A DNA stretch of 64,000 bases from Candidatus Cloacimonadota bacterium (GTDB taxonomy: Bacteria > Cloacimonadota > Cloacimonadia > Cloacimonadales > Cloacimonadaceae). The notes beneath the pieces are model-generated. The model searched no databases, was not told the DNA's origin, and was given only the letters and a program-made list of their open reading frames with translations. Positions 1-64,000 of the stretch are shown here, one piece after another (position 1 is the stretch's first letter; the number at the start of each line of letters is the position of its first letter). The translations under genes were made by a program, and so were the position numbers. The DNA is taken from the NCBI GenBank assembly GCA_018433885.1, contig JAHDQK010000009.1:1-64000 (forward strand). The letters run 5' to 3'.

Positions 1-5
1 ACCAC

Positions 6-138
6 TGGAATGAGATTGGAAAGAATGCAATTGGTCGCTTGGCCTAACATAGAATGTGAGAAACGAGGACTATAAGATGTTCTCAAATAACCTGAGAAAC
101 AATGAGTTGGAATTTACACCAACATTTGGGACTTAACA
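6..138 (+). repeat. Dispersed repeat, copy 1
   Basis: This segment matches the reverse complement of about 22084-22218 over its whole length with scattered substitutions. Both copies share GATTGGAAA, ATTGGTCGCTTGGCC, GAGAAACGAGGAC, TTCTCAAATAAC and CCAACATTTGG. Both can be read as short peptide pieces (here NEIGKNAIGRLA followed by a stop), so this may be a decayed coding element. The source family is not recognised. Confidence 0.6.
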
Positions 139-296
139 CTTGCTGTCAAGAACTCTTTCAATATTTCTGTCATATCTTTATACATCCCAGTAGAGAGAGC
201 ATGAGGGAGTGCATTATTATTGCCGGAGCGATGATTCAAGGTTTCTATGAGCATAATTGAAGCGAAGCCCAATGGGCGCCACAATTGTAACGGTGG

Positions 297-774
297 TTTC
301 CGAACCTCCGAAAAACTCAAACGTCACATTGACGTGAACGAAAAAAAAGTCCCAACGGGGCGACACCGATCATAGCGAGGGTGCGTAGCGTAGCGGAGCC
401 CCTCGCGGGCGACACAAGGCAATGAGATGGCACGTAGCACAATAAACCTGCAACAACCCATTCCATCCGATACGTCGATACTGATTATATAATTGTTTAA
501 AACATTGATCCCGGATTTTGTGTCGGATGATTCCGAATCCCCGAAAAGTATAGAGCGTAGCATCGGAATGCTACGATACGAAGTACCCGAGTTCCGATCC
601 ACTCCCGTAACGGAGGATTCCGATCCTCCGAAAAATTCAAACGTCAGAATGACGTGAACGTAAAAAAAGCCCCAACGGGGCGACACCTTTTATAGCGAGG
701 GTGCGTAGCGTAGCGAAGCCCCTCGTAGTCAGGTTTAAACAATCCAGAGCCCCTCGCGGGCGACACAAGGCATT
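297..774. repeat. Two copies of a multi-hairpin intergenic repeat
   Basis: The stretches 297-422 and 617-774 are near-identical direct copies. Each has a CCTCCG end, a CGTCA/TGACG hairpin, a short A-tract, a CCCAACGGGGCGACAC block, and a long GCGAGGG...CCCCTCGC inverted repeat around GTGCGTAGCGTAGCG, ending GGGCGACACAAGGCA. The second copy carries about 26 extra bases near 727-752 that repeat the GCCCCTCG edge. Between the copies lie further perfect hairpins: CGTAGCAT/ATGCTACG at 556-575 and CGGAGGAT/ATCCTCCG at 611-630. Short open frames here are low-complexity and follow the hairpins, so I do not call them genes. The whole 1-787 interval holds no credible gene. Confidence 0.75.
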
Positions 775-787
775 TGGGGGCATCTAT

Positions 788-816
788 GCAAAAAAGGGCT
801 CTCTTGCGAGAGCCCT
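788..816 (-). terminator. Intrinsic terminator after the endonuclease I gene
   Basis: AGGGCTCTC (795-803) pairs perfectly with GAGAGCCCT (808-816) around a TTGC loop. Read on the minus strand, the stem is followed by a T-run (A-run at 790-794 on the plus strand). It lies 15 bases past the stop of the gene at 831-1865, the expected place for a factor-independent terminator. Confidence 0.85.
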
Positions 817-830
817 ATGGAAATTTGATA

Positions 831-1865
831 CTATTTAACCAGGAGGATTTTTGTGGTGGCGGATTCCTCGGGAGAGTTCAGGCGGATGAAATAGATTCCA
901 GCAGGGGCTTCATTGCCACTACTGTCTATGCCATTCCATGTGAAGTTTTTGGAGTTGTCCATAAATCTATGGCTGTGAACCAATTGACCTTTAACGTTAT
1001 ATATTCCGGCGATTACATTGTTCGCATCTTTGGCATCGATTGCCACAGTGATCTGATCCCGGAAGGGGTTGGGGTATGCATTATCGATCCTGAGGGCAGG
1101 TACCTGATCTTGGAATGGATCGTCGGTAGAGGTTGGGTTCCAGATTCTATTCACGAATTCCGGGCGATCCACGAAGGGATTGCGGTTGCCTTGAAAGCTG
1201 TGCAGATTGTTGTTGCGGGTTACTTCGGCAGCATCCGGAGGGTCAGCATAGTGCCAAGCGATCATCGTGGACAGCATATTCACGCCACCTTGAGATAGAG
1301 AATCACCGTAGCGGGTATGAAAATACAGGATTGCCCGGGCGGTGTTTCCCCGAAAGTGGGGATTCACTTGAAACACGTTATTCTGCCAGTTATCCCTTCC
1401 TCGATAACTCTGCCACGGAGTGTCGTTGTAATAAACGTCTGAAGCCGCGATGCTGGCGACATTTCCGAAGGGGAGGTTTCCGCGCGAGGAATTCACTTGC
1501 ATGGTAGTGATGAAGAGGTGATGTAGATCTGCCTTTTTTATGCTGGATTCGCTGGAACTGAACCAGCTTTGGGCATAGGTGTGTTCGGTATTGGGGTTAC
1601 TTTGTCCATTATATGAACTGTTGATATTGTAGGTTTCTCCTGTATATACACAGGTTACCTGGCCGCTATTATTGTCCAGATCCTGAAAGAGATAGTCCTT
1701 GGCACCATTGTAGCTGGAATAGCTATTGGTGTCTATCAGATTTCGCAGCGCGTAGAGTAGCTCTGTACCGCTGAGATCCTCTACATTGTCATAATACCCT
1801 GCCCACAAGCTGAAACTTAGGGCAAGGATGAAGAGGGTGAGAACGATTTTTGGTGTGTGTTTCAT
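831..1865 (-). CDS. Secreted endonuclease I family nuclease with sorting domain
   Basis: The 344-residue protein starts with a signal peptide (residues 1-22, ending SLWAG). It continues with an endonuclease I (EndA/NucM, PF04231-type) domain. The family core is visible: NTEHTYAQSW near residues 92-101, DLHHLF near 113-118, SRGNLPFG near 127-134, the RGNTARAILYF helix, and a closing NRNPFVDRPEF segment. This is a metal-dependent His/Asn nuclease that cuts DNA or RNA nonspecifically outside the cell. From about residue 265 a YPNPF...GIYFIRL type IX sorting domain follows, so the enzyme is probably secreted or surface-bound for nucleic-acid scavenging. The start is backed by AAGGA eight bases upstream. 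Transcription ends at the hairpin at 788-816. Family assignment is firm; the substrate is inferred. Confidence 0.9.
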   Translation of the reverse strand: MKHTPKIVLTLFILALSFSLWAGYYDNVEDLSGTELLYALRNLIDTNSYSSYNGAKDYLFQDLDNNSGQVTCVYTGETYNINSSYNGQSNPNTEHTYAQSWFSSSESSIKKADLHHLFITTMQVNSSRGNLPFGNVASIAASDVYYNDTPWQSYRGRDNWQNNVFQVNPHFRGNTARAILYFHTRYGDSLSQGGVNMLSTMIAWHYADPPDAAEVTRNNNLHSFQGNRNPFVDRPEFVNRIWNPTSTDDPFQDQVPALRIDNAYPNPFRDQITVAIDAKDANNVIAGIYNVKGQLVHSHRFMDNSKNFTWNGIDSSGNEAPAGIYFIRLNSPEESATTKILLVK

Positions 1866-1883
1866 GATATATATCCTTGTTGG

Positions 1884-2483
1884 TTATGCATAATTTGGTT
1901 CGGTCACTTTTGGAAAAAACAGTTCTTGTTCCACCAACTGCACCAGAACATGCAGGATCAGAGTGTGGATTTCTTGAACTCTATCGCTGGTTTCAGCTGG
2001 AATGATAATCTTATTTTCCATGGTCTTGCCCAGTTTGCCGCCATCTCCGCCCAGCAGGGCAATAGTTGTGCAATTCATGCTTTGCGCTTGATGGATGGCA
2101 TTGATAACGTTTGGGGAATTCCCGCTGGTGGAAATGCCGATAACCACGTCTCCCGGAATTGCGTAAGCTTGTACACCTCGGGCAAAGACCTGGTCGAAGC
2201 CAAAGTCGTTTGCCACGCAAGTGATGTGGGACGGATCGCTGATGGCGATTGCGGGGAGCGCTTCCCGATCCTGATGGAATCTTCCGGTAAGCTCTTCGGC
2301 AAAATGCATGGCGTCGCACATACTGCCGCCATTTCCAAAGATGATCACTTTTCCCCGGTTGCGGTAACACTCCGCTATGGTTTTGGCGATTTCGGCAATC
2401 TTCCTGATGTTCTGTGCATCTCTGGTAAAGAGATCCAGATATCTTTGTGCGTCAGTGAGGGCATTGAGTATGGTATCTTGCAT
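1884..2483 (-). CDS. gmhA: Phosphoheptose isomerase (sedoheptulose 7-phosphate isomerase)
   Basis: This 199-residue SIS-domain protein matches GmhA in length and motif order. It has FGNGGSMCDAMHFAEEL with the substrate-binding loop, TGRF, PAIAISD, ISTSGNSPNV and a C-terminal EIHTLILHVLVQLVE helix that carries conserved active-site residues in the family. It converts sedoheptulose 7-phosphate to D-glycero-D-manno-heptose 7-phosphate, the first step towards the ADP-heptose of lipopolysaccharide core. The start codon lies one base after the stop of the adenosine deaminase gene, so the two are cotranscribed. The similar SIS protein DiaA is possible but less likely given the heptose-type motifs. 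No other heptose-pathway gene is in the window. Confidence 0.9.
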   Translation of the reverse strand: MQDTILNALTDAQRYLDLFTRDAQNIRKIAEIAKTIAECYRNRGKVIIFGNGGSMCDAMHFAEELTGRFHQDREALPAIAISDPSHITCVANDFGFDQVFARGVQAYAIPGDVVIGISTSGNSPNVINAIHQAQSMNCTTIALLGGDGGKLGKTMENKIIIPAETSDRVQEIHTLILHVLVQLVEQELFFPKVTEPNYA

Positions 2484-2484
2484 T

Positions 2485-3564
2485 TTAAAGGTTTTCCTTC
2501 ACTTTTACCTTGGTCTTTAGTTCCGCTTCCTCTATTTCTTCCAGTTCTTTAAGGGTTTTATTAATCAGGCGCACCCGTTCTTTATAGGGCAGGAAGGCAC
2601 TTTTAAAGCCGTTTAGGATTACATATTTCACTGTGGGGTAATCCAATCCCAATTCGTTGATGGCAAGCATATATTCGTCTGTGACAGTGGTATCGCTGAT
2701 CGTCCGGTTATCCGTATTGATGGTGATTCTCAGTCCATAATCGATATAGAAATCTATGGGATGGCTTTGGATGTTTGCCACTGCCTTGGTGTGGAAATTG
2801 CTTTTAATGCATATTTCCAGCGGAATACGGTGGTCATTTACATAATTTAGCAGGTCGCCATCTTCCACTAGGCGGGTACCGTGACCGATGCGATGGGTTC
2901 CGCAATAGTGGAGTGCTTGGTGGATGGATTCCGGGCCATATGCTTCCCCGGCGTGGATGGTGATATTCAGGTTGTTTTTCAGGGCAAGGTCAAAGGCATC
3001 TTTGTGATCTTTTGCGGGGTGGTTGTACTCGCCTCCTGCAAGGTCGAATCCTATCACACCTTTGTTTTTGAAGGCTATTGCCAGTTCCGCGAGTTTCAAG
3101 GAAGTGTTCGGATCCATGTTGCGGATACCGCAAATGATCACTCCGGTCTGAATGCCAAAATCTCGTTCTCCTTGTTTCAAGCCATCGATCACAGCCTGCG
3201 AGATTTCGGTGAGCTTCAAGCCTTTATGGGTGTGAAGGATCGGAGAATAGCGAACCTCCATGTAGCGCACATTTTCGTTCGCGGCATCTTCGGCAAGTTC
3301 ATACGCCGCCCGCTTCAGCCCCTCTTTGCTCTGTAATACCAGATTCACGATGTCGAAGCCTCGCAGATAGTCGTTCAGGCTAACGGTGTGTTCGCCGCAG
3401 ACGATCAGTTTATGCAGTTCCTTCTCGTCCATAGTGGGCAATTTTATATTCTGACTCTTTGCCAGGTCGATGATAGTAGGGATGCGAACGCTGCCGTCCA
3501 AATGCACATGCAGATCTGTCTTAGGCAGCTTCTGGATAAATTCTCGTGTCATCTTAATTTTCAT
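2485..3564 (-). CDS. add: Adenosine deaminase
   Basis: Metal-dependent amidohydrolase of the adenosine deaminase family, about 359 residues. Visible motifs are the zinc-binding TDLHVHLDGS near the N-terminus, a GGEYNHP segment, the catalytic HAGEA, HRIGHGTRL, ICIKSNFHT, and the INTDNRTISDT loop with its metal-binding Asp. It deaminates adenosine or deoxyadenosine to inosine in purine salvage. I place the start at the internal ATG at 3564 because AGAGGA lies five bases before it; an upstream ATG at 3585 would add seven residues, MVKKEEI, that encode that ribosome-binding site. It is the first gene of the add-gmhA unit. The charged C-terminal tail is unusual but harmless. Aminodeoxyfutalosine deaminase is a less likely alternative. 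Confidence 0.88.
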   Translation of the reverse strand: MKIKMTREFIQKLPKTDLHVHLDGSVRIPTIIDLAKSQNIKLPTMDEKELHKLIVCGEHTVSLNDYLRGFDIVNLVLQSKEGLKRAAYELAEDAANENVRYMEVRYSPILHTHKGLKLTEISQAVIDGLKQGERDFGIQTGVIICGIRNMDPNTSLKLAELAIAFKNKGVIGFDLAGGEYNHPAKDHKDAFDLALKNNLNITIHAGEAYGPESIHQALHYCGTHRIGHGTRLVEDGDLLNYVNDHRIPLEICIKSNFHTKAVANIQSHPIDFYIDYGLRITINTDNRTISDTTVTDEYMLAINELGLDYPTVKYVILNGFKSAFLPYKERVRLINKTLKELEEIEEAELKTKVKVKENL

Positions 3565-3930
3565 GATTTCCTCTTTCTTAACCATGCAAGATATTGCAGA
3601 TGGGCTTATGTGTCAAATCTTTTCTTGAGTTAAAGGTTATTCTGAGATGGTTACATCCTTTGATTCTTAGCTTGAGTGGGTAGCGGAGCGTTCAGATTCA
3701 GACATGTGGAGATGCGGCGTCCAGCCATTTTAAAAAATAATACTTTAGGATGAGGTGTCTGGGTTACGAGTGGCTTCGCTATGGGTTGTGTCGGCTTTAG
3801 GGGACTTTCTATCGCCGCTACTTCCAAAATTCCCGTTGTTCTTGGCGATCCTTTTATTGGATTCGTCTAAAAAAAGAAGGGGCTGTCCCGGCGTGGGGCA
3901 GCCCTTTATGCAATACAACTGTGGGTTATT
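3565..3930. other. Intergenic gap with one terminator
   Basis: About 366 bases lie between add and the MutL block. I see only the terminator at 3866-3907. The rest has no convincing open frame, repeat or structured RNA. The promoter for the add-gmhA unit (minus strand) should lie in 3565-3800, but no strong -35/-10 pair stands out. Confidence 0.5.
3866..3907 (-). terminator. Intrinsic terminator of the GlmL/MutL operon
   Basis: GGGCTGTCCC and GGGGCAGCCC form a ten-pair stem (one G-T pair) around GGCGT at roughly 3879-3904. On the minus strand it is followed by TTCTTTTTTTAG. It lies about 25 bases beyond the stop of the gene at 3931-5061 and closes the minus-strand transcript. Confidence 0.88.
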
Positions 3931-5061
3931 TTAGGATTCGATTACTTCCACATTGGCGCGGGGGATGCGGATGCGGGTGCCATCGTCGAATTCCGCTTCC
4001 AGAATACGCACGAGGGTTTCGGATTCCACTTTGGTAAGCTCTTCAGGCAAGGCAGTAACTTTGGCGATTGTACCAAAATGCGGTTGACGAATAATGCGGA
4101 TTAGGGTACCAATCTCCAAGATAGGCATGGAGGCTTCTTTGCTGACCAATTCATCTTCGGTGAAATCCAGAGGGATGATGATTTCCGGGCGAATAACTCC
4201 GGCGCGGATTTGGGTGTGGCCATGAACCGAAGCTTTGTGTCCGCTATACTGTTTGAGCAGATCAAAGGTCTTTTTTGCCATGGTAATTTTTCCAAAACCT
4301 TCGGTACACACGATGGTGAGGCCGATGTTTTCGTGTCCGGTGATGGCAACTCCGATATCGTAACCAAGCAGTTTTTTGATATCCTGATCGTCGATACCGC
4401 CGGTGATGATCGCTTTCACGCCGTGTTTCCGGGCAATTTCTATTACGTGGAAGGGTACGAAGCTGCCGGCTATGATGATTTTACCTTTGCAGGAATCGTT
4501 GATTTTGCCCGCGTCAATCTCGTCGTCCGGAGTTTCTGCCAACAACATCAGCTCGCCTGTAGTTTCGTCTCCGATACCGAAGATACCCTGGATATATGCG
4601 CTTTTGTTTTCTATTACAACGCCTTCATCCGGGATAACGTCGGTAATGATTCCATCCAAGAATGCGCGAACTTGGACGGGGATTCTGGGCTCACGCAGGA
4701 GCACTTGGCCGGTAACGGCTGAGATGCTTTCCACTTCACCATCCACAGGTGAGCGCACTTCGCTCTTAAATATTCCCAGCCCGAAGAGACCGGAGTTTTC
4801 GGCAAGAATGGATTGTTTGGTGATCTGATCACCGGGTTTTATTTTAATGTATTTCTCTAATTGAGCAGGGGTAACGCCAAGTTTGTTGGCAAGGTTGAAA
4901 GGTACCACTTTTCCCGGAAGGAGGGTTTCGGCTACCACGTCCTCGGCTTTCACCTTGGTACCTTTGGTTACCAGCACTTTGCCTTTCAGGGGAAGAATGC
5001 GCTCTTTGCGCACGATCATGCTATCGGTGACGGTTAATCCGGCAGAATATGCTTGTCCCAT
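3931..5061 (-). CDS. Conserved protein of unknown function linked to GlmL/MutL
   Basis: I do not recognise a named family for this 376-residue soluble protein. The N-terminal 75 residues are rich in beta-turns and contain KPGDQI. Next comes a biotinyl/lipoyl-like hairpin, KSEVRSPVDGEVESISAVTG (about residues 99-118). A middle part with alternating beta strands and helices follows: GKIIIAGSFVPFHVIEIARKHG, then AIITGGID. The C-terminus has two KOW-like small barrels (EIGTLIRIIRQPHFGTIAKV and ILEAEFDDGTRIRIPRANVEV). There is no signal peptide. AGGAGG six bases before the ATG fixes the start and overlaps the stop of the mutL gene, so translation is coupled. The barrel-sandwich segment and the operon suggest a role with a cofactor-dependent mutase or its reactivation, but that is only inference. 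Confidence 0.75.
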   Translation of the reverse strand: MGQAYSAGLTVTDSMIVRKERILPLKGKVLVTKGTKVKAEDVVAETLLPGKVVPFNLANKLGVTPAQLEKYIKIKPGDQITKQSILAENSGLFGLGIFKSEVRSPVDGEVESISAVTGQVLLREPRIPVQVRAFLDGIITDVIPDEGVVIENKSAYIQGIFGIGDETTGELMLLAETPDDEIDAGKINDSCKGKIIIAGSFVPFHVIEIARKHGVKAIITGGIDDQDIKKLLGYDIGVAITGHENIGLTIVCTEGFGKITMAKKTFDLLKQYSGHKASVHGHTQIRAGVIRPEIIIPLDFTEDELVSKEASMPILEIGTLIRIIRQPHFGTIAKVTALPEELTKVESETLVRILEAEFDDGTRIRIPRANVEVIES

Positions 5062-5070
5062 TGTTTCCTC

Positions 5071-6933
5071 CTATACCAAGATATCTTCGGGGTAGGCTTT
5101 CAGTTCACGCATCCATTTTTTCAAGTATTTGATGCGTTCGCTCTTTTCAGTGGGCAGCGTGAAGGGTTGACGTCCGCGAGTATCGAGTACTATGCCGACT
5201 TGGCCGCCGTGAAGCTCTACGGAGAGTTCCTTCGCTTTGCTGGAATCCAAGATAAGTCCCGGAGCTGCTTTGAGAATAGCTTTTGCCACTTTTCCTGCTT
5301 CGCAGGGGATCAAGCGTACTTCGCCAAAGGGGATGTTTTCTTCAAAAACGGTGCCATCAGGTAGCTCCAGTTTGGCATACAAAGCGGGTTTGCCATATTT
5401 GCCTCTGCCTACCGGCGCTACGCAGGAGCCAAGATATACCATACAGTCCTTACGGAATACCTCGGTGGCTGCCTTAGGGCTGATCTCGGAGAGCACTCCC
5501 AGGTGCGGCATCATGAAGATGCTATCCACCGCCAGACGGGTCACTCCCTCGGGCAGGAAGGCATCGATGAGCATCATCACGGTTTGGAACCTTCTGGGGG
5601 CGTGGGAGAGCACACCACCGGAACCTACAAGGAGGTCAAGGCTCATCAGGTTTACGATGGAAGCGCCGGAAGTGGATTGGCTGAAAGCTTCCGAGATATC
5701 GCGCTGACGCTGCATACCCTTCAGGCTGCTGGCAAATTCTTTGTGTTGTTCAAATGCAAGGCGCAGGGCTTCTTTGGCTATCGCTTGCTCCAGCACCAGT
5801 TCTTCCAGCAGGGAGGGGATGGTGGTGGGGCGGATCATTTTGTTTTTGATCATGTTGCGTAGTTCACTTTCGTTGATGTCGAAAGGAACCCAGCGCATGA
5901 TATTGGCGAGACCGCTGGATGCCAAAACGTTGGAAATGCTATAGCTCATTCCCAAGTTTGCGCTCACGGTGCGGTTGAATACATAATCTTCGGTGAATAC
6001 GCTGAAGACGTCTGTAGTAGCGCCTCCGATATCCACGCCCACCACTTCGATCTTTTCATCTTTGGCGATGGTTTGCATGATGTTTCCCACGGCCGCGGGA
6101 GTAGGCATGATCGGCACTCTATGGTGGTCTGGCCCTTGAGTCCATTCCATCAGTTTGTTGTATCCGGGGGCTTGTTGCATCACGTGTTCCATAAAGATGT
6201 CGTGTATTTTATCCCGGGCGGGTCCCAGATTTTCGGTTTCCAGTTTGGGGCGCAGGTTGTCGGTAACGATCAGGTCAACTTTGGATGCCAGGGTTTTCTT
6301 GATCTCATCAACTGCCTGGTTGTTTCCGGCATAGATCACGGGGAGTTTGTAGGATGAACCTAACCGGGGTTTGGGGTCTGCCCCGGAGACCAGTTCTGCC
6401 ATCTCAACCACGTGCTTGATGGTGCCGCCGTCTTCTCCACCAGCCATGAGAATCATATCCGGACGCAGATGACGGATGCGTTCGATCTTCTCGTGGTTCA
6501 TACGTTTATCGTTGCTGGCGATCAGGTCCATCACAATGGCTCCCGCACCCAGGGCAGCACGTTCGGCACTTTCGCCGGTCATCGAAGCCACCACACCGGT
6601 AACCATCATTTGTAAGCCACCACCGGCAGAAGAGGTAGAAACATAGGCATCTACTCCCACATCGCCTTTGCGGGGGATGATAAATTCACCATTTTCCATG
6701 AATTTGATATTGGGGTTGTTGTACTTCAGGCGTGCCAGTTCTTCCAATTCTTGAGTGGAGTTGATCACCCCTTTGGTTACATCGTTCAGGGGGGCTTCCA
6801 CAGTTGTGGGAGCTTCACCACGGATGGTCTGGCGGTATTCACCGTCAACATATTCGATCAAGATCGCCTTGGTAGTGGTGCTGCCACAGTCTGTGGCAAC
6901 GATACGGGTAAGGCGTTTTTCATCGTATTGCAT
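5071..6933 (-). CDS. GlmL/MutL family ATPase-like protein (glutamate mutase L)
   Basis: A 620-residue ASKHA-fold protein of the MutL/GlmL family (PF13941-type). The N-terminal VATDCGSTTTKAILIEY is the actin-like phosphate-1 loop. MVTGVVASMTGESAERAALG, ILMAGGEDGGT and VVGVDIGGATTDVFSV are the other nucleotide-binding segments. Members sit beside adenosylcobalamin-dependent mutases (glutamate mutase, ornithine aminomutase) and are thought to act as chaperones or reactivases. This is unrelated to the DNA mismatch protein of the same name. No mutase subunit is nearby; instead the gene lies between two uncharacterised genes. GGAGG five bases before the ATG supports the start. The protein is cytoplasmic. 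The family call is firm and the role is inferred from the family. Confidence 0.88.
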   Translation of the reverse strand: MQYDEKRLTRIVATDCGSTTTKAILIEYVDGEYRQTIRGEAPTTVEAPLNDVTKGVINSTQELEELARLKYNNPNIKFMENGEFIIPRKGDVGVDAYVSTSSAGGGLQMMVTGVVASMTGESAERAALGAGAIVMDLIASNDKRMNHEKIERIRHLRPDMILMAGGEDGGTIKHVVEMAELVSGADPKPRLGSSYKLPVIYAGNNQAVDEIKKTLASKVDLIVTDNLRPKLETENLGPARDKIHDIFMEHVMQQAPGYNKLMEWTQGPDHHRVPIMPTPAAVGNIMQTIAKDEKIEVVGVDIGGATTDVFSVFTEDYVFNRTVSANLGMSYSISNVLASSGLANIMRWVPFDINESELRNMIKNKMIRPTTIPSLLEELVLEQAIAKEALRLAFEQHKEFASSLKGMQRQRDISEAFSQSTSGASIVNLMSLDLLVGSGGVLSHAPRRFQTVMMLIDAFLPEGVTRLAVDSIFMMPHLGVLSEISPKAATEVFRKDCMVYLGSCVAPVGRGKYGKPALYAKLELPDGTVFEENIPFGEVRLIPCEAGKVAKAILKAAPGLILDSSKAKELSVELHGGQVGIVLDTRGRQPFTLPTEKSERIKYLKKWMRELKAYPEDILV

Positions 6934-6948
6934 ATATCCTCCGCTTAT

Positions 6949-7347
6949 TCAGCTTTTATGTTTGTTCTTAAAAATCTTGGAAACCAGGTTTTTAACCTGC
7001 TGTTTGCGGCGTTTGCCGCGGAGCTTGGCTTCGGCTCGCCGTTCCCGGTTCAGCTCTTCATCCAACTCGTCGATGCGCTTCACCAATTGCCGGATGTGTT
7101 TGTCTTCCCGAATCATCAGTGCGAATCGCTGGTATTTTCTGCTATCGAAAATAATCTCCGCAAAGGGCAGGGCAAAATACATCGCCTGACTCCCGATGCT
7201 ATGCAGGGGATGCAAGGATTCTATCAAGAGGATCCCCGCCGGAGCAAGTTGTCTGCTGGCGATAAACCGAGCCACTTTGTCGATCATCTCGAAAGCTTCT
7301 TCGTCCGAAATTGAGGAGATGTATTCCTGATATTCGTGTTTTTTCAT
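6949..7347 (-). CDS. Small conserved protein upstream of GlmL/MutL, function unknown
   Basis: A 132-residue protein of unrecognised function. The N-terminal two thirds are predicted helical, with a hydrophobic stretch RQLAPAGILLIESLHPLHSIGSQAMYFALPF (quoted as two parts: RQLAPAGILLIESLHP and LHSIGSQAMYFALPF). The C-terminal 50 residues form a highly charged, probably coiled segment rich in Arg, Lys and Glu (IDELDEELNRERRAEAKLRGKRRKQ, beginning IDELDEEL). It may be a membrane-associated adaptor. Its stop lies 15 bases before mutL and its start three bases after the comFC stop, so it belongs to the same minus-strand run. The ribosome-binding site is weak. No catalytic motif was seen. Confidence 0.7.
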   Translation of the reverse strand: MKKHEYQEYISSISDEEAFEMIDKVARFIASRQLAPAGILLIESLHPLHSIGSQAMYFALPFAEIIFDSRKYQRFALMIREDKHIRQLVKRIDELDEELNRERRAEAKLRGKRRKQQVKNLVSKIFKNKHKS

Positions 7348-7350
7348 AAT

Positions 7351-8085
7351 CTAAGCCCGGGTGGCGGTGTAACCTGCCACTTTGTCAGCTCCTGCTTCAT
7401 AAAGTGCCCGGCTGACTTCGTTCAGGGTGCTTCCGGTGGTAAACACATCGTCCACCAGAATTACACATTTGCCTTTCACAGCGGATTTATCTTTCACGCG
7501 GAATGCTCCGCTCAGGTTGCTGAGACGGGCCTTACGTTCCAGCGTGGTCTGACTTCTCGTATAGCGTTTTCGCTGAACGCAATCCAGGTAGCTTTTACCC
7601 AAATCCCGGGCGAGTTTTTGGGCGATTATCGCGCTTTGGTTGTAGCCCCGCTCCCGCTTACGTACCGGGTGCAAGGGGACTGGCACCACCAGCGAGTATG
7701 CGTCAAATGCAGAGTAATCTTTGGCATAATCTGCCATTTTTGTGCCCAGATATGTGCCCAAAGTAGCCATACCGCGGTATTTTAGGGCATGAATCAGATC
7801 CGGCATCGGTGCCCGATAATCCATCGCGCTACGGCAAAAATCGAAACAGTAATCCATATCCCGGCAGTGTTTGCAAGATCCGTCATCCATCCGTGATCCG
7901 CATTTTGGGCATTCTCCATGGGCGCTTCTTACCCGGGAATCGCAATCCTGGCATAGATACCGGTCACCCTCGGCAAGCTTTTGATTGCACGATACACACG
8001 CTGGGGGAATCATCAGATCAAGCACGGCCAGCGACAAAACACTCAATTGCTTCAAAAATCCTGGTTCCATCCTGGCTGCAGACAC
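7351..8085 (-). CDS. comFC: ComF family phosphoribosyltransferase-like protein
   Basis: The protein has a zinc-ribbon N-terminus with four Cys pairs (CVSCNQ, CQDC, CPKCG, CKHC) followed by a type I phosphoribosyltransferase fold. The PRPP loop ILVDDVFTTGSTL lies near the C-terminus and the family signature VPVPLHPVRKRERGYNQS is in the middle. Homologues assist DNA uptake during natural transformation in Bacillus and Helicobacter; their enzymatic activity is not settled. The start is uncertain. The longest frame overlaps purQ by 68 bases; the ATG at 8070 (MEPGFLKQ) and the ATG at 8013 (MIPPACVSC) are alternatives. I prefer one of the longer forms because VLDLMIPPACVSC resembles the usual ComF N-terminus. 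A comEC gene lies nearby. Confidence 0.85.
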   Translation of the reverse strand: MSAARMEPGFLKQLSVLSLAVLDLMIPPACVSCNQKLAEGDRYLCQDCDSRVRSAHGECPKCGSRMDDGSCKHCRDMDYCFDFCRSAMDYRAPMPDLIHALKYRGMATLGTYLGTKMADYAKDYSAFDAYSLVVPVPLHPVRKRERGYNQSAIIAQKLARDLGKSYLDCVQRKRYTRSQTTLERKARLSNLSGAFRVKDKSAVKGKCVILVDDVFTTGSTLNEVSRALYEAGADKVAGYTATRA

Positions 8086-8713
8086 TATCGGTGGCGGCTC
8101 TTTCGGGATGAGGCATCATGCCTAAAACGTTGCGGGATTCGTTTACAACTCCAGCGATGCTATCTAAAGCACCGTTAGGATTTGTAGCGTCATTTACCAA
8201 GCCTGTGGAGTCGCAATATCTAAACAGGATGCAATCCTGATCCTTCAGGCGTTCCAAACCTAGTTGGTCGATATAGTAATTGCCTTCTTTATGGGCAATA
8301 GGGATGTCCAGTATGGTACCGGGAGTAAGGGTGTTTGTGAAGGGGCTGTTTGCGCTTTCCACCTTTAGATATTGGTGTTTGCAGATGAACTTCAAACTGC
8401 GGTTCATCATCAAAGCCCCGGGTAGTAACCCCGTTTCGGTAAGGATCTGAAATCCATTACAGATACCCATCACCATGCCGCCTTTTTGGGCAAAACCTAC
8501 AATCTCTTTGACGATGGGGGAGAAGCGTGCCAGAGCTCCACAGCGCAGGTAATCTCCGTAAGAAAAGCCCCCTGGGAGAATCACCAGATCGGGATTTTCC
8601 AGATCGTGATCCTTGTGCCAGATCATCTTGGTCTGATGTCCGCGGCGGGCAAAAACCTCGTAAGCGTCGTGATCGCAATTTGAACCGGGGAAGGTGATTA
8701 CACTAACGCGCAA
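8018..8713 (-). CDS. purQ: Phosphoribosylformylglycinamidine synthase, glutaminase subunit PurQ
   Basis: A class I glutamine amidotransferase, about 231 residues. RVSVITFPGSNCDHDAYEVF is the standard PurQ N-terminus. VILPGGFSYGDYLRCGALAR precedes the nucleophile in GICNGFQILTETGLLPG, and the C-terminal GMMPHPERA carries the catalytic His. It supplies ammonia from glutamine to PurL in purine synthesis. The start is a TTG at 8713, giving LRVSVITF directly after a GAGGAG that is encoded in the last codons of purS. An upstream in-frame ATG at 8779 would lie inside purS and add 22 residues not found in the family. The purS stop is two bases before this TTG, so translation is coupled. The purL partner is not in this window. 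Confidence 0.93.
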   Translation of the reverse strand: MRVSVITFPGSNCDHDAYEVFARRGHQTKMIWHKDHDLENPDLVILPGGFSYGDYLRCGALARFSPIVKEIVGFAQKGGMVMGICNGFQILTETGLLPGALMMNRSLKFICKHQYLKVESANSPFTNTLTPGTILDIPIAHKEGNYYIDQLGLERLKDQDCILFRYCDSTGLVNDATNPNGALDSIAGVVNESRNVLGMMPHPERAATDSVCSQDGTRIFEAIECFVAGRA

Positions 8714-8715
8714 GG

Positions 8716-8964
8716 CTAAATCTCCTCGATCACAAAATGGTAGGTTTCGGTATTGGGATTTGCCAAAAGGGAGTTGCAAATATTGTCAATCTGCTTTTGA
8801 GCAGCGGCAAGATCCCGGGTATCGAGACTAATCTCTATGTATTTGCTGATCCGCGTTTCTACCACGTTGTCGTATCCTAAATGGCTAAGGGAGTTTGTAA
8901 CAGCCTTGCCTTGGGGGTCAAGGACACTGGGCTTGAGTTGCACGAATATCTTGGCTTTAAGCAT
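8716..8964 (-). CDS. purS: Phosphoribosylformylglycinamidine synthase subunit PurS
   Basis: An 82-residue protein with the PurS pattern: KIFVQLKPSVLDPQGKAV at the start, NSLSHLGYDNVVETRISKYIEI in the middle, and the C-terminal LLANPNTETYHFVIEE. PurS bridges PurQ and small-type PurL in the tripartite FGAM synthase. It is first in a purS-purQ unit and its last codons (GTG ATC GAG GAG ATT) supply the ribosome-binding site of purQ. Length and motifs match the family fully. Confidence 0.93.
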   Translation of the reverse strand: MLKAKIFVQLKPSVLDPQGKAVTNSLSHLGYDNVVETRISKYIEISLDTRDLAAAQKQIDNICNSLLANPNTETYHFVIEEI

Positions 8965-9139
8965 GGTACTTCCAATAATTATTTCTCAGAATACCAGCAT
9001 TTGAAGTTGCTGTATTTAGTCAACTGATTTGTTTGTGAGATATTGTCTTTAGTGCCATCGGCAAGGGCGTGGGGAAAAGGGATAAAACTATGAATGTCGA
9101 TAGGAGAAATCCCCTGTGGAATTACTTGTCCGTAAGACG

Positions 9140-11437
9140 TCATTTTGTGCTATAACGGATTGTGCCCTCATGTGTGTAGCGGAGGGGGATTGCGCGCTCA
9201 TGAAACTTCTGCAGGGTTTCCGGATGAGGGAAGCCATATACATTTCGGGCAGTTACCGGGATTACCGCTTCCACAGGTTTCACCAGATCCAGAAACTCCG
9301 GAGAGGAACTCCCCCGGGAGCCGTGGTGAGCTACCTTCAGGATATCTGCCTTGAGTTCTTCTGGGAAGTTTTGCACCAGCCACGCCTCGGCTTCGTTCTC
9401 GATATCTGCTGTAAAAAGAAAGCTTGGACCAGGGCTGTCGTAGCGCAACACGATGGATAGGTTGTTAGGATCCGAATCATGGTAGGCGAGGCTGGGATGC
9501 AGGATCTTCAGGCTGGATTCGCCCAAGGTGATACTCATAGTATCCCGAACTTCCACAATCTTGGTGTTGTGCAGCTTCAGACCCTTGGCAAGCTCTTGCC
9601 AGAGATCACTCTTCAGATCTGAACCACTGATAATCAGGTGCTTTGGCGGGGCATAATCCAGTATGCTCTTCAAGCCCCCGGCGTGATCACTATGCAGGTG
9701 CGTTATCACCAAGTAATCCAAGTCGCGAATACGGTTTCTGCCGAGCCAGACCAAGAGTTTCTTTGCCAGCCAAGATTCAGATTCTTCCGCAATACTCATC
9801 ATGGATTCGGCTCGAGAACCCGGCATACCTCCGGTGTCTATCATCACAGACCTGCCATCTTCGGTTAAGATGAGGCCGCAATCCGCCACTCCGGCATTGA
9901 AGAAGTATACTTCACTTTTGCGATTCTCTGGCAAGAAATGGAGTATCAGTGCCACCGCCATCAGGGGTAGGACTAACTTTCGGAAGAGACGGAGTTTGCC
10001 TTTGATGATAAGGATAATGCAGAAAACGACAATACCCAAAGCTATGCCCTGAGCGGGTGATATCCATTCGCTGTTAATAAACAGCGGCAACCTCGCACAG
10101 AGCTTTAGCCATGCTTGCCAGAGATCGGTTAGCCCTTGAAAACTGAGGATAAAGATGCGCAGAGGGAAGAACAGGATCAGGATCGAGAGACCTAAAAGTA
10201 GCGTGATTAGGGGCAAGCCCAGAAGGTTGCCTAATATTCCATTCAGGGACGCCTGACCAAAGTAGTAAAGTGTTAGTGGAGATATCCCCAAGCCCACTAT
10301 GATGCTTACCAGCAAGAAGCCAGCCAGCGCCTTGAGTGATCGTTTGATGATCCCATCCCTGGTGGATTCCGGTAGCTTGGGCAAGGCAAACACGATCAGT
10401 GCCACGCTGACGAAAGATAACTGTAAACCCAGGGAAAAGAGTTCTCCGGGGTTTACTAAAGTAATGATAAACAGCGCCACAGAGAGGCTTTGCGCGGCTC
10501 CCAAGGGGCGCGAGAGCCAACGGGAGAAGATCAACAGGCAGATCATCAGGATAGCTCTCAGAATCGGGGGAGCCCAGTTGTTCAGCGCGGCAAAAAAGAA
10601 CAGAAAAAGAACGAAGATAAACTCCGCAATGCGCAGAGGCACAAAGAAGCGCAGGATCACCATCAGAATCATGCTCAGCATGGCTACATGAAGACCACTT
10701 ACCACGATCAGATGGGTAATCCCTGCCCGGCTCAACAGGTCCCGATTTTCTCTTTTAAAGCCTGCATCACTCAGGAGAAGCGCTTTTGCTGTAGCTGAAT
10801 ATGGTCCCAGAGCCGCATCCAGGCGTTTTTGGATCCAGCTTCTTGCTTGCCTCAGGGAGAAATCCGCATTTGCTTCATGAACGATTTCCGGAGGTAAAAC
10901 CGGACGGATCAATCCGGCAAAACGATTGGGATAAATATCCAGAACAGGATCCGGCATGATCTTCTGCACGGTGGCGAGACTTTCGTATCCGGTACCTTCC
11001 ATAAGAGCGGCATCGCTATACAGGAGAAGCTTCTCGCTCACCGGATGTCCAGCGATGGCATCCAAATGCACTTGATACACGTTTTCTGCCAGGAACGCAT
11101 CCACCCGGAAGCGGACGGTCTGTTGCACTTCTTTTTTGGTGTTTAGGATGCTCATTAGAGGGCTATCCTGTCCTTGAACTCCGGCAAAACGTAATCCCCC
11201 GAAGCTGAAGAATAACAGGAGAACTAGCCCTATCCGCAATTTGGGCAAAACTATGGCAACCAGCAGGAAAAGAGCTGCCTGAACCAGCCAGAAGATCGCC
11301 CCTGCCCCTAGGAGCCGGGCACAATAAATCCCGGCCACCCAAAACAATGCTGGGAAGAGCATCGGTGCGGGTGGCCGATATTTTTGGGAAATGGGCTTAC
11401 TTTCTGTTGTAGAATCCAAGGATAAGGCCCAACGCAA
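9140..11437 (-). CDS. comEC: ComEC/Rec2 DNA uptake channel with metallo-beta-lactamase domain
   Basis: A polytopic membrane protein of up to 765 residues. The N-terminal part has two hydrophobic helices, then an OB-like soluble part (residues about 90-220). The competence domain follows, with GITHLIVVSGLHVAMLSMIL and many transmembrane helices. The C-terminal metallo-beta-lactamase domain (from about residue 500) has THLHSDHAGG, GIMIDTGG-like and HHGSRGSS motifs. It is the inner-membrane channel for transforming single-stranded DNA. The start is uncertain: the longest form overlaps the upstream membrane-protein gene by 41 bases, while the next ATG (11362) would remove 25 residues and lacks a good ribosome-binding site. 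With comFC nearby, competence looks plausible. Confidence 0.88.
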   Translation of the reverse strand: MRWALSLDSTTESKPISQKYRPPAPMLFPALFWVAGIYCARLLGAGAIFWLVQAALFLLVAIVLPKLRIGLVLLLFFSFGGLRFAGVQGQDSPLMSILNTKKEVQQTVRFRVDAFLAENVYQVHLDAIAGHPVSEKLLLYSDAALMEGTGYESLATVQKIMPDPVLDIYPNRFAGLIRPVLPPEIVHEANADFSLRQARSWIQKRLDAALGPYSATAKALLLSDAGFKRENRDLLSRAGITHLIVVSGLHVAMLSMILMVILRFFVPLRIAEFIFVLFLFFFAALNNWAPPILRAILMICLLIFSRWLSRPLGAAQSLSVALFIITLVNPGELFSLGLQLSFVSVALIVFALPKLPESTRDGIIKRSLKALAGFLLVSIIVGLGISPLTLYYFGQASLNGILGNLLGLPLITLLLGLSILILFFPLRIFILSFQGLTDLWQAWLKLCARLPLFINSEWISPAQGIALGIVVFCIILIIKGKLRLFRKLVLPLMAVALILHFLPENRKSEVYFFNAGVADCGLILTEDGRSVMIDTGGMPGSRAESMMSIAEESESWLAKKLLVWLGRNRIRDLDYLVITHLHSDHAGGLKSILDYAPPKHLIISGSDLKSDLWQELAKGLKLHNTKIVEVRDTMSITLGESSLKILHPSLAYHDSDPNNLSIVLRYDSPGPSFLFTADIENEAEAWLVQNFPEELKADILKVAHHGSRGSSSPEFLDLVKPVEAVIPVTARNVYGFPHPETLQKFHERAIPLRYTHEGTIRYSTK

Positions 11438-11924
11438 CCGACCATACTGCCGCCAACCCGATGCGCAGAGAATCCGGCAGCATGAATGTGACGGTATGAG
11501 CGGGAATCCAGAACCAGAGCAGACTGTACATGCTCTTATCCATGTTCTTCCAATTCTTTATTTTCTCCACGAGGTTGTCCAGCACCCGGTGGATGATCAC
11601 CAAAGTTAGGCCAAACTGCAGGTTCATCAAAAGTGATAGCGAGAAGGCATAGCCAAAGCTACCCGGCTCGAGATCCTTCCACATCCCGGCTTGAATCAAT
11701 CCATCCAGGAATCCGCCAAAGCCTTTGAAAGCATATTTGATGCCAACTGCCAGAATAGCCCAAACAAGCATCTTCCAGAGGGTTATGGCAAATCCGAACG
11801 GATACTTGAAGCTTTTTTGGATCAACCATTTGGATACGATCTCACCGATGGTGCCAAGGATGGCAAATTGGATCATTGCGCTAAGGATGGGCCAAGAGTG
11901 CACCCAATCGATATAAGCTTGCAT
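11397..11924 (-). CDS. Integral membrane protein resembling the Mpv17/PMP22 family
   Basis: A 175-residue protein with about four transmembrane helices. Features reminiscent of the eukaryotic peroxisomal and mitochondrial Mpv17/PMP22 family are a start with WVHSWPILSAMIQFAILGTIGEIVSKW (Mpv17 proteins begin with a HP...T...G...GD pattern) and a C-terminal WFWIPAHTVTFMLPDSLRIG then AAVWSVALGLILG, like the family's FWP...NF..VP..R....WN..LS signature. This resemblance is my reading and needs a profile search. AAGGAG precedes the ATG. It follows the RND pump gene by about ten bases and precedes comEC, so it may be cotranscribed with the efflux operon. Function unknown. Confidence 0.7.
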   Translation of the reverse strand: MQAYIDWVHSWPILSAMIQFAILGTIGEIVSKWLIQKSFKYPFGFAITLWKMLVWAILAVGIKYAFKGFGGFLDGLIQAGMWKDLEPGSFGYAFSLSLLMNLQFGLTLVIIHRVLDNLVEKIKNWKNMDKSMYSLLWFWIPAHTVTFMLPDSLRIGLAAVWSVALGLILGFYNRK

Positions 11925-11934
11925 TATTTCTCCT

Positions 11935-14900
11935 TTAGTCTTCCGTAGTCTTGCATTCCATTACTTCGGCAAACTTTTTATGCTCCTTGAATCTGGTCAA
12001 GCCAAGTTTTCCAAAGAAGGAATCCACCATCGAATATATTACCGGAATAATGAACAGGGTGAGCAGGCTGGCAAAGAGCAAGCCAAAGGTGAAGCTAACT
12101 GCCAAGGGACGCCATGCTTGGGAGGAGGGGTCGCTGGAGAATACCAGCGGCAACATTCCCGCCACAGTGGTCGCGGTAGTAAGGATTATGGGGCGCAAGC
12201 GTACTGAGCCGCTATTGATAATGGCATGCCAGCGATCCACCCCTTTTTCTCTTTCCTGATTGATGAAATCGATTAAAATGATGGCGTTGTTTACCACTAC
12301 TCCGGCGAGTGCCACCACCGATATCAGGGTGTTCAGCGAGAAAGGAAGGCCTGTAACCAGAAGTCCCAAGACCACGCCGATAAAGGCAAAGGGGATGGTA
12401 GTCATCACCACGATGGGTTGCACATAGCTACGGAATTGGGAAGCTAGAATGGTGTAGATGAGAAGTAGCGCAAGGATGAATAAACGCCCCAGAGAGGCAT
12501 AGCTTTTGCGTTGTTCTTCCTGAACCCCACCAAACTCGTAACTATAGCCAGGAAAGCGGGAACTGAAGTTCTCCAAGAGTCCCGCCTCAGAGCCAAGTCT
12601 TCCGCCAGCCAGAATTGCCTGCACTTCGGCAGGGCTGCGCCGTTTGCTTTTGCCGTCCTCTTCATAAGTGGTAACACTCGCGGTCACGCTCAGCACTCTA
12701 TCGCCATCCCGGTGTTCGATGCGGGAGATAGAGGAGGCTATCTCAAAATCCGCCAGTTCGCGGATCGCGATCAGATCCCCGGTTCGGCTACGTATCTTGA
12801 GGTCTTTCAAGTTCTCGATATCCTGAGTATATATATCCTGCAGCTTGAGGATCAGAGGATACTCCTCCACCCCGTCGCCTCGGTATTGGCTGATCTCCGA
12901 ACCCGTTGAGGCTGTGCGGATTGTACCGGCTATCTGAGCGACACTGAGGCCGTGCATCGCCAATCTATCATGATAGGGCAGGATACGTACTTCTTTTTTG
13001 CCGGCATCATAACTATCATCGATATCGGTAACTCCTGGGATATCTCGCAGATAGCCCTTGATGATATCGCTGATGAAAGCAAGACGCTCCAAGCTGGGGC
13101 CTTTGATCCGGATATCTATATCGTTGCCCACGGGAGGTCCGCTTCTGCCTTGGGAAAAGCGGTATGAGTAAAGCCCCGGAAGTTCTTCACAAAAAGCCCG
13201 TAAACCATTTTGGATGTCTTCATGGCTATGTTTCATATCCTTCAGATCCACCAGATCGATGTTGATCTGAGCTCCGTTTGTTACAAAATTCCGTTGCGTC
13301 TCGCCGCCCATCGCTCCCACGTTTGAGACTACATATACTACGTCTTCCTTCTGGGGCATAGTGCGGATGTATTCTTCCACCTGTTCCACAATACGTTTGG
13401 TTTCTTCCAGAGTGGAGCCGATGGGGGTTTGAATCTGCAGGCGAATGGTTTGTGACAGCGTGGAGGGGAAGAACTCAAACTGGATAGCCCCGGATCCCAG
13501 AATCAGGACGGAAGTTAAGAGCAGAGCGAAGGTGCTCCAGAGCGTGATCTGGCGATGCTTGAGAGCCCACCTGGCACCTTTCTGATAAGCCCTGATCAAC
13601 GGCTGAATAATGCGGGTGCTACGATCTTCTTTCACCGGTTCTTTGCGCGAGAACTGGAAAACGTTGTTGGGTAATACCACCATGCTCTGTAGCCAGCTAC
13701 CAAATAGTGCCAAAGACACAACGATGGGGAACACCCCCAAGAATTGCCCCATCACACCTTCCAGAAGCAACAGGGGCATGAATGCCGCCAGAGTGGTGAG
13801 AGTGGACGAAAATACCGGCCAGATCACCTGATCTACGCCCATGATGATGGAATCGCGGTGACAATAGCCATCTTCCCGATAGCGGTGGATATTTTCCAGC
13901 ACCACGATGGAATTATCCACAACCATGCCCACCACAATGATGAAGCCAAATATGGTAAGGTTGTTTAGTGTGATATCAAAATACGGAATCACCAAAAATG
14001 CGATGAGAATCGATAGAGGTATGCCAAATGATGCCAGCAGCGCATAGCGCCAGCCCAAGAATATCAGTAGCGCGCCAAACACCAGGAGGATGCCGATAAA
14101 GGCACTTTTCCCTAGGGCATTGATACCGTTTTTCACATCAAGAGAGCCGTCGTTGCGCAGGCTGAGTTCGATGCCAGGAACACTCTTTTCAAATTCCGCC
14201 AGATACTCTTTTACTTCATCGATGATGGAGATTATGTTTCCACTGCCTTTTTTATACAGGAAGATCGAGACAGACTCTTCCCCGTTCAGCTTTGCGATAG
14301 ATACCGGTTTTTCCAAGGTATCCCGCACCGCGGCGATATCACCGATGCGAATGGCTCTGCCAGAGGTGTCGGAGCTGATGATCAATTCATTGAGATCGTC
14401 CAGATTGTTAAATTCACCCAACGTGCGCACCAGGAACTCCAACTTGCCAAATCTCGCAGTACCGCCGGGCATATTCAGGTTCCTGGCACCAAGAGCCGCA
14501 GAGAGGTCGTTGAGACTCAAGCCATAGGCATCCAGACGGCTTTGATCCACATCCACCCAGATCTGTCTTTCCCTTGCTCCGATAACCTCTACTTTGGAGA
14601 TATCCGTGATCTCCAACAGTCCATCTTCCAAACGGTCGGAGATCTCGCGCAATGCTTTGGGACTTAATCCTTTGCCACTCACAGCTATTTGTGCGATTGG
14701 GTTCACTTCCCGCATACTCAAGCGAATGATCACCGGCGCAAATGCGTCCGAGGGTAGATCAGTTACCTTTGCCACTTCTCTGGTGACCCGGTCGAAGGCT
14801 TCATCCGGCGAAACTCCTGTGTTGAAAACCACCTGAATTGTAGCACGTCCTTCTTGGGCGGTAGCGCCAATATAATCCAAATCATCGAGATCGCTTAGCT

Positions 14901-15111
14901 CTACCTCGAGCTTGCGAACGATCAATTGCTCGATCTCAGCCGGGGATACTCCGGGATACATTACCACAACCAAGGTAGTGCCAAAATCCACCGCGGGAAA
15001 CTCCTCTCGGGGTAGGTTTATCATGGCGAGCATACCAAAGATCAAAACCCCCAGGGTAAGCATATTTACCAATATCGAATACTTGAGGGCTGTTTTTGCA
15101 ATCGAAAACAT
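11935..15111 (-). CDS. RND-family efflux transporter, inner-membrane pump
   Basis: A 1058-residue HAE-type RND transporter of normal length. It has an N-terminal TM helix (residues 10-30), the periplasmic porter domain with the family start SPAEIEQLIVRKLE, the TM4 segment IVVGMVVDNSIVVLENI with the proton-relay Asp, a second porter domain, and a C-terminal helix bundle with ALAGVVVNNAIILIDFINQE. It exports drugs, lipids or other amphiphiles across the envelope by proton antiport together with the adaptor and TolC channel encoded immediately upstream. TM4 has Asp-Asn where AcrB has Asp-Asp, as in many related pumps. It starts two bases after the adaptor stop. The substrate cannot be told from sequence. 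Confidence 0.93.
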   Translation of the reverse strand: MFSIAKTALKYSILVNMLTLGVLIFGMLAMINLPREEFPAVDFGTTLVVVMYPGVSPAEIEQLIVRKLEVELSDLDDLDYIGATAQEGRATIQVVFNTGVSPDEAFDRVTREVAKVTDLPSDAFAPVIIRLSMREVNPIAQIAVSGKGLSPKALREISDRLEDGLLEITDISKVEVIGARERQIWVDVDQSRLDAYGLSLNDLSAALGARNLNMPGGTARFGKLEFLVRTLGEFNNLDDLNELIISSDTSGRAIRIGDIAAVRDTLEKPVSIAKLNGEESVSIFLYKKGSGNIISIIDEVKEYLAEFEKSVPGIELSLRNDGSLDVKNGINALGKSAFIGILLVFGALLIFLGWRYALLASFGIPLSILIAFLVIPYFDITLNNLTIFGFIIVVGMVVDNSIVVLENIHRYREDGYCHRDSIIMGVDQVIWPVFSSTLTTLAAFMPLLLLEGVMGQFLGVFPIVVSLALFGSWLQSMVVLPNNVFQFSRKEPVKEDRSTRIIQPLIRAYQKGARWALKHRQITLWSTFALLLTSVLILGSGAIQFEFFPSTLSQTIRLQIQTPIGSTLEETKRIVEQVEEYIRTMPQKEDVVYVVSNVGAMGGETQRNFVTNGAQINIDLVDLKDMKHSHEDIQNGLRAFCEELPGLYSYRFSQGRSGPPVGNDIDIRIKGPSLERLAFISDIIKGYLRDIPGVTDIDDSYDAGKKEVRILPYHDRLAMHGLSVAQIAGTIRTASTGSEISQYRGDGVEEYPLILKLQDIYTQDIENLKDLKIRSRTGDLIAIRELADFEIASSISRIEHRDGDRVLSVTASVTTYEEDGKSKRRSPAEVQAILAGGRLGSEAGLLENFSSRFPGYSYEFGGVQEEQRKSYASLGRLFILALLLIYTILASQFRSYVQPIVVMTTIPFAFIGVVLGLLVTGLPFSLNTLISVVALAGVVVNNAIILIDFINQEREKGVDRWHAIINSGSVRLRPIILTTATTVAGMLPLVFSSDPSSQAWRPLAVSFTFGLLFASLLTLFIIPVIYSMVDSFFGKLGLTRFKEHKKFAEVMECKTTED

Positions 15112-15113
15112 CG

Positions 15114-16193
15114 CTATTCCCTTATTTTTATAAGAGATCCATCTTCCAGATTTTCACTTCCGGAGATCACGATTATCTCACCGGGCTCCAATCCGCTTAG
15201 GATTTCCACATATTCGGATATACTGCGTCCCAGAACCACATCTCTTTGCATGGTAATGGTTTTGTCTCCGTCTTTTTGAACCACGTAAACAAAGTTGCGG
15301 TCAAACTCTTTTTGAATGTTGGTAATGGAAGTGTAGAGAATGTTGCGGAATGTATTGGTTCTTATCCGTGCCGAAACCACCATCCCGGGCATCAGTCCGC
15401 TACTGCCATGCATGGTGAGTTCCACGGGATAGTTCGCGCTCCCCGGCAGGGGACGGATGCCAAATCCACGCACCGTGGCAGTGTAGCTTTTGCCCATGTG
15501 TGTCACGGTCGCACTTTGTCCAGCTTTCAATTTCGAGATCTGGCTTTCTCCTACGCCGGTTTTCAAGATCAGCGTACTGGCATCTGTAATCGAAGCGATG
15601 GGCATACCCATATTTACATACTGACCAAGGGATACATTTAGTTGGGATATCCTGCCATGTTCTGGTGCCATCAAATATGAATTACTATAGGCATTGCGGG
15701 CGGATTCCATGCCCGCTTTGGCACCGTCAAAAGCTGCTTTGGCTGCCTTGAAGGCAGAGTTCGCAGTGGTAAACTCCGCATCCGAGATCAGATTTCGTTC
15801 CCGGGACATAGTGGCATAATTCATGTTTTTCTGAGCGTTATCCAGGGCAGATTCCGCTGCCAAGAATGCTGCTTCTGCCTGATCCAGCCGGATTTTCAGC
15901 ACTTCGTTATCCAGCTTGCCGATGCGCTCGCCCTTGTTTACATAGTCTCCCAGTTTCTTGTATAATTCCAGGATTCTACCAGAGGCTTCGGAACTCATCG
16001 AGACATCCGTGATCCCCTCCAATTTGCCGAAGACATTCACGTGTTCATCAATGTCTCTTAGTGTAAGCTCTTCCACCATCACAGCCTGGCTGCCATCGTC
16101 GCGTTTCATTGGTCCACTGGGGTTGTCGTCCCGTTTTGAGCAAGCGCTAACTAGCGCCGCTATTACCAGTGCCAGAATCAAGTATTGTTTCAA
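15114..16193 (-). CDS. RND efflux membrane-fusion (adaptor) lipoprotein
   Basis: About 359 residues. The signal peptide ends in the lipobox LVSAC (Cys18), so it is a lipoprotein anchored in the inner membrane facing the periplasm. The HlyD/AcrA order is present: a lipoyl half (SSEASGRILELYKKLGDYVNKG), a long alpha-helical hairpin (about residues 100-170, Ala-rich), the second lipoyl half (LMAPEHGRISQLNVSLGQYV), then a beta-barrel with IRPLPGSANYPVELTM. It links the pump (next gene) to the TolC protein (previous gene). The start codon is TTG at 16193 with GGAGG five bases upstream; no ATG or GTG lies between this and the stop of the tolC-like gene. Confidence 0.92.
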   Translation of the reverse strand: MKQYLILALVIAALVSACSKRDDNPSGPMKRDDGSQAVMVEELTLRDIDEHVNVFGKLEGITDVSMSSEASGRILELYKKLGDYVNKGERIGKLDNEVLKIRLDQAEAAFLAAESALDNAQKNMNYATMSRERNLISDAEFTTANSAFKAAKAAFDGAKAGMESARNAYSNSYLMAPEHGRISQLNVSLGQYVNMGMPIASITDASTLILKTGVGESQISKLKAGQSATVTHMGKSYTATVRGFGIRPLPGSANYPVELTMHGSSGLMPGMVVSARIRTNTFRNILYTSITNIQKEFDRNFVYVVQKDGDKTITMQRDVVLGRSISEYVEILSGLEPGEIIVISGSENLEDGSLIKIRE

Positions 16194-16204
16194 AATATCC
16201 TCCG

Positions 16205-17542
16205 TTACTTCTCAAGCAGCGCTGTTAATATGCCAAGATCGTCTGTTCCCAGCATCGAAAGCAAATCCAAGCGCGCCTTGAAGAAATCGTAATAAGCATT
16301 TGTATAGCCCATTTTTGCGGTAGAAAGCATCAATTCCGCGTCCATAAGCTCGATTGTCGAGATCATGTTCAGACGATAACGCTCGTCCAACTGATCGTAC
16401 ATATCCTGCGTAAGCTCCAGCGAGAGTTTTGCCGCATTTACCTGTCTGGCGCTGCTCAGCATCTTCATCGCAGCTGCCTCTAATCCCAAAACTATTCCCT
16501 CCGAGGCTTGCCTTGCCTCCATCGATGCCTGTTGAGCATCAAAGAAAGCCTTGCGCATTGCGGCATAGTTCCCCGCCTGGGGCAATAGCGGCACGGATAG
16601 GTTCAACATTATCTGATTTGAAGCTTCAAACTGATAGCGGTCGATCCCGTTTTCCTCCCAGGAGCGGCTTCCCACCAGGTTCAGACTGGGTAGAAAACCG
16701 CCCTTGGCGATCTTATAGGCGCGCTCACTAAGCTCCAAACTTTTCCCGATTACTTTTAGTTGCAGATTATCCCGTTTGCCAAGTCTTCTCAGTGCACTCA
16801 AGAATTGCTCGGTATCTGCCTCGCTTAATTCCGCAAAGGGTAATATCTGGTTAGCATTTGTTTCGGGTGCGGTGGGAACCAGGAGTTCTTCGCTACCCAA
16901 GAAGTTGGCAAAGTCTCGCAGTGCCAGATCAAAGGCTGTTTTACTTTGCATAAAGGCGATTTCTTTGTTAGCGAGATTTGCTTGAAACCGGAGCTTATCC
17001 GCCCTGGCGATCAAGCCGTTTAAAAGTTTGATTTCTGCCAGATCCAAGTTGTTTCTAGCACGTTCCAGTTCCGCTCTGCCGATGTTTAGCAACTCCTGTA
17101 ACTGTAACAGGCTATAAAACCGGCTTTCTACTCCGGAAAGAAGTTCAAAGCGTTTTGCTTCCTGGCTAAGATCGGCAATTTCTTGGGAAGTAGAAGCGAT
17201 CTTGTAGGATTGATACAGCTTGCCTCCCAGGAATAAAGGCTGGGAAAGATTCAGGGAAAATGTACGCATGTCGTTATTCATGCGAACACTTTGCGCACCC
17301 ATGCTGATCTCTCTGGCGGGGTCCATATATAGCAAAGAGCCGCTCAGGCTCAAGTTTGGCAAAAACGCCGAAAACGCATTTACCTTCTGCCAGTCTGCGG
17401 ATTTCCGGGCAGCTTCTCCGACGCGGTAGCCAATGTTCTGCTCCATTGCCATGGATTTTGCCTCTTCCAGCGAGATCGCTTTTTGGGCGGGCAACGCGCC
17501 ACTCAGCAGGATCATAGCGATGATCACCAAGTATTTATACAT
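16205..17542 (-). CDS. TolC-like outer-membrane efflux protein
   Basis: A 445-residue outer-membrane efflux protein (OEP family). It has a signal peptide ending GALPAQKA and the family opening SLEEAKSMAMEQN. Two repeated helical-hairpin halves follow: the first includes NLSLSGSLLY and LNLSQPLFLGGKLYQSYKIA, the second includes LPSLNLVGSRSWEENG and LNLSVPLLPQAGNYAAM. It forms the trimeric exit duct for the RND pump. It is the first gene of the tolC-adaptor-pump operon; GGAG lies seven bases before the ATG. The roughly 300 bases upstream (17543-17838) hold no gene and should carry the promoter, but I could not pick one out. Confidence 0.92.
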   Translation of the reverse strand: MYKYLVIIAMILLSGALPAQKAISLEEAKSMAMEQNIGYRVGEAARKSADWQKVNAFSAFLPNLSLSGSLLYMDPAREISMGAQSVRMNNDMRTFSLNLSQPLFLGGKLYQSYKIASTSQEIADLSQEAKRFELLSGVESRFYSLLQLQELLNIGRAELERARNNLDLAEIKLLNGLIARADKLRFQANLANKEIAFMQSKTAFDLALRDFANFLGSEELLVPTAPETNANQILPFAELSEADTEQFLSALRRLGKRDNLQLKVIGKSLELSERAYKIAKGGFLPSLNLVGSRSWEENGIDRYQFEASNQIMLNLSVPLLPQAGNYAAMRKAFFDAQQASMEARQASEGIVLGLEAAAMKMLSSARQVNAAKLSLELTQDMYDQLDERYRLNMISTIELMDAELMLSTAKMGYTNAYYDFFKARLDLLSMLGTDDLGILTALLEK

Positions 17543-17838
17543 CTGTTATCTCCAGAATATCTTCGCCTGCGTGCCAAGTCCCACGCAATCCGCAGGCTAA
17601 TTCTTCTTGTTTGAGGGATACTACAAAGATAAGTAAAATTGTGTTGCATCCCCAAGGGAATATTCAAATATGTCGCAGAGATATCTCCACAAATCCGGGG
17701 ATATCAGGATTGCTGAGCTACGGTTATGCTTGAGAATCTACAAATTGCCAGAATGCTCAGAGTATAATCCCATTTGTGTGTTTAAAACACACTTGAAGTG
17801 CCCTGCAGGTTTTACCCTCTGGAAGTGGAAGCGGGTCT

Positions 17839-18087
17839 TCAGGGATTAGCGGCTGACTGTTGTTTGAGTAAATTCTTGATATCATCTACAGAGCGTAACC
17901 CATTGGCTACTACTTTTTCGTCGATTACTAATGCTGGGGTGATCATTACGCCATAGTCCATTATCCGATTCAGATCCGTCACTTTCTCTACTGTGGCTTC
18001 CAGCCCTGTTTCACTAATCGCTATTCTGGCGTTTTCTTCCAGCTTCTTGCATTTGGGGCAACCGGTTCCCAAAACTTTAACAATCAT
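17839..18087 (-). CDS. Thioredoxin-like small redox protein (MTH895 type)
   Basis: An 82-residue thioredoxin-fold protein with the redox motif GTGCPKCKKLEENA (CPKC) near residues 10-13 and ITPALVIDEKVV containing the cis-Pro. This is the redox-active disulfide protein 2 family. It is the last gene of an ArsR-permease-thioredoxin run; the same trio recurs in many anaerobes, which suggests a role with metal(loid) or thiol-bound substrates of the permease. AAGGAG precedes the start. Confidence 0.9.
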   Translation of the reverse strand: MIVKVLGTGCPKCKKLEENARIAISETGLEATVEKVTDLNRIMDYGVMITPALVIDEKVVANGLRSVDDIKNLLKQQSAANP

Positions 18088-18123
18088 TTTTACTCCTTTA
18101 TTATGTGTTGTAGTAGATCGGAG

Positions 18124-19434
18124 CTATCCGAAAAATGCTCCAAACATCATACCTGTGATCGTGGACATTATCACTACCAAGAATACAAACGCGGCAGTCT
18201 TCTTGAAACCCAGCACGGTATTAATCACCAACATGCTGGGCAGGGAAAGTGCGGGGCCGGAAAGTAGCAACGCCAATGCAGGTCCTTTGCCCATTCCGCT
18301 GCCCAAAAGCCCTTGCAGGATCGGCACCTCGGTGAGCGTAGCAAAATACATGAAAGCTCCAGAGATCGAGGCAAAGAAGTTTGCTAATAGTGAGTTTCCG
18401 CCCACTGCCACCTCGATCCAACGTGAAGGCATCCAGGCTTCAAAACCAGGTCGTCCAAGTAGCGCACCGGCGATCATTACGCCCAGAAACAGCAAGGGGA
18501 TGATCAGCTTGGCAAAATCCCAGGTGGAACCCAGCCAGTCCTTCAGTTCACCCTTCTCAGTTGCGAGGAAGAAGCTTAGCAAAACTATGGCAGTTACAAA
18601 GGGGATCAAAGGTTGTAGCGGGAAGGCAAAGCCGGCGATCACAACGGCAACAGTAGTGATCAACACCTTCCACATATTGAACCCATAGAAAAGATGCAGG
18701 GTCAAACCCATCAAGAAAGCAAGAACAGCAGAGATGATCCACTTCATCGAATATGCCCAGACTACGAATCCGGATGCAGTTGCGCTATTTGGTTTTGCCC
18801 AGTTCAGGAAGATCAGGATCAGGATCATCAAGCCGAAATAGATCAGGGTCTGCCACATCGGACGCCCCTCTTCATCTCCACCGAATCCGGCTACCTGCTT
18901 TTGCCGTTCACCCTCTTCTTTTCTGAACCACACATGCATGATCAGACCTATAATGATGCTGAACAGAACTGCTCCGACCGCCCTGGCGATACCGATCTGT
19001 AAACCCAGGATACGGGCAGTCATGACGATGGCAAGAACATTGATTGCCGGTCCGGAATACAGGAACGCAATCGCAGGACCCAAACCTGCGCCCCGCTTAT
19101 AGATTCCGCTGAAAAGGGGTAAAATGGTGCAGGAACATACTGCCAGTATCGCACCCGAAACAGATGCCACAGAATAAGCGACCACTTTCTTGGCAGCAGG
19201 CCCCAGATACTTCATCACGCTGGAGCTGCTTACGAAGACACTTACTGCCCCGGCAATGAACAGTGCGGGAATCAAGCAGAGCAATACGTGAAGTCGAGCA
19301 TAATCCTGCAGCATGTAAAAGGATTCCAGCACCCCACCTTTGAATCGGGCGGATTCGAAGGGAATAAAATATGCCGCCAGAAAAACGGCTAACATGATGC
19401 CTAGGATTTTTAGTTCTCTCCAGTTTGTTCTCAT
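18124..19434 (-). CDS. DUF318/UPF0718 family permease
   Basis: A 436-residue membrane protein with about ten helices in two homologous halves. Each half has a signature: CSCTILPLFSGIYKRGAGLG with YSGPAINVLAIVMT in the first, and TEVPILQGLLGSGMGKGPAL with LLSGPALSLPSMLVI in the second. Members include ArsP, which exports trivalent organoarsenicals; others are of unknown substrate. A hydrophilic loop (about residues 170-190) separates the halves. The ATG overlaps the tail of the ArsR gene (TAAATG), so the two are translationally coupled. Export of a metalloid is likely but unproven; the CSCT cysteines could bind it. Confidence 0.88.
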   Translation of the reverse strand: MRTNWRELKILGIMLAVFLAAYFIPFESARFKGGVLESFYMLQDYARLHVLLCLIPALFIAGAVSVFVSSSSVMKYLGPAAKKVVAYSVASVSGAILAVCSCTILPLFSGIYKRGAGLGPAIAFLYSGPAINVLAIVMTARILGLQIGIARAVGAVLFSIIIGLIMHVWFRKEEGERQKQVAGFGGDEEGRPMWQTLIYFGLMILILIFLNWAKPNSATASGFVVWAYSMKWIISAVLAFLMGLTLHLFYGFNMWKVLITTVAVVIAGFAFPLQPLIPFVTAIVLLSFFLATEKGELKDWLGSTWDFAKLIIPLLFLGVMIAGALLGRPGFEAWMPSRWIEVAVGGNSLLANFFASISGAFMYFATLTEVPILQGLLGSGMGKGPALALLLSGPALSLPSMLVINTVLGFKKTAAFVFLVVIMSTITGMMFGAFFG

Positions 19435-19725
19435 TTAGTCCTCTTGTTCTTTAATCTGTAAAACACATTTATACATATCCAATACACAGGGACAGAGCAG
19501 ACGATAGATCATCTGATTGTTGCTTTTGGTGGCAGCGATGATCCCGGCATGTTTCAAAATGGATAGATGACGTGAAATGGTGGACATATCGATGCCAACC
19601 ATCTCGGTGAGTTCACTCACGTTTTTGGGTGCCTTATCCAGCTCGTCCACGATGAACAAACGAGTGGGATGCGCCATAGCCTTCAGCACTGATGCCATGT
19701 AAGTATATCTTTCGCTATCAATCAT
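19435..19725 (-). CDS. ArsR family winged-helix repressor
   Basis: A 96-residue winged helix-turn-helix protein. ERYTYMASVLKAMAHPTRLF is the family start, followed by VSELTEMVGIDMSTISRHLSILKHAGII as recognition helices and MIYRLLCPCVLDMYKCVLQI at the C-terminus. A Cys pair plus a third Cys (CPCVLDMYKC) could form a thiol metal(loid) site sensing As(III) or another soft metal. It heads the ArsR-permease-thioredoxin operon, so autorepression at the promoter upstream is expected. A TTGACA occurs on the minus strand about 55 bases upstream of the ATG, without a clear -10. AAGGGG precedes the start. Confidence 0.9.
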   Translation of the reverse strand: MIDSERYTYMASVLKAMAHPTRLFIVDELDKAPKNVSELTEMVGIDMSTISRHLSILKHAGIIAATKSNNQMIYRLLCPCVLDMYKCVLQIKEQED

Positions 19726-20049
19726 GTAAACCCCTTATTTTGAGTATTTGTCCTTTTTGCCAAATAGCCCTGTGGCTGTCAAGATATTTCCTCTGGTGAT
19801 GACGATTTTTTTTATGTTTTCAGTGTGGGTTTATATGGATAATGCACTGGAGTAATAAGACACCTGTGCTTTCTATCTCTATGATAATAATATTTTCAAG
19901 GGTGGCTTGGACAGGCGATGTGTAGAATCCTCTCTTGAAATTGAAGTCCATATGACCATATAACATATAGACATACAATAAGATACAAAAGTTCAAAGGA
20001 TACCATCTCAGTATCCGAGTTTGATCGTGGAAGCGTACCTCCCAGTTTT
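19726..20049. other. Intergenic gap, AT-rich
   Basis: About 324 bases between arsR and the secreted deacetylase-like gene. No open frame, repeat or clear terminator was seen. It should hold the promoter of the arsR operon on the minus strand near 19740-19790. Confidence 0.4.
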
Positions 20050-22035
20050 CTATTTCACTACGAAGAATCTGAGTGTCATTTCAGGGATATTATCTCTGCT
20101 TACCCTGGCAAAGTAGATACCGGATGCGTAATTGCCGAAAGGTTGTGTCCACTGATACAGTGATTCGTTGGAGTTGAAGGTTTTCACTTTTTGGCCACGA
20201 ATATTGAAAATCTCGATTTTCATGGGAGGCATAAGGCTCTCATACCTGCTTTTCATGATCAGACTTCCGCCATTATGGCTCAAGATGTAGTTTTCTGGTT
20301 TGGTTAATAGTTTTTCAGGCTCGTCAGCAGTAAAGAACGTGAATGTATCTCCTTTGGCAAAGTTTGGAATATTGAAACCGGTATCCAGATGCTTGAAATG
20401 CAAGTTCTTAAGATCATAATCCGAAGCATTTTTCAATACTACCTGATATATACCCTTACTCACTTCCTCGTAGGACATTAACTTCACTTTGTCGATAGCC
20501 AACATCCGGTCGAAAATATTCTCCAGAGTATCTATCCACAATCCCCGATGCTGCCTGTAATAGTCCAGCATCAGAAGCATGTCGTCCACTTCGTCTTTGA
20601 TCTCATAATCTCCGTTCTCATTTACATCAAAGAATGCTCCGATATATGAGTTACTATGCACACTAAAGTGGGTGTAGCTAATATGCAAACCTCTGTCCTC
20701 GATCAATTTATCCAGATTATCGGCAGACATCATATACTTAAAAGAGAGTGATTCCATGAAATTGGTGTAGTCCCAGAACTCCATCCTTGTACGCCCAAAA
20801 AACCAAATCGGGCGCGTAAATCCCTTGGCTTCATACACCAGATGTGGCAATCGCCAGGGTTCATCATAGGCGTTGAAAGGATTTGTGTAAGGAGTGTCTC
20901 CTGGCCAGATGTAATCTATCCCGGATGCGTTTATGACATCGACCATATAGCTATCGCTTCCGGGAATCAAGCCCAAGTAACTTATATCCTCTGGATTGCT
21001 GGGAACAGCGTGATCGATCCAGAGCCGAATGTCGTAATCCACAAGATCGGTTATCAGTGCCTGTTGATTACTGCCTGCGGGATCTGCGCCGGGGGAGTAG
21101 GTGTGGTAACCAATTGTATTACCGTTGTCTTTTATCTTATGCCACATCTCCCCCAGAGTTGCTTGTCTATTGCCGAACACAGTATTGGATACAGGGATAT
21201 TGCGAGCAAAGAAACCCTTACGGTAATACTTGGGATTTTCCGGATTGCTACTTCCTTCGTAAACGGCTTGCAAGGCGCTCAAGTTCTCTCCGTCAGCATC
21301 GTTTGTAATGCATAAAGCAGCTCTTTTTTCACCTGGCCAACGGTTGATACTCAGCAAAAGTGGTTTTTCGGCAAAAAGCAGAAATGCCCAATCATGTGAA
21401 CTGCCTGCTGGCTTGTACATGGTATCCATAAAAACCTCCCAAGTTCCGCCCTGAACATATCTGCGGAAGAAGTGGTTTTTATGATCATAGAGCATTATTT
21501 GGTTTGCGCTAAGCCCTTCGATCTCACCACACTCATCATATCCGGATGCCACAATCCATAGTTTTCCGTTGGGATGAGCGTATTCTACTGCTTTATCCCT
21601 GTATGGGATGATGTTTACGTTGTCTGCAAAGTCACCGGAGTTTATCGCTTCGATTCCCTTCAGATCTGCAATTATTGGCGCATCAACAGAATCCATAGAA
21701 AGAAATACATCGTACAGATATAGTTCCTCCTTGCAGGAAGCATTCACCGATACTAACCATGCCGGGGCTTCATATTGCTCTCGGGGACTAAAGCTTACAT
21801 TCACATCCATCTGCGGGGAGCTGTAGATGATGCTTGTGATTCCGTCCACAGTACTTGCCGAAGTATCGAAGTTCAATGCTACCACACTACCGCCTTCGAT
21901 CCTTGTGGTTGCATACAAGTTCAGATTGAAAGCAATATCACCAATCTGTACTTGGTTTTGCTCTCTTACGCTTAATGCCATAATCTGGCTTGAAAACACA
22001 GCAATCAACAATGAAATCATTATGCGGTATCTCAT
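20050..22035 (-). CDS. Secreted protein with possible polysaccharide-deacetylase-like domain and sorting domain
   Basis: A 661-residue exported protein. The signal peptide spans residues 1-20 (ending IMALS). The first 200 residues are beta-rich and unrecognised. From about residue 235, KRAALCITNDADGENLSAL resembles the first strand and Asp motif of NodB-type deacetylases or related TIM-like barrels. IGYHTYSPGAD, GIDYIWPGDTPYTNPFNAYD and SYTHFSVHS follow as possible metal or active-site segments. The last 80 residues (PPMKIEIFNIRGQKVKTF...GIYFARV...RFFVVK) are a sorting domain of the type IX kind. Function is not established; a surface carbohydrate-active role is inference. The start has a GGGGAG about eleven bases upstream. 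It is transcribed alone. Confidence 0.75.
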   Translation of the reverse strand: MRYRIMISLLIAVFSSQIMALSVREQNQVQIGDIAFNLNLYATTRIEGGSVVALNFDTSASTVDGITSIIYSSPQMDVNVSFSPREQYEAPAWLVSVNASCKEELYLYDVFLSMDSVDAPIIADLKGIEAINSGDFADNVNIIPYRDKAVEYAHPNGKLWIVASGYDECGEIEGLSANQIMLYDHKNHFFRRYVQGGTWEVFMDTMYKPAGSSHDWAFLLFAEKPLLLSINRWPGEKRAALCITNDADGENLSALQAVYEGSSNPENPKYYRKGFFARNIPVSNTVFGNRQATLGEMWHKIKDNGNTIGYHTYSPGADPAGSNQQALITDLVDYDIRLWIDHAVPSNPEDISYLGLIPGSDSYMVDVINASGIDYIWPGDTPYTNPFNAYDEPWRLPHLVYEAKGFTRPIWFFGRTRMEFWDYTNFMESLSFKYMMSADNLDKLIEDRGLHISYTHFSVHSNSYIGAFFDVNENGDYEIKDEVDDMLLMLDYYRQHRGLWIDTLENIFDRMLAIDKVKLMSYEEVSKGIYQVVLKNASDYDLKNLHFKHLDTGFNIPNFAKGDTFTFFTADEPEKLLTKPENYILSHNGGSLIMKSRYESLMPPMKIEIFNIRGQKVKTFNSNESLYQWTQPFGNYASGIYFARVSRDNIPEMTLRFFVVK

Positions 22036-22083
22036 CGGAAATCAAGCTCCCCTTTTTCTTGGACATTGTCCATTGATGTAATT

Positions 22084-22218
22084 GTTGAGTTCCAAATGTT
22101 GGTGAAAACTCCAAACCATTGTTACTCAAGTTATTTGAGAACACTTTAATGTCCTCGTTTCTCAAATTCTGTTTTCGGCCAAGCGACCAATTACATTATT
22201 TCCAATCTCTCTCCAGCG
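22084..22218 (-). repeat. Dispersed repeat, copy 2
   Basis: Reverse-strand counterpart of the segment at 6-138. Read on the minus strand it continues from an open frame fragment (FQKELDRWREIGNNVIGRLAEN, ending in a stop) and then, after a frame change, RNEDIKVFSNNLSNNG. This looks like a decayed coding element, possibly phage-derived given the lysozyme fragment just upstream. No family was recognised. The two copies are about 22 kb apart in opposite orientation. Confidence 0.6.
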
Positions 22219-22317
22219 GTCAAGCTCTTTTTGAAAAGGCTACCGTGCGTGACGGATTGAAACTCTGCGGAGGAGGTGTAGCGGACGGAACAGGGCTTCT
22301 ATCCACCACGACTTGCC

Positions 22318-22572
22318 TCAAATGGTAAAGCCCTTATCTGGTTTTCTCTGATTCTTTTCTTTGGCTCTGAAGGATAGCGTTTGCCACTGATCGCAATCGT
22401 ATAGATCTCTCTCCAGCATCGCATAGGCTTCTTTCTGGGAGATACTCCGGTCATCAAGATTGCGGCCGATACCGATAGTCAGTTTGCCTGCAGTGCAGCG
22501 GTATGGCTTCAGCCTAAGACCCTCGTGTCTGACTAACTGAGCTTTGATTCGGTTCATCAATGCTTCGGTCAT
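22318..22572 (-). pseudogene. Truncated phage-type lysozyme (GH24)
   Basis: About 84 residues from the ATG at 22572 (AAGGAG upstream). The first 60 residues match the N-terminus of T4/P21-type endolysins: LVRHEGLRLKPYRCTAGKLT with catalytic Glu in HEG and Thr in KLTIGIGRNLDD, then ISQKEAYAMLERDL. The usual remaining 80 or so residues of the domain, including the helical lobe, are missing and replaced by an unrelated polar tail ending KPDKGFTI. It is probably a prophage relic, lying directly to the left of the BREX operon. It could be expressed but should not be a functional muramidase. Confidence 0.6.
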
Positions 22573-22744
22573 GCTATCTCCTTGATCCATATGTGATCAT
22601 TGATCCGGAGCCAGGAAAGCACTCCCCTGTATGCTGACAAATCAGGATGTATCAGGATACCAAGGAGATTTTGCTTGCCTTATTTGAACATCTATTTTCT
22701 ATGGTTCAGACAAGGAAAGAAGTAATAAGGAAAGATTTGAATAG

Positions 22745-25099
22745 ATGTATGAAGCTGTATGGGATGAGAAGAAGAACTCTATCATCCTTCTCGAAAATAC
22801 GATAGACCATGAGAGTGTGTCACCAAGACCGGTGTTCTTTGAAGAACTCGACTTATTGGGATTTGCTGATAAATGGGAATATCCAAGAACAAATGCACCA
22901 CTATTATGGGCTTTAGGTAGAGATTACTACTATAAAGGTGTTCTTGTCGCACGAGTAACAGGTGGCGATTTATATCAAAAACCTGATATCGATATTATTC
23001 ATAATGGGCGGTTAGAGCCAGTTGACCTAGCTCACACAATTCGTAGTAATGCCGACATACTGAACAATCTTGTTGGGGAGGCATTAGAGTTCATTCGCCG
23101 AGTTCAGAAGGACTACAGCAAGCATCCGTCTCAGCTAACCGTAGCCTTCAGCGGTGGAAAAGACTCTCAGGTAGTTCTTGACCTTGTTTCTAGGGTTGTT
23201 AACCCAGATGATTACATTGTTATTTATACAGATACTGGTATGGAAATTCCATTTGTGGAAGATACAGTAGATTACACTATTAAATCATATCGATCTAGGT
23301 ATCCGGCATTTAACTTTGTTACTGCTAATCCCTCATCAGATACCGATAAATTGTGGGAGCTGTTTGGCCCTCCGAGCCAAAAGATCAGATGGTGCTGCTC
23401 AGTATGCAAATCTGTTCCATTTGTCCAAACTCTTAGAAAGCATGTTGATAATAAAAGGTTGGCAAATACCATTGTATTCGAAGGTGTAAGAGCAGAGGAA
23501 AGTAGTCGTAGGAACAAGTATAAACGATTAGCTTCAGATGTGAAACATATAAACCTGATAAATGCAAGACCAATCTTTGAATGGAACACTACAGAGGTTT
23601 TTCTATATTTGTTCCTTAGAGAAATCGAAATCAATAAAGCATATAGGCAAGGTATGTGGAGGGTGGGCTGCTCAGTATGCCCATTTGCCTCAAAGCCAGC
23701 AAACTACTATCTGGGATTACTTTTCCCGGAGCAAACTGAGAAATTTGTTAAGCACATACACAAGCTAGCCATCGCACGTGGGATGACAGACTCAGAAAAA
23801 ATTAAGACATATATCGCAGATAGGTCTTGGGCTGGACGATCCGGAGGGATAGGCGTTGATAATCTTGGTGTGTCTAACGACATAGTTATTTCAGCAGAAT
23901 CATATAAGGCTGTCCTTAGATGTCCTAGAGAGAATCTGCTCGAGTGGATGAAAACTTTGGGCACCTTATCAATCACAAAGAGAACCGACAGAACAGAAGT
24001 TGAGATATTGGTACAAGGTGTCTATATCCAAGTTGTTATATCACAAGTTAATGACTCGACTATGATGTTGACCTCTAAGAACATTAATGAATACCCTGTG
24101 ATTAGAGGATTGCTTACAAAAATTATCAACAAAGCTACATATTGCGTTCATTGCGGTCTTTGTGAAGTTGAATGCCCAATACAGGCAATAACGCTTGAGC
24201 CATCTTTGAAGATAAATGAAACGTGTATACATTGCCACAAGTGTAGCACGTCGATAGATAAAGGTTGTATTCTTGCTCAGTCTTTACATTTACCTTTAGG
24301 AGGAGAAAAAATGAAACGGAGTTCGACAGGTTTGGATCGTTATAAGAAGTTTGGCATGAGAGATATGTGGGTAAAATCGTTTTTATCTGATCCTGAAAAT
24401 TGGTTTGAGACCAATACTCTAGGGTCTGATCAGATACCGTCTTTCAAAAGATGGCTTAAGGACGCAGACCTCTTAACTAATAGTAACTCGCCGACTGAAT
24501 TAGTCGGGTTATTAAGTAATTGCGACGATAATGACGTAGTCTGGCAGATAATATGGGTGAATTTGTTCTATAACTCTCCTATCGTTAATTGGTATGTTTC
24601 GTTGCCTTTTGATCACTCCTACACAAAAAACGAACTGCTTGAGCTACTTCTAATTGAGTACCCAAGTATGGCCCGTTCAACATTGAATAATCCACTAAGT
24701 GCATTACTAAACACTTTTGACAACAGCCCTCTTGGAAGTCTGTTTCGAATAGGAGAACTCGAAAAGAAAGGCAGATCAGTTGAAAAGGTCACAAAACGTA
24801 AGCTTATGCAAGTCTATACTGCGACAATGATTTATGCGCTATATAAATACGCAGAGATGAATAACAAATATTACCTAACAGTAAGGGAATTAATCGATTC
24901 GAAATCAACTGGTAGTCCGATAAAGATATTCGGGCTTCAGTTATCGAATTTTAGCGAAGTACTTAGGGGTATTCAAGAATTTGACAGTGATCTTGTTAAA
25001 GTTGATCTAGTCGCAAATCTCGATAATGTTAATTTAAACAAGGACTATGGTTCAATCGGAGCTTTGAACAGATATTTCTCTAGGAGTAGGCAGTCATGA
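22745..25099 (+). CDS. brxP: BrxP: PAPS-reductase/DndC-like, ferredoxin and DUF4007 fusion (type 4 BREX)
   Basis: A 784-residue protein in three parts. Residues about 95-350 form a PP-loop ATP pyrophosphatase domain of the PAPS-reductase/DndC kind, with SGGKDS at 136-141, RWCCSVCK at 215-222 and GCSVCPFASKP at 308-318; the cysteines could hold an iron-sulfur cluster. Residues about 465-505 are a two-cluster ferredoxin module (CVHCGLCEVEC and CIHCHKC). From about 523 on is a DUF4007-type helical domain (SFKRWLKDADLL, PTELVGLL, VVWQIIWVNLFYNSP). BrxP marks type 4 BREX, where it appears in place of the PglX methyltransferase; DNA thiolation is suspected from DndC similarity but unproven. It is first in a four-gene operon and ends in an ATGA overlap with brxC. 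An internal AGGAGG and in-frame ATG at 24311 may yield the DUF4007 part alone. Confidence 0.88.
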   Translation: MYEAVWDEKKNSIILLENTIDHESVSPRPVFFEELDLLGFADKWEYPRTNAPLLWALGRDYYYKGVLVARVTGGDLYQKPDIDIIHNGRLEPVDLAHTIRSNADILNNLVGEALEFIRRVQKDYSKHPSQLTVAFSGGKDSQVVLDLVSRVVNPDDYIVIYTDTGMEIPFVEDTVDYTIKSYRSRYPAFNFVTANPSSDTDKLWELFGPPSQKIRWCCSVCKSVPFVQTLRKHVDNKRLANTIVFEGVRAEESSRRNKYKRLASDVKHINLINARPIFEWNTTEVFLYLFLREIEINKAYRQGMWRVGCSVCPFASKPANYYLGLLFPEQTEKFVKHIHKLAIARGMTDSEKIKTYIADRSWAGRSGGIGVDNLGVSNDIVISAESYKAVLRCPRENLLEWMKTLGTLSITKRTDRTEVEILVQGVYIQVVISQVNDSTMMLTSKNINEYPVIRGLLTKIINKATYCVHCGLCEVECPIQAITLEPSLKINETCIHCHKCSTSIDKGCILAQSLHLPLGGEKMKRSSTGLDRYKKFGMRDMWVKSFLSDPENWFETNTLGSDQIPSFKRWLKDADLLTNSNSPTELVGLLSNCDDNDVVWQIIWVNLFYNSPIVNWYVSLPFDHSYTKNELLELLLIEYPSMARSTLNNPLSALLNTFDNSPLGSLFRIGELEKKGRSVEKVTKRKLMQVYTATMIYALYKYAEMNNKYYLTVRELIDSKSTGSPIKIFGLQLSNFSEVLRGIQEFDSDLVKVDLVANLDNVNLNKDYGSIGALNRYFSRSRQS
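24298..24313 (+). promoter_or_regulatory. Strong internal ribosome-binding site and ATG within brxP
   Basis: AGGAGGAG at 24298-24305 is followed after five A residues by an in-frame ATG at 24311 (codon 523). It falls exactly at the border between the ferredoxin module and the DUF4007 domain. It is a better ribosome-binding site than the one at the brxP start (GGAAAGA, 11 bases from the ATG). A separate 262-residue DUF4007 protein is therefore likely to be made. Confidence 0.55.
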
Positions 25100-28000
25100 G
25101 ATACTCAGATATTCTATCATTAAACGATCAATTCATTGATACATTCGACCTGATTCATGAATCAGAAAGTTATTGGAAAACCTTTGTGCCCACGGAACGC
25201 TTTATAGCCATATTGAAAGCTGTAATAGATTCGATTGATACAAAAAGCCCGAAAGATCGAAAATCATTTTGGATTATAGGCTCATATGGCTCAGGAAAAT
25301 CTCATGCATCATCAGTAGTTAAGCACTTGTTATCTGATGACATAGAATCGATAGACGATTTCCTATCCAGTCGGTTTTCAAACAATGTACAACTTACATC
25401 GAGACTTCGAGATCTTCGAAAGAGAAAGAGGCTTTTCCCAGTAGTAATCAAAGGCAGTAGCGGAATATCTGATTCAAGGGATTTTGCATTCACAATACAG
25501 AAAGCAGTCGCAAAAGCCCTAGAGAATTCAGGTATTAATATGGTCAGAGAGACAGAATTCTCAAAAGCTATCAAGTACATAACAAACAACAAACTCCATA
25601 TTGACTGGGATAAAGTCATTGAGAGTAATGAAGAGCTGAGAAGCGTCGTGAGCAATTCTAGTGATCTTATAAAGAAACTTGAGAATTATGATTCACAGGT
25701 ATTGAAGCTATGGGAGAAAGTATCAGATTTTAAACTCACTTTCGAAGACAATATTGAATACTGGCTAGGCGAGACACAACAAATTCTTAAATCCGAACAT
25801 GGATACTCAGGCTTGTTTATCATGTGGGATGAGTTTACAAGTTTACTTGAGATGTCTGATAGTGGAAGCTACTTGAGTATTCTGCAGAACATCGCAGAGT
25901 TATCGAAAGATTTGGAACACGAAGTTTATCTCTACGTTATTAGTCATAGAAGACCAGAACAAACTCCTTTATCGCCTTCGGATATTAAGCATCTGCAAGA
26001 AAGGATCAAAGATTTTGATTATTCTATGGAGCCAATCACAACATATCAGATTATGTCCACAGCAATTCAAAGAAATGATCTAGCCAGGTGGGAAGAGCTA
26101 AAGAACCGGCATAGTGATGATATTGGTAGTCTGGTAGATAGCATTCTTGATGGTAGTAGTGCGGAGATTAAACGAAGCCTGTCAGATTTGTATCCAATAC
26201 ATCCGTATTCGGCATATTTATCTACTTACTTTGCACGAACTATTGGGTCAAGAGAGAGGAGTATATTTAACTTTTTGCATGATGAAAACCGTGGTTTTGT
26301 CAAGTACATAAAGACAAATCCTCAGGATGAGCTTAATGACTTTCTAACAGTCGATCTGATATTTGACTATTTTCTGCCAGAACTTGAAAAAATGGACGAT
26401 GTCAACTCGCTCTCTATTCTTGGTAATTACAATACATATAGTGATTTAGTAAAAAAGAAAGATAACAACTATATGAAGATATACAAAGGATTGTTGTTGT
26501 TGAACCTTTTCGTTAAAACACTTAAAGTAGCTGATGGCATAAGTTCATCTCTTCTAAAGCCAAATGAGGAGAATGTTTCGCTCATGTTTAAGGGATCAGA
26601 GGTAGCAAAGAGTGTCACTGAGTGTCTTGGGTTTATAGATCATGAGCACATAATTGTGAAAAATCCAAGTGGCTTGTACGAAATTGGTAGCTCACGAATA
26701 CCATATAACGAAGTACAAGAAAAATATGATGAGCTGCTTAAACAAACCACTGATTTTACCGACTTAGCAGATAATAGCCAATTGTTTGATATATCAAGAA
26801 TGCTACTCCAGAATGTGTTGAGAGAAACGGCTGATTCTCTCACGCTTGAATGCCTAATCGTGCCCGCAAGTATTAAAAAACACGAATTAATGCCGAAGAT
26901 ATATAAAGCACGAAAGAGAACTTACAAAATTCTCCACGTTGTGTTTATTGGTCTTCATCAAGCAGAGTTGATAGAGGCTCAAGAACTTGTAAAAACCCTT
27001 GATTGGCAGTCTGAACTGGACAGACCACCTTATGTGTTTACCATACTAGATACTGTGTTTAGCACTGAAGACTACAAGAAAGTGCTTCACTACAAAGCTT
27101 ATGAGCTTGTAGCTCAAAGTCAAAACCTCAGTTATGACGAGCTATCAGGATATAAGAAACAACAGTCTTTGATTATCAATAACTGGATCAAGCAGCTATC
27201 TTTTGGTTACGTCACAGTAATCACTCAACTTCCTTCTAGCATTCTAGTTGAGCAACGTATTCCGTTGAACAAATATGATGAATTCATCAATAATAACTTG
27301 TCTCTTCAGTTTTTCTATCTGGGGCCTGAGGTACTAAGCAGTAAAAACAATAAAATAGCCACTTCAACTATGTGGAAGAGACAGACATCTCGAAAGGCAG
27401 CCCAAGCAATATTGCTGTCAGATAATAAAAAAGAATTTGAAAGCCGACTTAAGTCATCTTACGCCTATCTGTATTTATTCTACTATACCCAGAAGGGTGA
27501 AGATGCACTGAACAACGATTTTTCAGTGTCACAGGGATTCTCTGAGCACATAATATCGAAGACTAAGCTTACGTTTGACAAGATTATGAACGAGAATACT
27601 GGGAACGTCGTTAACATTGGTAAGAAGTTTAAATTCTTATCTGAGGCACCTTACGGATATTATCCGTGTACAGTATTTTACGGTATGCTAGCTTGGCTAT
27701 TCAAACCATATTTGGGCAAGGTTTACTTGAAGGATAGCGCTAAAGTTGTAAATGCTCAGGACATGATTGAACTTATTGTAAATTTCTTTGAATACGCATC
27801 AGAGAATGAGCAAGTGGATAGTAAGAAACTGACAATCAGAATCGGATCTCCCCACGAGGACAAATTAATCAAACTGCTATGCGAAATTTTTAATCCAAAA
27901 CAGAAAGATAGTTTAAAGCAGATAGTTTGGGACATTGCCCTAGATTATGTAAAAAACAAGTTTCGATACCCTCTGTGGATCGCAAAATATCACGATATAG

Positions 28001-28629
28001 CACAAGGTAACGAAGCAGTAATAAGTGCTTTGGACTCAATCATTGAGTTATTCAAGGCAGTCAAAGACGAAGAATACTCTAGTGAGTTTGTTCACACGAC
28101 GTATAATAAAATATCCTCAACACAAACTGATCTCAGAATTATATTCAATGACACCAAAAATAACCCGGAGCTTTTCAAAAAGTGGCTTGAGTTGAAGGCA
28201 GTAGATAATGTTTCGGAACTAGATATTGATGCGATTGAAGAATACATCATCAAGAACTCCGGTGAAGAGCTAGTTTATACCTGCGAGGACGAGGTTACCA
28301 CCCACAATAGAGTACTTACATTCCTTTTGCAGAAAGCCAGCAATGGCGCTACTAATGGTGGTGTTAACACATCAAATGGCAACGACAATACTACAGGTGA
28401 CAATGGCCCTGATATGGGTGACACTGCAAATGGTGATTCTGAAGATAACAACGATACAGTTGATTCAGTTCAAGAGTATAATTTAGCGACTATGAGGATA
28501 GTAAATAGCCTTACAAATGCTGGATGGGACCCTCAGGCAATACTCATCATAGAGAGAATACTATCATCTGTTCCTCAGACCATAGAAGTGGCTATCAAGG
28601 CTTTACGTGAAGAAGGAATCGATGTATAA
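25096..28629 (+). CDS. brxC: BrxC/PglY: large P-loop ATPase of BREX
   Basis: A 1177-residue AAA-like ATPase. The Walker A motif IIGSYGSGKSHASSVVKHLL is at about residues 60-79 and the Walker B GLFIMWDEFTSLLE near 239-252. FVPTERFIAILKAVIDSI precedes them, as is usual in BrxC/PglY. The C-terminal third contains an Asn/Gly/Thr/Asp-rich low-complexity linker (about residues 1080-1130) followed by a short helical end. BrxC/PglY is the universal ATPase of BREX defence systems and works with PglZ. The start overlaps the brxP stop as ATGA, and the stop lies inside the beginning of pglZ. Base composition is clearly more A+T-rich than the flanking chromosome. Confidence 0.9.
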   Translation: MRYSDILSLNDQFIDTFDLIHESESYWKTFVPTERFIAILKAVIDSIDTKSPKDRKSFWIIGSYGSGKSHASSVVKHLLSDDIESIDDFLSSRFSNNVQLTSRLRDLRKRKRLFPVVIKGSSGISDSRDFAFTIQKAVAKALENSGINMVRETEFSKAIKYITNNKLHIDWDKVIESNEELRSVVSNSSDLIKKLENYDSQVLKLWEKVSDFKLTFEDNIEYWLGETQQILKSEHGYSGLFIMWDEFTSLLEMSDSGSYLSILQNIAELSKDLEHEVYLYVISHRRPEQTPLSPSDIKHLQERIKDFDYSMEPITTYQIMSTAIQRNDLARWEELKNRHSDDIGSLVDSILDGSSAEIKRSLSDLYPIHPYSAYLSTYFARTIGSRERSIFNFLHDENRGFVKYIKTNPQDELNDFLTVDLIFDYFLPELEKMDDVNSLSILGNYNTYSDLVKKKDNNYMKIYKGLLLLNLFVKTLKVADGISSSLLKPNEENVSLMFKGSEVAKSVTECLGFIDHEHIIVKNPSGLYEIGSSRIPYNEVQEKYDELLKQTTDFTDLADNSQLFDISRMLLQNVLRETADSLTLECLIVPASIKKHELMPKIYKARKRTYKILHVVFIGLHQAELIEAQELVKTLDWQSELDRPPYVFTILDTVFSTEDYKKVLHYKAYELVAQSQNLSYDELSGYKKQQSLIINNWIKQLSFGYVTVITQLPSSILVEQRIPLNKYDEFINNNLSLQFFYLGPEVLSSKNNKIATSTMWKRQTSRKAAQAILLSDNKKEFESRLKSSYAYLYLFYYTQKGEDALNNDFSVSQGFSEHIISKTKLTFDKIMNENTGNVVNIGKKFKFLSEAPYGYYPCTVFYGMLAWLFKPYLGKVYLKDSAKVVNAQDMIELIVNFFEYASENEQVDSKKLTIRIGSPHEDKLIKLLCEIFNPKQKDSLKQIVWDIALDYVKNKFRYPLWIAKYHDIAQGNEAVISALDSIIELFKAVKDEEYSSEFVHTTYNKISSTQTDLRIIFNDTKNNPELFKKWLELKAVDNVSELDIDAIEEYIIKNSGEELVYTCEDEVTTHNRVLTFLLQKASNGATNGGVNTSNGNDNTTGDNGPDMGDTANGDSEDNNDTVDSVQEYNLATMRIVNSLTNAGWDPQAILIIERILSSVPQTIEVAIKALREEGIDV

Positions 28630-31000
28630 GGTATTCAACTCTATAGATGATCTAATGCTGGAGATTATCGAAGAATCAAAGATCAGCGATATGGCGAATC
28701 GTAGATACCCTGTCAGGTTTATATTTTCTGAAAACATGACCCAGTACAGAGAATTGGTCATTGATTTATGCAAGATAACGGACAACCATATCGATTTGAG
28801 TGCTTTGTGTAACGCTGACGTGTTTCCCACAAAACAAGATATATTCACGAAGATTGAGGATTTACTGTCTAATCCTAACTCGGTAATATATCCTATCTCA
28901 GAAGTACTAAGATTTTATCAAAATAATGAGTTTATATCCTTCTTCAACTATCTTATGGATAGCATTGAAAATCCACCAACTGTCAACAATAGGATTTACT
29001 TACCTTTATACGGAATCTGGACACCCTTTCAAAACTTCGTACTTCAGGAATTTTCCAGGAAGCATCAGTGGGCTCCAATTTGGAAGTTACACAATGACGA
29101 TGTAACTATGTCAGATATATATCGTGTCACATTTCCCGTAACTAATGATCCTAAATTTATAACCAATGCACAAGCATGGCTTTCACTTTGGAAAAACGAC
29201 TACGAAAGTAGATATTATTCTACTTCAGCGAATCTGAACTATTTAGCAAAGCAGTTCTTGCCAGATGAGGTCTTCATATCTTCTAACGAAGTCAGTAATT
29301 ATCGTGATCTGATTCAATCACTTTTCAATGTAGTAATTCCATTCCAGTACAAAACAAAAGATTTTGAGTATTGGGTAGACTTGTATGGTACCTTCCTAAG
29401 GTCACCCCAGTCAATTGCTCAATTCGACTTTGATAGCTACATTAGCAAGAGGTTTGAATATAGCCTTTTAGACCTAAGCCAGAGATCATTTATACAGCAT
29501 TTTTTGAAACTAACTGGTGCATCGGAAAAATGGTTGTTAAGCAATTGGTACCAATCGAAATGTAATGGAGATGACACGCATGACAACTTCCGTCTTTGTC
29601 TTGAGTCTCTTTCTGAATATTCGGATAATGAACTGATTCACAACATCTGGGTATACGCTTTTCAACAACCTGGTAGTAAACGGTGGCTACACGAGAGATA
29701 CAATCTATTAACTTTTATTCACAAAGAATTGGGCAAACCAACCGATGAATTCGAAAGCCAAGTTAGTTCCGAACTTGATAAGCGAGTCGATTTTGTGGAT
29801 AGTAATCCTGATGTTCTTACGGGACTTCTGATTTGTGAATCACTTTATGTGTTAAAAAAACTGCGACAAGACGCATCCTTTATCAAATCTCCTGTTTTTC
29901 GCCGTAGATTTACAATCCTGTTTGAGTATTTAAACTGGGATGGATTCGATTTCATTTCCAAGGGTTGCAACAAATGGCTTACAACATATTTTAAAGAATA
30001 TTGTTTGGGTAAGCTTACTTGGAAGCGACAACCTGAGATCGACAATATCCTGAGCAAAGTAAATTGCGATGCACAAGGTCTATATGAATGGTACTACAAG
30101 CAACAACTTCCTGACCATTCTAACGAACATGACGATGTATACTGGGTTGATTGCCTTGGAGCAGAATGGACACCATTGTTACTGCATCTAATCAAAGAAC
30201 TAGACGTAGACAATAAGTGGTTTGTTGAAAGTGTAGATATTAGACGAGTATTTCTGCCCACGATTACTGATGTTAATAGAATACCCGATTCTCTTCACAT
30301 ACTAGATCTCGATAAATACATTCATAGCAATCAGATATCTAATAATATGAGCCAGGTATTACTAGGACAAATATCAATACTTCAATCGATTGTTAGGCAG
30401 ATATTGGCTAGTTCTAGTGATTCTATTGTAATCAGCTCTGATCATGGCTCATCGTATTTGTGTATTAAAGAATTCGTTGATAACAAGGGTCTAGGTATGT
30501 CTGATACTGAACATGGTGGCCGCTATAAATGGATTGAAGACGGCAGCGACTTCGCTTCTGATCAGATAAAAATTCTCCACGTAGTAGAATCTCCACATAT
30601 GCACGATAGAAGGTGTTTGATAGCGTTGAAGCATGTTTCTCTTGGAAATAGGCCACCGTTCGAAGCCCATGGGGGGGCAACTCCAGAAGAAATTCTAATC
30701 CCATTTATCAAACTTAGAAGAGTCAAAAAACAGCGATTGGTAGTTAAACCGACTCGTTTCCTTGGAGTTACAGCGAATAATCCAGTAATTGAACTCACTA
30801 TCCAGCCAAAACCTTTAGGGATCCCTTTCATATTAGTGCAAGGAAATAGGTTTAATATGACTTTTAATCAAGATCATTGGACATGTAGTTTCAAAGGATT
30901 AAACTCAGGCCACTATGGTGCAACTTTAATCGCTGATGGTCAGAACTGTGACATCGAGTTATTAATAAAATCAGGTATAATACAGGAGGAGTTGTTTTGA
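28622..31000 (+). CDS. pglZ: PglZ: alkaline-phosphatase-superfamily protein of BREX
   Basis: About 792 residues. The N-terminal 480 residues are helical and unrecognised by eye. From about residue 505 the alkaline-phosphatase fold of PglZ appears: WVDCLGAEWTPLLLHLIKEL (metal-site Asp at the start), IVISSDHGSSYL (Asp-His-Gly), GRYKWIEDG, and a HGGATPEEILIPFI ending typical of PglZ. PglZ is the signature protein of BREX. I place the start at the ATG at 28622, five bases after AAGGA; a GTG at 28607 would add five residues. It overlaps the brxC stop by eight bases. The C-terminal 80 residues form an Ig-like beta domain. Confidence 0.9.
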   Translation: MYKVFNSIDDLMLEIIEESKISDMANRRYPVRFIFSENMTQYRELVIDLCKITDNHIDLSALCNADVFPTKQDIFTKIEDLLSNPNSVIYPISEVLRFYQNNEFISFFNYLMDSIENPPTVNNRIYLPLYGIWTPFQNFVLQEFSRKHQWAPIWKLHNDDVTMSDIYRVTFPVTNDPKFITNAQAWLSLWKNDYESRYYSTSANLNYLAKQFLPDEVFISSNEVSNYRDLIQSLFNVVIPFQYKTKDFEYWVDLYGTFLRSPQSIAQFDFDSYISKRFEYSLLDLSQRSFIQHFLKLTGASEKWLLSNWYQSKCNGDDTHDNFRLCLESLSEYSDNELIHNIWVYAFQQPGSKRWLHERYNLLTFIHKELGKPTDEFESQVSSELDKRVDFVDSNPDVLTGLLICESLYVLKKLRQDASFIKSPVFRRRFTILFEYLNWDGFDFISKGCNKWLTTYFKEYCLGKLTWKRQPEIDNILSKVNCDAQGLYEWYYKQQLPDHSNEHDDVYWVDCLGAEWTPLLLHLIKELDVDNKWFVESVDIRRVFLPTITDVNRIPDSLHILDLDKYIHSNQISNNMSQVLLGQISILQSIVRQILASSSDSIVISSDHGSSYLCIKEFVDNKGLGMSDTEHGGRYKWIEDGSDFASDQIKILHVVESPHMHDRRCLIALKHVSLGNRPPFEAHGGATPEEILIPFIKLRRVKKQRLVVKPTRFLGVTANNPVIELTIQPKPLGIPFILVQGNRFNMTFNQDHWTCSFKGLNSGHYGATLIADGQNCDIELLIKSGIIQEELF

Positions 31001-32442
31001 ATCCACTTGACGTGAAAATATGCGAGTATTTCCCAGATGAATCTGTCCTTAAGATCAAGAGCAGGTACAACGCTTTTTCTAGTAGGAATCTACCGTCATT
31101 CATCAAAGATTGGCTAATCAAGAAGTATACTTCCTCAGATGGCTCATTAGATGTGGACGGCTTAATTAGCTTCATGGATAATCATATACCGAGTAAGGAT
31201 GAAAGCATACTCGTTAAGCTAAAAACACAGAAGGAACCAATAAAAATATTATCCAGATTCAATATTCAGGTTGATCTAAAAAATGACTTGTTTAAATTCG
31301 AGATCCCAGACCACGGTATCTCGTTAAATATTGGTATCATACCCGATTATGTTTTCAAGAAACACGAAAAGTACCTATCAGACGGAGAGCATTGGGGCGT
31401 TATCACTTTAGTATATGTACCCCCTATGGGCAATGTCAGTGGGCATGTACAACTTATTGACTATAAACCATTCCAACCATATCAGGTAGACCTAGAATAC
31501 TTCAAATCAGCAAGGAAAAATTTCACCGTGTACGAATGGATTGACTTACTTATAAGATCGATGGAGTATAATCCTGATAATAAAGATACACAAACAGGTT
31601 TTAGCTCAATCGACCGAAAACTACTTTTTCTATCTCGGTTATTGATTTTTGTTGAGCCTAACCTCAACTTGATAGAACTTGCCCCTAAGGGCACAGGAAA
31701 ATCATATGTATTTGGCAATCTAAGTAAATATACGTGGATGTTTAGCGGAGGAGTGGTATCAAGGGCAAAACTCTTGTACGATATTGGCAGAAGAACTCCT
31801 GGTATAATTGAAAACTACGATTTCGTGACTTTTGATGAGATAGAGACGATAAAGTTCGCTAATGAAGATGAGTTATTAGGAGCGTTGAAAAACTACCTAG
31901 AAAGTGGTCGTTTTACGGTTGCTAATTATAGCGGATCATCTGAAGCGGGACTTATGATGTTGGGGAACATTTCTTTATCACCGGACTGGCGTCCATTATC
32001 AAATAGATACTTTGTATCATTGCCCAGTTTCTTTCAATCTTCTGCACTCATGGATAGAATTCATGGATTCATTGAGGGCTGGAAACTTATCAGGCTTAAT
32101 CAGGGTCTTATAGTAAACGGATACACTCTTAATGTAGAGTATTTTAGCGAGATATTACACAAGCTGAGGAATTGTTCCCATTATAGTCAAATCGTCTCAG
32201 ATCTAATTCAAATCCCACAAAATTCAGATACAAGAGACGTTAAGGCGATAATCAAGTTAGCGACAGCGTACCTTAAGCTGCTTTTCCCTCATGTTTCTAA
32301 TGCCTCGGAGATTGATAAAGAGGAATTCGATTTATTCTGTCTTGCTCCAGCTATCGAGAAGAGAAAGATCATTCGGGAGCAAAGGTCATTTGTTGACACT
32401 GAAGTAACTACTGAAATGCCAGATATTTCTGTTAAGGCCTAG
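30997..32442 (+). CDS. brxL: BrxL: AAA+ ATPase of the BREX system
   Basis: A 481-residue protein starting with TTG at 30997, overlapping the pglZ stop as TTGA, with AGGAGG seven to twelve bases upstream. The AAA+ core has Walker A ELAPKGTGKSYVFGNLSKYT near residue 229 and Walker B NYDFVTFDEIETI near 270. A conserved segment follows: NYLESGRFTVANYSGSS, then LGNISLSPDW. BrxL forms hexameric rings on DNA in characterised BREX systems, where it is needed for phage defence. The better-known E. coli and Acinetobacter BrxL are about 680 residues and end in a Lon-like protease fold; this one seems to stop soon after the ATPase part. It is the last gene of the operon. No terminator was seen downstream. 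Confidence 0.88.
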   Translation: MNPLDVKICEYFPDESVLKIKSRYNAFSSRNLPSFIKDWLIKKYTSSDGSLDVDGLISFMDNHIPSKDESILVKLKTQKEPIKILSRFNIQVDLKNDLFKFEIPDHGISLNIGIIPDYVFKKHEKYLSDGEHWGVITLVYVPPMGNVSGHVQLIDYKPFQPYQVDLEYFKSARKNFTVYEWIDLLIRSMEYNPDNKDTQTGFSSIDRKLLFLSRLLIFVEPNLNLIELAPKGTGKSYVFGNLSKYTWMFSGGVVSRAKLLYDIGRRTPGIIENYDFVTFDEIETIKFANEDELLGALKNYLESGRFTVANYSGSSEAGLMMLGNISLSPDWRPLSNRYFVSLPSFFQSSALMDRIHGFIEGWKLIRLNQGLIVNGYTLNVEYFSEILHKLRNCSHYSQIVSDLIQIPQNSDTRDVKAIIKLATAYLKLLFPHVSNASEIDKEEFDLFCLAPAIEKRKIIREQRSFVDTEVTTEMPDISVKA

Positions 32443-32453
32443 ATGATTGTTAA

Positions 32454-32693
32454 CTATAAGATGGCTGTCATTGTCCTGCACTTCCAATGAAATGGTGGGA
32501 ACGGAGAATGTACTCCGGAGACACCTACCGGATTCATTTCTGAGTCGTATTCGATCTGCTCGTCTTTGTGGTTTTCTAACAAGGCCATATAATATTTGTT
32601 GATAATGTGATAAGCTGATTTGTCAAAGTGAGAGCAATTTGAAGTTTTCAGTGAGGGGTTACAAAAGTCCAGTGAACGACATTTTTCCTTGAC
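32454..32693 (-). pseudogene. Possible phage capsid-morphogenesis protein fragment
   Basis: A minus-strand reading from about 32693 to 32454 gives about 80 residues ending SPFPPFHWKCRTMTAIL. This resembles the C-terminal PPFHxxCRxxT zinc-like motif of Mu gpF/SPP1 gp7-type head-morphogenesis proteins, with SEMNPVGVSGVHSP ahead of it. There is no start codon of its own, and the upstream part runs into the next gene in the opposite direction. If real it is a decayed phage remnant directly right of the BREX operon. The evidence is a single short motif. Confidence 0.35.
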
Positions 32694-32717
32694 ATCGAAG
32701 ATAAGGAGTATGCGAGT

Positions 32718-33581
32718 GTGTTCATGAACAAAATGGAAAAGAAAACTGAGAAATATCCCGGGTTTATGACGGTTGATGTGGAGGAATACTATCATATCAT
32801 CGGAGTAAAAGGAACACCGCCTGTAACGGCTTGGGACAGTCTGCCGGCCCGGGTGGAGATTGGCTTGAACCGCTATTTTGAGCTTCTGGCGGCTAAAGAA
32901 ATCAAGGCCACGCTGTTCTTTTTAGGCTATATTGCTCGTAATAATCCTGGCCTTGTACGCAGGGCAAGGGAATATGGCCATGAGATTGCATCGCATGGGA
33001 TGTTTCACCGGGAAGTGAGCATGATGAGTTCAAGTGAGTTTCATAAGGATGCGCTGGAATCAAGACTGTTGCTTGAGGATATCAGCGGAGAGGCGGTAAA
33101 GGGATGGCGCAGCCCCGGTTTTCTCATACCCGGAAGCACTCACTGGTTCTTTGAAAAGTTGCTTGAAGCGGGATACAAGTATGATTCTTCCGTGCTGCCC
33201 CTAAAGAAAAGCAGTATGGGAATAATCGGAGGTTCCTTCGCACCGTGTTTTATCAACTGTGCGGGAGGAAAGATATATGAGTTTCCGATTACAGTGGTGA
33301 AGGTCTTGGGGATGAATGTAAGCATGTTTGGAGGTGGATACTTACGCTTTTTCCCCTTGAAGGTGATAGCCCGGATGAAAGATAAGGTGCTGGCACGATA
33401 TCCTTTAACGATTTATATCCATCCGCGGGAAATTGACACTGAGCATCCGCATATCGAGATGAATCCATTAAGAAAGTTCAAGACCTACGTGAACCTTACC
33501 AGCGTTCCGGCAAAGCTGGATATGTTATTGGACTCTGCAAAGTTTATCAGAATGGGGGATTACCTTGACGCGCAAGAGTAA
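32718..33581 (+). CDS. Polysaccharide deacetylase (NodB domain)
   Basis: A 287-residue deacetylase close to the kind found in exopolysaccharide/exosortase loci. FMTVDVEEYYHI carries the catalytic and metal Asp, HEIASHGMFHREV the two metal His, and GWRSPGFLIPG and YDSSVLP the later motifs; the C-terminal part has TIYIHPREID. It removes N-acetyl groups from a surface or exported glycan. The start is taken as GTG at 32718 because AAGGAG lies nine bases upstream; the ATG at 32724 is an alternative. There is no signal peptide, so it may act in the cytoplasm or at the membrane. It overlaps the following methyltransferase gene by 17 bases. Confidence 0.88.
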   Translation: MFMNKMEKKTEKYPGFMTVDVEEYYHIIGVKGTPPVTAWDSLPARVEIGLNRYFELLAAKEIKATLFFLGYIARNNPGLVRRAREYGHEIASHGMFHREVSMMSSSEFHKDALESRLLLEDISGEAVKGWRSPGFLIPGSTHWFFEKLLEAGYKYDSSVLPLKKSSMGIIGGSFAPCFINCAGGKIYEFPITVVKVLGMNVSMFGGGYLRFFPLKVIARMKDKVLARYPLTIYIHPREIDTEHPHIEMNPLRKFKTYVNLTSVPAKLDMLLDSAKFIRMGDYLDAQE

Positions 33582-34236
33582 AACAGAACAGGGAAGGATC
33601 ACTGCCGGATTCTTCGATGCCTATGCCGATGACTTTGACTCCATCTATGGTAGCGGAAAAAACCTGCTACACAGACTTATAAACCGGTTTCTGCGTAAGA
33701 GCATCCGAAGAAGGTTTGAGCTGACTCTGGAAGCATGTGCAGATATTAAAGGAAAGAAGGTTCTGGACGTTGGCTGCGGTCCAGGGCATTACGCGATCAG
33801 CCTTGCCCTGATGGGAGCGGAAGAAGTACTTGGGATCGATTTTGCCAAAGGGATGATTAAACTGGCTGAAGAAAAAGCGGCTCAGAAACGGGTTACTAAG
33901 GTATGCCGGTTTGAAGTGAGGGATTTTTTTTCGATATCTGACAAGAGCTATGATTATGTGATCCTAATGGGCTTTATGGATTATATTGAGGACGCTGAGG
34001 CATGTGTGCAACATGCCATGCAACTCTGTAAAGGGAAAGCTTTCTTCAGTTTCCCTTCTTCGGGAGGATTCCTTGCCTGGCAACGGCAAATGCGCTATCG
34101 TTTCAAATGCCCTCTGTACCTATATGGTTACAAGGATATCGTACGAATATTCTCATCATTTCCAGGCTTACAGTTCAGAATCCGTTCTTTAGGCAGAGAC
34201 TTTTGGGTGGAAGCATGGAATGATGTTTCTATATGA
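33565..34236 (+). CDS. Class I SAM-dependent methyltransferase
   Basis: A 223-residue Rossmann methyltransferase. KKVLDVGCGPGHYAISLALM is motif I, VLGIDFAKGMIKLAEEKA motif II, and YDYVILMGFMDYIEDAEACV motif IV. The C-terminal half (FFSFPSSGGFLAWQRQMRYR) is the variable substrate part. The start is TTG at 33565 with GGGGGA about five bases upstream, overlapping the deacetylase stop, so the two genes form a small operon. The substrate is unknown; a glycan or lipid intermediate of envelope synthesis would fit the neighbour. Confidence 0.85.
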   Translation: MTRKSKTEQGRITAGFFDAYADDFDSIYGSGKNLLHRLINRFLRKSIRRRFELTLEACADIKGKKVLDVGCGPGHYAISLALMGAEEVLGIDFAKGMIKLAEEKAAQKRVTKVCRFEVRDFFSISDKSYDYVILMGFMDYIEDAEACVQHAMQLCKGKAFFSFPSSGGFLAWQRQMRYRFKCPLYLYGYKDIVRIFSSFPGLQFRIRSLGRDFWVEAWNDVSI

Positions 34237-34260
34237 TCTATCCAGTGACCATACCCCATT

Positions 34261-34506
34261 CTATTGTAGATCAATCTGTAATGGTGAATTCGCTTTGACG
34301 TTATAGGCATTAATAAACTCGTAGGGAGCCATGTAATTCAGAGACCGATGCGGTCGTTCCTCATTGTAGTGACTTACCTAATTCAAAATAAGTTCCTTTG
34401 CTTCAACTAAATTGCAGAAGATATATCTATCAATATATTCCTTCTCCATCATCCCATTAAATCTTTCGCCATAGCCGATCTATGAGGGCTTTTCCGTGGC
34501 GAAATA
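34261..34506 (-). pseudogene. Decayed IS3-type transposase (integrase core) fragment
   Basis: Read on the minus strand this gives FATEKPS, stop, IGYGERFNGMMEKEYIDRYI, FCNLVEAKELILN, stop, VSHYNEERPHRSLNYMAPYE then F. That is the C-terminal end of an integrase-core transposase of the IS3/IS481 type (the HYNEERPHRSLNYMAP block is diagnostic), broken by two in-frame stops and lacking the rest of the element. It is not functional. Confidence 0.8.
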
Positions 34507-34552
34507 TTCTAGCTGATCAGAATCTAAGCCCCTCAAAACAAGTGCTTACTGT

Positions 34553-34707
34553 TTGGATTCACCCCCATTGCCCGAAAGTATCGGGATGCCGTCTTCATGC
34601 AGTGGGGATTGCATCGGGACGGCTTCGCGACTCGAGCGCAAAATGGGGGTGAGATCCCGGAGAGTGCCAGGTGAAATGCCACCTGGCAAGAACTCAATGT
34701 CAGTTGA
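34553..34707. repeat. Hairpin repeat related to 55975-56030
   Basis: ATTGCCCGAA, then GTCTTCATGCAGTGGG and TGCATC at about 34566-34616 match the reverse complement of about 55978-56030. Both copies keep a TGCAGT-GGG(A/G)-A(C/T)TGCA hairpin. In this copy the whole is enclosed by an outer inverted repeat, TCACCCCCATT...AATGGGGGTGA (about 34559-34654). Next to it CCAGGTG...CACCTGG forms another small hairpin at about 34668-34685. No gene is present. Confidence 0.5.
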
Positions 34708-35658
34708 TTATCGGGTTCTGATCACGATCCGTTTGAGTATTGTTTGGGATCCATTTCGGGCTTGCAGGATATAGATGCCGGGAGCTAAGCCGAGGGTAGA
34801 AAGCTCGATCCGGATCTCCTCCGGTGTAGATTCGGTGCAGAAGTTTCCCAGCTTGGGTAATGCCCTGCCCCTGATATCGTACAAGCGAAGTTCCCATGCT
34901 CCTTTGGCGGGTGGGATTACGAAGATTGTGTCGGATGCCGGATTGGGGTACACATTCAGGATGGGAACTTGGGCAGCAAGCAGATCTTCCGCCGGGGAGA
35001 CATTTGGCTCGGCTTCATTTAGTACATAGAGCATGTTGCCATTTAGGGTGTTGGCATAGGCTACGATGCCGTATTCCGCACATTCCCACTGATAATAGTA
35101 GTAACTAAAAGAACCGCTTACATAGTGATACCGCACACACAGCGCAGGAAAGCTACCCAGGATGGTGGAGATCATGCCTTCCGAGATTACTTTTCCGCTG
35201 ATGTCGTAAGCGCCATAAGTCCAATTGTGGGTTCCCTGCCAGGTCTTTCCCAGGGTATGCGGCAAGCCATTGGGAATTCCGGGATTCCATACCATATTTG
35301 GCGCACCGGTGTAGCCTAAGGTTATGATATCGGGGGAGTTGTTCTGAAGGTATATCGTGCCTGCATCCAGGATCCCATTTACAAATTGGGTGTAACTACA
35401 GCGGAGGTTGGCATCCGGAAAATCCGGGTGTCCTGAACTGGAAAAATAACTATTGTGCACATATCCAGTTTGGGGCAGGGAGAATTTCCAGATTTTGCCG
35501 CTGCCCTCGCTGAGATCAGTGGTTCCGACATCCCAGGTGCCTTGTTTGTAGTTTCTCTGCGCGCCGGGCTTGAAGCCAAAATGATCTGCCTCGATGCGCA
35601 GAGCGCTCAAGGTATTGATAAGAATCACAAGTAAAAAGGAGTATAAAAACTGTTTCAT
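34708..35658 (-). CDS. Secreted protein with type IX sorting domain, function unknown
   Basis: About 316 residues from the ATG at 35658 (signal peptide MKQFLYSFLLVILINTLSAL; GAGGT upstream). An ATG at 35706 would put 16 residues ahead of the signal peptide and is rejected. The mature part is beta-rich with many aromatic residues and no recognised catalytic motif. The last 80 residues are a clear sorting domain: VYPNPASDTIFVI, WELRLYDIRGRAL, GLAPGIYILQARNG. It should be exported to the cell surface by the type IX system. Transcribed alone, away from the lipoprotein gene that follows on the other strand. Confidence 0.85.
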   Translation of the reverse strand: MKQFLYSFLLVILINTLSALRIEADHFGFKPGAQRNYKQGTWDVGTTDLSEGSGKIWKFSLPQTGYVHNSYFSSSGHPDFPDANLRCSYTQFVNGILDAGTIYLQNNSPDIITLGYTGAPNMVWNPGIPNGLPHTLGKTWQGTHNWTYGAYDISGKVISEGMISTILGSFPALCVRYHYVSGSFSYYYYQWECAEYGIVAYANTLNGNMLYVLNEAEPNVSPAEDLLAAQVPILNVYPNPASDTIFVIPPAKGAWELRLYDIRGRALPKLGNFCTESTPEEIRIELSTLGLAPGIYILQARNGSQTILKRIVIRTR

Positions 35659-35790
35659 GATTACCTCGGGCGCACATAATCCGCAGTGGGGGATGATGTC
35701 AAACAATTCTCTTTATTAGTAAGCGAGGAGCAGATATCTCCCCAGGGGAATCAGAATTTCTGCTTGACATCTGTATTGTGGAAATCGAAT

Positions 35791-36357
35791 ATGATTCACA
35801 TGAGAAATATCGTCTTCCTGCTATTAACGATGCTTACGCTAAATGCCTGCAATATATTTGAATTGCGGGATGCCGAGCCTCCTTCCGAGGAAGCCCGATG
35901 GAACGATGTTACATCCTCTTGGCAGTTGCTTTTGGACAATCTGATTTATGCCTATGAGGATTCCCGCAATGCCATCAACTACGGCAGGATTTTCTTGAGT
36001 GAATATCGCTTTTACTTTGCCCAACAGGATATTACGGATTATAGCACGGATCAAACTTGGACCAATGTGCAAGAGCAGGATATGCTCTTGAATCTTCATG
36101 CCCGATACCGGGAGATTTCCCTAAATATGCAAGATATGGATGCGCAGGACGAGATCTCTTCTACAGAAGTCAAGCTCTACCGTGCCTATGAGATAACTGC
36201 CACTCCGGAGGATCCTGATCGAGATCAGGTGGTAGCAAAAGGGAGATTGGAGCTGCATCTCAAGCGGGTAAATGGCTATTGGTATATCTATAGTTGGAAG
36301 GACTACCGTTCTTCGGGAGAACGTACCTGGGGTTTATTAAAACATGAAAACGGTTAG
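35791..36357 (+). CDS. Small lipoprotein, possible NTF2-like fold
   Basis: About 188 residues. The signal peptide ends in the lipobox LTLNAC (Cys20 from the ATG at 35791), so it is a lipoprotein. The mature part begins WNDVTSSWQLLLDNLIYAYE, has SEYRFYFAQQD and ends GRLELHLKRVNGYWYIYSWK. The pattern (helix, then beta strands ending in WYIYSW) suggests a SnoaL/NTF2-like cone fold, but I recognise no named family. The frame is open upstream to 35686, but those residues are outside the signal peptide. It overlaps the next lipoprotein gene by 14 bases and resembles it. Confidence 0.8.
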   Translation: MIHMRNIVFLLLTMLTLNACNIFELRDAEPPSEEARWNDVTSSWQLLLDNLIYAYEDSRNAINYGRIFLSEYRFYFAQQDITDYSTDQTWTNVQEQDMLLNLHARYREISLNMQDMDAQDEISSTEVKLYRAYEITATPEDPDRDQVVAKGRLELHLKRVNGYWYIYSWKDYRSSGERTWGLLKHENG

Positions 36358-36919
36358 ATATATAGTCCTTCTTCTGCTGGTGGTGCTGGGTGCTTGCGAA
36401 AATCCCTTCCGGCCACCCCTAAGGGATTCATCTTCCGATGTAGTGCAAAACCGCAGTCCGGAGGAACTACTAAAAAATCTGGAAAAAGCATATCGCGAGA
36501 AGAACATCAATATTTTCCGCAAGCTTCTGCATCCGGATTATCGGTTTGAGTTGCTATCCAGCGAGTATCAACAGATAGGCATCGATATGGATGGCGATGG
36601 CAGGCGGGATTCCTGGTGGGGATACGACCATGAGGTGGAGATCACCAGAAACATGTTTGAACGCGGTAGCAGCGATGGCATCTTGCCAGTGGCAGACGCT
36701 ATCGAGCTGCGGCTGCAGATTCCGCCCCAGGAGCTGTGGGAGCGGGATCCCGCGGATGGGATGGAGGATTATATCGTGATCCCGTGTTATTTTGACCTGA
36801 TCCTTACCTATAAGCATACCAATAGCAGTTATGTAGCAAATGGAGTGGCACGCTTCTACCTGGTGGAGAATGCCGGGGATTGGCAGATAATGATCTGGAG
36901 GGATGAATCGCTTCTATGA
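36344..36919 (+). CDS. Second small lipoprotein, possible NTF2-like fold
   Basis: A 191-residue lipoprotein (lipobox VLGAC, Cys18). The layout follows its upstream neighbour: PEELLKNLEKAYREKNINIF helix, LLHPDYRFELL, then beta strands ending GDWQIMIWRDE. It probably shares the NTF2/SnoaL-like cone fold and arose by tandem duplication. Function is unknown; such lipoproteins may bind a small ligand in the periplasm. It ends in an ATGA overlap with ruvX, making one operon of lipoproteins, ruvX and mltG. Confidence 0.8.
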   Translation: MKTVRYIVLLLLVVLGACENPFRPPLRDSSSDVVQNRSPEELLKNLEKAYREKNINIFRKLLHPDYRFELLSSEYQQIGIDMDGDGRRDSWWGYDHEVEITRNMFERGSSDGILPVADAIELRLQIPPQELWERDPADGMEDYIVIPCYFDLILTYKHTNSSYVANGVARFYLVENAGDWQIMIWRDESLL

Positions 36920-37338
36920 TCGGGCGGATCATGGCCATAGATTATGGATCCAAGCGCATTGGAATTGCGTTTTCAGACCCCTTGCGGATGTTTGCCAAAG
37001 CACACAGTGTGGTGGAAAACACTTCTCTTGAAGAGTGTTTGGAAAAAATCCGCGAGCTAGCCAAGAGCCAGCAAACTACTCTCATCGTGGTAGGCATGCC
37101 CTATGCCATCGACGGTAGCCACACGCCAAAAACCCGTGAGACACAAGCTTTTTACGAAAAACTGCAGGGATACATGGATATCGAGGTAATATTCTGGGAC
37201 GAGCGCTACAGCTCTGCGGAAGCCGAGACCGAACTAAAGAAGATGGGAAAAAGCTGGCAGGAAGCCAGAAAAATGGTGGATGCGATGGCTGCGGCGATGA
37301 TCCTGAAATCTTATCTGGAGAATACTGACAGCAAATGA
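36916..37338 (+). CDS. ruvX: Putative Holliday junction resolvase RuvX (YqgF)
   Basis: A 140-residue RNase H-fold protein: IMAIDYGSKRIGIAFSDP with the first catalytic Asp, LIVVGMPYAIDG, WDERYSSAEAE with Glu/Asp, and the C-terminal DAMAAAMILKSYL with the last Asp. The family is implicated in 16S rRNA 5' maturation (YqgF) and proposed for Holliday junction resolution. It overlaps the genes on both sides by ATGA, directly ahead of mltG, a common pairing. Confidence 0.92.
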   Translation: MIGRIMAIDYGSKRIGIAFSDPLRMFAKAHSVVENTSLEECLEKIRELAKSQQTTLIVVGMPYAIDGSHTPKTRETQAFYEKLQGYMDIEVIFWDERYSSAEAETELKKMGKSWQEARKMVDAMAAAMILKSYLENTDSK

Positions 37339-38321
37339 CAAAACTCCGCCTTATCAGCATAGTTGCCATCAGCCTGGTGCTGATCGCCGCCTCCTTTGTA
37401 GCTTTCGAGCTCTTCACCGTGCGTGATTCCACCGAACGCTTGGTAAAAGTGCAAGCTGGGGATAACGCCGGAGTGATCGGCGACAAGCTAAAGCGGGAGG
37501 GCATCGTGCGTAGTTCTTCTGCCTTTAGAATGCTGGCAAAACTGCGTGGGGCGGATCGTTCCCTGAAACCCGGTACCTATGTTTTTGGTGGGCACAGCAA
37601 CCTTTGGAACACGGTTTCCAGATTGGCGGCGGGACACTCCGAAAATATCCGCATTACCTTCCCCGAGGGGCTTTCCATGCATCTCACCTTCCAACGGATT
37701 GCGGATAGCGGCTTGGCGGATTACCAAAGCTTGCAAGCAGCGGCAACGGATACAGCGCTGGTGCGGCGCTTGACCGGATATCCCCTTGCCAGCCTGGAAG
37801 GCTTTCTCTACCCGGAGACCTATCTCTTCCCGATATCGAGCAGTCCGGATAGCATTTTGGCATTGATGACGCAGGAGTTTTTTCGCAAAACAGCCAGAGC
37901 CGGGATAGATATCTGGCAAATTGACGATTTCTACCGGAAGCTGATCCTTGCCTCGATCGTGGAGAAAGAAGCCGGGAATTCGGCAGAACGCCCCATCATC
38001 GCCGGAGTCTTCGATCGTCGTATGCGCTTGGGAATGCCCTTGCAGAGCTGCCCTACGGTGGATTATATCTTGGAAAAAAAAGGTATTCGCAGGGCGGTAT
38101 TGACCAACGCGGATACCCGGATCCCTTCGCCTTACAATACATATCAAAATCCGGGTTTACCACCTACTCCCATCTCCAACCCTCAGGTGGAATCCATACT
38201 CGCCGCACTGAAGCCAGCCGCACACAATTATCTCTATTTCTTTGCGGATAACCAAGGCAACAATGTGTTTAGCGCCAGTTATGAAGAACATCAGCGCTTG
38301 CAACGCAGGATGCGGCTGTGA
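37335..38321 (+). CDS. mltG: Endolytic murein transglycosylase MltG
   Basis: A 328-residue YceG/MltG protein. It has an N-terminal membrane anchor (residues about 7-27), a LysM-like small domain (VKVQAGDNAGVIGDKLKREG), and the catalytic domain with FPEGLSMHL, LEGFLYPETYLFP, LASIVEKEAGN (catalytic Glu), and the signature PSPYNTYQNPGLPPTPISNP. It cuts nascent peptidoglycan strands at the inner membrane and so terminates glycan polymerisation. Starts ATGA-overlapped with ruvX. Confidence 0.94.
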   Translation: MTKLRLISIVAISLVLIAASFVAFELFTVRDSTERLVKVQAGDNAGVIGDKLKREGIVRSSSAFRMLAKLRGADRSLKPGTYVFGGHSNLWNTVSRLAAGHSENIRITFPEGLSMHLTFQRIADSGLADYQSLQAAATDTALVRRLTGYPLASLEGFLYPETYLFPISSSPDSILALMTQEFFRKTARAGIDIWQIDDFYRKLILASIVEKEAGNSAERPIIAGVFDRRMRLGMPLQSCPTVDYILEKKGIRRAVLTNADTRIPSPYNTYQNPGLPPTPISNPQVESILAALKPAAHNYLYFFADNQGNNVFSASYEEHQRLQRRMRL

Positions 38322-38433
38322 AATATTTGTGCTTGACACTATCTTTGGCTCAAAGCCATTTGCATCCGAGCTATAGATCGCTTAATAAAAATATCCTACA
38401 CAAAATAATACGCCACCGCGTATGGAGGTAACA

Positions 38434-38994
38434 ATGAAAAGAGCCCTTATCACAATCCTGATCATTACCCTGGTCATCATCAGTTTTGGCTGTTCGGGAA
38501 ACAAGAAAAAAGAAGTAAAAGCCGATGGTGAACTGGTTTATCGCCCATCCTGGTGGGGTCTGCAAAATGAACAAGGCTATGTAAACACATACGGACAGGG
38601 CACAAATCTCAGCGAAAACGCATCCATGAACGTTGCCCGCTCCAATGCTCTGGCTGAAGCTGCGCAATATGTGGAAATCACAGTACAAAGCATGCTGAAA
38701 AACTATCTGGAAGAAGCGGGAGTAAACGATCCCCAGGTTCTGGCGCTTACCTCAAACGTGGTGCGCGCGGTATCAAACGCGGAGTTCTCCGGGATCATCA
38801 CCGGAAAGATGGAAACCCGCAAAGTAAAAGAAGCCGGGGGTGAACGTTATAAAACCTGGCTGCAGATGAAGATTCCCCAAGACCAGATCAATCGTCACCT
38901 CGCGGCACAGATCCGCAACGAAGAAGCTCTTTACAATCAGTTCAAAGCGTCTCAGGCGTTTCAGGAATTGGATCACTATCTGGAAAAAGAGTAA
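38434..38994 (+). CDS. LPP20-like lipoprotein
   Basis: About 186 residues. From the ATG at 38434 (GGAGG six bases upstream) there is a signal peptide with lipobox ISFGC (Cys20). The body, RPSWWGLQNEQGYVNTYGQG, then ASMNVARSNALAEAAQYVEI and a helical C-terminus, fits the LPP20 family (PF02169), first known from a Helicobacter surface lipoprotein. An in-frame ATG at 38422 is less likely. Its function is not known; it is probably exported to the outer membrane. Single-gene unit with a TTGACA at about 38335. Confidence 0.82.
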   Translation: MKRALITILIITLVIISFGCSGNKKKEVKADGELVYRPSWWGLQNEQGYVNTYGQGTNLSENASMNVARSNALAEAAQYVEITVQSMLKNYLEEAGVNDPQVLALTSNVVRAVSNAEFSGIITGKMETRKVKEAGGERYKTWLQMKIPQDQINRHLAAQIRNEEALYNQFKASQAFQELDHYLEKE

Positions 38995-39011
38995 GCACCT
39001 ATCTTTGAGCT

Positions 39012-39051
39012 CCAGGCTGGCAACAGGTAAAATAAATGTGTGTCAGCCTGG
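39012..39051. other. Inverted repeat downstream of the LPP20-like gene
   Basis: CCAGGCTG at 39012-39019 pairs with CAGCCTGG at 39044-39051 around a 24-base loop. It lies just after the stop at 38994. There is no T-run, so it may be a weak terminator or mRNA-stabilising hairpin. Confidence 0.35.
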
Positions 39052-39278
39052 ACCCTTATTGTAAGAGAGCTGCAGGCTACGATCAGCAAAAACAAACGGG
39101 GAAGCGCCTTTCCGAATCAAAATAACGGGGCGGAGAAAATCGGGAATCTCAGGAATCACCAATTGGGGGCTTGGGGCATTCTTTCTACTTGACGAGGATC
39201 AGGCACTTAAATAGCTTGTGCAGGATCAGTTATTTGCCTTTGTATCTTCACAGTAAGAATATGGGAGATTTATCCACT

Positions 39279-42200
39279 ATGCCTAAATGGGCCAAATACT
39301 TGCACTTAGCTATGCTGTTGACGCTATGCACTACTGCCTTTGCCATGGTTCCGCCACACCCAATGTATGGTGAACCCCCGGAAACCTGGCAACCGACCCG
39401 GATCGAGATGCTCCGAAATTTCGCTCCCTGGCAGAGAAATGGAACAAATTCCACAGATTATGGCACCGATATCCGAACCGGCACAAAAAGCAACGGGACA
39501 ATTCCCCAGAATATTCTGGCTGTGATGGTGGAGTTTTCGGATCTACAATTTCGCGTGGAGCCTGCGTATCCAGATTATCTGGCGCATGATGCGGCATTCT
39601 TTGAACGCTGGATGTTGCATTTGGCGGATTTCTTTGCGGATGCTTCCCACAACCGGTATGAGATGAACTATACCGTTTATCCTCAAGCCTTCCAATTGCC
39701 AAATCCACTAAGCTTTTACGGAGGAGATACCTCCACCAGGACAGACGCCAATCTACCCCAAATATTGCCGGATCTCATGGAATTGAGCGAAGGCTTGATC
39801 AACTACGGAGATTACGACGGGCTCATTATCTTCCATGCCGGACAAGGGCAGGAAGCGGATATTGACCGTATCCGCACGGATAGCATTTGGAGCACCTTTC
39901 TTACCCGGCGCATATTACAAGCTGCTTTTGATCCCGAAAACGACGATTATCCAGGATTCCAGACTCCGGACGGAGCGATCCTTACCAATGTGGTAATAGT
40001 TCCTGAGGATCAATATCACGATTACTTCCCGGGGGAAAACGAAGAAAACGCCAGTGTGTATCTCTTTAGCATCTATGGCGTGTTGGCTCATCAGTTTGGA
40101 CACGTGTTGGGTTTGCCTACCTTGTTTGATAACGATAGTAGCAACGGTGCCAGCCAAGGCATCGGCAATTGGGGCTTGATGGGCACCGGAGTGTGGAATG
40201 CCAGCGGATATGTTCCTGCCCAGCTAAGCGCTTGGAGTCGCTACTATCTGGGATGGGAGGACGCAGTGGAGATCCTGCACGATAGCGTTAGCCTAAGCGT
40301 GGATCACTTTCTGAATCATCAGCAAGACGCGGTGCGGCTATATAAAATCCCGGTTTCCAGCCGAGAATACTTCCTCATCGAAAACCGGCAACAGAACCCT
40401 GATGGCAGTCTGGATCCATATCAGAACTTGCCCAGCTATACCTTTAAACTCTTACCTGAAGGGGAACAGGATTATTATGCTGATTATCCCCTTTTACCAT
40501 ATTTCAATTTCTCTAAAAACCGCTATTTGGGCAGTGAATGGGATTTCTTTCTGCCCGGATTTGGTATGGATCCCACCACCGATGGCAGTGGAATATTGAT
40601 CTGGCATATCGATGAAAACGTGATCGAGGAAAAGTTCACCGAGAACTTCGATCTCAACCGCATCAATGGCGAAGCCCGGCACAAAGGGGTGGATCTGGAA
40701 GAAGCGGACGGATATCAGAACTTGGATACCGCCGTGGTTAGCGATTACAAATATGGGGGACCCGACGATAGTTTTCGTCAGGGTAACAACGACTACTTTG
40801 GCAATGGCATTTATAATGGACTCATGTGGCTGCCCACCGCGGAGAGCTATTATGGCGGAACTCCCTTGGAAATCTACGATATCAGCGCAAGTGGAAACGT
40901 CATGAGCTTCAGCGTGAGATTTGCCTGGCGTCTGGACGCTGGTTTCGAAGGTATAAATACTCTGCCCGCAGCGGCGATAGATATGTATCAGGATGGCACG
41001 GAAGAAATCTTCTATCCTATGCCTAATGGCAAGATCGCCCTGTTTTCCGAAGATACGATGGCGGAGGGCTATCCCCTTCAGTTCCAGGAAATTGTAGAAC
41101 TCTATACTTGGGATGGCGAAAACCTGTATCTGCCGATGCAAGAGAATAACCTTATCCGTTTGGCGCGCATCAATGGCAATACCACCCAGTTTGTCCTGAA
41201 CCTTATGAACCGGCGCTGGATCGATCATCCCGTGGACGCCGGCGACAGAATGTATCTGCCAATCCACAATCTCAATGATGGTAAAGACACGGTGCTATCC
41301 TACAACAAGGCTTCCGGAGAGCTATCTTCCGAGATCTGGAACATCGATGGCAAGCTGGCTACCAATCTCAGCTATGGAGACGATCATCTATATGCCATCA
41401 CCAAGAGTGAGAACGGGCAATACTCTCTGGCAAAGCTATCGGGTATCGCAGTTGCAGATATCTGGCCTATCGATGTGCCGGCAGATTCTCTTGCTTTTGC
41501 TTTGTTCCACGCTCCTCTGGCAGAGGCAAACAACATAATCGTGCAATGCCCTTCCAGCGTATATGTCTTTGAACTAGGTGCAAATGGACCTACTTTGAGG
41601 GACGGGTTCCCCTTTGTATTTGCCGATAGCACCAATGCTCCGCTCACCATTCAGGATTGGGATTCCAATGGCACTTTGGATATCATCATCGGCACCTCAA
41701 ACCGGGTGTATATCGTGGATCACAAAGGTGGCGATATGAGTGCGGTGAGCTTGAATATGGGTTTGGCTTCGGACGAAGTTTCTGCAGGCGCCGTAGCGAT
41801 TGATATCGATGGCGATGGCAGGCTGGAACTAATGAGTTCCTTGAATATGAACCGTCTGGTAGTATGGGAAGAGAGCCTGCGCTTGAAAAGCGGATATCCG
41901 ATATCCTTTGCCAATCGTGGCAGGCATTTGCCCTTTGTGGCAAAAGGTGCGGATGATCTCTATTATCTATGGATGGCTGGCGATAATGGCTCGATCTTCC
42001 GAAGTCCTCTGCCAAATTACGATGCCAACCGGGTGGATGCCCAATGGGTGCATGAATATGCAAATCTAAGGCGAACAGCCTCCCGGGGAGCTTCTTCCGC
42101 AAATAATCAGTTTCAGAGCTCCGGAATGTTCGTGAAAGATCAGCTATATTTCTATCCCAATCCGCTGAAGAAGATCTACGACCAAAAGGTGATCCTCTCC

Positions 42201-42410
42201 GTGATGCCTACCCGGGATCTGGAAATAGAACTTGCCATCTACGATATCTCCGGAAATTTGGTTTACAAACACAAAGCGATGGGATACGCGTATCTTAGAA
42301 ACCTCGAACTGTTCAGGATTCCGGTGGAAAGGCTGGGCAGTGGAATCTATATCGCGATGGTATCCGGCGGAGGTGAGACTCACCGCCTACGCTTTGGCAT
42401 CGAGAAGTAA
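39279..42410 (+). CDS. M6-type metalloprotease homologue with altered zinc motif, sorting domain
   Basis: About 1043 residues from the ATG at 39279 (signal peptide ending TTAFA; GGGAGA ten bases upstream). The N-terminal 450 residues follow immune-inhibitor-A-like M6 peptidases (NILAVMVEFSDLQF, then GLIIFHAGQGQE, and NWGLMGTGVWN after the active site). The zinc motif reads HQFGHVLGLPT at residues 271-281, where active members have HEFGHxLGLPD. The catalytic Glu is Gln, and the third ligand Asp is Thr. The rest holds VCBS/FG-GAP-like segments (IQDWDSNGTLDIIIGTS, AIDIDGDGRLELMSS) and a final sorting domain (FYPNPLKKIYDQ, LAIYDISGNLVY, GIYIAMVSGG). It should be surface-exported but catalytically dead or changed. 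It is followed by the PorV-like gene. Confidence 0.85.
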   Translation: MPKWAKYLHLAMLLTLCTTAFAMVPPHPMYGEPPETWQPTRIEMLRNFAPWQRNGTNSTDYGTDIRTGTKSNGTIPQNILAVMVEFSDLQFRVEPAYPDYLAHDAAFFERWMLHLADFFADASHNRYEMNYTVYPQAFQLPNPLSFYGGDTSTRTDANLPQILPDLMELSEGLINYGDYDGLIIFHAGQGQEADIDRIRTDSIWSTFLTRRILQAAFDPENDDYPGFQTPDGAILTNVVIVPEDQYHDYFPGENEENASVYLFSIYGVLAHQFGHVLGLPTLFDNDSSNGASQGIGNWGLMGTGVWNASGYVPAQLSAWSRYYLGWEDAVEILHDSVSLSVDHFLNHQQDAVRLYKIPVSSREYFLIENRQQNPDGSLDPYQNLPSYTFKLLPEGEQDYYADYPLLPYFNFSKNRYLGSEWDFFLPGFGMDPTTDGSGILIWHIDENVIEEKFTENFDLNRINGEARHKGVDLEEADGYQNLDTAVVSDYKYGGPDDSFRQGNNDYFGNGIYNGLMWLPTAESYYGGTPLEIYDISASGNVMSFSVRFAWRLDAGFEGINTLPAAAIDMYQDGTEEIFYPMPNGKIALFSEDTMAEGYPLQFQEIVELYTWDGENLYLPMQENNLIRLARINGNTTQFVLNLMNRRWIDHPVDAGDRMYLPIHNLNDGKDTVLSYNKASGELSSEIWNIDGKLATNLSYGDDHLYAITKSENGQYSLAKLSGIAVADIWPIDVPADSLAFALFHAPLAEANNIIVQCPSSVYVFELGANGPTLRDGFPFVFADSTNAPLTIQDWDSNGTLDIIIGTSNRVYIVDHKGGDMSAVSLNMGLASDEVSAGAVAIDIDGDGRLELMSSLNMNRLVVWEESLRLKSGYPISFANRGRHLPFVAKGADDLYYLWMAGDNGSIFRSPLPNYDANRVDAQWVHEYANLRRTASRGASSANNQFQSSGMFVKDQLYFYPNPLKKIYDQKVILSVMPTRDLEIELAIYDISGNLVYKHKAMGYAYLRNLELFRIPVERLGSGIYIAMVSGGGETHRLRFGIEK

Positions 42411-42428
42411 TTTACAGGAGCCAGATAT

Positions 42429-43331
42429 ATGAAAAGACATTTTATCCTGATCACTATGATCGCACTATCGCTTGCGCTGAGCGCAGAGATCCATAGCGAA
42501 GCCGGCAAATATGGCTTCAAGTTCCTCAATATCCCGCTTAACCCGGTAAGTAGCGCATTGGCAGGCAGAGGGGTCCACAGCGAGGCAAATATAGGTTCCT
42601 GGATATTGCAACCCTCCGCAGCCGCGATGTACTCGCATCAGGCGGTAGCAATCTCTCATAGTTCCTGGCTGGGAGATACGGCATACACTTCCGTAGTATA
42701 TTCCAATGCCAGCCGCAATTCTCATATCGGATTGGCTCTGCGTAATCTCAGCTATGGGGAGATCGACAAAAGGGACGAAACAGGCTTGTATCTGGGTACT
42801 TACAGTCCCACCGACATCGGAGTATCGGGAAATTATGCCCGCCGCCTAAGTCCTAGCATATATGTGGGGGCAAACCTGAATGTGGCGTATCAGAAATTGG
42901 ATACCGCATCCGCGTTGGCGCTCACCGCCGATCTCGGGATCACCACCCTCACTCTCTTGAAGGATAGCCGGGTGTCTTTCTCTGCCCGGAATCTGGGATT
43001 CAGCAACAAGATGGATGAGGAAAACGTGAAACTGCCACATAGTTTTGACTTGGATGTTTACAAGGGTTTCCAGTTTAACGAGCAGCACCTGGGGCTGGAA
43101 TCCGGAGTGGTGTTTCCTCCGGATGCGGATCCTCAGGCGTATATAGCATCCGAGCTTACTCTGCTGGAGCGTCTGCACCTGCGCGCGGGATACAAATTTA
43201 ACACGGATGTGTCCGGAATCACCGCGGGCTTGGGCTTTGCGATCTCCGGCTTCAATCTGGATTACGGTTTTACACCCCACGACGATGGTTTGGGTGACGC
43301 TCACAGCTTTGGGCTGAGTTATAGCTTCTAA
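42429..43331 (+). CDS. PorV/PorQ-like outer-membrane protein
   Basis: A 300-residue protein with a signal peptide (ending ALSAEIHS) and a predicted outer-membrane beta-barrel of alternating aromatic strands. Features typical of the PorV/PorQ (UPF0164-like) family are AGKYGFKFLNIPLNPVSSAL, AGRGVH, PSAAAMYSHQAVAISHSSWL, LRNLSYGEI, and a barrel ending FGLSYSF with terminal Phe. PorV carries type IX substrates at the outer membrane. Here it lies between two sorting-domain proteases, fitting a substrate-handling role. AGGAG precedes the ATG. Confidence 0.82.
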   Translation: MKRHFILITMIALSLALSAEIHSEAGKYGFKFLNIPLNPVSSALAGRGVHSEANIGSWILQPSAAAMYSHQAVAISHSSWLGDTAYTSVVYSNASRNSHIGLALRNLSYGEIDKRDETGLYLGTYSPTDIGVSGNYARRLSPSIYVGANLNVAYQKLDTASALALTADLGITTLTLLKDSRVSFSARNLGFSNKMDEENVKLPHSFDLDVYKGFQFNEQHLGLESGVVFPPDADPQAYIASELTLLERLHLRAGYKFNTDVSGITAGLGFAISGFNLDYGFTPHDDGLGDAHSFGLSYSF

Positions 43332-43349
43332 AAAACGAAAAGGTAGCAT

Positions 43350-46300
43350 ATGTTCGTTTCTAAGATAGAGAACAAGCACAGTTGTATTTATCACCGGTCG
43401 GCACTTGCCGGCAGGATCCTTGGTGTGGCAATTCTTTTGGCAGTCCTGTGTCCCTTGGCGGCGATGCCCGCATATAGCCCTGGTCAGTTACTGTTCAAGA
43501 CAGAGATCGACCTTACCCTGAAGAATAATAAAACTGGTTTGAGCACCTTCGATAATTACCTGCAAAGCTATGGTATAAAGAGCATGGAGCAGATCTCCGG
43601 GATGCCGGGGAACAAATACTTCAGAGTAAATCTTAGCCAAATGCCGGATATCAATCAGATGAAACGAATCAGCTTCCCCGGGATCAGCTATGTGGAGCCA
43701 AACTATCTGCGCAAGATGCATGCTACTCCCAACGATCCGCTGTTGGGCAGGCAGCTGCACCATCTGGTGAATCTGGCATCTGCATGGGATTACAGCACCG
43801 GCAACCATCAGGTGATAGTGGGAGTGGTAGATAGCGGTCTGTTGATTAATCACCCGGACATCGCGGATAATGTATATATCAACCACAATGAGATCCCAGA
43901 TAATGGGATTGATGACGATGGCAACGGCTATGTGGACGATTGGTGTGGTTGGGATTTTGCGGACGCACCTGAGATGGCGGATGTGGCTTTGGGAGATTAT
44001 CTGGAGCAGGATAACGATGTCCTGGACGAAAACTATCACGGTACTCATGTCTCCGGAATCATCGGAGCCCGTGGCAACAACGGTATCGGAGTATCGGGAG
44101 TATGCTGGAATGTGCGGATCATGCCACTAAGAGCTGGTTTTAGAACTCCGGATGGTGGTTATCTTCAGGACGACGATGCTGCGGCAGCGATCATCTACGC
44201 GGCGGATAACGGAGCTCACGTGATCAACATGAGCTGGGGGGATCCCAACTACTCAGCGATCATCGCCGATGCCTGTGATTATGCTTATAACAAAGGGGTT
44301 ACCTTGGTTGCATCTTCCGGTAACGATCCGGGACCCATAATGAGTTACCCCGCCCGGCTTTCCAGCGTGATCTCCGTTTCCAGTGTCAACAGCGCGAAAG
44401 TTCTTTCCGGCTTTGCCAGCTATGGTCACGATCTGGATCTCATGGCGCCTGGCGAAGCTGTTCTCTCTACCTACAAGGATTCCGGAAATGAGATGTATAT
44501 GGAGATGAGCGGAACTTCGATGAGCGCCCCTTATGTGACAGGAGCGGTAGCTCTGCTCCTATCCTTGGTGCCGGGACTCTCTCCAGCGGAGGTACGCAGC
44601 CGGCTACTATCCGCTACGGATGATCTGGAAACACCTGGATACGATATCCGAACCGGGCACGGACTTCTGAATGTGCAGAAACTTCTGGATAACATTAATC
44701 CGCCCTTCGTGAAGATCACATATCCCTTGGATCAGCTTGCCATACAAGGCACTACCGAGATACGGGGGAGTGTATATGGTGAGGATTTTGCCCGTTACTC
44801 TTTAATGTATCGCAGTGTCACGGATCCTGCCAATGGCGCCTGGCGGGATGCCAGGGAACATTCACTACAGCCGGTTTACTTCACCGAGGAAGTAGTCAAT
44901 GGTCGCTTGGGTGAGTTTCACGTGCCTTCCAGCTTGGCAGAGGGTACGTATATGCTGAGATTGCAGTATGAAAAGCGACACAACAACCTGATGAAGTATA
45001 ACTACTTTTTCAATGTGAAAGTGGATCGCAGTGCGCCGCAGCTTATAACCGGCAGTTTGGAAGGTTTTGCCCGTTATGATCGGGAAAACCTGCGCTATTA
45101 TGCCCGCGCGATGTTCGACGAAGCGGTATATAGCCAATTGATGATCACAGACAGCGTGGGAGACGAGCACGTAGTTTATGGCTCAGTGGCGGATTCCCTG
45201 CAGATCTGGGCTCTTCCCCAGAGTTTACCTCCTGGGCAGATTGATATCCGCGTGAAGGCGACAAATCTGGCAGATATCTCCACAATCTCAGATACGATTC
45301 TCAATTTCCTGGATATCAGCTACGAGAGCATTCCCGCCCACGGTTTTCTGAAACAAGAGGTCGGCAAGGCAAGAGTTCCCTTGAACAGCTGGTACGATTT
45401 TGACGCCAACAGTAGCCCGGAGTACTTTGCCATGGATATGCCCATATCCGGCTACGGGGCGATCAATGTGTATGAACCCAGCCCTGCGGGACACATCTTG
45501 AAGCACAGTCTGAACCAAAACGGTTGGCCTTTGGATATCGGGAATACCAATGCACAAAGCGCGGAACTGCTACTTCTTCAGGGCGAAACTGCGAAACTCT
45601 GGGAATCCTACCCCAATAGCGGGTTCACCTACCCCAATCCGGATTCGCTGCTCTTCAGCGACATCGGTATCGTGGGGGGCGCGATAGCCAATGTGGATAA
45701 TTCTCCCGGCAAAGAGCTGCTGCTAGTAAAAAACCTTCCAGCTCAGCGTGTGCTACAGATTTATGGTCGTACCACGAATGGAATGATGGCACCGCGCAAC
45801 ACTCTTGTGAACAACACCCAAACCTTTCAAAGGAACAACTTTGTACCCACCGTAATTGTGGACGATCTGGATGGGGACAACCGCCCGGATATTCTGACGG
45901 CGGATACCGATGGCGACATCATGGTGTTTGAGGTTCTGAACTACGCAGAATCTGTCATGACCTGGCATCACCGTCTCCCGGTGAGGAACACTTATCAGCT
46001 TGCCAGTGGCGATTTCGATGGTGATGGCAAGCGCGACTTTGTAGTTGGGGGATACAATACCAGCATCTCAAATCCGGATCTGAACTTCTGGATGTTTGAA
46101 GCTTTTACCTCTTCTGAGGACAACAACTACGCAAGCATGGGCAGCATCATGTTCAACAATGTGGAAGGTCAGAATTCGATTACTGTGGCGGACGTGGATG
46201 GCGATGGTAAAGATGAAATCATCCTAGCGCTTTCGCCTGCCTTGTATGTTCTCAAACACACTGCCGGTAAGTTCAAGCCCGTTTTTATGGGAGATAGCTC

Positions 46301-47588
46301 CACAAACTACCGGATGGCTAGCTATATGGGTGCGGATGGCAAACAAAGGATAATCGCAAACGCCATGAATGCCGCGGATTCGCTGGTGACCGTAGAGTGG
46401 TATGTGGACGAGCCATATAGTGGCCCCGCTTCCCCCGTAAACGTACTTGCCCAGGCGCAAGACGCTCACAATGTACTAGTAAATTGGTTGGGCATCGGTG
46501 CCGATGCTTACCGGGTATATCGTCGCAGAGCCGATGAAGATGTAGTTCTATTGGCAGAAGTGAATGCAGAATCTTACATCGATAGCAGCGTAACATCCGG
46601 AGAGACCTATTCCTACGCAGTAAGTTCTGTGTTTCATGCCTCAAACCCTTCCGAAAGTCATCCCTCCGCGTGGCACTCCACTACGCCTTTGGAAGTGCCG
46701 AAAATCACCGAGATCTTCATGGCAGGCAAACATGAAGTGCGGGTAATCTTCAATCAAGCGATGCCATCTTCTATCCTGAACCCCAATCTATACAGCCTCT
46801 CGCATGGTATCGGCAGGCCAATTTCGGTGAATGGCATTGCCCAGCTGCATGGCATCCAGCTCAGGTTCCGGGATGCTCTTAGCGCTACAGACAGTCTCTA
46901 TATGCTTACGATGCAAGGGATAAAGGGGATTAGTGGCATCCCTGCGGAGATAGACAACAACACATTCCCTTATATAGTTGACGTGGATGCCCCCCGGGTG
47001 CTTTCCGCAGAGATACTTCCCAAAAACCGCAGCGTGGAAATCGCCTTCAGCGAAGCTCTGGAGCAGGATTCCGCGGGATTGGCGGCAAACTACAAGCTTG
47101 TAGTTCCGGATAACGACCCCGAAAATGGAGTGCTTTCGGTATCTGCCGATGATGATAGAGTAGTGGTTACTTTCCTCAAGCCCCTGAAATACAGCAACGA
47201 AGCCTATTTCTTGGAGATCAACAACGTAAGTGATCTCAGCGGAAACCGCATCTCTTTTCAGCATAATCAGGCCCGCTTTGCGTTGCGCGAGATCGGCAAC
47301 CTGAAGAATATCATTGTGTTCCCCAATCCCATGCACCGTAGAGTGCATTCCGAGATTGTGTTCATGAACTTTCCTGCCGGCAAGAAGGGAGAGATTGCAA
47401 TCTACGATGCCGGAGGGGCATTGGTTTACAAAGAGGCAATAGGCCCATTTGTCCCCGAGAGCAACAGGATTACCTGGCGCTGGAATGCCCAAAATAACAA
47501 AGGTCAACGGGTGTCCAGCGGTACATACTTCTACGTAATCGAGATGGACGATGAGAGAGCCAGGGGGAAATTCGCCGTGATCAACTAA
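43350..47588 (+). CDS. Large secreted subtilase (S8) with FG-GAP repeats and sorting domain
   Basis: A 1412-residue exported serine protease. After a signal segment (about residues 22-40) and a fervidolysin-like propeptide (PGQLLFKTEIDLTLK, ISYVEPNYLRKMH), the S8 domain has the catalytic triad VVDSGLLINHPDI, YHGTHVSGIIGA, and SGTSMSAPYVTGAVALLLS, plus SSGND for the oxyanion Asn. The downstream 900 residues include FG-GAP-like propeller pieces (IVDDLDGDNRPDILTADTD, ASGDFDGDGKRDFVVGGY, VADVDGDGKDEI), a fibronectin-like domain (PASPVNVLAQAQDAHNVLVN) and Ig-like parts. The end is a sorting domain (VFPNPMHRR, IAIYDAGGALVY, SSGTYFYVIEM). Probably degrades proteins outside the cell for amino-acid fermentation. 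Confidence 0.93.
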   Translation: MFVSKIENKHSCIYHRSALAGRILGVAILLAVLCPLAAMPAYSPGQLLFKTEIDLTLKNNKTGLSTFDNYLQSYGIKSMEQISGMPGNKYFRVNLSQMPDINQMKRISFPGISYVEPNYLRKMHATPNDPLLGRQLHHLVNLASAWDYSTGNHQVIVGVVDSGLLINHPDIADNVYINHNEIPDNGIDDDGNGYVDDWCGWDFADAPEMADVALGDYLEQDNDVLDENYHGTHVSGIIGARGNNGIGVSGVCWNVRIMPLRAGFRTPDGGYLQDDDAAAAIIYAADNGAHVINMSWGDPNYSAIIADACDYAYNKGVTLVASSGNDPGPIMSYPARLSSVISVSSVNSAKVLSGFASYGHDLDLMAPGEAVLSTYKDSGNEMYMEMSGTSMSAPYVTGAVALLLSLVPGLSPAEVRSRLLSATDDLETPGYDIRTGHGLLNVQKLLDNINPPFVKITYPLDQLAIQGTTEIRGSVYGEDFARYSLMYRSVTDPANGAWRDAREHSLQPVYFTEEVVNGRLGEFHVPSSLAEGTYMLRLQYEKRHNNLMKYNYFFNVKVDRSAPQLITGSLEGFARYDRENLRYYARAMFDEAVYSQLMITDSVGDEHVVYGSVADSLQIWALPQSLPPGQIDIRVKATNLADISTISDTILNFLDISYESIPAHGFLKQEVGKARVPLNSWYDFDANSSPEYFAMDMPISGYGAINVYEPSPAGHILKHSLNQNGWPLDIGNTNAQSAELLLLQGETAKLWESYPNSGFTYPNPDSLLFSDIGIVGGAIANVDNSPGKELLLVKNLPAQRVLQIYGRTTNGMMAPRNTLVNNTQTFQRNNFVPTVIVDDLDGDNRPDILTADTDGDIMVFEVLNYAESVMTWHHRLPVRNTYQLASGDFDGDGKRDFVVGGYNTSISNPDLNFWMFEAFTSSEDNNYASMGSIMFNNVEGQNSITVADVDGDGKDEIILALSPALYVLKHTAGKFKPVFMGDSSTNYRMASYMGADGKQRIIANAMNAADSLVTVEWYVDEPYSGPASPVNVLAQAQDAHNVLVNWLGIGADAYRVYRRRADEDVVLLAEVNAESYIDSSVTSGETYSYAVSSVFHASNPSESHPSAWHSTTPLEVPKITEIFMAGKHEVRVIFNQAMPSSILNPNLYSLSHGIGRPISVNGIAQLHGIQLRFRDALSATDSLYMLTMQGIKGISGIPAEIDNNTFPYIVDVDAPRVLSAEILPKNRSVEIAFSEALEQDSAGLAANYKLVVPDNDPENGVLSVSADDDRVVVTFLKPLKYSNEAYFLEINNVSDLSGNRISFQHNQARFALREIGNLKNIIVFPNPMHRRVHSEIVFMNFPAGKKGEIAIYDAGGALVYKEAIGPFVPESNRITWRWNAQNNKGQRVSSGTYFYVIEMDDERARGKFAVIN

Positions 47589-47654
47589 CTCCCATCCCTC
47601 TTCACACTTTCATTTAAACTCCCGGAGGCAATCAAGGGATATAAGGAGTAATAT

Positions 47655-48998
47655 ATGCAACAAGAATATCTTATAGAAGAATACGACGAGCTGGATCCTG
47701 ATACTTGGGATGAGCTGGAAAACGAAGAAGATAGCGCGTTTATCGCAAGTGTAGTGCGGCAAGGCGAGAAACCTGAGGATTGCGAGGCATCTCTGGATGA
47801 ACTTGAACGCCTGGCAGATACAGCGGGCATCACGATCTTGGGACGTTATTCGCAAAAACGAGCTCAACCCGAGCGTAGCACCTACTTTGGCAAGGGATTT
47901 CTGGAAGAGATAAGCACCAAAATGGTGCAAGCCGGTGCCAACTTGCTGATCATCAACGATGAGCTATCTCCGATGCAAGCCCGAAACATTGAGAAAACCC
48001 ACCAGATAAAGGTGATAGACCGCACGGAAGTGATCCTGACCATATTTCATAGACACGCCAAAACCAAAGAGGCAAAGCTACAGGTGAGATTGGCGGAATT
48101 ACAATATCAACTGCCCCGCCTAAAAAGGCTTTGGGGACATTTCGATAAAGAGCGGGGAAGCGTACGGTCGGCAGGAGGTTCTGCCACCCGGGGCATGGGA
48201 GAAAAACAGATCGAGATAGATAAACGCTTGATCCGTGAGAATATCCGCAAGATCACCAAAACTATCGACCAGATCACCAAACACAAAGAGACCCAACGTA
48301 AACAGCGGGATAAAAGCAAGAAGATCTGCCTGGTGGGCTATACCAACGCCGGGAAATCCACTCTCTTCAACTGCCTTACGGATGCGGGAGTATTGGTGGA
48401 AGATCGCCTTTTTGCCACCCTGGATTCCACCAGCAGGCAACTGAAGCTTTCCACCGGTTCACCGGCGGTGATCTCGGACACGGTGGGTTTTATCTCGAAT
48501 CTGCCCCACCATCTGGTGGCATCGTTCCGCGCCACCCTGATGGAGGCGGTGGATGCGGATTTACTTCTCCACACCGTGGATATCGCCGATCCCCGCCACG
48601 ATTATTACATCAGCCAGGTAAACGATGTCCTGAAATCCATCGGAGCGGAAAACATCCCTCAGCTCCTAGTGCTAAATAAGAGCGACCTCGTGGACACACG
48701 TCTGCAAAGCATGCTACAGCGGCACTATGAGGATTCCATCGCGATCAGCGCTGCCAATGGGGATGGGATAGACCAGCTCTTGAGCAAGATCGAATCCATG
48801 CTGATGGACAACCGCCGCTTCCGTTTAATTCTGCCATATGCACAAACAGCCCTGGTATCCCGCTTGCACGATATCGCCATCATAGAAGAGGAAGATTACT
48901 TGGAAGATGGAATTCATCTTAAAGTAGTAGTTCCGGCGATGGATGCGCATTTGGTCCAGGACTTTGTGGTGGATAATGCCACAGGGGAAAACAGTTGA
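47655..48998 (+). CDS. hflX: Ribosome-associated GTPase HflX
   Basis: A 447-residue GTPase. The N-terminal HflX domain has RSTYFGKGFLEEIS and LSPMQARNIEKTHQIKVIDR, LAELQYQLPRLKRLWGHFDK, and a GEKQIEIDKR coiled linker. The G domain has GYTNAGKSTLFNCLT (G1), DTVGFISNLPHHLVASFRAT (G3) and LNKSDLVD (G4). HflX splits stalled or hibernating ribosomes after stress. The first 60 residues are acidic. AAGGAG is correctly spaced before the ATG. Confidence 0.94.
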   Translation: MQQEYLIEEYDELDPDTWDELENEEDSAFIASVVRQGEKPEDCEASLDELERLADTAGITILGRYSQKRAQPERSTYFGKGFLEEISTKMVQAGANLLIINDELSPMQARNIEKTHQIKVIDRTEVILTIFHRHAKTKEAKLQVRLAELQYQLPRLKRLWGHFDKERGSVRSAGGSATRGMGEKQIEIDKRLIRENIRKITKTIDQITKHKETQRKQRDKSKKICLVGYTNAGKSTLFNCLTDAGVLVEDRLFATLDSTSRQLKLSTGSPAVISDTVGFISNLPHHLVASFRATLMEAVDADLLLHTVDIADPRHDYYISQVNDVLKSIGAENIPQLLVLNKSDLVDTRLQSMLQRHYEDSIAISAANGDGIDQLLSKIESMLMDNRRFRLILPYAQTALVSRLHDIAIIEEEDYLEDGIHLKVVVPAMDAHLVQDFVVDNATGENS

Positions 48999-49022
48999 CA
49001 TTTTCTCCAAGGTGGATATGCG
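48995..49022 (+). promoter_or_regulatory. Candidate promoter for the CoA-transferase genes
   Basis: TTGACA at 48995-49000 overlaps the hflX stop and is followed after 16 bases by TATGCG at 49017-49022, 41 bases upstream of the CoA-transferase ATG. The -35 is perfect, the -10 is weak. Confidence 0.3.
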
Positions 49023-49062
49023 AGTATTTATTAAGAAGAATTAGCCAAATATAGGAGAGAAC

Positions 49063-49728
49063 ATGGCAAAACAGATTTCAGCCTCAGAAGCGGCAGCAAT
49101 GGTAAAACCTGGCACCCGGCTGGCGATTGGCGGCTTTTTGGCGGTGGGCGCTCCGGAGTGCATCATCGATGCCATCGTAGCAAACAACATCGGCGAGCTG
49201 CACATGATCGTGATTGCCTCCGATTGGGAGGATCGCGGAGTAGGCAAGCTAGTGGTGGCAAACCTCGTGAAAAGCGCACAGGTATCGCATTTGGGAACCA
49301 ACAAAGCGATACAGGCGCAGATGAATTCCGGGCAGATGCAGATCGAGCTGGTGCCTCAGGGAACCCTGATGGAACGCGTGCGGGCAGCAGGAGCCGGGCT
49401 GGGGGGAGTTCTTACTCCCACTGGTCTAGGAACTGTAGTGGAAGAAGGCAAACAAGTGCTTTCGGTAAATGGCAAGGATTACATCCTGGAACCTGCGATC
49501 GAGGCGGATATTGCCATCGTTCGTGCCTGGAAGGCAGATAAAATAGGTAATCTTATCTTCCGCAAAACCGCGCGCAACAGCAATCCGATCATGGCGATGG
49601 CGGGAAAGATCACCATCGCGGAAGTAGATGAGATTGTGGAAATCGGCGAATTGGATCCGGAGCTGATCGCTTGCCCCGGCGTGTTTGTGAATTACATCGT
49701 GAAAACTGCGGAGGTGCACAATGGATAA
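49063..49728 (+). CDS. CoA-transferase subunit A (3-oxoacid/acetate family)
   Basis: A 221-residue alpha subunit of family I CoA-transferases (AtoD/ScoA/CtfA-like): [64 protein letters not shown], and [20 protein letters not shown]. It forms the active enzyme with the next gene and moves CoA between short-chain acyl donors and acceptors (acetate, butyrate, acetoacetate and similar), a normal end step of amino-acid fermentation. It overlaps subunit B by eight bases. Exact substrate cannot be told by eye. Confidence 0.92.
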
Positions 49729-50374
49729 GAGAGCTATGATCGGTAGCAGAATCGCCCGCGAATTCAAGGATGGCGATTATGTGAATCTCGGCATAGGTTT
49801 ACCCACCATGGCGGTTAACTTCATTCCTGAAGGCGTTCACGTGATCTTCCAAAGCGAAAACGGAATGCTGGGGGTGGGTCCCAGCCCTGCCCCGGGAGAG
49901 GAAGACAAAGATATGATCAATGCCGGAGGCGGGTTCATTACCGCCCTCAAGGGTGCATCTTTTTTCGATAGCGCTTTAAGCTTTGCCATCATTCGCGGAG
50001 GCCACATCGATGCCACCGTGCTTGGCGCGCTTCAGGTGGATCAATATGGAAACTTGGCAAACTGGATGATTCCCGGCAAAATGGTACCCGGAATGGGCGG
50101 CGCAATGGACCTCGTGACCGGTGCCCGCAAGGTCATCGTTGCCATGGAGCATTGCGACAAACACGGCAATTCCAAGATCCTCAAAGAATGCACGCTTCCC
50201 CTTACTGCAAAAGGAAAAGTAAGCCTGATCATCACCGATATGGCTGTGATCGAAGTGAGCCCGGAAGGTTTGATCCTCAAGGAAGTAGCTTCCGGAGTAA
50301 GTGTGGATGAAGTGCTTAAATGCACCGAAGCCAGCTTGATTATCCCCGCGCAGATCGGCAGCTTTGGAGATTAA
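49721..50374 (+). CDS. CoA-transferase subunit B
   Basis: A 217-residue beta subunit (AtoA/ScoB/CtfB-like). The catalytic glutamate is in [14 protein letters not shown], the family start is [20 protein letters not shown], and [20 protein letters not shown] and [19 protein letters not shown] follow. During catalysis the Glu forms the covalent thioester with CoA. It overlaps subunit A, with GGAGG ahead of the start, and is followed at once by a strong terminator, so A and B form a two-gene transcript (possibly with hflX). Confidence 0.93.
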
Positions 50375-50392
50375 CCCTCAGATAACGTGATT

Positions 50393-50426
50393 AAGCCCGG
50401 GAAGATACTATCCCGGGCTTCTTTCA
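50393..50426 (+). terminator. Intrinsic terminator after CoA-transferase B
   Basis: AAGCCCGGGA (393-402 of this kilobase segment, i.e. 50393-50402) pairs perfectly with TCCCGGGCTT (50411-50420) around AGATACTA, followed by CTTTCATCTT. It may serve both strands, since the subtilase gene converges from the other side. Confidence 0.85.
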
Positions 50427-50456
50427 TCTTGGATTTGTAACAGTGCACTCAAAAGA

Positions 50457-53000
50457 TCATGGCAGTGCTTGCACCTTGAAGAATCCTTTGCCTTCCGGCT
50501 CGGGGACATCGTAGAAAGTATCCTGAAGGGCGTCTTCCAGCACCATGAACTCCTGATAGGGATCTTCCGCATAGAGTATCCGATACTTTCCCGCAAGGGG
50601 AATTGGATCCCACGATATCCGCAAGGTATCTTCCACCATCCCAATTATCGGCTGCGGGCTATGGATAAACCAGTTCAGAATCTCATCCAAAAAATCTGCC
50701 CTGGTGTTGGGAGCGTCACCGTCAACAAGCTCCGCCAAAGCATAGGCAAACCCCACACTGCGTTGATTGTAACCACCCTTGGCGGCTACTCCCACGATGC
50801 CATAGTTATCTTCGGTGAAGGCGGTGATCCCGCTCTCGTTATCCGGCTGCAACAAGTCGATGAAATTTACATTTAGCTGATTGGACGCTGCAAATGAGAT
50901 CTCGCTGAAGGGCAAATCCGCCTGCAAGTTCGAGACACTGTTAGTGCTGCCGTCTGTGCTCGCGGAGATACCCATCAAGCCCCAGATAACGTTATGCGCT
51001 CCAAGCCCTTCGTCTGCTTCTCCCAGATAGTATTCCAGATCATAGCCCAATACATCCGCGCCTTCAAGATACAGCTTGCCTCCCGCCAGCAGATAGTCCC
51101 GGATTGCTTCATACATGAATATCTCGCTTAGACGCCTGTTGTTATTGCCCACCGAGCCAAAGCTAAGGAACACCGCGTCGAATCCGCTGAAGGAAGCGGG
51201 AAACACTGTGCCGTGCACGGGGTTCTTCCCCAGGGTCTCAAGGTAATTGCGGATATAGCTTCCGCTGAGGTCTCTCCCTCCCGAAACAGGTTCCCAAACC
51301 AAGATACCACCGCCATTGATCAGGAAGCTAAGGTTGAAGCTTGTGGCAGAAAGGATCGGTAGCTCTGAACTTACGCTCAACTGAAGGTTTACATATCCCG
51401 AGCTGGCACTGGGATCTATCAGAATCTGAAACGCGTCTTGAAGCTCGATGAAATCGTCGGCAAGAGCGCTGCAGGAGTATTGGTTCTGGATTATGCTGAT
51501 GGCGGGGTCGGTACTCGAGAGCACAAAATCCAGTTCTGCGCCAAACTCAGCGTGATTTTGCATAGTAAAGTTCAGGTAGATTATGTCGCCGGGTTCCAGA
51601 GCCAAATCCGAGAACTGATCTTTGGGCATTCCGGGGCTGAACAGGCTTAGCTTCAGATGCGGGGTTTGCACCGGGTTCTCGGTGGAAAGTGCCGCAAGAG
51701 CATTTGCCATGCCTCCGCCAAGTTTGTTTATGTATTGGGGATTTTGCGCATCTATGTTGCCGCCTGTAGCTACGATCTGATTGCGGATTTGAGCTGGACT
51801 GAAGCCGGGGTTTTGGGCAAGCACCAACGCCGCCAAAGCGCTGATGATGGGCGAGGCATAGGATGTCGTGCCGGAATAAGTATAATATCCGCTGGCTGGA
51901 GTGGTGGTGTAAAAATTCTGATTTGGTACTCCGATATCCACATACGCTCCGTAGTTGGATCCGCTCCATTTGCTACCGTTATTGTTCAACGAGGCTACCG
52001 CCAGCACTTCGGGATAGGCGGCAGGATAGATCGGCACTTCGTTGTTGCTGTTTCCCGCGGCAGCCACCACCAGAGCGCCCAATCCGGTAACATAGTCGAT
52101 GATGTCCTTGGCAGCATGGGAAAACCCGGTTCCGCCCCAAGAGCAATTGATGATCTTGGCCCCGTTTTCCGCGGCATAAAGGATGGCGTCGTAACCTCTG
52201 GCAATGGATGAGGTAGCTCCCGGACGAGAGCAGGAAATGGGCATCACCACAGGGTTCCAGCTTAGTGAAGCCACTCCGGTGGCATTGTTGGTTACCGCCC
52301 CTGCCAAACCTGCCACCCGGGTACCATGACTGCCGGGGTCTATGGGGTCGTAGTGCTCGTCTCCGGCTAGGTTCAGCAAGAAGTCCCAGCCGATCAAATC
52401 GTCTATTTTGCCATTGCCATCGTCATCTATCCCGTTCAGGTCTCCGGGATCATAGACCCACGCGCTACCATTATGGTAGATCGTAAAACCGTTGTCGTTA
52501 GCATCTTCGCCGGTGTTATTCCAGATGTTTTCTGCCAGATCCGGGTGTTTCCACGCCACTCCGGTATCCACAATCGCGATCAACACCGGGTTATCCTCGC
52601 ATTTCTGAATCTCCCAGGCTGCTTCAGCAAAGAGGGGGGCGAAGTTCAGCGCGTCTGTATAGTGAGTATCATCCGGGCTTTCCAAAACGGTATCGATGAA
52701 GATAGGTTCGGCATACCTTACCGCAGGATGTTCCAAAAGCGCATTAGCAATTGCATAAGGACTTTTGTGGTTGCCAAAAGTAAGTTCATATATCCCCTCT
52801 AGAACGCCCTTGGCATCTTTGAAAGCGTGGAATCTGGGAGCAACATCCTGCACTCCGAGTCTATCCAGAAGGGGTTTCACGTCTCCGAGTTGGGCATCCG
52901 GCTTTAGTCGAACCACGGCTTTGCCGCTTTCTATCTGGGTTTCTTTGGCAAATGCCAAGCTGCAAATCAGTAACCCGCATAGTAAAAGTCTTCGTATCAT
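50457..53000 (-). CDS. Secreted subtilase (S8 family) lacking an obvious sorting domain
   Basis: About 847 residues from the ATG at 53000 (AAGGAG upstream, signal peptide MIRRLLLCGLLICSLAFA). The frame is open to 53036, but those 12 residues precede the signal peptide. Propeptide part: GKAVVRLKPDAQLGDVKPLL and LEHPAVRYAEP. S8 catalytic motifs: IVDTGVAWKHPDL, GSHGTRVAGLAGA, and GTTSYASPIISALAALVL, with AAAGNSNNE. The C-terminal part has a region like GILVWEPVSGGRDLSGSYIR and ends in a fibronectin-like domain (TLRISWDPIPLAGKYRILYA). Unlike the subtilase at 43350-47588 there is no YPNP sorting module, so it may be released or exported by another route. Confidence 0.88.
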   Translation of the reverse strand: MIRRLLLCGLLICSLAFAKETQIESGKAVVRLKPDAQLGDVKPLLDRLGVQDVAPRFHAFKDAKGVLEGIYELTFGNHKSPYAIANALLEHPAVRYAEPIFIDTVLESPDDTHYTDALNFAPLFAEAAWEIQKCEDNPVLIAIVDTGVAWKHPDLAENIWNNTGEDANDNGFTIYHNGSAWVYDPGDLNGIDDDGNGKIDDLIGWDFLLNLAGDEHYDPIDPGSHGTRVAGLAGAVTNNATGVASLSWNPVVMPISCSRPGATSSIARGYDAILYAAENGAKIINCSWGGTGFSHAAKDIIDYVTGLGALVVAAAGNSNNEVPIYPAAYPEVLAVASLNNNGSKWSGSNYGAYVDIGVPNQNFYTTTPASGYYTYSGTTSYASPIISALAALVLAQNPGFSPAQIRNQIVATGGNIDAQNPQYINKLGGGMANALAALSTENPVQTPHLKLSLFSPGMPKDQFSDLALEPGDIIYLNFTMQNHAEFGAELDFVLSSTDPAISIIQNQYSCSALADDFIELQDAFQILIDPSASSGYVNLQLSVSSELPILSATSFNLSFLINGGGILVWEPVSGGRDLSGSYIRNYLETLGKNPVHGTVFPASFSGFDAVFLSFGSVGNNNRRLSEIFMYEAIRDYLLAGGKLYLEGADVLGYDLEYYLGEADEGLGAHNVIWGLMGISASTDGSTNSVSNLQADLPFSEISFAASNQLNVNFIDLLQPDNESGITAFTEDNYGIVGVAAKGGYNQRSVGFAYALAELVDGDAPNTRADFLDEILNWFIHSPQPIIGMVEDTLRISWDPIPLAGKYRILYAEDPYQEFMVLEDALQDTFYDVPEPEGKGFFKVQALP

Positions 53001-53036
53001 AGCTTTCTCCTTTGCGGTTTCCTGAAGATTCCGCAA

Positions 53037-53345
53037 TCAGTAGCGGGGAATCACGTGCATGTGATAATGAAACACCGTCTGTCCCGCGCGAGCACCACAG
53101 TTCATGGTAAGATTATATGCTTTCGGCAGATACTTGGCATCCAGCAGGGCTTTGGTCTGCTTCGTGATATCCAGAAGCGCGCAGGATTCCTCTGCGCTTA
53201 TTTCAAAATAATCCGGAGTATGCCTTTTGGAAACTATTAATGAGTGTCCCCTACTCACCGGGCGATGGTCGTGGATCACAAAGAAGTGTTCATTTTCCAA
53301 CAATATATCTTGCTTGGGAATCGCACAAAATACACAGTTCATCAA
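53037..53345 (-). CDS. HIT family hydrolase
   Basis: A 102-residue histidine-triad protein: NCVFCAIPKQDILLENEHFF at the start (zinc Cys pair), ISRGHSLIVSKRH-like middle (VSRGHSLIVSKRHTPDYFEI), and GQTVFHYHMHVIPRY at the end, with the His-x-His-x-His nucleotidyl motif. It hydrolyses nucleoside phosphoramidates or dinucleotides. The protein stops right after the triad, ten or more residues earlier than most relatives. It lies six bases downstream of nth and ahead of the subtilase gene on the same strand. Confidence 0.9.
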   Translation of the reverse strand: MMNCVFCAIPKQDILLENEHFFVIHDHRPVSRGHSLIVSKRHTPDYFEISAEESCALLDITKQTKALLDAKYLPKAYNLTMNCGARAGQTVFHYHMHVIPRY

Positions 53346-53351
53346 GATCCT

Positions 53352-53996
53352 CTAAACGCCGATGCGTTTGCAAAATTCGGAAATTGGACAGCGCTGGCAC
53401 ATCGGCTTACGTGGCTTGCATAGGTTTTGACCAAAGGCAACCACATAGGAGTTTATATTCAGCCAGTGTTTGCTAGGGAGTTTTGCACGCAGCGCCATTT
53501 CGGATTCCAGCGGGGTTTTAGTGCGGATGTATCCCCAGCGGTTGCAAATGCGATGTACATGGATATCCACACAGATTGCCGGCAAGGAAAACGCTACAGC
53601 CCGCACCAGGTTCGCGGTCTTGCGCCCCACTCCCGGCAACTTGAGCAGGTCATCTATCTCCGAAGGCACTTCTCCGCCAAATTCATGGCGTAGAACGCCG
53701 GGGAGCTCCTTCAGGTGCTTGGTTTTGGCATTGTGAAACCCGGTCCGAAATATTATCCGATCAAGTTCTTCCGCGCTCAGAGTGTCCAAATCATCCGGTT
53801 TTTTTACCACTTCAAAGAGTTCGTTCACCACTTTCGCAGTTGTTTCATCTTTGGTTCTTGCGCTCAGGATCGTTGCCACCAACACGCGGAAGGGATCTTG
53901 CGTTTTTGCCTGGATCAAATCCACAATGGGGGTTTTCACACTGTGAAAATGCTCTCCCAGTCTTTTCATCACGATGTCGATATCTTTGTTCGTCAC
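53352..53996 (-). CDS. nth: Endonuclease III (DNA glycosylase/AP lyase)
   Basis: A 214-residue HhH-GPD glycosylase. It shows LVATILSARTKDETTAKV, the helix-hairpin-helix LPGVGRKTANLV with catalytic Lys, VDIHVHRICNRWG with catalytic Asp, and the [4Fe-4S] cluster pattern CKPRKPMCQRCPISEFC (C-x6-C-x2-C-x5-C). It removes oxidised pyrimidines in base excision repair. Length and motifs are complete. First gene of an nth-HIT pair on the minus strand. Confidence 0.95.
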   Translation of the reverse strand: MTNKDIDIVMKRLGEHFHSVKTPIVDLIQAKTQDPFRVLVATILSARTKDETTAKVVNELFEVVKKPDDLDTLSAEELDRIIFRTGFHNAKTKHLKELPGVLRHEFGGEVPSEIDDLLKLPGVGRKTANLVRAVAFSLPAICVDIHVHRICNRWGYIRTKTPLESEMALRAKLPSKHWLNINSYVVAFGQNLCKPRKPMCQRCPISEFCKRIGV

Positions 53997-54107
53997 CGAT
54001 CCTCCTTTGTCAGGATCATCCAGGTATGCCAGATAAACTGACTAAAAATTTTCCTTGCCATTTTCTGAATAGCGGAAAACCTGTCAACACCAAGGAGATT
54101 TTATTTG

Positions 54108-54797
54108 ATGTGTGGAAGATTTGCCCAGGTGATAAAACACGATGATTTGGTGAAACTGAGTAAAGAGCTGAAGGCTAACATAAGTGCAGACCAGATAGAG
54201 ATATCATACAACGTTGCCCCTACTCAGACCGTTATGGCGATAGTGAGTAAGGGATTTCTGCGTTACGATGGCTATTTCCGCTGGGGCTTGGTTCCCTCTT
54301 GGATGAAGGAGCTACCCAAAACCCCGCTCATCAATATCCGTAGCGAAAGTATCCACGAAAAACCTTCCTTCAAAGCATCCTTTATCCGGCGCCGCGCGAT
54401 TATCCCGATAAATGGCTTCTACGAATGGCAAAATCCCGGAAAAATCCCATATTTCATATATCCCGCGGATGGCAGTTTGCTTTATCTGGCGGGTATTTTT
54501 GATGTCTGGGAAGGCGCCGATGGCAGCTATCTGCCCTCGATAGGGATCATCACCACCGAAGCGGACGACAATATGCAGAAGATTCACCACCGCATGCCGG
54601 TGGCGGTAACCCAAGATTTTATCGATCCCTGGATGGATCAATCCTTGCAAGATATCAAGGAATTGCGCAGGCTGCTATATTCTCTGCCCACACCACAGCT
54701 TGCCTATCACCGCGTAAGCCCGGAAGTAAATAAAGTGGCAAACAATTACGAATCTCTCATGGAAAAGTATCAGGCTCAGGAAGAGCTACAGTTTTAG
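54108..54797 (+). CDS. SRAP domain protein (YedK/HMCES family)
   Basis: About 229 residues. It starts at the ATG at 54108 so that Cys2 (MCGRFAQ) becomes the N-terminal nucleophile after Met removal; this is the family's catalytic residue, which crosslinks to abasic sites in single-stranded DNA. Other conserved parts are YNVAPTQTVMAI, YFRWGLVPSWMKE, INIRSESIHEKPSFK, RRAIIPINGFYEWQ (Glu), and HHRMPVAV (His). It protects AP sites at forks. A TTG at 54105 would put a residue before the Cys and is rejected. The next gene starts seven bases on. Confidence 0.93.
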   Translation: MCGRFAQVIKHDDLVKLSKELKANISADQIEISYNVAPTQTVMAIVSKGFLRYDGYFRWGLVPSWMKELPKTPLINIRSESIHEKPSFKASFIRRRAIIPINGFYEWQNPGKIPYFIYPADGSLLYLAGIFDVWEGADGSYLPSIGIITTEADDNMQKIHHRMPVAVTQDFIDPWMDQSLQDIKELRRLLYSLPTPQLAYHRVSPEVNKVANNYESLMEKYQAQEELQF

Positions 54798-54804
54798 AGG
54801 TACG

Positions 54805-55887
54805 ATGGATAAGAATAAGATTCAAATTTTGGTAATTGACGATGATGTGGCAGTGCTGGATTGCGTTCGCCTCAGCCTGCAAAACATCGGACCCTATCAG
54901 GTAAGTGTCTGCGAAAACCCCGCGGAGGCGTTGGAACTGCTCCGCACCAATAGCTTTGCCACCGTAATCAGCGATGTGAACATGCCCGGCATCAGCGGTT
55001 TGGATATCCTGGAATCTGTCTCCCAAATCGATAGCAAGATCCCGGTAATCCTGATCACCGGAAACACCGAACCGGATACTATGCGTAGAGCCATACATCT
55101 GGGAGTCTATGAATTTCTTAAAAAACCATTTGAGATGAGCGACCTGGCAGTTACGGTAAAACAAGCAGTGGAAACAAACCGCCTGAAGATCCAGAATGAA
55201 CAATATCGGAACCATCTTGAAACTCTTGTGCAACAGCGCACTATAGAGCTATTTGCCGCAAAATCCAAGCTCGAACGAAGTTACTTGAACACAATTCATG
55301 CCATGGTTAATGCCATGGAAGTGAACGACATCTACACTCGAGGGCACTCCGAACGGGTTACTGCAATTGCCATGAGACTTGGTAAACTGCTGCAGCTAAA
55401 TATAGACGAACTAAGGCAGTTACGCATCGGCGCTTTGCTTCACGATCTAGGAAAAATTGGCATCATCAGCGGTGTTTTGAACAAAGAACAGAGCCTCACT
55501 GAAAGCGAATATGATTCCATCAAACAACATCCCATCATCGGAGCCAAAATAATCGACCCCATCGGGCTTCCGGACACAATCTCCAAGATCATCCTCCAAC
55601 ACCACGAATGGGCAAATGGCGAAGGTTATCCCTATGGCATAATGCTGGATGATATTCATCCCCTCTCCCGCATCGTGAGTGTGGCAGATAGCTTTGATGC
55701 CATGACCAGCCAGCGGCCATACCGCAGAAATGTGGAATATAGCAAGGCAGCAGAAGAAGTTGCAAACAACCTGGAACGCCAGTTTGACCCCACTGTGGGT
55801 AAGCTGTTTTTCGATAACCAGCGTCAGGTGCTAAGCGTATTGAAAGATAAAGATGCGCTGAAAGACCTGCTTCAAGAAGCGTTTTGA
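54805..55887 (+). CDS. Response regulator with HD-GYP phosphodiesterase domain
   Basis: A 360-residue protein with an N-terminal receiver domain (residues about 5-125): QILVIDDDVAVLDCV, phospho-acceptor Asp in VISDVNMPGISGLDIL, and the Lys in FLKKPFEM. A coiled linker (about 130-155) follows. The HD-GYP domain has RGHSERVTAIAMRLG, GALLHDLGKIGII, HPIIGAKI and HHEWANGEGYPYG. HD-GYP domains degrade cyclic di-GMP, so it likely lowers c-di-GMP upon phosphorylation by an unlinked histidine kinase. It is transcribed behind the SRAP gene. Confidence 0.93.
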   Translation: MDKNKIQILVIDDDVAVLDCVRLSLQNIGPYQVSVCENPAEALELLRTNSFATVISDVNMPGISGLDILESVSQIDSKIPVILITGNTEPDTMRRAIHLGVYEFLKKPFEMSDLAVTVKQAVETNRLKIQNEQYRNHLETLVQQRTIELFAAKSKLERSYLNTIHAMVNAMEVNDIYTRGHSERVTAIAMRLGKLLQLNIDELRQLRIGALLHDLGKIGIISGVLNKEQSLTESEYDSIKQHPIIGAKIIDPIGLPDTISKIILQHHEWANGEGYPYGIMLDDIHPLSRIVSVADSFDAMTSQRPYRRNVEYSKAAEEVANNLERQFDPTVGKLFFDNQRQVLSVLKDKDALKDLLQEAF

Positions 55888-55977
55888 TCTAGCCCCGGAG
55901 CTTCTCACAGTAATATAATATACTCCTCCCTCAATTCTTGCCGCATCCCCATTCCTCGAAGTAGCCGGCAAGGAGAG

Positions 55978-56030
55978 CAGATGCAGTTCCCACTGCATGA
56001 AGACGCCATCGCGATTGCTTCGGGCAATAG
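55978..56030 (-). repeat. Hairpin repeat related to 34566-34616
   Basis: On the minus strand this reads ATTGCCCGAAGCAAT (a five-pair hairpin), then GCGTCTTCATGCAGTGGGAA and CTGCAT (a TGCAGT/ACTGCA hairpin). The copy at 34566-34616 preserves the same string with a matched stem. The surrounding 55888-56060 holds no gene. Confidence 0.5.
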
Positions 56031-56079
56031 GCGTGAATATGGATGTAGTTGTGGTGGTGTTATGTTTTATTGGGATTTT

Positions 56080-56207
56080 GGGCGAACCGCAGTTCGTTGG
56101 GTTTGCGGGCGAACCGCAGTTCGTTGGGTTTGCGGGCGAACCGCAGTTCGTTGGGTTTGCGGGCGAACCGCAGTTCGTTGGGTTTGCGGGCGAACCGCAG
56201 TTCGCCC
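56080..56207. repeat. 27-bp tandem array built from a REP palindrome
   Basis: Four identical 27-bp units start at 56080, 56107, 56134 and 56161, each opening with GGGCGAACCGCAGTTCG and closing TTGGGTTTGC. A fifth, complete palindrome GGGCGAACCGCAGTTCGCCC ends the array at 56188-56207. The array is a local expansion inside one copy of the REP element. It reads as nine-residue peptide repeats, but the frame has no ribosome-binding site and I do not count it as a gene. There are no spacers, so it is not a CRISPR. Confidence 0.88.
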
Positions 56208-56759
56208 CTACTTTCTTTCGGGGTTGTGTTGGTCTTTGCTCCAGTTTTGGGGATTATTGGTAATGTATGCCATCGTGGCGTCGTAATCGCAGATGTTGCG
56301 GATAATATGGTCATAATACCCTCTCTGCCACACTTTGCCGGAATAGCCAAGAGACCGCATTCCTATGGTTACCGCCTGTTTATAGCCCTTCATCACATCA
56401 CCCACTGTGGAGGCGATCTGCGGTACGTGCGCATTATCCTCGGTTTTTATTATCAAAATCGCATGAAAATGATTGGGCATCACTACATAAGAATCCAAGA
56501 AGACGTTTTTGCGCAAATCTTGGGTTCTCTGCCATTCTGCCTGGGCTATCTTGCCGTATTGATTCAAGATCATCTTTCCCTCGGTAACATAACCAAATAA
56601 GTGGCGTTTTTCGTGACAACAGATCGTGATAAAATAAGCCCCGTCCCATGAATAATCGTAGCCCTTCAATCGCATGGCTTTCCGGGAAGGGAATTTGGGC
56701 GGGTTATGTTCCGCTGGGATTTCGGGCGAACCGCAGTTCGCCCCTACGATTATTTTCAT
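56208..56759 (-). CDS. REP-associated tyrosine transposase (RAYT, Y1 family)
   Basis: Up to 183 residues. The Y1/HUH transposase core is visible: KAMRLKGYDYSWDGAYFITI near residues 27-46, the catalytic VVMPNHFHAILII with its His-Phe-His pair, and VMKGYKQAVT with the nucleophilic Tyr; VWQRGYYDHIIRN is typical of RAYT. RAYTs mobilise or maintain REP palindromes by single-stranded transposition. REP copies flank it at 56188-56207 and 56963-56982, and one (56724-56743) lies inside its own 5' coding region and is read as GANCGSPE. The true start may be downstream of the longest ATG at 56759; MRLKGYDY at 56675 would trim conserved residues, so I keep the long form. Confidence 0.85.
   Translation of the reverse strand: MKIIVGANCGSPEIPAEHNPPKFPSRKAMRLKGYDYSWDGAYFITICCHEKRHLFGYVTEGKMILNQYGKIAQAEWQRTQDLRKNVFLDSYVVMPNHFHAILIIKTEDNAHVPQIASTVGDVMKGYKQAVTIGMRSLGYSGKVWQRGYYDHIIRNICDYDATMAYITNNPQNWSKDQHNPERK
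56724..56743. repeat. REP palindrome inside the RAYT gene
   Basis: GGGCGAACCGCAGTTCGCCC: an eight-pair perfect stem around CGCA, followed by CCTAC... within the first codons of the RAYT gene. It matches the copies at 56188-56207 and 56963-56982, and the three share longer flanks (GTTATGTT upstream, CCTAC downstream). Confidence 0.9.
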
Positions 56760-56962
56760 AAATCTGATCCTCCGGATTATGCTTTTTCACAGCGAAATGT
56801 GATCTTGAAATCTGTCAACCCAAAAATATATTGCATTTCCCCATTTTTTAGGTCATCCTGATGTTCGTTTGCCATCAATCGCGTTGTGCTACAACTCGCA
56901 GTTGTTTTGGGTGAACCGCAATTGGATGGGTTATCGGTGATGTTATGTTTTGCTGTGTTTTC

Positions 56963-56982
56963 GGGCGAACCGCAGTTCGCCC
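56963..56982. repeat. REP palindrome, right copy
   Basis: The same GGGCGAACCGCAGTTCGCCC hairpin with identical near flanks. The interval 56760-57110 contains this copy, a degenerate half-copy near 56912-56925 (GGGTGAACCGCAATTGG), and a frame (56777-56998, minus strand) whose first residues MKYTVGANCGSPENTAKHN copy the RAYT N-terminus. I see no intact gene here; the end of the interval must hold the hutH promoter. Confidence 0.88.
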
Positions 56983-57110
56983 CTACGGTGTATTTCATTG
57001 TATAATATGCAATCCATGCTTGACAAAAAGGGTGGCTTCAGCATACTTGAGCAAAACACACGGTTTGTATCAACTTATCATCTTTACAATATGAAATCAT
57101 CAGAGGAATC

Positions 57111-58640
57111 ATGCAAGAAATCATCATCGATGGCAATAGCCTGAGTCTGGAAGCTGTAGCGCAAGTAGCGTATCAAAAAGCCCCGATCCGCTTGGCGGAG
57201 GGTAGCATAGAGAAAGTTAAGCTGTGCAGGGAATATGTGGATCGTGTAATCGCCAATGGTGATACAGTCTATGGGCTCACCACCGGGTTTGGAAAATTCA
57301 GCACCGTTAGCATCGCTAAGGATAACATTGCCGAATTGCAGGCAAACCTGATCCGCAGCCACGCCGTAAGCGTTGGCGAACCTTATAGCGAAGCCATCAC
57401 CCGCGCGATCATGCTTTTGCGTATTGCGGTACTGGCAAAGGGTCATTCCGGTATCCGCTTGAAAACACTACAGACTTTGGTGCAGATGCTAAATGGTGGT
57501 GTGCATCCGATAATCCCGATGCGGGGTTCGGTGGGTGCCAGCGGAGATCTATCCCCGCTCTCGCATCTGGCATTGGTGCTGATCGGAGAAGGAGAAGCGA
57601 TTTACAAGGGTGAACGCATGAGCGGCGAAGAAGCCATGCGGAGAGCGGCTATCGATCCCGTAGCCTTGGAAGCCAAGGAAGGCTTGGCGTTGAACAACGG
57701 CACTCAGGTGATGGCTGCGATTGGTGCGCTGAGCCTGGTAAAAGCAGAAACCTTGTGCAAACAGGCAGACATTCTGGCGGCAATGACGATAGACGGGCTT
57801 TTGGGAACCCCCAATGCGATGAATCCTTTGGTTCACAATGTACGCCCCCACAAAGGGCAAAAGATAAGCGCGAAAAACATCCGGAATCTACTAAAGAGCA
57901 GCACTTTGAGGGATTCTCACCGGAGCTGCGCGAATGTGCAGGATGCATACTCTTTGCGTTGCACGCCCCAGGTGCATGGAGCGGTGAGGGACGCTCTGGC
58001 GTATGCCCGTGGAGTTCTGGAGATAGAGATAAACTCTGCCACCGATAATCCCTTGATCTTTCCGGAAGAAGAACTGGTGATCTCCGGGGGGAATTTTCAC
58101 GGAGAACCATTGGCAATCGCGCTGGATACAATGGCTATCGCGCTTAGTGAGCTGGCAAACATCAGTGAACGCCGGATGGAACAAATGCTAAATCCCGCTC
58201 TATCCCGGGGCTTACCGCCGTTTTTGGCATTTCGTCCGGGATTGGATTCCGGCTTCATGATAATCCAGCTAACGGCTGCCTCGCTGGTTTCCGAAAATAA
58301 AGTTCTGGCGCATCCCGCCTCGGTGGATAGCATTCCCACTTCTGCCAATCAGGAAGATCATGTTTCCATGGGTTCCGTTTCAGCCATCAAGCTATTGCAG
58401 GTTGTGGAAAATGTAAGCACAGTATTGGCTATCGAGCTGATCATAGCCGCCCAAGCAATCGACATCCGGGAAATGCCCAGCTCTCCTGCTCTGGATGCCG
58501 CCAAAGCCAAGCTACGAGAGCTTGTTCCGGGTCTGGCTGAAGATCGGGTGATGTATCAGGACATCCAAGCATCCATCGAACTGATCAAAAATGCCGAAAT
58601 TTTACAAGCAGTGGAAGCTACCGGATTAAAAATCGATTGA
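57111..58640 (+). CDS. hutH: Histidine ammonia-lyase
   Basis: A 509-residue lyase. The self-made MIO prosthetic group comes from Ala-Ser-Gly at residues 143-145 in GSVGASGDLSPLSHLALVLI. VYGLTTGFGKFS, NGTQVMAA, NSATDNPLIF and NFHGEPLAIALDTMAIALSE carry other active-site residues. It turns histidine into urocanate and ammonia, the first step of histidine fermentation towards glutamate. The rest of the hut pathway is not in the window. GAGGAATC is seven bases ahead of the ATG. Tyrosine or phenylalanine lyase is unlikely given the bacterial HutH motifs. Confidence 0.95.
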   Translation: MQEIIIDGNSLSLEAVAQVAYQKAPIRLAEGSIEKVKLCREYVDRVIANGDTVYGLTTGFGKFSTVSIAKDNIAELQANLIRSHAVSVGEPYSEAITRAIMLLRIAVLAKGHSGIRLKTLQTLVQMLNGGVHPIIPMRGSVGASGDLSPLSHLALVLIGEGEAIYKGERMSGEEAMRRAAIDPVALEAKEGLALNNGTQVMAAIGALSLVKAETLCKQADILAAMTIDGLLGTPNAMNPLVHNVRPHKGQKISAKNIRNLLKSSTLRDSHRSCANVQDAYSLRCTPQVHGAVRDALAYARGVLEIEINSATDNPLIFPEEELVISGGNFHGEPLAIALDTMAIALSELANISERRMEQMLNPALSRGLPPFLAFRPGLDSGFMIIQLTAASLVSENKVLAHPASVDSIPTSANQEDHVSMGSVSAIKLLQVVENVSTVLAIELIIAAQAIDIREMPSSPALDAAKAKLRELVPGLAEDRVMYQDIQASIELIKNAEILQAVEATGLKID

Positions 58641-58666
58641 CATTTGAGGCGTTTCACCTGAAATAG
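58637..58666 (+). promoter_or_regulatory. Candidate promoter for the TPR lipoprotein operon
   Basis: TTGACA at 58637-58642 overlaps the hutH stop, followed after 18 bases by AAATAG. It would allow transcription of the lipoprotein gene starting at 58671, though with a very short leader. Confidence 0.22.
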
Positions 58667-58670
58667 CATC

Positions 58671-61271
58671 ATGAGAAATCTGCGCATTGTTCTGACATTG
58701 GTCCTTGCTCTCGGGCTTGTAGCCTGTGGTTTGGATAACACAATGTATAATGCCAAAAACTACTTTAAAAGCGCACAGGGACGCGCCCTGAATGCGAATG
58801 GCCGCCCCACGCCTCAGGCTGTGGACGAATATACCAAAGCCATCCAGAAGTGTGGGATCATCCTATCCCGCAATAGCAAAGGGAAGCGCGCAGACGATGC
58901 TCTGTTCCTGATGGCAAGAGCACTATATTACAAGAAAAACTCTGCCTTTCAAGCCAAGGATGCTTTTGAGAACCTGATTGCGGGGTATCCGAATAGCAAT
59001 CATCTACCAGATGCCTATATCTATCTGGCGCGGGTTCTGCGGGAGGTGAACCAACCAGAGCGGTCTGAGGCTGTGCTGGAGCTCTTTATTCGCGATTCCA
59101 AGTATCAGAAACACCACGCCCGAGCTCTGCTGGTTTTGGCAGATTTTGAGATTGCAGACAAGGATTATATCCGAGCGCAGTTCTGGCTGGAGCGCATTCT
59201 GCGCGACTACCGGAAAGCAGATGAGTTTCCCAATGCCTTCTTCCTTTTTGGTAAAAACTATTATATGCAAAAGGATTATGCCAAGTCTTTGGAAGAGTTT
59301 CAGACCTTTGTGGGTACCCGCGGGATTCCCAAAGAAAGCAAGCTGGAAGCCAGATACTACATCGCGCTGAATCAGTTTGAACTGGGCAATCAACCAGACG
59401 CCCTCCGGGAAATTCGCTACGTAATTCGCAACGAGATCCGCCCCGATATGCTTTCCCGCGCGAGGGTGCTATATGGCAGAACTCTTTTGGCAGGGGGCGA
59501 AGAAGAAGACGGCCTGGCAGAACTGGAAGCGGTTACCAAGACTTATCCTCGCACGGAACACGCCGCTGCCGCATATTATTACTGGGGTAGGTATCTCTAT
59601 TATCAAAAAGGAGACCGGGATACCGCCATCACTCAATTGAACCGGGTAAGAACCGAACTGAGTGCTTCGGAATATGCCCCTCTAGGGCAACAGCTGGCAA
59701 GTGCTATATCGCAAACCAAAACCGCCGCTCCAGCAAACATCCGCCGCGATCTGCAGGCTTTTTTGGATTTCCATTATCAGCGGGCGGAGAGTTTTTTGGG
59801 AGCTATAGCGTTGCCGGATTCTGCCCTAACAAGTTTTAACCGGGTGATCGCGGAGGGAAGTGCTCTGCAAGCCGAAATGGACAGCCTGAGAATCAGGATT
59901 GACGCCTCCCGGAGTGAACTGGACTCTTTGAGCTCGCTTTTACCGGATTTTCCGGATAGTACGGGGAAATTCCCAGAAACTGAACCTGCTAAAGAAGAGG
60001 CAAGTTCTGCAGATTCCTTGGATTCTACCTTGCCGCCATCGGAGAGCCTGATCGCTCCAGCAGATTCCGTTTTTGCCCTTGCGGACAGGCTGGAAACCGA
60101 AATCCCAGTAAGTACAGCGTATATCGATAGCCTTTCAGAGGAGCAAGATGAGGTGCTTGGGATTGAACCCAAGCTTGATCTGCCAGATTCATTGAGTATC
60201 ACCCCGGATGACGCATATACCTTGGCGGATACTCTTAATGTGCCGGCAAAGCCGGAGGAGCTTGCGCAAGACCTTTTGCCGAAGACCGATCTTTCCACAA
60301 TCCAGGATAGCCTTGCCATAGCGGATGGCGAAAAGGCGGAAACCGATAGTCTTGCCATCATGGAGGATAGAGCCAGGATATTACAGCAGACCATTACGCA
60401 TCTGGAAGCGGAACTGGATAAGCTAAGGGAACCTCAAGAGAGGTTTATTAGCGAGATTATTCCCTTCTGCAAGTATTCTATCTTCAGTATCTTGCACGCA
60501 ATGCCGGAACGCGCCGACGAAGCCGGAGCGGTGTATGAAGAACTTCTGAGAGATTATCCGCGCAATATCTACACGGCGGCTGTAACTGCGATTCTGGCAG
60601 GACGCACCCCCAATCTGGTGGATTCGGAACAGGAAGAAGCAGAAACTGCGTTTGACCTTGCGCTGGATTTCTACCCGGATGCGCCAGACTCGCTGGTAAC
60701 AGCCATGCAGAATTTTTTAAACAGCGAATTTGAGCACTTGCGCGAGAGGGCATCTTATCGTCTCGGCTGGTTCTATACCTTCGAAGCGCCGGATACCAGC
60801 CTTGCCAGAGAGTATCTGGATGCAGTGTTGCTGGATGCAGGAGATTCGGAATATGCACAGGTTGTACGCAGATTTTATGATGGCAGAGATTTCTTGCTAA
60901 GAGATACGGATTTTAGCTATATCACAGAATCGGCAGAGGAAGATAGCGTTTCTGGCGATATCCCGCTGGAAGAAGGCACCCCCGCAGTGGCAGATAGTCT
61001 CCAGGATGTTCCCGCCGGGCTTGAACTGCAGCCAGAGATATTGCCGGACAGCCTGGAACACCAACCCGAAACTCCGGTGGAGACTGATAGTCTTGACGTT
61101 CAGGGCATTGTCCCGGCAAAGAGCGATACAACTGATATTGCGGTAGAACAGGATACTTCGAGTAGCCCTACCGCGGAACCCGCTCAGAGCGAAGAAGCAG
61201 AACCAAATCTGCCGGAATCCCCGCCCCAAGATTCCCTCCCTCCCAGGGAAGAAAAACCTGATACTCAATGA
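58671..61271 (+). CDS. TPR-repeat outer-membrane lipoprotein with acidic Ser/Pro-rich segments
   Basis: An 866-residue protein with lipobox GLVAC (Cys19). Residues about 45-350 are tetratricopeptide-like repeats akin to BamD/YbgF (ADDALFLMARALYY, LPDAYIYLARVLRE, FPNAFFLFGKNYYMQKDYAK, AAAAYYYWGRYLYYQKGDRD). A coiled segment follows, then a long Asp/Ser/Glu/Pro-rich linker with recurrent DSL and PDSL triplets (about 400-590), another TPR-like pair (about 625-740), and an acidic Pro-rich tail. It probably sits in the periplasm on the outer membrane as a scaffold. There is no enzymatic motif. It ends in an ATGA overlap with the next gene; the promoter may be the TTGACA inside the hutH stop. Confidence 0.85.
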   Translation: MRNLRIVLTLVLALGLVACGLDNTMYNAKNYFKSAQGRALNANGRPTPQAVDEYTKAIQKCGIILSRNSKGKRADDALFLMARALYYKKNSAFQAKDAFENLIAGYPNSNHLPDAYIYLARVLREVNQPERSEAVLELFIRDSKYQKHHARALLVLADFEIADKDYIRAQFWLERILRDYRKADEFPNAFFLFGKNYYMQKDYAKSLEEFQTFVGTRGIPKESKLEARYYIALNQFELGNQPDALREIRYVIRNEIRPDMLSRARVLYGRTLLAGGEEEDGLAELEAVTKTYPRTEHAAAAYYYWGRYLYYQKGDRDTAITQLNRVRTELSASEYAPLGQQLASAISQTKTAAPANIRRDLQAFLDFHYQRAESFLGAIALPDSALTSFNRVIAEGSALQAEMDSLRIRIDASRSELDSLSSLLPDFPDSTGKFPETEPAKEEASSADSLDSTLPPSESLIAPADSVFALADRLETEIPVSTAYIDSLSEEQDEVLGIEPKLDLPDSLSITPDDAYTLADTLNVPAKPEELAQDLLPKTDLSTIQDSLAIADGEKAETDSLAIMEDRARILQQTITHLEAELDKLREPQERFISEIIPFCKYSIFSILHAMPERADEAGAVYEELLRDYPRNIYTAAVTAILAGRTPNLVDSEQEEAETAFDLALDFYPDAPDSLVTAMQNFLNSEFEHLRERASYRLGWFYTFEAPDTSLAREYLDAVLLDAGDSEYAQVVRRFYDGRDFLLRDTDFSYITESAEEDSVSGDIPLEEGTPAVADSLQDVPAGLELQPEILPDSLEHQPETPVETDSLDVQGIVPAKSDTTDIAVEQDTSSSPTAEPAQSEEAEPNLPESPPQDSLPPREEKPDTQ

Positions 61272-61900
61272 GATCAGGCTTGATCCGAAACCAGCACATT
61301 GTGCTGAAGCTGGCAATATTTATAATTGGGATCAGTAGCTCCATCGAAGTATCTCAACGCCAAATAGCTGCCCAATCCCTGTTGATCCTGCTCTATATGG
61401 TGCCCGAGCCACGTCTTTATGGATCGTTTCTATTTGCTTTACGTAAGCTGATATCTTGGTTTGCCGCCTATTGGGTGTTTGCCCTCCTCTTCAAAGTGGA
61501 GTTTCCTGATGCCGTGATGTTTTGCGTTACGATCATGTATTTGGCTCTGATCACCGTTGTGGTATGGGCATCTGTGGATAAATCCCGGATCTGGGGCGAA
61601 CTTGCCGCTTTGCGAAAACTGCGGTGCAGCCGGGGCGTGGTTAGTTATGTTCTAGCTACATATCTTTTTCTTAAGCAGTATCTTGCGATGCTTAAACAGA
61701 AGCAGATGCCAGACGGTATTGTGGCTGTGATCAGCAGTGCCATCGATAGCGGGAAACTACTTCATGCCAACGCACCCAAAGTGGCGGAACAGGTGGAAAA
61801 ACTTATGAACCATGAAGGCAAATCTCCCGCGTCCAGCATGAGCGCAAATCTCTATGGATTGCTGTTCTTAAGCCTCTTGGGGCTTGTTTTCAGCATTTGA
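61268..61900 (+). CDS. Uncharacterised membrane protein
   Basis: A 210-residue protein with two to three hydrophobic helices in the first 105 residues (SLLILLYMVPEPRLYGSFLF; WFAAYWVFALLFKVEFPDAV; MYLALITVVVWASVD), a soluble helical middle, and a C-terminal hydrophobic anchor LYGLLFLSLLGLVFSI. I recognise no family. It overlaps the TPR lipoprotein stop as ATGA and precedes truA by nine bases, so it is translated in that operon. Codon use and composition match the neighbours. Confidence 0.75.
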   Translation: MRSGLIRNQHIVLKLAIFIIGISSSIEVSQRQIAAQSLLILLYMVPEPRLYGSFLFALRKLISWFAAYWVFALLFKVEFPDAVMFCVTIMYLALITVVVWASVDKSRIWGELAALRKLRCSRGVVSYVLATYLFLKQYLAMLKQKQMPDGIVAVISSAIDSGKLLHANAPKVAEQVEKLMNHEGKSPASSMSANLYGLLFLSLLGLVFSI

Positions 61901-61909
61901 GGTTATGTA

Positions 61910-62710
61910 GTGCGCTATTTGATCAAGATTTCCTACGACGGCACCGGATTCATCGGTTGGCAAAAACAAAAGCGGGGACGCAGTGTTCAAAGTGTGATGG
62001 AAAACGCGCTGGCGGAATTTTGCGGCAAGCCAACATCCTTGGTGGCAGCGGGACGCACGGATACCGGAGTGCATGCTTTGGCACAATATGCCCATTTTGA
62101 ATATGAGGGCAGGATGAATCTCAACCAGATTCTATTAGCATTTCGCAGATGGTTGCCGGATGATGTTAAAGTTCTGCAAATATGGCAGGTAAGTGATGCG
62201 CTTTCGGCTCGCTATCAAGCCTATGAACGTCAATATCTCTATATCTTGAGCAAGGATAGAGATCCCTTCAACCGCCAATATAGCGGCTATATTCCGCATC
62301 TTAAAGTGTCGCTGAAACCCATGCAGGATGCCGCAGAAAGGTTGCTGGGCAAACACAACTTCAGTAGCTTTGGCAGGCTCAATCCGGAAGTGCCAAACCA
62401 CTTCTGTGAGATCTACGAGCTTAGTATCACCGAGACCGAAGACAGCTTCCGCTTCATGGTGCGGGCAGACCGGTTCTTGCATAACATGGTGCGGAGAATC
62501 GTAGGTACATTGGTGAACATTGCGCATTTCGACCTGCCGCCCAACACAATCGATAGACTTCTGGCGGATGAATGTCCGCGGCAAAATCTGGTTACTACCG
62601 CTCCCTCTGAGGGGCTCTATTTGATCGGGGTGAAGTATCCCGCAGAACTACTTGACGGTAGAGACACCTTGAAATTTGATGAAACAAGAAGAGGAAAACA
62701 TGGACTATAG
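61910..62710 (+). CDS. truA: tRNA pseudouridine synthase A
   Basis: A 266-residue TruA: YLIKISYDGTGFIGWQKQKR, the catalytic Asp in AAGRTDTGVHALAQ, SARYQAYERQYLYIL, HNFSSFGR, and FLHNMVRRIVGTL. It makes pseudouridine at positions 38-40 of tRNA anticodon arms. It starts with GTG at 61910, following GAGGT. The last codons overlap hisS by eleven bases. Motifs are complete. Confidence 0.95.
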   Translation: MRYLIKISYDGTGFIGWQKQKRGRSVQSVMENALAEFCGKPTSLVAAGRTDTGVHALAQYAHFEYEGRMNLNQILLAFRRWLPDDVKVLQIWQVSDALSARYQAYERQYLYILSKDRDPFNRQYSGYIPHLKVSLKPMQDAAERLLGKHNFSSFGRLNPEVPNHFCEIYELSITETEDSFRFMVRADRFLHNMVRRIVGTLVNIAHFDLPPNTIDRLLADECPRQNLVTTAPSEGLYLIGVKYPAELLDGRDTLKFDETRRGKHGL

Positions 62711-63953
62711 AATCCCCCGCGGAACCTACGATATCCTGCCAGAAAACAGCGGGAAATGGCAATATGTGAAGGATGTATTTCGCAGAGTAGCAGAGAGTTT
62801 TGGCTATTTTGAGATCACTACCCCTGTCTTCGAAATGGCAGAGCTCTTTGAACGCAGTTCCGGCGAAAACTCGGACGTCGTGCAGAAAGAGATGTATAGA
62901 TTTATGGATCAAAAAGGTAGGAGCTTCGCCTTGCGCCCGGAAGGTACTGCCCCTGTGGTAAGAGCCTATGTAGAAAACCACATGGATAAGAGCGGAAGCC
63001 GTAACAAGCTCTACTATATGGGTCCTATGTTTCGTTACGACCGCCCGCAGGCGGGGCGTTACCGGCAGTTCTATCAATATGGCATCGAGTTCATCGGTAG
63101 CAATCATCCCTATTACGATGCCGAAGTGATCGCCATCGAAATGGCTTATCTAAAGGCTTTGGGCTTGCAAAACGTACGTCTGGAAATCAATAGCGTGGGT
63201 TGTGCAAGCTGTGCCAAGGAGTATGATCTTGCTCTGCAGGATTACTATCGGCAATTCTTACCCGAGCTGTGTCCGGATTGCCAAAAAAGATATGAGACCA
63301 AGCCACGCCGCCTTTTAGATTGTAAAGTGAAGACGTGTCAGGTCTTCCGCACGGATGCTCCGTCTCAACTGGATTATCTGGATGAGGATTGCCGGGAGCA
63401 TTTTACGCAGGTTCGGGCTTATCTGGATGCTTCTGGAATCAAGTATCTAGTGAATCCTGCGATTGTGAGAGGTTTGGATTACTATACCAATACCGCTTTT
63501 GAGCTGATTGTAGATGCGCTGGGTGCGCAGAAATCCATTGCCGGAGGAGGGCGCTATAACGCTCTGATCTCTCAGATCGGAGGAAAAGATACCCCCGCCA
63601 TTGGATTTGCCGGAGGCTTTGAACGGCTCTTGCTTGCTCTGGAAAAAGAATCTATCCCTCTGCCGGGAATCACCTTACCGAAAGTATATTGTATTGCTAT
63701 CGGAGATGAAGCTCAGATGAGCATGCTACCAATCCTCAGTAAATTGCGCCAGAGCGGGATCTACGCCGACTACAACCCCGATAAAACTTCATTTAAGGCG
63801 CAAATGAAAGCAGCGGATAGCTCGCGGGCGGAATTCGCCATTATTCTGGGGGAGGACGAGCTAAAGCAAGGCGATTTTATCTTAAAAAACCTTATGACAT
63901 CAGAGCAGGAACGGCTATCTGCCGAAGATTTGCTACAACGCCTGACACAATAG
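62700..63953 (+). CDS. hisS: Histidine-tRNA ligase
   Basis: A 417-residue class II synthetase. The start is the ATG at 62700 (DYRIPRGTYDILP is the usual N-terminus; AGAGGA is five bases upstream). Motif 1 is in ITTPVFEMAELF, motif 2 is MFRYDRPQAGRYRQFYQYGI, and HisRS motifs VRGLDYYTNTAFEL and GGGRYNALI follow. The C-terminal anticodon domain includes KVYCIAIGDEAQMSM. It charges tRNA-His. A stem-loop lies just after the gene. Confidence 0.95.
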   Translation: MDYRIPRGTYDILPENSGKWQYVKDVFRRVAESFGYFEITTPVFEMAELFERSSGENSDVVQKEMYRFMDQKGRSFALRPEGTAPVVRAYVENHMDKSGSRNKLYYMGPMFRYDRPQAGRYRQFYQYGIEFIGSNHPYYDAEVIAIEMAYLKALGLQNVRLEINSVGCASCAKEYDLALQDYYRQFLPELCPDCQKRYETKPRRLLDCKVKTCQVFRTDAPSQLDYLDEDCREHFTQVRAYLDASGIKYLVNPAIVRGLDYYTNTAFELIVDALGAQKSIAGGGRYNALISQIGGKDTPAIGFAGGFERLLLALEKESIPLPGITLPKVYCIAIGDEAQMSMLPILSKLRQSGIYADYNPDKTSFKAQMKAADSSRAEFAIILGEDELKQGDFILKNLMTSEQERLSAEDLLQRLTQ

Positions 63954-63964
63954 GACCCAATATC

Positions 63965-63988
63965 GGGGATCCTGCAGATCAGGACCCC
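63965..63988 (+). terminator. Probable terminator after hisS
   Basis: GGGG-A-TCCTG at 63965-63974 pairs with CAGGACCCC at 63980-63988 (one bulged A). It is twelve bases beyond the hisS stop. The T-run is poor, so termination is likely but unproven; the window ends just after it. Confidence 0.55.
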
Positions 63989-64000
63989 CAAAGCTTTTAA

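What the first reader, a model, noticed from the sequence alone, without database searches (positions are those of the whole stretch)
22745..32442. Complete type 4 BREX defence operon with a sulfur-chemistry protein instead of a methyltransferase
Seen: four overlapping genes in the order brxP, brxC/pglY, pglZ, brxL, with SGGKDS and cysteine clusters in BrxP, Walker motifs in BrxC and BrxL, and the DHG motif in PglZ. Established: this gene content and order defines type 4 BREX, where BrxP (PAPS-reductase family, like DndC) occurs and PglX is absent; type 4 is, to my knowledge, far less studied than type 1. Inference: self versus non-self could rest on a sulfur-based DNA mark made by BrxP, using a cysteine desulfurase encoded elsewhere. 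No dndA, dndD or dndE gene is present here.
Basis: partly seen in the sequence, partly recalled or inferred. Interest (0 to 1): 0.88.

Follow-up and report, generated by a model that had tools for sequence, protein, structure and literature searches.

The report
BREX-4 operon carried by Mu-like phage
The four genes are a complete but standard type 4 BREX anti-phage system, and they sit exactly in the roughly 10,000-base cargo slot of a family of Mu-like jumping viruses that carries whole defence systems between uncultured Cloacimonadota bacteria.

Summary
Window 22745-32442 encodes four overlapping genes: brxP (PADLOC 4e-244), brxC (2e-166), pglZ (NCBIfam BREX-4 PglZ, 2e-128) and brxL (5e-137). 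There is no PglX. Two cysteine desulfurases exist elsewhere in this genome.

The operon is bracketed by two stubs of a Mu-like prophage: the start of a lysozyme gene (22387-22563) and the end of a MuF head gene (32460-32597). In complete copies elsewhere in the family, with MuA transposase and 5-bp target duplications, the MuF-lysozyme interval is a swap-in slot. In 46 loci (about 42 distinct) its median size is 9.4 kb. It holds type I/II/III restriction systems, Gabija-like genes, DndD/DndE-HerA, or non-defence genes. A viral contig (IMGVR_UViG_3300022666_000341) carries a second, only 26-60% identical BREX-4 operon as its sole cargo there. The window's own operon is 100% DNA-identical over the covered parts in two other species, one of another genus.

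So: an ordinary BREX-4 system in an unexpected carrier. P2/P4 phage hotspots were reported to lack systems this large.

The parts
22745..25099 (+). brxP: PAPS-reductase (PP-loop) domain about 131-313, two 4Fe-4S ferredoxin-type cysteine sets 467-508, C-terminal region 531-767 matching the separate BrxP profile PDLC02511 (DUF4007-like by homology)
25096..28629 (+). brxC/pglY-type ATPase, also related to SspC
28607..31000 (+). pglZ of BREX type 4 (alkaline-phosphatase-like core; D515, E520, DHG 612-614 and HGG 688-690 invariant)
30997..32442 (+). brxL, short form (481 aa: BrxL_N and AAA ATPase domains), TTG start
22387..22563 (-). 5' stub of the Mu-like phage lysozyme gene (residues 4-62; 73% identical to the intact gene)
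22564..22672 (.). phage leader upstream of lysozyme, part of the 88.8%-identical stretch (22423-22672) shared with the G001 prophage; the cargo boundary lies at about 22672
32460..32597 (-). 3' stub of the phage MuF-like head morphogenesis gene (residues 187-232), 18 bp after the brxL stop
22083..22392 (.). high-copy dispersed repeat abutting the lysozyme stub; copies lie at many contig ends of this genome

Best explanation
The locus is a complete type 4 BREX system that arrived as lysogenic cargo of a Mu-like transposable phage; most of that phage has since been lost here. Shown by sequence: the operon fills the interval between the phage's MuF gene and lysozyme gene, which in this phage family is a variable slot of about 10 kb for multi-gene systems, most of them defence. 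Inferred mechanism: in the lysogen, BrxP with BrxC puts a phosphorothioate mark on host and prophage DNA at a short motif, using sulfur from a host cysteine desulfurase (SspA/DndA-like or NifS-like). PglZ and BrxL then block incoming unmarked DNA. This protects the lysogen, and so the resident phage, from competing phages. Whole defence systems are exchanged between phages by recombination in the conserved arms on either side of the slot.
For: BREX-4 identity. Carrier: both flanks match the two arms of one phage. Complete prophages A and B in genome G001 share about 91-94% identical arms, carry different cargo, have related ends and 5-bp target duplications TTCAC and TCTCT, and genes for a phage transposase (phrog_310, 4e-82), transposition ATPase, terminase, MuF, portal, head protease and endolysin. 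Direct cases: a 31.4-kb viral contig collinear with prophage A whose only cargo is a complete BREX-4 operon, BrxP 1e-231, BrxC 3e-196, PglZ 2e-113, BrxL 6e-205; and G019, where BrxL starts 11 bp after an intact MuF and 959 bp are 100% identical to the window. Slot statistics: 46 loci, median 9.4 kb, window 9.9 kb; cargo mainly antisense to phage genes in 43 of 46. Cargo content. Transfer: cargo 100% identical to G038 and G019 although a housekeeping protein is only 68% and 49% identical. Sulfur donors. PT chemistry of type 4 BREX: PMC12839542, PMC11931770.
Against: No activity, mark or phage resistance was measured. In the window only two short stubs of the phage remain, and no phage end was found. 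The G019 junction lies within 1 kb of a contig end in a draft assembly, so misassembly cannot be excluded for that case. BREX-4 in genomes G009, G007, G106 and L008 shows no MuF or lysozyme match nearby, so phage carriage is not the only context. Not every slot holds a defence system.
Confidence: 0.85

Rival explanations
1. An ordinary chromosomal BREX-4 island that landed beside old prophage debris by chance; the phage flanks mean nothing.
For: The window's prophage remnants are short; lysozyme and MuF fragments are dispersed repeats in this genome and also flank ordinary genes, e.g. G000:C79.
Against: The two flanks are the two correct sides of one known phage slot, in the correct orientation and at the usual spacing. 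The same cargo abuts intact MuF in G019, and an independent BREX-4 fills the slot in a viral contig.
Confidence: 0.06
2. The system defends without a phosphorothioate mark of its own: BrxP acts on another substrate (a base or tRNA), or only reads marks laid by the host's Ssp system.
For: BrxP has a ferredoxin-like region and a C-terminal region beyond the stretch it shares with DndC; the same genome encodes a complete Ssp modification set.
Against: Published work assigns phosphorothioation to type 4 BREX (PMC12839542, PMC11931770). BrxC and BrxP are homologous to SspC and SspD, the Ssp modification proteins.
Confidence: 0.12
3. The operon mainly serves the phage as a maintenance (addiction) module rather than as defence.
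For: It is carried by a mobile element, and some cargo in this slot resembles toxin-like modules (PIN- and ImmA-like genes in G001, judged from sequence only).
Against: All core BREX proteins are intact with conserved active-site residues, and neighbouring cargos are mostly restriction systems.
Confidence: 0.1

Closest known systems
BREX type 4 (brxP-brxC-pglZ-brxL)
   Same: Same four genes and order; PglZ passes the curated BREX-4 cut-off; PAPS-reductase BrxP with ferredoxin-like cysteines and a C-terminal region as described in PMC12839542
   Different: No linked cysteine desulfurase (PMC12839542 reports one in 56% of taxa); carried as cargo of a Mu-like phage
Defence hotspots of P2-like phages and P4 satellites (PMC9122126)
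   Same: One variable site between conserved phage genes that holds different anti-phage systems
   Different: Mu-like phage of hosts in another phylum; about 9.4 kb slot against 2.6-3.2 kb; carries complete BREX and type I restriction operons, which that paper says P2 and P4 lack
Accessory regions of Pseudomonas Mu-like phages (PMC4378225)
   Same: Mu-like phages with variable inserts that include immunity-related genes (anti-CRISPRs)
   Different: Those are nine mostly single-gene regions; here a single large slot holds whole operons
Ssp phosphorothioation system
   Same: BrxC~SspC and BrxP~SspD by profile; DUF4007 is the SspB-type domain (PMC12839542)
   Different: PMC12839542 lists only BrxC, the PAPS-reductase and DUF4007 as shared with Ssp, so PglZ and BrxL set BREX-4 apart; a separate Ssp set exists in this genome

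Membership tests
BREX type 4 | BrxP of the PAPS-reductase family in place of PglX | tested here: met
   PDLC02510 4.4e-244; PF01507 1e-29; no PglX in the locus
BREX type 4 | BREX-4-type PglZ | tested here: met
   NF033445 430 bits against a cut-off of 140
BREX type 4 | BrxC/PglY ATPase and BrxL in one operon in the order P-C-Z-L | tested here: met
BREX type 4 | DUF4007 (BrxA/SspB-like) component, often fused to BrxP | tested here: inconclusive
   No direct Pfam DUF4007 hit on the window protein; 2 of 4 aligned BrxP homologues hit it (best 1.4e-8); profile comparison with SspB-type proteins gives E 3e-4 but probability 40%; PDLC02511 matches residues 531-767
BREX type 4 | Phosphorothioate DNA modification | not testable with these tools
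   Needs LC-MS/MS or PT-seq; reported for the type in PMC11931770 and PMC12839542
Mu-like transposable phage (the carrier) | MuA-type transposase and MuB-type ATPase | tested here: met
   Met in carriers G001, G019 and the viral contig (phrog_310 4e-82 and 8e-76; phrog_296 2e-21); lost in the window itself
Mu-like transposable phage (the carrier) | 5-bp target-site duplication at the ends | tested here: met
   TTCAC and TCTCT for the two G001 copies; no ends found in the window
Phage defence-cargo hotspot | Same insertion interval with different defence systems in related phages | tested here: met
   46 loci; hallmark defence proteins in 15 of 20 genome loci, two of these on weak dynamin-like LeoA/LeoBC matches only
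Dnd system | DndC with DndD and DndE in one locus | tested here: not met
   None at this locus; DndD and DndE-HerA lie on another contig without DndC

The most novel reading that the evidence does not exclude
Cloacimonadota share a family of Mu-like transposable phages with one dedicated slot of about 10 kb (about 29% of the genome in one complete copy) that works as an exchange bay for complete multi-gene defence systems. BREX-4 has entered it at least twice, and the phage spreads it between genera. Phage-borne spread of BREX-size systems would then be a regular route rather than an exception.
Probability: 0.75. Interest if true: 0.68.

Novelty: new variant of a known kind. Interest (0 to 1): 0.58.

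Why it matters
Known phage defence hotspots in P2 and P4 are small and were reported to lack BREX and type I restriction (PMC9122126). Here a transposable phage lineage carries such large systems whole, which gives a concrete vehicle for the patchy spread of BREX-4. It also raises a testable question: how does a phage deliver a self-marking defence system into a naive cell whose chromosome is not yet marked? The clean cargo boundaries give an easy way to collect more defence systems, including unknown ones, from uncultured bacteria.

Tried and rejected
AlphaFold of BrxP with a 2-sequence alignment: pLDDT 34, not usable, so no fold search was run. Viral-collection scans with BrxP and BrxL of the window found no relative; the viral BREX-4 was found through MuF instead, because its BrxP is only 36% identical. 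Phage ends near the operon: none. Left and right flanks as a direct or inverted repeat pair: no significant match. Promoter scan of the operon: 40 hits against 34 expected, uninformative; no terminators. The primary paper on type 4 BREX phosphorothioation (Yuan et al.) is not in the library. Literature searches for BREX on Mu-like phages, or for prophage defence cargo in Cloacimonadota, gave nothing relevant in what I read. The PglX-type gene found in this genome belongs to a separate BREX locus and does not refute type 4.

Full report
WHAT IS THERE. The window holds four overlapping same-strand genes at exactly the coordinates given. PADLOC, Pfam and NCBIfam profiles identify them as brxP, brxC, pglZ and brxL of BREX type 4, with E-values from about 1e-104 to 1e-244 for the best PADLOC models. 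The most specific test is NCBIfam NF033445, the PglZ of BREX type 4, at 430 bits against a curated cut-off of 140. Alignment with homologues shows intact putative active sites in BrxP and PglZ. No PglX lies in the locus.

That BrxP makes a sulfur mark on DNA is consistent with the sequence and is already in the literature: PMC12839542 has a section on type 4 as phosphorothioation-based BREX, and PMC11931770 lists brxPCZL among the three phosphorothioate-synthesis families. PMC12839542 also reports a linked cysteine desulfurase in 56% of taxa, and suggests that housekeeping enzymes replace it elsewhere. Here none is linked, but the genome encodes an SspA/DndA-type enzyme inside a separate Ssp-like modification set and a NifS-type enzyme next to a NifU-like scaffold gene. 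I could not test for the mark.

THE FLANKS. Short stretches on both sides recur in this genome and its relatives. The left one is the start of a phage lysozyme gene; the right one is the end of a MuF-like head morphogenesis gene. In the complete genome G001 both genes belong to two Mu-like prophages. They have transposase, transposition ATPase, terminase, portal, head protease and endolysin genes. Their arms are about 91-94% identical, copy A is 34.2 kb long, and each copy is bounded by its own 5-bp target duplication, TTCAC or TCTCT. Between MuF and lysozyme the two copies differ completely: one has a type I restriction system, the other type I restriction plus a Gabija-like GajA gene.

THE SLOT. 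Counting loci where both borders are on one sequence gives 46: 19 from genomes, 26 from viral contigs, and the window. At least four are apparent duplicates of one another (L222/L162, L239/L190, L251/L168, L265/L170). Cargo length is 3.9-10.3 kb, median 9.4 kb; the window's is 9.9 kb. Cargo genes run mainly opposite to the phage genes in 43 of 46. In 15 of the 20 genome loci (window included) at least one hallmark protein I chose matched a defence profile: type I, II, IIG and III restriction, GajA, HerA, caspase-like, dynamin-like LeoA/LeoBC, DndD, BREX. The two LeoA/LeoBC cases are weak. The others carry an efflux-pump-like operon (judged from the sequence only), ABC/secretion-like genes or secreted proteins. 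This is a census of chosen proteins, not an enrichment test.

BREX-4 AS CARGO. (i) Viral contig IMGVR_UViG_3300022666_000341 (31.4 kb) is collinear with prophage A, and its only cargo is a complete brxP-brxC-pglZ-brxL operon. Its proteins are 36, 30, 26 and 60% identical to the window's, so this is a separate BREX-4 lineage, and it lies in the same orientation as the phage genes. (ii) In G019, a genome of another genus, BrxL begins 11 bp after an intact MuF in a prophage arm with MuA and MuB; 959 bp are 100% identical to the window. The contig ends there, so misassembly remains possible for this case. (iii) In G038, same genus, 792 bp of brxP and its lead-in are 100% identical, in a different neighbourhood, again next to a lysozyme stub. 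A housekeeping protein (window 37335-38321) is only 68% (G038) and 49% (G019) identical. Recent horizontal spread is therefore well supported; cross-contamination of bins is less likely because the flanks differ. BREX-4 in G009, G007, G106 and L008 shows no such flanks, so the system also lives outside the phage.

THE WINDOW COPY. Only the two stubs of the phage survive here, with a high-copy repeat abutting the left one and no phage ends. The prophage is dead; the BREX operon is intact. The operon has 38% G+C in a 49% window; the viral example shows the same contrast, 37% in 50%.

HOW IT LIKELY WORKS. Shown: the gene set, the slot, the carrier and the recent spread. From published work: phosphorothioation by type 4 BREX, and nuclease activity of type I PglZ (title of PMC12205998). 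Inferred: marking of host and prophage DNA by BrxP and BrxC, exclusion of unmarked DNA by PglZ and BrxL, a benefit to the lysogen and its phage against rival phages, and cargo exchange by recombination in the conserved arms.

NOVELTY. The operon is a new member of BREX type 4. The carriage is a new variant of the known phage defence hotspot: a Mu-like phage, a much larger slot, and system types reported absent from P2 and P4 hotspots (PMC9122126).

Noticed in passing
G000:C16 (L215 4663-10920): A complete SspB-SspC-SspD-SspA phosphorothioation set in the same genome, followed by 760- and 555-aa proteins of unknown role. The genome therefore encodes two phosphorothioation-type systems.
   Followed up: partly
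G000:C84 (L300 31-11577): A second BREX locus of type-1-like content with BrxC (only its C-terminal part was read), PglX (1233 aa), PglZ (823 aa) and long BrxL (692 aa), followed by a PsyrT-like helicase.
   Followed up: partly
G000:C67 (L091 3824-9243): DndD plus a DndE-HerA fusion (DndH-like ATPase) and three small proteins, one with an Mrr_N domain, but no DndC, in the same lysozyme-MuF slot of another decayed Mu-like prophage.
   Followed up: partly
window 22083-22392 and 1-141: A dispersed repeat found at many contig ends of this genome, one copy abutting the lysozyme stub; identity unknown, probably a mobile element end.
   Followed up: no
window 32585-32674: A second dispersed repeat just beyond the MuF stub, about 80% identical to copies in G000:C32 and several G038 contigs; identity unknown.
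   Followed up: no
L166 9582-19038; L173 7376-16837: Some Mu-like phages carry an operon in the same slot that looks like an RND efflux pump with a TetR-type regulator instead of a defence system (judged from sequence, not profiled).
   Followed up: no
GenBank MT835963.1 (14.7 kb, human faecal phage record): Contains BrxP- and PglZ-like genes (33% and 24% identical), possibly another phage-borne BREX-4.
   Followed up: no
L097 175-2379: A 734-aa protein without clear family next to MuF in G038, in the defence slot: a candidate unknown defence gene.
   Followed up: no
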